A stretch of 33,787 nt of DNA from Candidatus Iainarchaeum sp. (GTDB taxonomy: Archaea; Iainarchaeota; Iainarchaeia; Iainarchaeales; DTGL01). Position numbers and translations under genes: made by a program. The DNA lies in the NCBI GenBank assembly GCA_026396995.1, contig JAPLVS010000075.1, positions 1 to 33,787 of the forward strand, given 5' to 3'. Under the pieces are notes generated by a model. It was given only the letters and a program-made list of their open reading frames with translations, did no database searches and had not been told where the DNA came from. Positions 1-33,787 of this stretch are shown here, in pieces. Each line of letters opens with the position of its first letter. Position 1 is the first letter of the stretch.

Positions 1-67
1 AGGTAATTAATAACCTATTTCCCTGATGATGGCATTTGATATTGCCAAGTTCTTTTTCTGCGATTTT

Positions 68-1900
68 TCATTTGCGCTTTTTCTTCAGCATTTTTTCCAG
101 CATTTCCTTTAGGTTCTCTATTCTCCAGTCTGTCATTATGCGCTCGTTTTCAGTCGGCAGTTTTCCCTTTATGTCTTCGTCCTTAAGGCTCTTCCTGAGC
201 TTTTCAAGCTCTTCCCTGATCAGCCTTTCCTTTTTTGTCTCGGGTTTGGCTTTTTCTTTTGGTTTTGCCTGAATTTCGGCTGTCTTAAGCTGGGGTTTTT
301 CCTGTACTGGTTTTTGCGGCAATTTTGGCTGGGGCTTGGCTTTTTCAGTTGTTTTTTTTGTTTTATTTTTGCCAAAAAAATACAACAACGCTAGGGCAAG
401 GGTGATGAAGAGAAGCGGGATGAGTATTATTGCCATTTGGGCCGGGCTGGGGTTTTCTCTGGTTTGCTGGAATTCTATGGTTTTTTCCCCCGTGTAGCCT
501 GATTGTGTTATTTTTATTGCGAGCGTGTGCTTTCCTTCGTTTATTGGGCTTGTTAGTTCTGTTGTGTAGTTGCCGTTGCCGTCCGTTTGGAATGTCGTGT
601 TTGCTGTTTTTCCGTCAATGGCTGTTTCCGTGCTTAGCAAAGGCCTTTTTATTTGGGTTTGGCCTATGAGGGCTTTGAATGTTATGTATTGTTTTCCGTT
701 TTCGTTTTTGACCGGGTTTTCAGGGAAAACGATTGTGATTTCAACCAGCTTTTTTTCTTTTGTGGTTGGTTGTGTTGTTGGGGTTGTGCTTGGTGTTGGG
801 GTGATTGAGGCTGTCGGCGTGGCGGTTGGGGTTTTGGCTGTTGTGGGGGCAGGAGTGGTTGAAGTTGCCGGCGTCGGCGTTTTTGCAGGCGTTGGTGTTT
901 TTGTTGGGGTGGGGCTTGGTTTTGGGGTTGGTGAAGGGGTCTGAGTGGGCGTTGGAGTTGGGGTAGAGGTCGGTGTTGGAGTCGGAGTGGGAGTTGGCGT
1001 TGGTGTAGGAGTAGGTGTAGGAGTTGGAGTTGCAGTGGGCGTGGGCGCCGGAGTAGGAGTCGGTGTTGGAGTCGGCGTAGGCGTAGGTGTTGGCGTGGGG
1101 GCGGCAAGGGTCTTGAATGAAAGTATCGTGGAATAAACATTCGTTGAAGTGCTGGTTTTTGCCGCGGCCTGGAAATAATATGTTGTGTTCGGCGTCAGCC
1201 CCCCAAGCGCTTGGTTGAATAAGCCCAAAGACGATTTTTCCACTCTTGAAGTGCAACCGCCGCCGGAGCCGTTTTCAAGTGCCATTGTTTTGCCGTAACA
1301 GAACCAGACAAGACAACTGCTTTCTCCGCCCAAATCCTTGAGTTCGCCGTTCAATCTTGCGCTTGTCTGCATCATGCTGTCTGCTGCTTTTGTTTCAACG
1401 CTCGGGCTTGTGGACAGGCTGTAGTCGAACAAATTGATTGTGGTTGCCGAACTGCTGTTGTTGAGAACCCTTAACTGCGACCTTTTCAGCTGTTTTGAAG
1501 TGTCAAGAGAGAAACCATTTGAAATCCCTGGGGCTTGAGCCGGAAGGTTTTCAGTGCTTGAATCAGCATATTCAACCCTAAGGTAGATGCTTTGAGAAGA
1601 ATTGCTTTGCATCCTGACCCTTATTACGTCCACAGTCGCCTGCGTGTTCTCGAAATAAATCCATTCGGAATATGAACTCCCGTCAATGTTGATGGATGCC
1701 GCAGTGCCGGTGTCTCCGTCTATTGCGTATTGCGGGTTTGACCAGTTAGTCCCTGAAGCGCTTGTCGGATAAACAGCGGCGGCTAAAACCTGCGGAACTG
1801 CAAAAAATAATGCCAAAACCACGGCAATTGCCGCCCTTTTTGTGGCCGAAGTTTTATCGCTTATCACAATATGCAATACTCTGCCTTTATATTTAAACAT
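68..1900 (-). CDS. Secreted, membrane-anchored surface protein: signal peptide, discoidin-like N-terminal region, FnIII-like domain, long Pro-Thr stalk, Ig-like domain, C-terminal TM and Lys/Glu-rich cytoplasmic tail
   Basis: 610-aa ORF; N-terminal hydrophobic segment [20 protein letters not shown]; (PT)n tract; [26 protein letters not shown] followed by a KK-rich coiled-coil-like tail; similar to ORFs at 3307 and 9672. Confidence 0.85.
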
Positions 1901-1959
1901 TTTGAATGGGGGGATGCGAGGGATAGTTATAATAAGTTCAAGGCAATAATCTTTTACTT

Positions 1960-3273
1960 ATGCCGGCGGTCGGAAAGAAAAGGCTTGTTTTTGGTGCCAG
2001 CGGGATGGAGATGCCTTTAAGCACGACAATAATCCTTCTTGTTTTGTTTTCAGTGTCAGCAATAATTTTTGTCTGGGTGGCCGGCGGGTTCAGGGAGGGC
2101 TCTGGCGCATTGGCCGAAAAGGCCATGCCTGAAGAGGCCAAAAACCAAATCGTTGAAATGAAAGCCGAATGCAAGGCCCTCTGCCAAAAGGTTTTGGACA
2201 CAAAATCCATCGATGAACTGAAGGAAAAGGCGAACTATTGCATTAAAGCTTTCGGCGAAGGCGTTGATATTACCGGAAACAGCCTGAAAGTGGATTACGA
2301 CGAAACCTTTCTAGTAGGCACCGGACTGTGCGAAAACCAGTTTTATTGCTGGAACGTAATGGACTGCTTGACGCTCATGGAAGGCGAACCCCAACTTCTG
2401 GACAAAAAGGAGTGCCTGAAGGTCATTTGCAATTACCTTTCAAGCCAGGGAATAACCAGCACAGCAACAGACGAAAAAATCAAGGACTTCATTAGGCCGG
2501 GGGAATGCTATTATGCTGATGCCAAAAACCAGCCCAGGCATTGGTTCACGGAATTGTTCGATTATGACGGCGACGGAAAAGTGGACGAGAGCGAAATATC
2601 CTGCGAGGCAAAACCCACTCCTGTCCCCACACCGGCCCCGACGCCCACCGCAACGCCGACACCCGCGCCCACCCCGACTTCAACCCCGGCCCCAACTCCC
2701 GCGCCCACTCCGACAACTACACCGACCCCGGCCCCAACTCCGGCGCCTACGCCGACTTCAACTCCCCCTCCTGCGCCGACTGCCCCGCCATGGTGCATCG
2801 GAAAGGTCCCTCCGTGCGGCGGCTATGGCGATGTTGAAATAGACAACTGCGTCCAAATGAGGGATGTGACATGGGTGAGTGAATATGTTGGTGGCACAAG
2901 GTCTTTCGATGCAACCCAGAAAAAGAATGCGGACGTTGACGGCTCGGGAAACATAACTATCGTTGATGCCCAAATGATTGAAGCGTATGTCAATGGCCTT
3001 ATCCCAACATTCCTTGTGTGCACCAACAAGTCCTGCATTGAGACAGATGCAGGCGACGACCCAGAGCACCCGGGAACAGCATACGTGAAGGGGCAAATCC
3101 TAACTGATAATTACATGGCTCTCTCGAGCGGAAACAGACTTGAAGAAGTGATTTGCCCTGCAAGCGGAGGATCAACGGCAATCATAATAAGCAAATATTA
3201 TTTGTGCCCCTCTTATTGCTCCGGCGGCACCCTGCAGAACAACGAGAAAGGCTATTACTGCGATTGCCCTTGA
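1960..3273 (+). CDS. Surface protein with pilin-like/class III-type N-terminus, EF-hand-like loop, PT linker and tandem dockerin-like repeats
   Basis: N-terminus [41 protein letters not shown] loop; PT tract; [22 protein letters not shown] and [22 protein letters not shown] fit the dockerin DxDxDGxxxxxD pattern. Confidence 0.8.
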
Positions 3274-3306
3274 CTGGCAATGTGCAATAAAAAGAGGCAG
3301 TTGGCG

Positions 3307-5628
3307 CTAATTTTTTTGTTTTTTTCCTTTTGTGGTTCTGCTTTCCCATTTTTCGGCGCCGCTTGCGATTTTTTTGAGCTCTTCCTTCAAGTGCGCGATT
3401 TTCCTGTCAGTGGAGGTTTCCTCTTCACCGGCAGGCAGTTCGCGCGCCGCTTCCTCAACATCAAGCCTGCTTTTCAGCCTTGAAAGCTCCTCCTTCACTG
3501 TTTTCTCCCTCTCCCTTTCCTCCCAGGATTTTTCCTTTGCAGATGCCTTTGCCGCAGGCTCGCTTTTCGCCTGGGCTTTCTTTCCGGGCAATATTTTTTT
3601 TGCCTCGGACGGCAATACAGCTGGCCTTGCTTTTTTTACCATCTCCTTTTTGGCAGACCTGCCAAAAACATACAAGAGCACTGCCAAAAGCACGAAAAGT
3701 ATTATCGCAAGGGCAGCGATTCCCTGCCAGGAAAACTGCACTGGTTCCGAGTAATCGAAGGATGTTGAGGCCTCGCCCGAATAACCCAGCTCCACGACCT
3801 TTACCGACAGGCTTCTTTTCCCTTCAGATAGCCCGCCGGCAAGCGTGCCTGAATAAAGGCCAGTGTTTTTGTCAAGCGATAAAAGCACCTGTTCCTTTTG
3901 GTTATCGACCGTGACTTCAACCTCCAGTGCTGGTTTTTCCAAAGGCTTTTCCTTTTGGAATGCCTGTACCTTTACCACCGCCTTCCCGTTCTCGTTGGCT
4001 ACAGGCCTTTCTGGAAAGACAATCCTCACTTTGACAGGCTGTTTTTCAGGCTCAGGCACAATAACCTTTTGCAGCGCGCCTTTCTGCGATTCGTTTCCTG
4101 CAAAATCCGTTGCAGTGATTTGGTAGGCATAGGTTTTGCCTTGTTCAATATTTTCATCAGTGAATGAAAGCAGGATTGTTTCTTGGTATTTTGTGTTGTT
4201 CCGGTAAACCGTGTACCAGTGTGTTCCGCTAGTTTTGTCTTCTGCTTTTTTCCAGGTGAGGGTTATTTTTTTGTTTTCGTTTTTTGCTGTGAGTTTTTCA
4301 GGGGTGTTTGGCGCCTGTGTGTCCAGTCCTGCCCATGCTTTTTGGGGCTGTTCCGTTTTCCCTGCGGTGTCTTCTGAGTAGTATGTTATTTGGTGGTTTC
4401 CGTCTTGTTCGATTTTTATTATTGGGCCTTCGGTTGGGTGTTCTTCGTCGATGGTGTGGTGTATTTTGTTGCATGCTGTTCCTACGGATGTGCATTCGAA
4501 TGTTATTTCGAATGGTTTGTTGAACCATTGGTTTGTGTTTGTTGCGGTTGTTTCAAGGTATGATGCGGATGTTGTGAGGGTTTTGTCCTGCCCTTTGGTT
4601 GTGCCTGCAGTGTTTTGTGCGATTGCCCGGTAATGGTATGTGGTGCTTATTGAAAGCCCTGTGATTGTTTGGGCGATTGTTCCTGTTTTGTTTGTTGTTG
4701 TTTTTTGGGTTGTTTTGCCGTATGCGGTTGTTGTTCCATATTCGAACCATGCTGTGCAGTTTGTTCCTCCTGTGCTGGCGAGGTTTGCGTTCAGTATTGC
4801 CTGTGTGGCTTGTGTGCTGGTGGCTTGTCCGGTTGTGATGGCTGGTTTCGAGTAGGCTGGTGTCGGGGTAGGGGCTGTTGCCGGAGTGGGCGTTATTGTC
4901 GGCGTTGGCGTCTGAGAGGGCGTTGGGGTTGCGGTTGGAGTCTGAGTGGGTGTTGTGGTCGGCGTTGGTGAAGGCGTTGCGGTGGGCGTCGGAGTTGCTG
5001 TCGGCGTAGGTGTCGCTGTTGGTGTCGGAGTGGCAGTCGGTGTCGGTGTTGCTGTGGGTGTTGGAGTCGCTGTGGGCGTCGGTGTTGGCGTGGGAGTGGG
5101 TGTTGGTGTGGCGGTGGGTGTCGGGCTTGGCCCTGTTGTCTGGTTTACCTTGAAATCGTAAACGCTGGCTTTCACCGTGTCTGCTGTGCGGTTCCATATG
5201 GTCATCTTGGCTTTTTCTGCAAAAACAGTCTGGCTTAAGTCAAAGTATTTGTCTTGGTTGCAAAAATTGCCGCTGTCGATAGTGTGCCAGTACCCGTTAT
5301 AATATAGGAATATTCCCAGCATTATTTGAGTGCAGGCGCTGGGCGCGTTGGTCCTGATGTAAATAGAATCGGTCTGCTTTAGGTACATGCCGCCAAGGTT
5401 GAATTCCAGGGTTTCACCTAGTTCGGTGCCTCCAGAAGCATATTTGTAGGCGTATGTATTGAAGAATGGGTCTTCATCTATGGCGCTTTCAGGGAATGTC
5501 CACCCGCTTCCTGATGCGCTCAGAGGATGGACATAGGTTGCAAACGCGTTCAGCGGAAAAAGGCAGAATATGCCGAGGACCAGTACTGCAAAAACCAAAT
5601 ATCCCCTTGTCTTAACTGCCCTTATCAT
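3307..5628 (-). CDS. Secreted, membrane-anchored surface protein with PT stalk, FnIII-like domains, C-terminal TM and charged tail
   Basis: 773-aa ORF; signal peptide; (TPTATP)n stalk; FnIII-like segments; [22 protein letters not shown]; paralogous to ORFs at 68 and 9672. Confidence 0.85.
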
Positions 5629-5711
5629 GGTCCCACAGCCGCAAAAGCATTGGCTGCAAAAATAAGGGGATTGGTGTATTTAAACTTTTTTGAAGCGGTT
5701 TTTCCAGAAAA

Positions 5712-8438
5712 TCAGCGCTTTTCCAGGAACGCCTTCAGTTCTGCGGCCTTTTCAACCCTGCCGACAGCCATCCTTTCGCTGCCACCGCCTTTCCCGCCGA
5801 ACTGCGAGAGCAGTTTCTTGAGTTCTTCGCCTGCGTTCTTCCCTGACTGTGGGCCGCACATAACCAGAATTGTTTCGCCTGAACCCAAAATGGCAATCGC
5901 TTTAGGCTGTTTCTGCACAATGCCGTTCCCTGTTTCGATAAGCGTTTTGGAATCCATTCCTTCTTCAAATATTTTTATGGCCTGGCCAGCATCACCAGGC
6001 AGGCCAATACTGGAAGTTCCAGTAACCTCTTTTGTCCTTGTAATTGCGTTCTGAGCGTTCATTTTGGCCAATCTGATTTTGAGCTCTTGGGTTTCTTTCT
6101 TTGAGTCTTTCCATTCGTTGAAGAACCTTTCCGATGTCCTTGGCAGTTCGTGCTCCTGCACTGAAAATACCCTGGCTGAATCCTCAAGCAGTTTTTCTTT
6201 CCTGTGCACTTCTTTCAGTGCCGGTTCGCCGCACGCAAATATGATTCTTTCAACCCCGTCCTGGACTCCCTCACGCTTCAGTATCTTGAAGAAGCCGATT
6301 TCGCCTGTGCTTTTCACGTGTGTGCCGCCGCAGGCCTCGACATCAACTCCAAGGACATTGACAACGCGGAGTGTTTTGCCTGGCACATAGCCTCCCTGGT
6401 ATAAAATGAAACCGTACTTTTTCTCTGCTTCGGAGCGCGGCATTTCTGTGCTTGTGACAGTGATGTTCTGCCTTATGCTCTCATTCACCATATGTTCGAG
6501 CTGCCTGAGCTGTTCTGGAACAAGCCTGCGGTAATGCGTTATGTCCAAATGCGCCTTGTCCATGTCTTTCCTTGCGCCTGCCTGCCAGATATGCGCGCCC
6601 AAAAGGTTCCTTGCGGCGGCATTCAAAAGATGCGTTGCTGTGTGGTGCCTTGCAAGCTGTTTCCTGCGCTTCAAGTCGATTCTTCCCACAACCTTGTAGC
6701 CTTTCCTGAAAGCATCAGGGTTTTTCACGTAGTGGAATATGATTCCCTCGTGCTTTTCCACGTCCTCGACTTCAATATCGTTCAATGTGCCGGTGTCTGA
6801 TGCCTGGCCTCCTGTGCCCGGATAGAACAAAGTGCGGTCTAAGATTACGGCATCTTCCTCTATGCCAAGCACTTTTGCATTGAATTCCTCGATTTCTTCT
6901 TCAAGGTAGAACAATTCCCTGGTCTTATCGTATTTTTCAAGGCCTGCCATTTTCGGCTGTTCTGTTATTCCAACCTCGTTTTTCTTCACAATCAATTGGT
7001 AAAAGTTTTCAGGGATTTTTATTTGCACGCCTTTTTTCAATGCCTCCTCTTCAACTAACTCGACAGGAACGCCGTCGCTTTCGTAAAGCCTCACCAGTTC
7101 GCTCTCAGAGATTCCTTTCCCTTTGCCCGCGCTTTCAAGGAGGGCTGCGATTTTTTTCGAGGCATTCGCCCTTGCATCGCTCTCCTTTTTGCGCTCTTCA
7201 ACTATAACTTCGCCTGCAGGGAAAACCGCTTTTTCCAAGGACTCGAAGCCCTTGAGAGATTCCGCGTGGTCCCTCAGGATTTCATCATAGCGCAAATTAA
7301 GGCTGAATTCGCGGTCAAGCGCGAAAACCCTGCGCAAAACCATCCTGAGGTTATAACCTCCGCCTGAATTGCTCGGCAGCATGCCGTCGCTTGTAGTGTA
7401 AAGGATTGTTTTAAGGTGGTCGGCGCAAGCGTAAATCGCCTGCACTGGCCTTATTTTTTTCGCGAAGTCCACTTCGCTCAAGCCAAGTTTTTTCAGGATT
7501 GCCTTTTTTTTCTCGGCAACTTCCAATCCTTCTATGTCAAGGCCGCCGCTGAGCCTCGCGTATTCAGTGAAAAGTTTTTTGTCGTATGAAAGGCCGGCAT
7601 TCTTGAACATCCCTTTTAATACCTTGTCGAAGACCACGTCATAGCTTGTGGGAGTGCCGTTCGTGTACCAGGCCAGCCTCTCAAGGCCTGCGCCCATGTC
7701 TATAACCTTTGTTTTCAATTCCTCCGATTTCCCGTTGCCCAAGTCCTTGTACTGCATGAAAACGCAGTTGCCCAATTCCACGCCCTGCGCGCAGTATTCG
7801 ATGCAAGGCCCGAATGTGCCTCCGCCTGCCCACACATCTTCCTGGAAACACAGGTCTTCCTCTTTGACACCGATAATTTTTGTAAGGTAATTGAAATCGT
7901 TCGTCAATGCCTCGTCCTTCCAGTAAAACAGCCCTGTTTTTTTGGAATTGAATGCGTGCTGGCCGAACATTATGAAGGAAGAATAGTGCTGGCCTGTCAC
8001 GCCCACATTCTCCAAGTCATTGAAGCGCAGGCTTGCCTGCGGCACAATCAAAGGGTTTGCAGGCGGCTCTATCTCACCGCTCACCACATAAGGCTGGAAA
8101 TCGATGATGGATGCATTTGTGAAGTAAAGGTCATCCCTCCAGCGCGCCACAACAGGATACCTTGGAATGCTTTTATGGCCCCTTTTCACAAAATATTTTT
8201 CTATTTCGCGCCATGTTTCAATATAACCGAGCTTTTTGCCTGGCTTTCCTATGAAACCAAAGCCCCCGCAGGAAGAATCAGCGCAGGTTTTCCTTTTTTC
8301 ATCCAATGTCCAGAAATTGCGCCCGCATTTTTCGCATTTTTTGCGCATGAACCCTTTTTTCACGAGGAAGTCCACATTATAGTGCTTTTTCCATTCCTGT
8401 GCGAATTTTTGCCTCAAATCCTGCTTTGAAACGCCCAT
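5712..8438 (-). CDS. alaS: Alanyl-tRNA synthetase, archaeal type
   Basis: Long ORF; N-terminal CxxC...C zinc-ribbon region (KCEKCGRNFWTLDEKRKTCADSSCGGFGF); editing-domain HHTATHLLNAA and CGGTHVKSTGEIGFFKI; likely start MGVSKQDLR. Confidence 0.97.
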   Translation of the reverse strand: MGVSKQDLRQKFAQEWKKHYNVDFLVKKGFMRKKCEKCGRNFWTLDEKRKTCADSSCGGFGFIGKPGKKLGYIETWREIEKYFVKRGHKSIPRYPVVARWRDDLYFTNASIIDFQPYVVSGEIEPPANPLIVPQASLRFNDLENVGVTGQHYSSFIMFGQHAFNSKKTGLFYWKDEALTNDFNYLTKIIGVKEEDLCFQEDVWAGGGTFGPCIEYCAQGVELGNCVFMQYKDLGNGKSEELKTKVIDMGAGLERLAWYTNGTPTSYDVVFDKVLKGMFKNAGLSYDKKLFTEYARLSGGLDIEGLEVAEKKKAILKKLGLSEVDFAKKIRPVQAIYACADHLKTILYTTSDGMLPSNSGGGYNLRMVLRRVFALDREFSLNLRYDEILRDHAESLKGFESLEKAVFPAGEVIVEERKKESDARANASKKIAALLESAGKGKGISESELVRLYESDGVPVELVEEEALKKGVQIKIPENFYQLIVKKNEVGITEQPKMAGLEKYDKTRELFYLEEEIEEFNAKVLGIEEDAVILDRTLFYPGTGGQASDTGTLNDIEVEDVEKHEGIIFHYVKNPDAFRKGYKVVGRIDLKRRKQLARHHTATHLLNAAARNLLGAHIWQAGARKDMDKAHLDITHYRRLVPEQLRQLEHMVNESIRQNITVTSTEMPRSEAEKKYGFILYQGGYVPGKTLRVVNVLGVDVEACGGTHVKSTGEIGFFKILKREGVQDGVERIIFACGEPALKEVHRKEKLLEDSARVFSVQEHELPRTSERFFNEWKDSKKETQELKIRLAKMNAQNAITRTKEVTGTSSIGLPGDAGQAIKIFEEGMDSKTLIETGNGIVQKQPKAIAILGSGETILVMCGPQSGKNAGEELKKLLSQFGGKGGGSERMAVGRVEKAAELKAFLEKR

Positions 8439-8507
8439 AAAAACCACAACAATATAGGAAGGCAAATAATTAAAGGATTGCCTTTAAAATCAGGGAAAGA
8501 AAAAGCA

Positions 8508-8782
8508 GGGCAGTGGAGAGTAAGCCGCCTTCTGTTTGCCGCCGCGCGAGCGCGGCGGTTGCCGGCATTCGTCTGAGCGCCTTTTGGGGCTTGCACCCAA
8601 CCTGCCGCCGTTTCATTCCATTGCACGTATCTCAATTTCAATCATTGTTACCGTGCACGGATGCGTTTCTGTTCGGCAGGGCACCTTTTCAGGCGCACGC
8701 TTTTCACGTTTTCATTGCGGGTGGGCGGACTTTCCTCGGTTCAAACTCACTTGAGGAACCGTTAGCCAGCCTTCCACTACCC
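8508..8782 (-). ncRNA. rnpB: RNase P RNA
   Basis: Minus strand contains ACCGAGGAAAGUCCGCCCACCC (CR-I) and ACAGAAGGCGGCUUAC (CR-V); ends pair as a P1 helix, GGGUAGUGGA with UCCACUGCCC; TATA-like TTTTTAAAC just upstream. Confidence 0.93.
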
Positions 8783-8824
8783 TATAATAATTATGGCTTG
8801 TTATGTTTAAAAAGCTTGTTTTTT

Positions 8825-9319
8825 TTATCCGATTAGCGCATTGAGTTCTTTTTCCGCTTCCTGCAGGTCCTGTGATTTGACTGTCGCCAGGAATTGTTTT
8901 GGGGCCAGCGCTTTAATTTCCCGTATGCTTTCAAAGTCTTTAAGGTTCCTTGTAATTATGGTGTTTGTTTTCTTTTTGGCGCAGGCCAGTTGGTAGGCAT
9001 CCTCGTAATGCAGCCTTTCATCTTTCAGGCATTCGAGGAATTCCTCTTTTGCCAGGCTTATTGAGTGCCATTCTCCTTTGAATATTGCCTTCAAGGCATT
9101 CCGGGCGGCATCTTCGGGTTTTTCTACCCCGCGTCTCTCGAGCTTGTATGCAAGATAGTTGCCGGCGGAGAAGAAGGTTGCTTCGCTGATGCAGGCATCG
9201 ATTTTGTTTTGGCCGGCTAGCACTACAATCAAAGCCGAGTTCTTGTACTCTGCCTGGCTTTCCCTGAAATAAACCAGCCTTATAAAGTCGAAAATTATGT
9301 TTTTGTCAACGAAATACAT
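8825..9319 (-). CDS. PIN-domain protein, VapC-like toxin
   Basis: MYFVDKNIIFDF start and EDAYQLACAKKKTNTIITRNLKDF, typical of PIN domains; directly follows an RHH antitoxin ORF. Confidence 0.85.
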   Translation of the reverse strand: MYFVDKNIIFDFIRLVYFRESQAEYKNSALIVVLAGQNKIDACISEATFFSAGNYLAYKLERRGVEKPEDAARNALKAIFKGEWHSISLAKEEFLECLKDERLHYEDAYQLACAKKKTNTIITRNLKDFESIREIKALAPKQFLATVKSQDLQEAEKELNALIG

Positions 9320-9550
9320 TCACAACAAGCCCTTTGATTTCAAGTATTTTACCTGTTCGCGGGCTTTTTTTTCCTCGGATTCGGCTTCCCATTGCCTGAA
9401 ATTCTGCAGTTCCTGCGCTTCGGGTGAGATCATTTTTTCCCTGAACAATTCCCTGACTATTTCGCTGCGGCTCTTGTACATCCCGCTGCGCATGCGGTTT
9501 TCAATCCACTGCATCATGTCAGTTGTTATGTCTGCACTCAAAGTAACCAC
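9320..9550 (-). CDS. Ribbon-helix-helix antitoxin, VapB/CopG-like
   Basis: 76 aa, VTLSADITTDMMQWIENRMRSGMYKSRSEIVRELFREKM; abuts the PIN ORF; GTG start. Confidence 0.85.
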   Translation of the reverse strand: MVTLSADITTDMMQWIENRMRSGMYKSRSEIVRELFREKMISPEAQELQNFRQWEAESEEKKAREQVKYLKSKGLL

Positions 9551-9561
9551 CAGATCACCAG

Positions 9562-9571
9562 TAGTATACTA
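9562..9571. promoter_or_regulatory. Candidate operator of the toxin-antitoxin operon
   Basis: Perfect palindrome TAGTATACTA between an AT-rich TATA-like sequence (about 9580-9591) and the antitoxin start. Confidence 0.5.
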
Positions 9572-9671
9572 TAGCCCGCAATATATTTAAGCCTTGCCCT
9601 TGACAGCATAATATTACTAAACTTTGAAGTTGTTTTAAAACTCGCCAGGGCAGGCTTCCCCTGAATTCCCC

Positions 9672-11690
9672 TTATTTTTTGAACCAGTCAAGGGATTGCA
9701 GGGTTTTTTCAAGGTGGCTCAATTCGCCCATTGTGTCTGTTTCCTCGCCAAGCCCTTCCCAGGGACTGCCTTTTTGCCTCTTTTTTTTCTTGTCCTTTTT
9801 CATTTTCTTTTTGAATTCCAGTTCCATTTTTTTCCTGAGCGCGGCTTCCTCTTCTTTTCTGACAATGGCCTCTGTTTCCTCGGGCTTTTTCGGCTTGACC
9901 TTTGCGCCTGGCTGCAATTCCTCCCACGAAAGCACCTTGTACTTTTTCTTGTCCTTGATCGCTTCCTCCTTCCTTTTGCGCCGGACCGCCCTTAAAACAA
10001 TCAGTGCAATTGCCGCAAGGCCGATTGCTGCAAGTATGGCCGGGTCCTCGTAGAACTGCCTGCGGTAAAAGGAAAGCGCAGTGCTTTTCATGCCTGCAAA
10101 GCCGCCTGAAAGGCTTACGTCAAGAGTTGCGGCTTCAGGCCCTATGGCGCCTGCAAGTGCATGATGGTACAAGCCGTCGCTTTCGTTGAGTTCGAACAAA
10201 ACCTGTTTTTTCACCCCGCCCGCTGAAATTTCCGCATTAATGTATTTTTCCTTTGGCTGGCCTTCATTGCCTGAAACCCTTATGATAATTTCGGTTATCC
10301 CTGTTTCTGCAGGGATAATTGCGCCTTCCTGCGGGGCGACTATTTCGACCTGCAACGGAACAACTTTCTTCGGTACTGCCAGGGTTACTGTGCGCTTGGC
10401 TGTTTTGTTGCCTGCAATGTCTTCTGCTGCAAGGCTGTAAGAATAAGTTTTGCCGCCTTCAACCCCTGTATCCTTGAATTGCCTTCCTTTAAGTGATTTC
10501 AATATTTTGCCGTCCCTGTAAACTGAATATTCTTTCACCCCGCTCAGGGAATCGGTTGCCTGCGCCCATCCAAGCAGGACAGAATCCTCTTCTGCAACTG
10601 CCGTGAATTTTTCACCCAGCAAAGGCGCTTCGGTGTCAAGGCCAGCCCAGGCTGTTTTGATTGCCTCGCTGTTTTTGTCCGCGTCCATGGAATAAAACCT
10701 TAAAATGTGGTTTCCGTCGGATTTTATTTCAGCTTTTTTCCCTTCACGCCAGTTTTCGAAATCAACCCTGTAATATGTCTTGAAGCATTCTGTTCCGGTT
10801 GCAATGCACTCGAACTCGACTGCAAATTCCTTGTTGAACCACGCGCCTGTATTGGCTGCTTTTGTTTCAAGCGGAGGCGCAGGAGCCGGCACCGGAGTCG
10901 GCGTTGGCGTGGGAGTTGGCGTTGCAGCCGGCGTGGGAGTCGGGGCAGGCGTCTGGCTTGGCGATGGAGTTGGCGTTGCTGAAGGTGCCGGCGACGGCGA
11001 AGGGCTTGCAGCCGGCGTGGGTGCCGGTGTTTTTGTCGGAGTCGGACCCGGGGTTTTGGTTGGCGTCGGTGTTGGAGTCTTAGTTGGAGTTGGAGAAGGT
11101 GTCGGAGTCGGTGTAGGGGTTGCAGTGGGTGTCGGGGTTGGTGTTGGCTCTATTGCCGAAAGATTGCAGTCCTTTGTTGTGGTGATAAAATATGCCTTTC
11201 CGGGTTCAAGGTCTCTTGTTGTTATTGTCTGCAGGTAGCCGAGGCTGTAATCATAATATACTATTGTCAGGCCAGAAGTGTCGCATGTGCCTTTGATGCC
11301 GCCTATATTTTTGGTTTGGGCTGGGGCTGCCACAAGGTTTTGCCTGCCTGAATGCAAATTCACCTGCGTGAACTGCCAGGAGTCCCCGAATATTTCGATA
11401 GAGCAGTCTTTTGTCGGCCTTATCTTATAGCCTGTGCCAGGCACAAGTTCGTATGATTGGCTGCTTGTTTCGGCCTGGTTTTGCGTTAATGGATTCCAGT
11501 ACGCAAGGCTGTTTGCAGAGCACTCCCGGCTTATCTGCGCCAATGTCAGGCCTGCGTTTTCCAAAGGAATTGAAATATAGTTGTCTCCGTATGCGGCCAT
11601 GCTTATTGTGAATGCAGCCTGTGCCAGGCATGGCTCAAGCAGAAGGATGGCAATGGCTAGTGCGCCAAAAAGCGATTTTTTCGTTTGCAT
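9672..11690 (-). CDS. Secreted, membrane-anchored surface protein with PT stalk, FnIII/Ig-like domains, TM and charged tail
   Basis: Likely start [28 protein letters not shown] tract; [10 protein letters not shown]...YSVYRDGK FnIII-like region; [21 protein letters not shown]; paralogous to the 3307 ORF. Confidence 0.85.
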
Positions 11691-11734
11691 TCGCAAATAA
11701 TAGGATGTTCGGGTTAAAAAATATTGCTGAAAGC

Positions 11735-12418
11735 CTAGCGGAGCCTTGTCCGTCTTGGGTTCCTGATACTGTCCAAGGTCCTTTGTCCAATGCCTGGCCC
11801 CCTCTGGCCTGCGCGCTGTGCCCTTTCCCTTTCCCATTCAGCCATTGTTTGCTTGTTTGCCCTGATATCCCGTGCGAGTGCAATTCTCCTGGTCGTCCTT
11901 CTGGCTTGTATTGCCCTGGCTCTCGCCAGCTGCCTTGGCTGGTCTATTTCCAAAAGGACAAAGCCTTTGGTTCCAAGCCTTATCCCACGCTCCATGGCTG
12001 CGGCTTTTCCCCTTGTCAGCCGCCTTAAAATCAGGTCGCCGTTCGGTGCCCAGGAAACGATTGGATAGGTTTTGGCAATGTCTGCAGGAAATTTGCGCTC
12101 GAAAAAGCCATCACTTTCCAGCTTTTCCATTGCCCTCCTTTGCCGCCTGATGTTCATGCTGTGAAACCTCAGGGCTTGCCTGGTTTTTCCCCCTGAAATC
12201 ACGGCCACTTCGGTTTTTTCCCCGGGGGCAGGCTTGCCCTTTGGGGTGTAACCTCCAGGCAGGGCATTTGACTTCTGGACCCGCCTTACATCCTGGAGAC
12301 TCCACTGCTTCCATTTCGCAGTCCTGATGGCCCTGTCCCCTATAATTTCACGGACTGCCTGCGGCTGCTCGGCGAAATGGATGCGTATTATTGGCGGCAT
12401 TGTTTCTTTTGAAGGCAT
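11735..12418 (-). CDS. Hypothetical basic (Arg-rich) protein
   Basis: ORF of about 227 aa from [15 protein letters not shown]; no recognised motif; overlapping ORFs on the opposite strand look less credible. Confidence 0.6.
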
Positions 12419-12471
12419 GAATAAATTTATGCATTGGAGTGTTTTTAAAACGTGCTTTTTCAGGGGGAGGC

Positions 12472-15400
12472 CTACCCCGTGTTCCTGAAAAAGCCGACCG
12501 GATTCCATGTGAAATCCGTTCCGTTTTCTATGGAATTTGCGCAGGTTTTTTCTGATTCAACGCCTTCAATTATTTCACTGAGTGTCGGCAGGCTTGTTTG
12601 CTTGGGGGCAAGCGTGTTTTTTTCGCACAGGTCTGTGCCGGTATACTTCATGGTGCTTTTCATGAAGGCGCAGTCTTCGGATTTGAAGCCGTTTTCAACA
12701 GAATCCATATAGGCATAGAGTTCGCCGATGTTGCCTGTGGCGCAATGCATTGCCAGTTCTGTGCCAGGCGGCAGGAACGCAATCGTTGACAGCAGCGGAA
12801 CCTCTGTTTCGCCGCCTGCCGGGAGCACATAAGGGGAGATGTCGGCAGACTGCCTTATTTTTTCCATTGGAATTTCAAGTTCTGCCACCACAATCTTGTC
12901 ATAGGTGCCGTTGTTTCCGCAGGCAGGAAGCTGTTCGGAGACAGTGTCTTTCGATATTCCGCCCTGGAAATCGAAGAAAGTGAAAATGCTTTTTTTCGCC
13001 CCGTATTCTTCAAGTGAAAGCCTTGCCTCCTCCTTGGTTTTTGAAAGCAGGTAATAAATCTTGCCTGTGCTGCCAAGGCCGGTTTCTTCTGTCATGGATT
13101 CAGGTGCAGCGAAAAACCTGACCCTTACAGGAATGGAATGCTTCACTGTAATGCCATACTCCGCCCCTTTTTTTGAAACCTTGAGTATCGAGCCTTCCCT
13201 TATGTCGTCAATCGCTTCCGAGTAAGAGAATTTTACTTTGGCGATGTTTCCCGAGTCCTTGCCTGTGCTTGGGGCAACCCTGTTTTTTTCCTGGTTATAT
13301 ACTCCAAAAGGCGTGTAACTGTTGATTTCCGGTATTTCATCCGTAAAATAAAGCATTGTATCCGCGTAATCCTGGAACTCGATGCTTGCCCCGTAGCCCT
13401 GCCTGCCGTTCTCAAGGCCTATTTCGCCGTCAAAGGGAATGAAAAGGAAAGGGTTGGAATGGTCGGAAAGCGCTTCCCTTAACCCAAGGGAATGGCTTGC
13501 ACTGCTTATCTTGATGTTGTCGATATTGCTTGAATCGAATATGAAATCGGATTTCAAGAGATACCGGCCTGTGCCGAACTGATTGCCGGCATTTTGCACG
13601 GAAACAGCCCAGGAATCCGGATTGACTCCAGCCTCTTCAAGCTGGCCTGAAAAGAATTCCTTGAAGTCTTTTTTGAAGTCTTTGCTCAGCGCATCCGAAA
13701 CCAGTTTTACGTCTGCAGTGCCGATGCCTGTTTTAGCCCAATTCCAGCCTCTTTTATAAATTGAATTTTTTTCCACGAATTCCATTTCCTCAGGCGCGAG
13801 TTTATTCAACGGAGAAAGCCCGAATTGCAGGAAAGAATGCTTTTCAAGGAAATCGAAGAAGCCTTGTATTTCGGATTTTGAAAACCTGATGGGGGTTGCG
13901 CCGGCAATCTCGAGATAACAGAGCCCGGCGGCAAAATCGCATTCCCTTTTTATCTGCGTTGCAATCTGGCGCTGCTGTTCCAGGAAAAGGGAAAGGGAAA
14001 CGAATTTTGCGCCCTCATTGTAGGGCATGGCAGGATCCCTGTTTTCAAGGTAAAAATCCGGCGGCAGGCCCAGCGATGCGTTTAATGCGTCAAGCCTTTC
14101 GGCCAAAGCCCCTTTCTTGTCCCTCCATTCTGCGAACCTTGCGCTTTTGCTGTCGCAGGGAATCGAATAATCGATGTAAAGGTCGGCAAGCCCGTATTGC
14201 TGGCCAAAGCAGTTCCTGGCAGAACTTTCAAGCGCCGAAAGCTCAGGGCTTGCGCCTGGATTTGAAAGTTCCCCGATGGATTCTCCGGCCAATGCTTTCA
14301 CCTTGGCCTCTTCCACAAACTCAGCCCAATCTTTATCAAGAGTGCATTCCGGATTATTGAATGCCGGATTGTTCCTCAAAGGCTTTTCGCCTGAAAACTC
14401 GATGCAGTTCTGCCAGTCGCCTGCAGCCTTGGCCCGCACTTCATCGGAAAATGTAGGTTCGCCGTATTCGTCCAGCGAGGAATATTGTTCCCTGCGCCAG
14501 TTCACCCAGCCTGCTTTTTCTGTCGCATAGAAAACCTGTGCTTCGTTTTCATTTTCTGTCGGCAGCACCAAAAAGCCCTGCCTTGAAAGGTCGAGCAGCA
14601 CCTGCCCTTTCGGTTTTTCGGCGCCTGAAATGTTTTCCGAAAAGAACTGTTTTTCCGAAGGCGTCATTCCGTTCAATGCCCTCACTGCAAGCGGCTGCGT
14701 TTCAGCAAAGAAAATGTAGAGCTGGGCTGCATCGCAGTATTTTTCAAGGCAGTCCACTGTCCTTTCAGCGCCATCCCTTTCCTTGAGATTCATCGCCCAA
14801 AGCCAGTTCCTTTTTTCCTTGAATCCGGCCGCATCTTCGCCTGTCTTTTCGCATTTGAGGTTCAGGCCGCTGCCCTGAAGGTCAGGCTTGTTGTAATAGA
14901 ACGGCATATAGTCGACGCTTTTGCCGCCTTGCTTATTGTACACTGTCAGTTTGAGCATTTGCATGCCCTCGTTTCCGCCGAGCCATTTGTAAGGCCTGAA
15001 ATCAGCTGAAAGCACTCCGGTTGAAGGCGTCTCTGATTCTATTGCCAGCTGCCATTGGACCGTGCTGTCATCCGCAAGCATGAACTGCTGTGCGGCGTAA
15101 TGGTAATCCATCGAACTATCCACGGCCTCCGAATGCGTCAAAAGCGCCAAAAACGCACCGAAAAGCCCGGGTGACAGTTCTGCAAGTGACGGAACATTTT
15201 TGAGGGCCTGGCTTAAAAGCGTGGATGCCGGGTCGGTTGCAAAGTTCCAGCCTGCCTTGACCGCCTTGCCTGCCGAAACAAGCGGAATTGTGAATCTGCC
15301 AACCGTGACTTCATCCCCGAGTATGATGGCAGCCAAGTCCAGCGAATACGCAATGGTCCTTCCAGTGGTGAAATAGCTTTGGGGGGTGAGATACTCGTAT

Positions 15401-17244
15401 GCGCCCTCAGGCCCGCTTGCTGTGCCAAACACGCGCATCTGGCCGACCTCGACAGTGTATTTTTTGAAATCCCTGCCGAAGGCAAGCCCTTTCAGCTCAT
15501 ATGATTCTGTTCCCATTTCATTGTCCTTTACGCCGAGCGGTTCCAGCATTGCCACAGGCGGCGTATCAGTTGCTGAAAGCGTTTCGATTACATTGATAAG
15601 GCCGAACCCCTGGCTTGTCATCGGCATCTGCATGTCTTCCGCGGAATTCCTTATCGCCATTTTTATCTCGAGAGGCGACCAGTCAGGGTGCGCTTCCTTG
15701 ACCATTGCCGCGAGGCCTGAAACATATGCGGCTGCAACCGAAGTGCCGCTTACCGAACCATAACCTTCAACCTGGCAATCCCCTGCAGCCGAAAAAGCGC
15801 CGCCTGCCCGGCCGCAAGCCATTCCGTTCAACTGGTCTGTCTGCGCAGCGCACTCAGCAGAACCAGGCGCAATGACATCGGGTTTCATGAGCAGGCCCGC
15901 ATCCCACGAGGTTATGCCTATGCCTGAGCCAGGCATCAAAAGGAAATGCCCTGCCCCTGCGCTTTGCGACGAGAATTTTTTCGGGTCAAAGCCGCCGTAA
16001 GCGCCGACAGTTATTGCCTTCCTTGCAGTGCCAGGCGAGCTAACCGAATTCGGGATTCCATTCGCCGCATCAGTGGCCTCGCTGTTCCCTGCGGAAACAA
16101 CCACAACAGAGCCTGCCTCGACTGCGCTGTCCACTGCTTTTGCCAGCGGGTCGTCGGCGCTTGTGCTTTCCGCATTGTTCATGCTTATGTTTATCACGTC
16201 GGCGCCGCCTGAAAGCAAGCATTCATTTTGGCTGCCTTCGCATGATGCCTTCGGGTCGACTGCCCTTTTAAGCGCTTCAATCGCATCGCTTTCAAACGAC
16301 ATTCCGGAATAAGGCGAATCGCCTGCGCACTGCATGATGCTGAGAGGGATTATTTCGGCGTCGGGCGCAACGCCCCAAGGCTCGTTTTCCTGCTGCATAT
16401 TGTCGTTGTTCGGGTCATATTTTCCAGCGGCAATGCTTGCAATCGCCGTCCCATGGCCTGACAGGTCAGCAGGCGCACCGGTTGAGGAAGGGAAGCTCAT
16501 GATGCCTGCGGCTGAAGGACAGTTTTCCGAACCTGCAGCCAATGCCTCCGAGCGCGCGCAATCCCCAAGCCCGGTCGTGATTTTTTTGCATTCCCCGCTC
16601 TCAAACCCAAGGATTGTGCAGCCACCGAAAGCCGGATGGGTGAAATCGATGCCTGTGTCGATGAAAGCGATTTTCACGCCGCGCCCTGTGGCACTGCCGA
16701 GCGGAAGATTCCTGTAATCCGACAGCCCTATCTCTGCGAAGCTCTGCCAGTTCGGGTAACGGTAATCCATACTTGCGCTGATTTCGCTGTTCTTGGTGAC
16801 GGATTTAATTCCAGGCATTTTGGCAACGCGCGCAGCCTGCCCGTCAGAAATATCCATTGCCGCACCGTTAAATAAAAGCGAGAATTCTGAAATGACAGCC
16901 GACCCGCACTGTGTTTCATCCAATTCCAGGCCTGAGCAGACCATTTCAATGCCTTCCTGCCTTGCAATTCCTTCAATGCCATTTTGCGCTGCAAGGCTGA
17001 ATCCTGTCGTTTCAATTGCAGTATTGGCAAGCGAATCCGAAAGCGAACCGAAAACTGACCCACTGCCGAATGAACGGCTCTGGCTTTCAAACCACGAAAC
17101 AGAACTCCCTATCTCCAGATTCAATTTAGGGGTGCTGCCGCTTTCCTTGAATTCAATAATCCATCCCTTTTGCGCTGCAAAAGCCGGTGAAAAAACCAAT
17201 AAGCAGAACAGTGCGAAGAAAAACAATTTCTTCATTTCCCGCAC
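12472..17244 (-). CDS. Large secreted subtilisin-like serine protease (S8 family)
   Basis: Signal peptide MKKLFFFALFCLLVFSPAFAA; catalytic motifs IAFIDTGIDFTHP (Asp), GHGTAIASIAAG (His), GTSVAAAYVSGLAAMV (Ser); 1590 aa. Confidence 0.95.
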   Translation of the reverse strand: MREMKKLFFFALFCLLVFSPAFAAQKGWIIEFKESGSTPKLNLEIGSSVSWFESQSRSFGSGSVFGSLSDSLANTAIETTGFSLAAQNGIEGIARQEGIEMVCSGLELDETQCGSAVISEFSLLFNGAAMDISDGQAARVAKMPGIKSVTKNSEISASMDYRYPNWQSFAEIGLSDYRNLPLGSATGRGVKIAFIDTGIDFTHPAFGGCTILGFESGECKKITTGLGDCARSEALAAGSENCPSAAGIMSFPSSTGAPADLSGHGTAIASIAAGKYDPNNDNMQQENEPWGVAPDAEIIPLSIMQCAGDSPYSGMSFESDAIEALKRAVDPKASCEGSQNECLLSGGADVINISMNNAESTSADDPLAKAVDSAVEAGSVVVVSAGNSEATDAANGIPNSVSSPGTARKAITVGAYGGFDPKKFSSQSAGAGHFLLMPGSGIGITSWDAGLLMKPDVIAPGSAECAAQTDQLNGMACGRAGGAFSAAGDCQVEGYGSVSGTSVAAAYVSGLAAMVKEAHPDWSPLEIKMAIRNSAEDMQMPMTSQGFGLINVIETLSATDTPPVAMLEPLGVKDNEMGTESYELKGLAFGRDFKKYTVEVGQMRVFGTASGPEGAYEYLTPQSYFTTGRTIAYSLDLAAIILGDEVTVGRFTIPLVSAGKAVKAGWNFATDPASTLLSQALKNVPSLAELSPGLFGAFLALLTHSEAVDSSMDYHYAAQQFMLADDSTVQWQLAIESETPSTGVLSADFRPYKWLGGNEGMQMLKLTVYNKQGGKSVDYMPFYYNKPDLQGSGLNLKCEKTGEDAAGFKEKRNWLWAMNLKERDGAERTVDCLEKYCDAAQLYIFFAETQPLAVRALNGMTPSEKQFFSENISGAEKPKGQVLLDLSRQGFLVLPTENENEAQVFYATEKAGWVNWRREQYSSLDEYGEPTFSDEVRAKAAGDWQNCIEFSGEKPLRNNPAFNNPECTLDKDWAEFVEEAKVKALAGESIGELSNPGASPELSALESSARNCFGQQYGLADLYIDYSIPCDSKSARFAEWRDKKGALAERLDALNASLGLPPDFYLENRDPAMPYNEGAKFVSLSLFLEQQRQIATQIKRECDFAAGLCYLEIAGATPIRFSKSEIQGFFDFLEKHSFLQFGLSPLNKLAPEEMEFVEKNSIYKRGWNWAKTGIGTADVKLVSDALSKDFKKDFKEFFSGQLEEAGVNPDSWAVSVQNAGNQFGTGRYLLKSDFIFDSSNIDNIKISSASHSLGLREALSDHSNPFLFIPFDGEIGLENGRQGYGASIEFQDYADTMLYFTDEIPEINSYTPFGVYNQEKNRVAPSTGKDSGNIAKVKFSYSEAIDDIREGSILKVSKKGAEYGITVKHSIPVRVRFFAAPESMTEETGLGSTGKIYYLLSKTKEEARLSLEEYGAKKSIFTFFDFQGGISKDTVSEQLPACGNNGTYDKIVVAELEIPMEKIRQSADISPYVLPAGGETEVPLLSTIAFLPPGTELAMHCATGNIGELYAYMDSVENGFKSEDCAFMKSTMKYTGTDLCEKNTLAPKQTSLPTLSEIIEGVESEKTCANSIENGTDFTWNPVGFFRNTG

Positions 17245-17906
17245 TCTTCCTTGAAGTATTGGACAGCGCTTTCAAGTCTTGCAACCTGCGCTTCCGCCGC
17301 ATTCCAGTCGAAGTTTTCCGCTTGCAGGGAAAGCGCTTTTGCTTCCTCAGGGAATTTTTCAGCAAACAATTTTATTTTTTCCGAATAATCCTTTGCAATC
17401 AAAACCATTTTTTCTGTTGCCTTGTTCAGGCTTTCATAATCAAGGTAAGTCCGGCATGTTTCCTTTTCATGCAGTTTTTTCACCCTTATAAGCGCGGCCA
17501 TGTGCTCTTTTTTTGCAAGCGCGAATTCCGCAGCCTCTATGTAGGCGTCTGCAAGCAGCGCAATCTTTTCATCGCCTTCTGATTTCGCCTGTTCAAGCGC
17601 TGCGATGATTTTTCCGATGCCTGCGCTTCCTGTTCCGGTAAGTTCAGGGAGCGCCTCGTGCAATCTTTCGGCCTTCACCCCGTTTTCCTTCCATGCTCCC
17701 GCCAAATCCGAGTATTTTTCAAGGAAGGTTTTTTCGGCAGGCGGCACAGGCTCAACAGGCTTTTTCTGGAGCATTACAAACAGCAGTGCAAAAAACAGGA
17801 AAATGCACGCAACCGCGACAACAATCCCGAGAGGGCTTATTTCCTTTTTCTTTTTGCCCTTGGCAAGCTTTGGCTTGGAATGCGGCTTTGCAAGGAAGGC
17901 AGTCAT
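17232..17906 (-). CDS. Small single-pass membrane protein of unknown function
   Basis: KGKKKK followed by TM PLGIVVAVACIFLFFALLFVML and a helical C-terminal region; 13-bp overlap with the subtilase ORF suggests co-transcription. Confidence 0.75.
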   Translation of the reverse strand: MTAFLAKPHSKPKLAKGKKKKEISPLGIVVAVACIFLFFALLFVMLQKKPVEPVPPAEKTFLEKYSDLAGAWKENGVKAERLHEALPELTGTGSAGIGKIIAALEQAKSEGDEKIALLADAYIEAAEFALAKKEHMAALIRVKKLHEKETCRTYLDYESLNKATEKMVLIAKDYSEKIKLFAEKFPEEAKALSLQAENFDWNAAEAQVARLESAVQYFKEECGK

Positions 17907-17989
17907 TATATCCTAAATAATAAAAGAAATATTTATACTTACCGCTGGACTTGCTTCCGCTGGAGCGCCGTAAGCGGGATGGATTTTTT

Positions 17990-20263
17990 TCATCCCGAAT
18001 AGAAGCTCTCAATCCATTTAGGCTTTTCAGGTTCCTTGCCGCTTGCCAGCATTTCCTTCCATTTTTCGTCTGTAAGCCTGTCATTCATGGGCCACTTGAA
18101 TTCATGGTAAGAGAATACCGGCCCTGCGCCTAGCAGAATCCTTCCGTCAGGCACCTTGTACGCTACAACCATTGTCCTCAGGTATCCGGTGCCTTCCTCG
18201 AGAACCTTTCCCTCGGGAGTGCAGGTATGGACGTCTGCGATGATTGTTGTTTCCTTGCCCTTCTCCAGCTCTTCGTCGTAATCCAATCCTGCAACAGCCC
18301 ACTCGAGGCTGGCACCGAAGGATTTGATGAAAGCATAGTCTTCCTTGCCCAATTCTTTGTTCTCAAGCTCCTGCTTTGAGAGGTCGAGCACTCTTTTGAG
18401 GATTTCGCTGAGACTTTCTATCCTTTCTTGCGCTTTTTCGCTCAAAACGCCCCTTTCCTTCAGTCCCTTCAATGTCATTTCGTTCAATGCAAGCAGGCGC
18501 GCATAGAATTCAGGCACAGGCTCGACATAGCCCACAGCCTCCTTTTCAACCGGCATTGCGGTTTCAACCATTGTATAACTTTGCTTTGCGTAAAGGATTG
18601 TGTCGTGCCTTAACTGCGCCCAAGAGCCCAGCGCTGCATTCAACTGCTTGTCTTTCCATGTTGTTCCCTGCATAAAGGTAGGATATCCTTCCCCGTAATC
18701 CCCCAAAAGCGCTTTGATGGAATAGAGCCAGCTCCAGTAAAGGTTTTGGTTCCAGCCATTTTCGCCAATTGCATTGAATTCCGCCTTCAGCTTGTTTACC
18801 CTGTCGTTATAGGTTTCATCCACTTCCTTGTAGTCGGCATCGCCTTCCGCTTCAATTATTTCAAGCTCCCTGTCCGAGCCGAAAACCGCCATAACGTCAA
18901 GCCCGCGCGGATAGCCGCGGATATCGCGAATGCCTGAAAATGCTTTTGTGAACGGGTTTCCCTGCCCTGTGTAGCCCATGTTTACAAGCCTCTGGAACAT
19001 GTAAGAATCCGGGATGAACCTTTGGCCCATTAAGCGCATGCCTTTTGTATCTTCAAGCACTTCGTTGAGCTTTTCATTGGTTACTGGCGGTGCAACTTCA
19101 ATGTTGCCTGTCCCTCCATAGATGAGCGGGGAGCGCATCTTTGCAAGTTCTGCCTTGACTTCCAGGAGCTTGCCCTCGTCTGCGAGCTCTGCGGCTCCGG
19201 CTCCGCCGCCGAACACGGTTACTATTGCATCCATGTATTCGTACGGAGTCAAATCGTCTGCAAGGCCGACATAAAAGGCTGTAACGTCGTACATTCTGTC
19301 CCAGATATCGCTGGCTTTCCTGCCTTCAACCGAAACGCCTTGCAGCGAGCCGGCTATAAGCAGCGCCTCCATTGTCTGTATTTTTGCATCATATTCTGAA
19401 ACAATGCACTCCGGAGAATCACAGCCTTTCAAAAGGAAGCTCATTCTCCCGTACCACATCAGCGCCTTGAAGTATTTTTTCAGGTTTTCCGAGCGCGTGT
19501 AATGGCCTCTCGGAAGGTATTGGGAATAATCCTCCTGGTAAACGAAAATCTGGCTTTTCGCAAAGCCCTCGTGCTTTTCAATCAGTTCGATTTCTTTATC
19601 AACATCCGCCTGCACGTAGGACGGGATTTCAGCTGTAGGGTTCAAGAGCTTCAGGCCCACAGAAAAGAATGCTGCATTCCTTTTGGCCGCCTCCTTAAGG
19701 TCCCCCTCCGATGAATCGTATTTTTTCATCGAGTCGGCAAGCATCGCCCTGCTCAGCAGGGTAATGTCATTAAAGAATTCTTTTTCCTCGATTTCCTTCA
19801 GGGTTTCGTCGAATTGTATGTGGTACAAGTGCAGGAGCGAATCAGAGGTAACGAACACCGGCACTTCTTTGCCCTCAAGCCCCTTATAGAAAGCGACAAC
19901 GTCGTCGGTTTTCCCGCTGTCAAAAACCATGAACCCGTTTTTCTCGAGAAGGCTTGGATCTGAAAAGCCGAGCTTTTCCTTTACTGCGGAATAATTCTCT
20001 ATCTTGCTTGTGTCAAGCGGAAGCGTGTATTGCTCTATCTGCGGGCTTGCCGAGGAATCCTCGGCCGCATATTCCGCTGCAAACGAGCCTTTTTTCAGGC
20101 TGACTGTCTGCACCGGTGTGGCCGTAGGCTGTGGCGTTGGCTGTGCTGGCGAAACAGCGGGAGTTGGTGTCGGGCTTGGCCCGGGCCCTGGCTGCGAGCA
20201 GCCTACAAGCAAAATCCCGAAAACAGCCACTAAAGAGAGTATTCCGAAAACAGCCTTCTTCAA
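17990..20263 (-). CDS. DUF3160-like secreted lipoprotein
   Basis: Lipobox LLVGC; short PT linker; PVFVTSDSLLHLYHIQFDETLKEIE and overall length resemble DUF3160 proteins (family recalled, not searched). Confidence 0.8.
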   Translation of the reverse strand: MKKAVFGILSLVAVFGILLVGCSQPGPGPSPTPTPAVSPAQPTPQPTATPVQTVSLKKGSFAAEYAAEDSSASPQIEQYTLPLDTSKIENYSAVKEKLGFSDPSLLEKNGFMVFDSGKTDDVVAFYKGLEGKEVPVFVTSDSLLHLYHIQFDETLKEIEEKEFFNDITLLSRAMLADSMKKYDSSEGDLKEAAKRNAAFFSVGLKLLNPTAEIPSYVQADVDKEIELIEKHEGFAKSQIFVYQEDYSQYLPRGHYTRSENLKKYFKALMWYGRMSFLLKGCDSPECIVSEYDAKIQTMEALLIAGSLQGVSVEGRKASDIWDRMYDVTAFYVGLADDLTPYEYMDAIVTVFGGGAGAAELADEGKLLEVKAELAKMRSPLIYGGTGNIEVAPPVTNEKLNEVLEDTKGMRLMGQRFIPDSYMFQRLVNMGYTGQGNPFTKAFSGIRDIRGYPRGLDVMAVFGSDRELEIIEAEGDADYKEVDETYNDRVNKLKAEFNAIGENGWNQNLYWSWLYSIKALLGDYGEGYPTFMQGTTWKDKQLNAALGSWAQLRHDTILYAKQSYTMVETAMPVEKEAVGYVEPVPEFYARLLALNEMTLKGLKERGVLSEKAQERIESLSEILKRVLDLSKQELENKELGKEDYAFIKSFGASLEWAVAGLDYDEELEKGKETTIIADVHTCTPEGKVLEEGTGYLRTMVVAYKVPDGRILLGAGPVFSYHEFKWPMNDRLTDEKWKEMLASGKEPEKPKWIESFYSG

Positions 20264-20374
20264 GAAACATCACCTTATCTAATTGGCTTTCAACTATTTA
20301 AATCTAATTGCAAACTGTTCGGTTAAGGCCTGCTTCCGCTGAAACTGGAAAGCCGGTTCAAGAACCAGGCAGTG

Positions 20375-20944
20375 TCATTCCATGTCTGTTGTTTTTTCGT
20401 TGAGGGCTTTCAGGAGAACCCTGAGCACCATGAGGTCTGCGCTAACGATTCGTTCTCCAAAAACAAATGGACGACCTGCTTTGCGCTCTTCCCTCAGTTC
20501 TCCTTTTTTTAGGAGTTCCAGTTCGCCTTGTTCTTTTTCCAGCTGGCCTTTGAAAAGCGCTATCGCGGATTGCCTTTCCGCGGCAGGCAACTGCCCTACA
20601 CGTTCCAGGAAAGTGCCAATGTTGGCCAGGGCTTTTTCCTGGATTCTTTTCTGCATGAAAAGAAAACCGCGGGCATTGAATGGCTTTCCGGCCTTTTCTT
20701 GGCGCTCATACCGACCCAGCGCATCCCTCAATTCAAACCTTGCGCCCCACATATAGGAGTGCATAAAAGCGGTGTTTGCTTCCACTGTGGCTTTGCCGAA
20801 GGCCGCTTCAAGGGCTTCTCTGCTAGGAAGTCCTTCACGGTTAATGCGTTGGTCAGCCGCAGGCTCGCTCTTAGGGCTGCCCAACAATTTTTCATAGAAT
20901 TTGTCCCTTTTGCCTCTTTCTTCAGGCCTGCGCGCTTTAGGCAT
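20375..20944 (-). CDS. Hypothetical charged, helical protein
   Basis: 189-aa ORF with no recognised motif. Confidence 0.55.
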   Translation of the reverse strand: MPKARRPEERGKRDKFYEKLLGSPKSEPAADQRINREGLPSREALEAAFGKATVEANTAFMHSYMWGARFELRDALGRYERQEKAGKPFNARGFLFMQKRIQEKALANIGTFLERVGQLPAAERQSAIALFKGQLEKEQGELELLKKGELREERKAGRPFVFGERIVSADLMVLRVLLKALNEKTTDME

Positions 20945-20986
20945 ACAAAACTATTTCTCAAACATGAATATATTCTTTTCTCATTT

Positions 20987-21376
20987 TCATCTCGCAACAG
21001 TTCTTGCCATCTCTTTTGCCTCGATTTTGGCGAGAGGGATTACGATTACGCTCTTTGCTATTTGTGGCGCAATGTTTTTGCCTTTTTTTTCCATCTTCAC
21101 AATCTGGAATTTTTCCAAAAGGTAAAGGTCTCGGAGCACAGCGGTTAGCTTCCTGCCGGCCAGCCTGCTCAGTTCTGTCACATTCGCCGGCCTTTTATCC
21201 CGCAGTATTTTCACCAGTTCAAGCCTTTTTTTCGTGAAAACGCTGCTGATTTCCTCCTGCGAGAGGCTAAGCAAAAGGGCTTCGTTCGGATACGCAGAGG
21301 GATTATCCCAAACCTTCGAAAGGTATTCTTTTACAGAACGCCATTTTCCATCGTCCATTTCATGCTTAAGTTTCAT
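20987..21376 (-). CDS. HTH transcriptional regulator (ArsR/MarR-like winged helix)
   Basis: LVKILRDKRPANVTELSRLAGRKLTAVLRDLYLLEKFQIVKMEKKGK resembles a winged HTH; start overlaps inverted repeats. Confidence 0.75.
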   Translation of the reverse strand: MKLKHEMDDGKWRSVKEYLSKVWDNPSAYPNEALLLSLSQEEISSVFTKKRLELVKILRDKRPANVTELSRLAGRKLTAVLRDLYLLEKFQIVKMEKKGKNIAPQIAKSVIVIPLAKIEAKEMARTVAR

Positions 21377-21414
21377 ACTATACATTTAATGTTTAGTATG
21401 CTTATTTAAGCATA
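21374..21414. promoter_or_regulatory. Candidate autoregulatory operator/promoter of the HTH gene
   Basis: TATGCTTA-TT-TAAGCATA (21397-21414) and CATACTA...TAGTATG (21374-21400) inverted repeats overlapping a TATA-like CTTAAATAAG and the start codon. Confidence 0.55.
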
Positions 21415-21521
21415 CCTTGCCAAAAAGAATTCTTTCGGAACCCGCTTTTAAACCGCTTCAGGGCGCGCTTCCGGTGAACTGGCAGAACATTTGCAGAACT
21501 AGGCAACAGCCTAGCGGACTG

Positions 21522-21953
21522 TTACTTTTTCTTCTTTCTAAGTGCTAGAATTATGGCCAAAAAGGCAACCAGTATTATGATACAGGTTATGACACCAGAG
21601 AACAATGTGTCATACAGGTGGTTTTCATATATTTCCCCATATGACGCCCTCTTGCTTAGCACCCCTATGCCGCCGTCGCCTTTTCCTTGAACAAAGTTGA
21701 ATCCAAGTTCACTGCAACAGTTGTAAATTGAACTGGTTGTACATTTCCCGTATGGAGTGGTGAAAGAGTTGTCATCCCAATAATATGCCTCCCAGCCGGC
21801 TGGGAGATCATAATAGACTAATATTTCGTCTCCTCCCCAAAATATTCCGCACTCCTTTGTTTGCGGGTTTATTGCCAGCGCTTGCGGTAGTGGGGCTGCT
21901 GAAACAGAAATCAGACAAACCGAAAGCAATGCCAAGGCAACCGCTTTCTTCAT
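21522..21953 (-). CDS. Small secreted protein with C-terminal membrane anchor
   Basis: Signal peptide MKKAVALALLSVCLISVSAAPLPQALA; C-terminal TM VITCIIILVAFLAIILAL plus RKKKK. Confidence 0.75.
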   Translation of the reverse strand: MKKAVALALLSVCLISVSAAPLPQALAINPQTKECGIFWGGDEILVYYDLPAGWEAYYWDDNSFTTPYGKCTTSSIYNCCSELGFNFVQGKGDGGIGVLSKRASYGEIYENHLYDTLFSGVITCIIILVAFLAIILALRKKKK

Positions 21954-22006
21954 GTGATTAATTAGTGCGATGCCTATATTTAATTCTTTTTATTGCATTT
22001 AAGCAG

Positions 22007-22033
22007 AAGCAGGGAATAATGAAGAGATAATCC
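22007..22033. repeat. 27-bp direct repeat, copy 1
   Basis: AAGCAGGGAATAATGAAGAGATAATCC, identical to 22754-22780. Confidence 0.9.
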
Positions 22034-22112
22034 AACACGGGCCATGGCGTTTTTTTCGCGTTGCGTTAAACCGTTCCAGGTTTGGCTTCCGCTGAATCCG
22101 GAAAGAATCCAC

Positions 22113-22712
22113 CTACTTTCTCGGCTTGCTTACGACAAGAATCCACGGCCAGAGCTCCGGGTTTTGTGAATCAGCATGGTCGTGCTGCCAATATGTAGTG
22201 ATTTCTTCTTTTTTTGCCGGCCTGAATATTTTGACTTTGAAGCCGACCTCGGCCAGTTCCGGAATCGCTTCTTCCAGGAATCTTTTTGCCTCGGAAATTT
22301 TAAAGCGCCCTCCGGGGACAAGCCTGTCAAAAACCAATCGAAAAAGCTTCCCGTACCTTGGAGTGCTTTTGGCAGTCCAAAGCGAGTCAGCAGCGCTTAT
22401 GACCATTTTCATTTGAAAATATTTAACGCTGTTCGGTTTGTAATCTTTTTCCAGTTCGGAATGGAAATCGCCCCTGGTGATCTCGACCGTGCTTCCGCCT
22501 TTTACCGGGATTTGTTCAGTTTCAGGCGCCTCTATGTCAATTCCGTGCAGTTTTCTCCCTTTTTTCTTTGCAAAGCGCAACAGGTCGGCCGGTTTTGGGC
22601 CCGGCCCCAATTCCACGGCGTTTATTATTCCGGGCATGCGTTTTTTCTGCCTCTCGGCAATAAGTCTTTTCACTCGTTTTCTATGCCAGGGGGCGGCCAG
22701 CCTTTTCAGCAT
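22113..22712 (-). CDS. Class I SAM-dependent methyltransferase-like protein
   Basis: INAVELGPGPKPADLLRFAKKKGRKLHGIDIE resembles motif I; LVPGGRFKISEAKRFLEEAIPELAEVGFKV; likely start MLKRLAAPWHRKR. Confidence 0.7.
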   Translation of the reverse strand: MLKRLAAPWHRKRVKRLIAERQKKRMPGIINAVELGPGPKPADLLRFAKKKGRKLHGIDIEAPETEQIPVKGGSTVEITRGDFHSELEKDYKPNSVKYFQMKMVISAADSLWTAKSTPRYGKLFRLVFDRLVPGGRFKISEAKRFLEEAIPELAEVGFKVKIFRPAKKEEITTYWQHDHADSQNPELWPWILVVSKPRK

Positions 22713-22753
22713 GTAAATAGTTAGCCGTATAGAAAATAAAAAGTGAATGCAAA

Positions 22754-22780
22754 AAGCAGGGAATAATGAAGAGATAATCC
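22754..22780. repeat. 27-bp direct repeat, copy 2
   Basis: AAGCAGGGAATAATGAAGAGATAATCC, identical to 22007-22033. Confidence 0.9.
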
Positions 22781-25700
22781 TGCATAGGCACAATTGCTTT
22801 GGCTTCAAGATTGCGAAAAGCGTAACCTCGGGTTTTTAGTGTCAGTGGACTGAAGAGCTCGCCGAAGCTTGCTCCTTACATCTCTGACCTATCAAGCCGG
22901 TGTTATACCGACACCCTCGTCCCTAGCGCTTTGCACCGTAATGCAAAGTGTTCGGGAACGGCTGTCTCTTTTCAGGGAATGCTTCAAGCTTAGATGCTTT
23001 CAGCTTTTATCATTTACAGCGTAGCTACCCGGCTTTGCCTTGTCAGACAACCGGTAAACCAGTGGCTGCGACTCCAGGTTCCTCTCGTACTGGTGGAATC
23101 TTTCCCTCAGACAACCAACACCTCCAACAGATAGTATCCAAACTGGCTCGCACCGTTCTCAACCCAACTAACGTAGGGCTTTAATGGGTTAACACCTCCA
23201 CCCTTGGCTGCTTATGCACAGCCAGGATGCCCTGAGACGACGGCGAAGTATCAAACCGCGGGGTCGATGTGGACTCTCACCCGCGACGGATCCATTACCC
23301 CCAAGGTAAGTTCACTATCAGACTAGGGCCCCTCTAAAGGGCACACTAGCGTTCACTAGACCGTGCTTTCGCAACAAGGTTTCTTGCTGTGTGAAACCCT
23401 GTAAAGCCTGCTTTTACTCTTATATTCTAAAGCGAATTTCTGACTCGCCTGAGCAGACCTTTGGATACCCCTGATATCTTTTCAGGGGTGTACCGCCCCA
23501 GTCCAACTGCCCGGCTAATGGTGTCCTCTTGCGAGTAAGCGAGACAGTTTTATAGGGATGGTGTTACATCGTTGCATCCAAGTTTCCTGACGAAAACTCT
23601 TCGATTGCTCCCATCTACTCTATACTTACAAAACCGGCTCACAGCATCAGCTTGCAGTAAACCTCTGTGGGGTCTTCTCTTCCCGTTGGAAGTCCGCGGC
23701 ATGCTCACCGCGTATCGCGTTCATCGGACTGAAGTCAGGGACAGTAGGGATCTCGTTGCTTCATTGGTGCAAGCCGGCATTAAACCGGCAAGGTATTACG
23801 CTACCATGAGAGCCTCAGAGTTAGGCCCGCTCTTTACCAGCGCTTAATTCCCTTGGACGGGAAGTTCACGTACTGGCAGTGAGCAGAGGTCAGCCCCTAT
23901 ACACACCCTTGCGGGCTTGCAGGGACCTGTGTTTTTACTAAACAGTCGGACCCCCCTTGCTATTGAAACCAGGCATTCTCATGCCTGGCACCCTTTGTAC
24001 CTAAGATACAGGGCTATTTTGCCGAATTCCCTTGACTTCATTACTCCGTTACGCCTAAGCTTGTTCAGCTAGGGGCACCCCTCTCGGTTCTCGGTACGGT
24101 TATCTGAAATCCTTGCCGTAAACCTTTTCACTGGCTCCAGGCCTCAGCCGAACCTTGCGGCTATTCCCCTCTTTAGCCCTTTTCACACCATTACGGTTCT
24201 CCAAGGACTTATAAGGGTTAAGGCCATCGACACTAGGCCTCAGCCTAGCCCGAAGCAACAGTTTACAGCCATTCGTTACCGAAATCGTATTCAGACAGTA
24301 CAGGAATATGAACCTGTTTCCCTTTCTCTCCCACCGTGTTACGGGGAAGATTAGGACCGACTGACCCTTAGCTAATAGTTAGCGCTAAGGAACCCTGGCC
24401 CTTTCGGCGGAAGGGATTCTCACCCTTCAATCGTTATTACTTGCCCAAGGATCCATACATCCGGCGGATTCACAGGACATCACTGCCCTGCTTTCACTCC
24501 ACCGGATTACCCCCTTACTGGTTGGCAGCTTGCGCTGCCCCCCAAGGTTTCGGCAGCCGGTTTTAGCCCAGATTATCTTTCGGGGCCTTTGTCCTAGGTA
24601 GGTGAGCTATTACGCACTCTTTAGAGGGTGGCTGCTTCTAAGCCAACCTTCCTACTGTTTAAGGGCAGAGACACCCTTTGTTAGTGACACTTAACCGGCA
24701 TTTGTGGGCCTTAACCTTGGTCCGGGTTGTTCCCCTCCAAGACTAGCGGGTTACCCGCCAGCCCCCACTCCAGCCTTCTATGGCGGCTGCAGCTTCGGAG
24801 TTTGAAAAGAAAGCCGGTCCTTTCGAACCGATACTTTCTACTCAGTATCTCTACACAGCAGTCTGCCTCAGGCTAGGCTATCCTTCGGGATACTTCAGGG
24901 GGAGCCTGCAATCGCCAAGCGCGAATCGTATATCGCGCCTATTCCCAGGTCACCCGAGCAGATAGACTAGTACCGGTTGAAGTCCTCCACCCCTCGCAGG
25001 AGGGGCTTCGACTTGCCCAGGAATAGATCGCTTGGCTTCAGGTCTTGCCCCAGTGACTAAGGCGCGAGAACACCCGTTCCCTCACCGCATTTCGCGGCTG
25101 TGGAACCATCGGTTTCCCTTCGGCTGCTCCTTTGACAGGATTAGCCTTGCCACTAGGACAAACTCCCTTGGTCGTGATTCTAGACGAACGGCGCAACCCC
25201 GGTCCACAAACTCGCTTGTTCCCTTGCGAAAACTCGCTTCGTTTGCTTCGTACCTTTCGGGCCGCGCCCGCCTGTCGCCATCTAATTTCAAACGCTTTTC
25301 AGCCCCCGTTAGGGGTGCTTTTCAACCTTCCTTCACAGTACTAGTACGCTATCGGTCTCAACTTGTGTTTAGAATTGGGAGTTAAAGACTCCCGTTTTCG
25401 CGAGCAACATCCAATGCACGCTACTCTTGAACTCGGCAATAATCCATTACACTTCAGCTTACACGGCTTTCACGCTCTATGGCGCCCCGTTCCAGGGGAC
25501 TTCTGCTTCAATGCTTTGGACTTAACCAAGCCAACACCACATCCCCACTATATTGCTATAGCGGATTCGGTTTGTTCTCTGCCGTTTTTTCTCGCTGATA
25601 CTGGCGGCATCTCGGTTGATTTCTTTTCCTGCGGTTACTAAGATGCTTCAATTCACCGCGTCTGCCTTTCCTTTCGGAACGATTCGGGAATCCAGGGTTC

Positions 25701-25874
25701 TAAGACCGCATGCGTCTCGCCCTGGCTTATCGCAGCTTGCTACGCCCTTCATCGACAGTTGAGCCTAGTTATCCACTAGATGGCTTATTGTTCAACGCTC
25801 TACGCAAACCCCCAGCTTGCGCCAGGAGTTTTCGTGAAGTCAATGCCATTGTGCCTATGCAGGATCATCTTCTG
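22775..25874 (-). other. 23S rRNA processing stem (inverted repeat flanking the 23S)
   Basis: ATCCTGCATAGGCACAAT (22777-22794) is the reverse complement of ATTGTGCCTATGCAGGAT (25848-25865), one arm on each side of the 23S. Confidence 0.85.
22820..25806 (-). rRNA. 23S ribosomal RNA (ends approximate)
   Basis: Recognisable 23S segments on the minus strand: GATGAAGGGCGTAGCAAGCTGCGATAAGC near the 5' end and GCTGAAAGCATCTAAGC near the 3' end; ends placed from a possible H1 pairing. Confidence 0.95.
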
Positions 25875-26048
25875 TTAACAGGAGTTACTGTTAGTTAGCG
25901 CTAACAGAATCACTATTCCATTCCAAAAAAGCTTGGAATGGTCATCACCAATAATAATTGATGAACATAATACCGCTGAATGCGCCAAAATTTTCTTTCT
26001 TTTGGCCAACCTAGGATTTTCTTTTTTGTAAAAAGAAAAGCCCGGAAG

Positions 26049-26120
26049 TGGACCCAGCGGGAATCGAACCCGCGGCCTCAACCTTGCAAAGGTTGCGTCA
26101 TACCGCTAGACCATGGGCCC
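26049..26120 (-). tRNA. tRNA-Ala(UGC)
   Basis: Minus strand GGGCCCATGGTCTAGCGGTATGACGCAACCTTTGCAAGGTTGAGGCCGCGGGTTCGAATCCCGCTGGGTCCA; cloverleaf folds; loop TTTGCAA gives UGC; G3:U70 present; no encoded CCA. Confidence 0.97.
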
Positions 26121-26175
26121 ACGCGTTTAATATTCCCCTAGGGAATATTTTTTATTTCCACGGGTTCTGTTTTTG

Positions 26176-27856
26176 TTTGAGGAGCCTTTCGGGCCAGTGC
26201 ACTGTTGGTGCTTAAATTTTAGGAGGTGATCCGTCCGCAGGTTCCCCTACGGACACCTTGTTACAACTTAGCCCGTCTCGCAGGACTCAGAATCGACTTT
26301 TTCTTGTGAAAAAGCCTCATCAAAGCTCTACTCAACTGGCTTGATGGGCAGTGTGTGCAAGGCGCAGGGACGTATTCATCGCGCGATAGTGACACGCGAT
26401 TACTGGGGATTCCAAGCATTCACGAGGCAGAGTTCCAAGCCTCGATCTGGACCGGGACTAGATTTAGGGGATTGCCTTGCCCTTTCGGGTTCGGAGCCCA
26501 TTGTTCTAGCCAATGTATGCCGCGTGTAGCCCAAGGCATTCGGGCCATACAGATCTACCGTCGACCACTCCTTCCTCCATGTTTCCATGGCAGTCCTATT
26601 AGAGTGCTCATCCAGATTGGATAATAGCAACTAATAGTGTGGGTCTCGCTCGTTGCCTGAGTTAACAGGACGCTTCATAGTACGAGCTGACGATGACCAT
26701 ACAACACCTCTCAGCGTGTCAGGTAAACCCTTCAGGCTGACCATCATTCTGCTGTCGGCCCTGGTGAGCTGTCTGGCGTTGAATCCAATTAAACCGCAGC
26801 ATCCACCCCTTGTAGTGCGCCCCCGCCAATTCCATTAAGTTTCGGCCTTGCGACCATACTTCCCAGGCAGCGGACTTAACGGTTTCCCTTCAGCACTCCG
26901 GTGTCTAATGAGACCGGAACACTTAGTCCGCATCGTTTACGGCTAGGACTAACCGGGTATCTAATCCGGGTCGCTCCCCTAGCTTTCATGCCTCACTGTC
27001 AGGCCAGTCCTGGTCAGGCGCCTTCGCTACCGGTGGTCTTCTCGGGATCTTAGCATTTCACCGCTACTCCGAGAATTCCCCTGACCTCTTCCTGCCTCGA
27101 GCTCCCTAGTTTCCCTTGCACGCCAACCCGTTAAGCGGGCTGATTTCACAGGGGACTTGTGGAGCTAGCTACGCATGTTTTAAGCCCAATATTAGTGGAC
27201 ACCACTCGTGGAGTACGTGTTACCGCGGCGGCTGGCACGTATCTTGCCCCCCACTTATTCGCCAAGCTGTCTAAGCTTGGCAAAAGCCAGCAGTGCTGGC
27301 ACTGGGAATCCCCCTATCGCGCTTTCGCGCATTGTAGAGGTTTCGCGACTGCTGCACCTCGTAAGGCTAGGGACCTTGTCTCAGTTCCCTACTCCGGGCT
27401 CCCTCTTCCAAGGCCCGTACAGATCTTAGGCTTGGTGGGCAGTTACCCCGCCAACAACCTATTCTGCCGCAGGCTCGTCCTTGAGCGCAACTTGCTGCAT
27501 GAAGCAAGTGCTTTTCGGCAACAAAACATTCCAGTATTCGTTGCCTATGGCACATTATCCCCAGTTTCCCGGGATTAATGCCTCTCAAGGGTAGATTGCC
27601 CACGTGTTACTGAGCCGTTTGCCAGAGGCCATCGTGGCCGGCCTCTAAGACTTGCATGTCTTAATCGGATTCCCATAGCAGTATCCTCCAGCAGGATCAG
27701 CTGGAATCAGAAGAAACTTAATAGAATCTTCACAATACTGTTTCGACGAAAAACTTCATACACTGTTATGTGCATTCATGTGCTTTTCAATCGCAGCAGT
27801 ACTGTTATTTTTTGAAAGCACTAGAGCAGTGCACTGGTTTCCCGTGGCTCTTCAAA
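26176..27856 (-). other. 16S rRNA processing stem with bulge-helix-bulge
   Basis: 5' strand TTGTTTGAAGAGCC-A-CGGG-AAA-CCAGTGCACTG (27827-27856 region) pairs with 3' strand CAGTGCACTGG-CCCG-AAA-GGCTCCTCAAACAA (26176-26204 region). Confidence 0.88.
26221..27707 (-). rRNA. 16S ribosomal RNA
   Basis: 3' end GGATCACCTCCT at 26221; 5' end ATTCCAGCTGATCCTGCTGGAG at 27707; GTGCCAGCCGCCGCGGTAA present. Confidence 0.97.
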
Positions 27857-28126
27857 CAACCTCACGCCAAAAAAAACTTTGGCGCTCATCTTGTTAAATC
27901 TTAGCACAACTCGTTTGGCGATAGCAAAACCGCCATTCGGGTGTTATGTGTAAGCATGAAACTTTTTCCGGCGATTGCGCGCCATGAAATTGAATCGCCA
28001 AGGGCAATTCAAAATTTGTTTTTTCCTATGTTAAATTCGATGCCGAAAACATCGAATCTTATCGCTGTATGGAAGTCAGTAATTAACCTACTAATTACCT
28101 CATTACCCTACAATATACCACCCCTC

Positions 28127-28138
28127 AAATATATAAAG
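28127..28138 (-). promoter_or_regulatory. Candidate rRNA operon TATA box
   Basis: Minus-strand TTTATATATTT upstream of the 16S leader, followed by GAGGGGTGGTATATTG. Confidence 0.5.
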
Positions 28139-28249
28139 GGAATGGTGATACCGCGAAAAGGGCTGAAAACGGGTTCTAAGGGTGTTTTAGGGCGGTTATG
28201 TTTATGAATGAAAGCCTTAAAATGAGGGGTGGTTATGTATATTGGCGTT

Positions 28250-28351
28250 TTTTATTCTGAACGAGCGGGCATGCACAAGAACCATTGTTGCACAATGGGT
28301 TTTGATAATTTTTGCCAAGACAAAAAGGCGAGGTGCTAGAGTGCCTTTTTT
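28250..28351 (+). ncRNA. Candidate small RNA divergent from the rRNA operon
   Basis: Promoter-like CTTAAAATGAGGGGTGGT upstream; hairpin CCATTGT-TGC-ACAATGG (28282-28298); second hairpin AAAAAGGC...GCCTTTTTT ending in a T-tract (28322-28351). Confidence 0.3.
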
Positions 28352-28468
28352 AAGCATTTTTATGAGCTTATTAATTAGAAGCACTATGTTCTATATGGAA
28401 AAGTTTATAAACTAGGAAAAGATTTATTAAGAACTTGCGTTATTAATAAGGGCTGGAGTTGGTAAGTA

Positions 28469-28705
28469 ATGGACGAGTTGAAATTGTTAAATGATTTTGA
28501 AAAGAGTGGTTTTTGGGCTGGAACTGCCCAGCATGAACTACAAAAACAATATCCAAATGAATATGTTGCTATAAAAGATTGCCATGTTATAGCACATGAC
28601 AAAAGCTCAAAAAACGTAATTGATCTACTTGAGAAAAGGAGTGAAGATCTTACGTTGGTCTTGATACAATTTGTTCCTGAAAAGGGTTTGCAGATTTTAT
28701 ACTGA
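28469..28705 (+). CDS. Small protein, DUF5678-like
   Basis: 78 aa; YPNEYVAIKDCHVIAHDKSSKNVIDLLE resembles the DUF5678 pattern (family recalled, not searched); 8 bp upstream of the protease ORF. Confidence 0.7.
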   Translation: MDELKLLNDFEKSGFWAGTAQHELQKQYPNEYVAIKDCHVIAHDKSSKNVIDLLEKRSEDLTLVLIQFVPEKGLQILY

Positions 28706-28713
28706 GGGGAAAT

Positions 28714-29151
28714 ATGAAAATTCCTCTTTTGCTTTCCCCCAAAAAAAACGTATTAGAAGCATATTGCAATATCAGATTTTCACCAAAAAATATTCCGTTG
28801 CCGATAAGATTTATAGTGGATACTGGGAGCTCAGAAACATTTATTGATGAAATTGATGTCATGAGATACCGAGTGTTTACAAAAACTTTTCCCGTTAGTA
28901 ATTCTATATTAATAGGGGGAAATAAAATAAGTCTCCACAAAATTGGCAAGACAGTTATGGCTTTTAAAAATGACAGCGGTGCGATGGAACAGATAGAATT
29001 TAATGATTTAAAAATTGCCGAAAGTGCTCGGTCAAGACAAGGAACAATGAATGCTGGAGCGTCTATTTTGGGAATGAATTTTCTAAATGAAAGCGCACTG
29101 CATCTCTTTTTAGACCCAACAAATAATGTGGCGTACTTTGGCAAAAACTAA
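28714..29151 (+). CDS. Retropepsin-like (clan AA) aspartyl protease
   Basis: FIVDTGSSETFID active-site DTGS motif; ASILGMNFLNESALHLFLD matches the C-terminal ILGxxFL motif. Confidence 0.85.
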   Translation: MKIPLLLSPKKNVLEAYCNIRFSPKNIPLPIRFIVDTGSSETFIDEIDVMRYRVFTKTFPVSNSILIGGNKISLHKIGKTVMAFKNDSGAMEQIEFNDLKIAESARSRQGTMNAGASILGMNFLNESALHLFLDPTNNVAYFGKN

Positions 29152-29167
29152 CTGACAATCGTTTTAT

Positions 29168-29296
29168 GTAGCTGCACTTGCCCTTGCGCTCTTGTTTTTG
29201 GTGTACCAGTGCGAAGAAGTAACCGAAAAAATCTTATGGTTCCTGTTACCGTTCTCGATAGGCGTGGCGGCGGGAATGTATGCGACCATTATGTAG
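29168..29296 (+). pseudogene. Possible membrane-protein remnant
   Basis: Frame reads VAALALALLFLVYQCEEVTEKILWFLLPFSIGVAAGMYATIM*; no good start codon and an in-frame TGA at 29153. Confidence 0.35.
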
Positions 29297-29412
29297 CGAG
29301 GAACCTTAGTCTTTGAGGTTTCTTGGTGTGAACCTAAGTGACGAATGCCTTTTCTAAGCCCGATGAAAGGCGTTTTTTCCTTTTTATAACATTATTGACG
29401 CATTACGTTAAT

Positions 29413-30648
29413 ATGGCTGAATGGACCGCAGAAGAACTTGCTTTTTTGAAAAAAAATTACGAAATAATGCCCAAGAAAGATTTGGTTGAACAACTACACC
29501 GCCATCCGCTTGGCTGCATATACCGAAAAGCCCAGCAATTAGGTTTGAAAAAAAGTCTGCACAGGTGGAGCCAAGACGAAGAAAATTATCTTGTGAAAAA
29601 CTATGCAATTGCATCAAAAGTTGCATTGCTTGCCAACCTAAAACACTATTCTTGGACAGCCATAGTATGCAAAGCATGTTCATTGGGGCTCAACAGAATG
29701 AATTTGTGGACGCCAAGCGAACTGCAAATACTCAAAGAAGTTTACCCCAATTCATCCAAAGAAGAAATAATGAAAGCGCTCCCCGGTAGGGCATGGTGGT
29801 GCATTGGGCCGAAAGCACTGGAATTGAAACTGAAAAGAAAAAACCCTAACTGGTTTCGGCGAATCAAACTAAAAGATGGCTATCAAAACCTGACAACTGA
29901 ATTGGCACAGTTTTTGGGCAACTTGAGCGGAGACGGCCATGTAGGGCGTAACATAATAGAGTATGCGTGCATTTTCCCAGATTCAAGTCAGCACTTTATT
30001 GACATTGTGGAAAAACAATTTGGATTAAAAGGCAGGCGTTATGATGGACACATAATTGTTTTCTCCCGTGAATTGGTGGATTTCTGCAACAAACTATGGC
30101 ATGGAAAAGCAGGCCATAGGGTTGTAAGAGTTCCAGAAATAATCAAAAACACAGGCAAGGAATACAAGGCAGAATTTATCAAATACCTGTTTGGCGATGA
30201 CGGAACTTGCTTTTTGGACAAGTGGACCATTAAAGTTGAATTAAGTTCCACTTCAACAACCCTTCTCCGAGACGTGCAGAAAATGCTAATCGAGGATTTT
30301 GGAATTGAATCAAAAATAAACAAAGGCGGCAAGAGAACCAAGGAATCCCATGCGCAAGCATACCATCTTTTTGTCAGAAAAATATATTCGGTAAAAAAAT
30401 TTTGTGAACAAATCGGGTTCTCCCCTTTTGCGCGTTGTGAAGGCGGCAGAAACAAAGGCAAATTCAAACAACAGGTTTTGCAAGAGGCTGTCAATAAAAA
30501 ATTTAACCGAAAGTGTATTGACTGCGGAGCCGACATTTCCAATTGCAGAAGCAAGTCGGTTAGATGTGAAAAATGCAGAAAAAAAATCGACAGCCGGAAC
30601 TACAAGGCGAGACTTAAAGCAAGGAAAATAGCCCAAGGAAAAGACTAA
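29413..30648 (+). CDS. LAGLIDADG homing endonuclease with Myb/SANT-like N-terminal repeats and C-terminal zinc-finger-like motif
   Basis: LAQFLGNLSGDGHV and FIKYLFGDDGTCFL as paired LAGLIDADG motifs; W(T/S)xxE...L..NY repeats at the N-terminus; CIDCGADISNCRSKSVRCEKC at the C-terminus. Confidence 0.85.
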   Translation: MAEWTAEELAFLKKNYEIMPKKDLVEQLHRHPLGCIYRKAQQLGLKKSLHRWSQDEENYLVKNYAIASKVALLANLKHYSWTAIVCKACSLGLNRMNLWTPSELQILKEVYPNSSKEEIMKALPGRAWWCIGPKALELKLKRKNPNWFRRIKLKDGYQNLTTELAQFLGNLSGDGHVGRNIIEYACIFPDSSQHFIDIVEKQFGLKGRRYDGHIIVFSRELVDFCNKLWHGKAGHRVVRVPEIIKNTGKEYKAEFIKYLFGDDGTCFLDKWTIKVELSSTSTTLLRDVQKMLIEDFGIESKINKGGKRTKESHAQAYHLFVRKIYSVKKFCEQIGFSPFARCEGGRNKGKFKQQVLQEAVNKKFNRKCIDCGADISNCRSKSVRCEKCRKKIDSRNYKARLKARKIAQGKD

Positions 30649-30682
30649 CCCGCCTCCTTTTTTCCCTTTGGCCTAATCTGTA

Positions 30683-30719
30683 ACCCCCTTCGCCACTGGC
30701 GAACATTGGGGTGCTTTTT
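30683..30719 (+). terminator. Hairpin with T-tract after the homing endonuclease gene
   Basis: CCCC-TTCGCC-ACT-GGCGAA-CATT-GGGG then TTTTT. Confidence 0.5.
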
Positions 30720-30858
30720 CTAACCTTTTTTGATATCTTAGTGGCAGTTTTGTTTGGCAGGGGATGGTGAGTGGAGAACAATGGTTTTTAACCTTTCACC
30801 GGAAGTCTACTCTCTATGGCTTTAAATAGGTTTTATTCTTATTTCTAGATTGATTGAA

Positions 30859-31050
30859 ATGTTGTCCAAGAGAGTGCCTTATCCGAAGGATTTGATGGAT
30901 ATTGTCACAGGGCTTGTTTTTTCCGGGGCAGGAAAAGAAGAGATATTTAACCAGTTAACAAAAGACCAACAACTCAAGGAATATTACTGCATCAAGGATG
31001 AGCAGATACTGAGCGCAATTGAGGATTCATTCTTTATTTTTGACAAGTAA
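30859..31050 (+). CDS. Small hypothetical protein
   Basis: 64-aa ORF from MLSKRVPYPKDLMDIVTG; converges on the DUF2075 gene. Confidence 0.5.
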   Translation: MLSKRVPYPKDLMDIVTGLVFSGAGKEEIFNQLTKDQQLKEYYCIKDEQILSAIEDSFFIFDK

Positions 31051-31053
31051 AGG

Positions 31054-32925
31054 TTAACTCTCAATTCTTGAACGGAAAAAGTTTTCTGTGTCTTTGTCCA
31101 AGAAGTAAACGTAAACGCCTTGCATGCCTCTGCTGAGGAGAACGCGATAGGTTTTTTTCACAAGTTCGGTAAACTGTCCTTTGGCGCGTTTTACTGTTGC
31201 GTCTGCTAAACTTTCTGGGTGGCCGACCCAATCTTTGGTTGTTGGGTTGTAAATTAAGTCTTTTCCGAAAATAACGCCGACATATTCAAATTCAAATCCT
31301 TGTATGGTATAAATGCTTCCTACTTGATTGACTCCATTTGGATCTACCGCCCAGTGCTTGGCTAACGGAATTCCTGGCGCCAGCCTTTTGGCCTCGTTTT
31401 TGGCTTCCCAGGTCATTTGGAAATCTCCGATTACCACGTCTTTTTTTAGTGTTCCGTCTGGGTTTGAATCGCTCCAAGGCCAACAAAATCCAGCTACTAG
31501 TCTGGCTGAATTTGGCTTTTCAGCGTTTTTTTGCTTGATTGCTTCATAGAGCGCATGCGGGCTGTCAAAAATCTTGAATTCCATTTTTTCGTTTTTAGTC
31601 AGTGTTCTGTTGGCGGTGTCTTTAACTCCTAGCGTGTTATCAAGCCAATTTAGGTAGCCGTCTGAACCGCTGCAGCGAAACTGTGTCTTAAGTTCAAAAT
31701 CGAAGAGTTCGGCATTGAATTTTTTGGCAGTTTCTCTTATCAAGTTTGAACTTCCTATTTCGTTTGGGCGTACTCCCTGAAAGTCGTCAATAAAAAATAT
31801 GGAAACTTTGGCGATACGAATCAGTTCTTCTACCTGTGGAACATCAGAGCGGAATTCTTTCTTTGTAAAACGGCTATTGCTGGTTTCCCTTATTCTGTGT
31901 GCTTCATCGCAAATCAAAACATCGAGTTCGTTTTCTTTTACGTTAGAGAAACTATTGAAATATTTGAATAGTTTTGCTGCTCTAGGGCCAACAATCTTGC
32001 GCAATGACCCAGTGAAAGCTGCAGAGCCGGTGGCATGAAAGACGGTTTTTCCCTTTGAAAGCAATTCTGCCAATACGTTTAGCGCAATGACTGATTTTCC
32101 CGTGCCTGGGCCGCCTTGCACAATGATAACAGATTTGTGCTTTAACTGAGAGCACTTTTTGGCTCTGTCTAGGATAGTGTTATTGGCGGTAATCTGTTCA
32201 TCAATCAAGCTGAATGCCTTTTGGCCGGCAATCATGTTGCTGGCGTGTTCCATTAATTTTTTAGATGGTTTGATGTTGCTCGTGGCAAAACGGTTAAGGA
32301 TTTCCATTCCTTGGCCTTTTTCTAGCTTTGACCGCAATAGTTTGCCAAGGTTCTCGAAATCGTCTTTTGTGAAAACTGGGAACTCTTTCAGAAGACTTTC
32401 AAACTTTGGTAAAAACAAAATGGAGTTTGGAGATTTAGGGTAATTATGGCAGTAAACACAGGAAAACAGGTCTTCGCGAGGTTCTTCATTGAAAACTGCA
32501 ATAAAATCCTTTAGTAAATAGTGATAGCCTCCTACTTGTTGTGAAGGGTGCGGAACCATGCGCTTCGCATAGCCGAGGAAAGTGACCACATTGCCTTCAA
32601 TCTCGCAGTCTTCCACTTGGGACCATTGTTTTAATTCTATGACTATCGCATTATCCGAATCTTTATTGTCTTTCCCGAAAAGGATGCAGTCTATCCTTTC
32701 ATTGGTGTAAGGGAGTTCATACTCTAGTATGATGCCGTTTTCAAGCAATTTTTGCCTTTCTAGAAGATTTTTGATAAATTGCAGTGAATTAGTCCAAGAA
32801 CCTAGCTCTGATGGCGAAACTCTGTGTCCATAATAGTCTTCATATGCTTTGGCCAGTTTGTCGGCAATTTGGTTTTGGACGGCATCGTCGATGAATTGCT
32901 GTGTTGTGCCTTCATATAAGCGCAT
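31054..32925 (-). CDS. DUF2075/Schlafen group 3-like helicase with N-terminal PD-(D/E)XK-like nuclease region
   Basis: Walker A GGPGTGKSV; Walker B VLICDEAHR; QFRCSGSDGYLNWLD and TYRVLLSRGMQGVYVYFLD; N-terminal RIDCILFG...AIVIELKQW fits D...ExK. Confidence 0.88.
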   Translation of the reverse strand: MRLYEGTTQQFIDDAVQNQIADKLAKAYEDYYGHRVSPSELGSWTNSLQFIKNLLERQKLLENGIILEYELPYTNERIDCILFGKDNKDSDNAIVIELKQWSQVEDCEIEGNVVTFLGYAKRMVPHPSQQVGGYHYLLKDFIAVFNEEPREDLFSCVYCHNYPKSPNSILFLPKFESLLKEFPVFTKDDFENLGKLLRSKLEKGQGMEILNRFATSNIKPSKKLMEHASNMIAGQKAFSLIDEQITANNTILDRAKKCSQLKHKSVIIVQGGPGTGKSVIALNVLAELLSKGKTVFHATGSAAFTGSLRKIVGPRAAKLFKYFNSFSNVKENELDVLICDEAHRIRETSNSRFTKKEFRSDVPQVEELIRIAKVSIFFIDDFQGVRPNEIGSSNLIRETAKKFNAELFDFELKTQFRCSGSDGYLNWLDNTLGVKDTANRTLTKNEKMEFKIFDSPHALYEAIKQKNAEKPNSARLVAGFCWPWSDSNPDGTLKKDVVIGDFQMTWEAKNEAKRLAPGIPLAKHWAVDPNGVNQVGSIYTIQGFEFEYVGVIFGKDLIYNPTTKDWVGHPESLADATVKRAKGQFTELVKKTYRVLLSRGMQGVYVYFLDKDTENFFRSRIES

Positions 32926-32927
32926 GG

Positions 32928-33278
32928 TTAGAGCTCCGAGTATTTTTTATTAGACCCCTTGGCTTTTTCAATCGGGTATTTTTTGGCATTGTGCTCTAGT
33001 TTTTCCAGAATGGCTTTTTCTGGGTCTATTCCGGTTTCTTCAGCCATATCCAAGCAGTAAAGCATTATGTCTGCCAGCTCGTGCTTTAGGGCTTCAAGCT
33101 TTTTCGGGTCTTTCAGCATTTCTTTGATTTCTTCGTTTGTTTTCCATTGAAACAGTTCTGCCAGTTCGCCGGCTTCAATATTGATAGAAAGAGCCAAATC
33201 CTTTGGATTGTGAAAGCGCTTCCAATCGCGGTCATCCCTGAATTGGATTGCTTTCTTTTGCAATTCTTTTAAGTCCAT
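32928..33278 (-). CDS. MazG-like nucleotide pyrophosphohydrolase
   Basis: SINIEAGELAELFQW (EExxE-like) and ELADIMLYCLDMAEETGID (ExxD-like) metal-binding motifs; likely start MDLKELQKKA; 2-bp gap to the helicase start. Confidence 0.88.
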   Translation of the reverse strand: MDLKELQKKAIQFRDDRDWKRFHNPKDLALSINIEAGELAELFQWKTNEEIKEMLKDPKKLEALKHELADIMLYCLDMAEETGIDPEKAILEKLEHNAKKYPIEKAKGSNKKYSEL

Positions 33279-33363
33279 GAAGGCTATTGATAGTGATAAG
33301 ACTTTTATTAATAGCGCGAATAGGCAGATTGCCAGTTTTGGCACTGATTGCTATTAAATTGAA

Positions 33364-33765
33364 TTATTCGATTTTATCGTGTTTTTTTAAATTGTGTTTC
33401 GCGCAAAGTATTTGAATATTTTCTGTTTTTAGTGAAGTGCCACCTTTTGAAAACGGTAACACATGGTCAAAGTGAAGGTTGGTGGTGCTCCCGCACTTTA
33501 CACATCGCCCTTTGTCTCTTTTCCATACTTCGAGTTTTACGTTGGAAGGGATAAGGCGAGTGTGGTCTAAATGAGTAATCTCCTCTATTTCTGGCTCTTT
33601 TTCATCGATAAGTTCTAATCTAAATTTGAAGACTTTTCTTGCATTGCTTTCTTCTTGCCATGCGTCGATTAGTTTGAATAATCCGTTATATACCCAAATG
33701 CCTGATTTAATTTTTTCATACACGCGAACTAATTCTGGGGTTTCATCGTTTTGTTTATGCTTCAT
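33364..33765 (-). CDS. HNH endonuclease
   Basis: C-terminal KRDKGRCVKCGSTTNLHFDHVLPFSKGGTSLKTENIQILCAKHNLKK, typical HNH with two zinc CxxC/CxxH pairs. Confidence 0.88.
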   Translation of the reverse strand: MKHKQNDETPELVRVYEKIKSGIWVYNGLFKLIDAWQEESNARKVFKFRLELIDEKEPEIEEITHLDHTRLIPSNVKLEVWKRDKGRCVKCGSTTNLHFDHVLPFSKGGTSLKTENIQILCAKHNLKKHDKIE

Positions 33766-33787
33766 AGCTGCATTGAAAAATAAGCCA

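Follow-up and report, generated by a model that had tools for sequence, protein, structure and literature searches.

Three genes on one strand at the end of an archaeal contig, encoding an HNH protein, a MazG-like pyrophosphohydrolase and a nuclease fused to a helicase, raise the question of whether they act together as a defence system and, if so, what such a system would do. The window analysed here is the complete contig JAPLVS010000075.1 of Candidatus Iainarchaeum sp. (33,787 bases), from a draft genome of 1.35 Mb that is 93% complete. A candidate defence cassette had been proposed for this region by a reading made from the letters alone (the sequence-only reading), and the three genes on which it was based were confirmed on the minus strand, with the HNH ORF at 33364-33765, the MazG-like ORF at 32928-33344 and the helicase at 31054-32925. 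The GC content falls from about 0.50 to about 0.35-0.42 at ~28.0 kb and remains low to the contig end, and GC3 is 0.29-0.48 in the genes from ~28.0 kb on versus 0.48-0.58 in the main genes before. Because of this drop and the lower GC3, the contig end from ~28 kb is probably acquired DNA, forming an island that continues past the contig end.

The three genes at the contig end

Upstream, the HNH frame continues without a stop codon up to the final base of the contig, so that the gene is truncated and the Met at 33765 is internal. The visible portion (33364..33786, minus strand; 140 codons in frame) is the 3' end of what is probably an SRA-HNH endonuclease gene, cut by the contig end. The HNH domain, at about 33370-33504, is intact and was matched above the cut-offs by Pfam PF01844 (1.9e-7) and HNH_5 (8e-7). 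The first ~60 residues match positions 87-146 of the 148 in SAD_SRA with an E value of 3e-4, which is below the curated cut-off, as expected for a partial match, and a PF02182 search of the same genome placed this C-terminal part of the SRA domain at about 33604-33774. The same N-terminal part also matches the SRA domains of SUVH9 and, weakly, those of SUVH6 and SUVH5. The SRA assignment stands on these about 60 residues, the rest of the gene lying beyond the contig end. Profile searches recovered the HNH and MazG-like domains and Schlafen group 3 (PF09848), and added the partial SRA match. The HNH ORF that had been placed just upstream of the pair is present, not as a small solo nuclease gene; that identity was ruled out, since the reading frame extends past the contig end and probably includes the end of an SRA domain.

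The domain order makes it most likely that the HNH ORF belongs to a modification-dependent, type IV-like SRA-HNH endonuclease of the TagI/ScoA3IV kind. In the known SRA-HNH endonucleases (TagI, ScoA3IV/Sco5333 and TbiR51I; PMC6212794) an SRA domain is followed by an HNH domain in one polypeptide, the order that the window gene probably has, and the HNH residues (FDH...ENIQ...KHN) and the CxxC zinc-type cysteines are intact in the window. Unlike the TagI-type genes, the window gene shows the last part of the putative SRA domain only, the contig ending there, and it adjoins a MazG-helicase pair, a context unmentioned in the TagI paper (PMC6212794). A PF02182 search found no other SRA domain in 87 genomes of the phylum, and searches for a fuller SRA-HNH protein in the phylum and in the genomes of the relatives returned nothing beyond the copy in the window and similarities confined to the HNH part. 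No C5-cytosine methyltransferase (PF00145) was found in the 93%-complete genome itself by a search that was positive in 10 of 14 control genomes, which fits the requirement of an enzyme that cuts 5-methylcytosine DNA. Alignment-free structure prediction for the HNH fragment gave a pLDDT of 36 and was of no use.

Between the HNH stop and the MazG ATG lie 85 nt (33279..33363, minus strand; read directly from the sequence). This interval holds an AT-rich ATTAATAAAA box ~30 nt ahead of the MazG ATG and a short palindrome, TGCCAAAACTGGCA, which together are a possible promoter/operator belonging to the MazG-helicase pair itself. The HNH gene has a GC3 of 0.35, unlike the MazG gene (0.47) and the helicase gene (0.43), and for this reason it may have had a separate origin.

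The MazG-like gene (32928..33278, minus strand) encodes a 116-residue protein of the all-alpha NTP pyrophosphohydrolase type, resembling dCTPP1/RS21-C6 (Pfam MazG-like, 1e-20). The most likely start is the ATG at 33278 (MDLKELQ...) rather than the GTG at 33344, because the former matches the start of the homologue in G061, a genome of the same phylum. In a PDB search the closest solved proteins were dCTP pyrophosphatase 1/RS21-C6 (E = 1e-23 over 25-138). The EXXE/EXXD metal site is intact, with E57, E60, E89 and D92 (138-residue ORF numbering) invariant among close relatives. The alignment with dCTPP1/RS21-C6 extends over the full length and retains, besides this site, the equivalents of W47 and W73 and the C-terminal KYxxL tail, whereas the positions of human H38 and N55 are occupied by A and D; the window protein also differs from dCTPP1 in being coupled to a nuclease-helicase gene. 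DCTPP1 hydrolyses dCTP and is an enzyme of nucleotide-pool homeostasis (PMC7162842). It also acts on 5-modified dCTP (PMC7162842, PMC4491611), 5-methyl-dCTP being covered by PMC4491611, and by analogy the archaeal protein may hydrolyse dCTP and 5-modified dCTP as DCTPP1 does.

The third gene (31054..32925, minus strand; PF09848) encodes a 623-residue protein in which a PD-(D/E)XK-like nuclease domain (~1-210) is fused to a Schlafen group 3 SF1 helicase (264-610), hereafter SLFN. PF09848 is matched from end to end (1-354 of 354, E = 3e-90). The motifs GGPGTGKS, DEAH and RVLLSRGMQG were all found, in line with the Walker A and B motifs and the RVLLSRGMQG motif of the sequence-only reading; the match includes motif VI, and the motif residues are invariant in 15 sequences. 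Across the N-terminal 210 residues of the same 15 sequences E68, D79, E97, K99, Q100, H126, Q130, Y134, H160 and N161 are invariant. An AlphaFold model built from six sequences had an overall pLDDT of 57, only the N-terminal part being good (~80). In this part the order of elements is helix-strand-strand-strand-helix-strand, with D79 and E97/K99 placed, at modest confidence, on adjacent strands, where PD-(D/E)XK nucleases also have them. The D/E/K motif and the modelled secondary structure support assignment of the N-terminal domain as a PD-(D/E)XK-like nuclease, and the putative nuclease region of the sequence-only reading holds at that level (E68, D79, E97-x-K99 and Q100).

Taken alone, the PD-(D/E)XK-like domain had no match in the fold library. 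A fold search with the whole model gave human SLFN11 as the best match (E = 2.6e-4), a hit that lends weak support, the model being modest. The PF09848 helicase is common to human SLFN11 and SLFN14 and the window protein; unlike in the human proteins, the N-terminal domain in the window is PD-(D/E)XK-like and not a Schlafen RNase core. PADLOC returned no full-length system match for the helicase and no match for MazG. The PDC-S41 model matched the helicase partially (75.6 bits) in two stretches, the better aligning 3-289 of 623 with 5-260 of 657, and Nhi (53.8 bits) and AbiO (49.7 bits) matched over the ATPase core alone. Membership of AbiO or Nhi was ruled out, the best stretch being ATPase core residues 236-418.

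Coupling, distribution and neighbourhoods of the pair

The MazG stop and the SLFN ATG lie 2 nt apart, the spacing that had been read from the sequence. This junction (CGGAGCTCTAACCATG; 32923..32939, minus strand) carries a Shine-Dalgarno-like GGAG in the last MazG codons. A GGAG or GAG in the MazG end, a stop and the SLFN start all fall within a few nucleotides at loci L004, L006, L007, L106, L111, L112, L113 and others. By its sequence the junction has the classical layout of translational coupling, which accounts for the 2-bp gap.

SLFN was found in 31 of 938 archaeal genomes, comprising 2/87 in the phylum of the window and 11/394, 7/301 and 11/156 in three further sets. In 22 of the 31 (2/2, 5/11, 6/7 and 9/11, respectively) MazG is its same-strand neighbour within about 150 bp. 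In the phylum of 156 genomes MazG is present in 16 at E <= 1e-20, and both genes occur in nine genomes versus 1.1 expected (p about 5e-9, a guide only, as it ignores the relatedness of same-phylum genomes). Among plasmid records 25 hold MazG of this type, 41 hold SLFN and 11 hold both, always separated by no more than about 10 kb, against an expectation of 0.014 that ignores relatedness and plasmid length. Chance is therefore very unlikely to have placed the MazG and helicase genes side by side. About a third of the SLFN copies have no MazG; at L003 (Methanocellaceae) a decayed MazG remnant sits where MazG would be. Broken copies were also seen at L010 and L055, with SLFN in pieces (Marivirga and Nocardiopsis eucommiae) and MazG broken in N. 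eucommiae, and from these three loci the cassette appears to decay often.

The pair occurs in Microcystis phage Mwe-JY31 as well, and in phage records as a whole at 4 of 50,697. Searches of viral contigs with the SLFN proteins of the window, Priestia and the phage, with the HNH protein and with the SRA-like fragment of L007 found no relatives, and a scan with A3 gave at least three relatives, all weak. The patchy distribution and the GC drop from 28 kb on indicate a mobile cassette. MazG-SLFN is a conserved, translationally coupled two-gene cassette of archaea, bacteria and one phage.

The HNH gene behaves differently. No HNH of the type seen in the window or in bacteria was found at any of the 24 further archaeal loci, and G061 carries MazG-SLFN without HNH. 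The conserved co-occurrence that the sequence-only reading called for therefore exists for the pair, whereas a conserved three-gene cassette in archaea was ruled out. Since HNH is absent from those 24 loci, MazG-SLFN is taken as the constant unit and HNH as a non-constant partner.

In bacteria, HNH genes recur beside one or both members of the pair. A Priestia plasmid has the order MrcB_N-HNH, MazG, SLFN, N-6 DNA methylase/S subunit. An HNH protein with a different N-terminal domain, here X-HNH, precedes MazG and SLFN in N. eucommiae, follows MazG with a 4-nt overlap in N. flavescens, where SLFN is 4 kb away, and follows MazG in Streptomyces NBC_01724 and in Peribacillus, there next to two cytosine methyltransferases. 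In Streptomyces albidoflavus the genes divergent from SLFN are X-HNH and a short MazG-like ORF, and on a Streptomyces albus plasmid X-HNH has neither MazG nor SLFN nearby. Ligilactobacillus shows S subunit/methylase, SLFN and MazG in that order. In X-HNH the HNH part resembles the solved structure 6yex (PDB), 'HNH endonuclease', which we take to be the EVE-HNH enzyme VcaM4I. The N-terminal reader of X-HNH looks PUA/EVE-like by eye, the match to a solved structure being limited to the HNH part. The HNH part of the Priestia protein matches 6ghc, 5-methylcytosine-specific restriction enzyme A (McrA), and the Priestia and Peribacillus HNH proteins match PADLOC type IV models. EVE-HNH (VcaM4I; PMC7897488) and McrA-type HNH enzymes resemble the HNH parts of these bacterial proteins, not the HNH of the window, and blastp found no similarity between the window HNH and the X-HNH or Priestia HNH proteins. 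Reader-HNH genes with unlike N-terminal domains beside MazG and/or SLFN are independent parallels to the triad in the window.

Other partners were seen among archaea. In the phylum of G088 a PD-(D/E)XK protein of the PDDEXK_1 or DUF2779/Cas4 kind adjoins MazG-SLFN at L004, L115, L116, L119 and L118 and is possibly the equivalent accessory there. At L007 a frameshifted fragment begins about 20-40 bp behind SLFN; it has no Pfam SAD_SRA match, and by eye it resembles the beginning of an SRA-HNH gene, one that would continue into the SRA end in the window. In one genome a PemK/MazF-like toxin gene lies directly ahead of MazG-SLFN (L110, 8329-8691, minus strand).

The wider neighbourhoods are mixed, so that the expected placement near known defence genes holds for part of the set only. 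Restriction-modification genes surround the pair at L015 and L058, and mostly known defence genes are the neighbours at L015, L058, L061 and in G022, not at most archaeal copies. In G022 a solo MazG of this type (L047, G022:C1:18000-34000) is surrounded by several genes that, on reading the sequences, are of the methylase-type restriction, DUF262-like and SIR2-like kinds. Many archaeal copies have housekeeping surroundings, read as proteasome/exosome-type at L117, ftsZ-like at L107 and IscU/SufS-like at L111, and solo MazG relatives can also adjoin housekeeping genes.

Directly behind the helicase gene in the window is a convergent 66-residue ORF (30850..31050, plus strand). It has no Pfam match; tblastn located a counterpart in G061 (L046, 9995-10159, minus strand) with 62% identity and with place and orientation conserved. 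It may belong to the archaeal cassette as a small third gene, or it may be a neighbour that both copies share through their insertion site.

Proposed function and alternatives

Our preferred reading, held tentatively at a probability of about 0.4, is a mobile two-gene MazG-SLFN core with an exchangeable nuclease, here SRA-HNH, that would act against invaders in the style of type IV restriction. The SRA domain would recognise 5-modified cytosine on DNA entering the cell, with the HNH domain cutting nearby, as the SRA-HNH family suggests. The helicase-nuclease could then load on ends or stalled DNA and unwind or degrade it, and MazG would hydrolyse dCTP, and probably 5-modified dCTP too, to the monophosphate. 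Modified nucleotides released from the invader or made by it would in this way be kept out of host DNA, sparing the host from being targeted itself, and the invader would be left short of precursor. An anti-invader role is favoured because of the restriction-type partner, the restriction genes next to some copies, the signs of mobility in the distribution and the fusion of nuclease and helicase. The probable SRA-HNH partner strengthens the defence reading first proposed for the locus; the three-gene form in which it was proposed is not generally conserved. A narrower version, which we regard as doubtful, has MazG destroy exactly the modified nucleotide that is read by the partner reader-HNH (5-methyl- or 5-hydroxymethyl-dCTP for SRA), with the specificities matched and swapped together across bacteria and archaea; incorporation of that nucleotide would then make host DNA a target of the reader-HNH.

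The pair could instead be a self-contained two-gene defence or abortive system, with SRA-HNH an independent type IV restriction gene that landed adjacent by chance. The 24 further archaeal loci and the G061 copy fit such an arrangement, as do the 85-nt gap with its possible promoter and the differing GC3. The recurrence of reader-HNH genes with unlike N-terminal domains next to one or both members of the pair, seen in Priestia, two Nocardiopsis, Streptomyces and Peribacillus, argues against it, as does the SRA-HNH-like fragment downstream at L007, and we consider it somewhat unlikely. Patchy presence (31/938 archaeal genomes), restriction-gene contexts and carriage by plasmids and phage likewise speak against a mobile, non-defence cassette for DNA maintenance, in which MazG would clean the nucleotide pool and the nuclease-helicase would repair or process damaged or stalled DNA. 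This role is unlikely, yet retains some weight because of the housekeeping neighbours of many archaeal copies (L107, L111 and L117); it would also agree with the part played by dCTPP1 in nucleotide-pool homeostasis (PMC7162842) and with the housekeeping genes beside solo MazG relatives.

Nucleotide depletion, which the sequence-only reading had paired with nucleic-acid cleavage, becomes one option only, the closest solved relatives of MazG being dCTP pyrophosphatases that also act on 5-modified dCTP. Depletion would require MazG to consume canonical dNTPs on infection in an abortive response, like dCTP deaminase and dGTPase systems, with cleavage of nucleic acid left to the nucleases. Hydrolysis of dCTP by dCTPP1 (PMC7162842) is compatible with this, as is the listing of MazG as a predicted, unvalidated defence domain (PMC13092281). 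The protein is small and has no sensor or activation domain, a constitutive dCTPase would need restraint, and the evidence does not separate depletion from pool cleaning; this explanation appears improbable. Presence in phage Mwe-JY31 and on plasmids could also reflect a selfish or phage-side function, with the pair aiding mobile elements through control of the nucleotide pool and a replication or counter-defence helicase. The rarity in phage records, the weak viral-contig matches and the cellular location of most copies found make this a very remote prospect.

All parts of the locus belong to known families, and the coupled cassette of a dCTPP1-like MazG and a nuclease-Schlafen-helicase looks undescribed. 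No paper describing the MazG-SLFN pair was found in a literature search that covered mostly papers outside subscription, so that a prior description may exist. It has the look of a module for antiviral defence or DNA quality control that has not been described before. It is a small, testable candidate for explaining why MazG enzymes appear among predicted but unvalidated defence genes (PMC13092281), and it would tie control of the nucleotide pool to restriction of the modification-dependent kind in archaea. Within that domain, DPANN lineages are reported to have fewer restriction and CRISPR systems than expected (PMC12988326), and the host of the window is probably DPANN, judging by its small genome and closest relatives.

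Other genes of the contig

A repeat search within the low-GC island gave nothing notable. The island also contains, at 29338-30648 (plus strand), a gene for a 436-residue LAGLIDADG_3 protein whose N-terminal part has repeated segments of DNA-binding appearance; the protein is probably a homing endonuclease of the free-standing type. At 28469-29151 (plus strand; GC 0.34) a DUF5678 protein and a retropepsin-like aspartyl protease are encoded 8 bp apart and look like a two-gene unit. Two genes elsewhere on the contig are large for a small archaeal genome, namely those for a 757-residue DUF3160 protein (17990-20263, minus strand; E = 4e-210) and a 1590-residue subtilase (12472-17244, minus strand).
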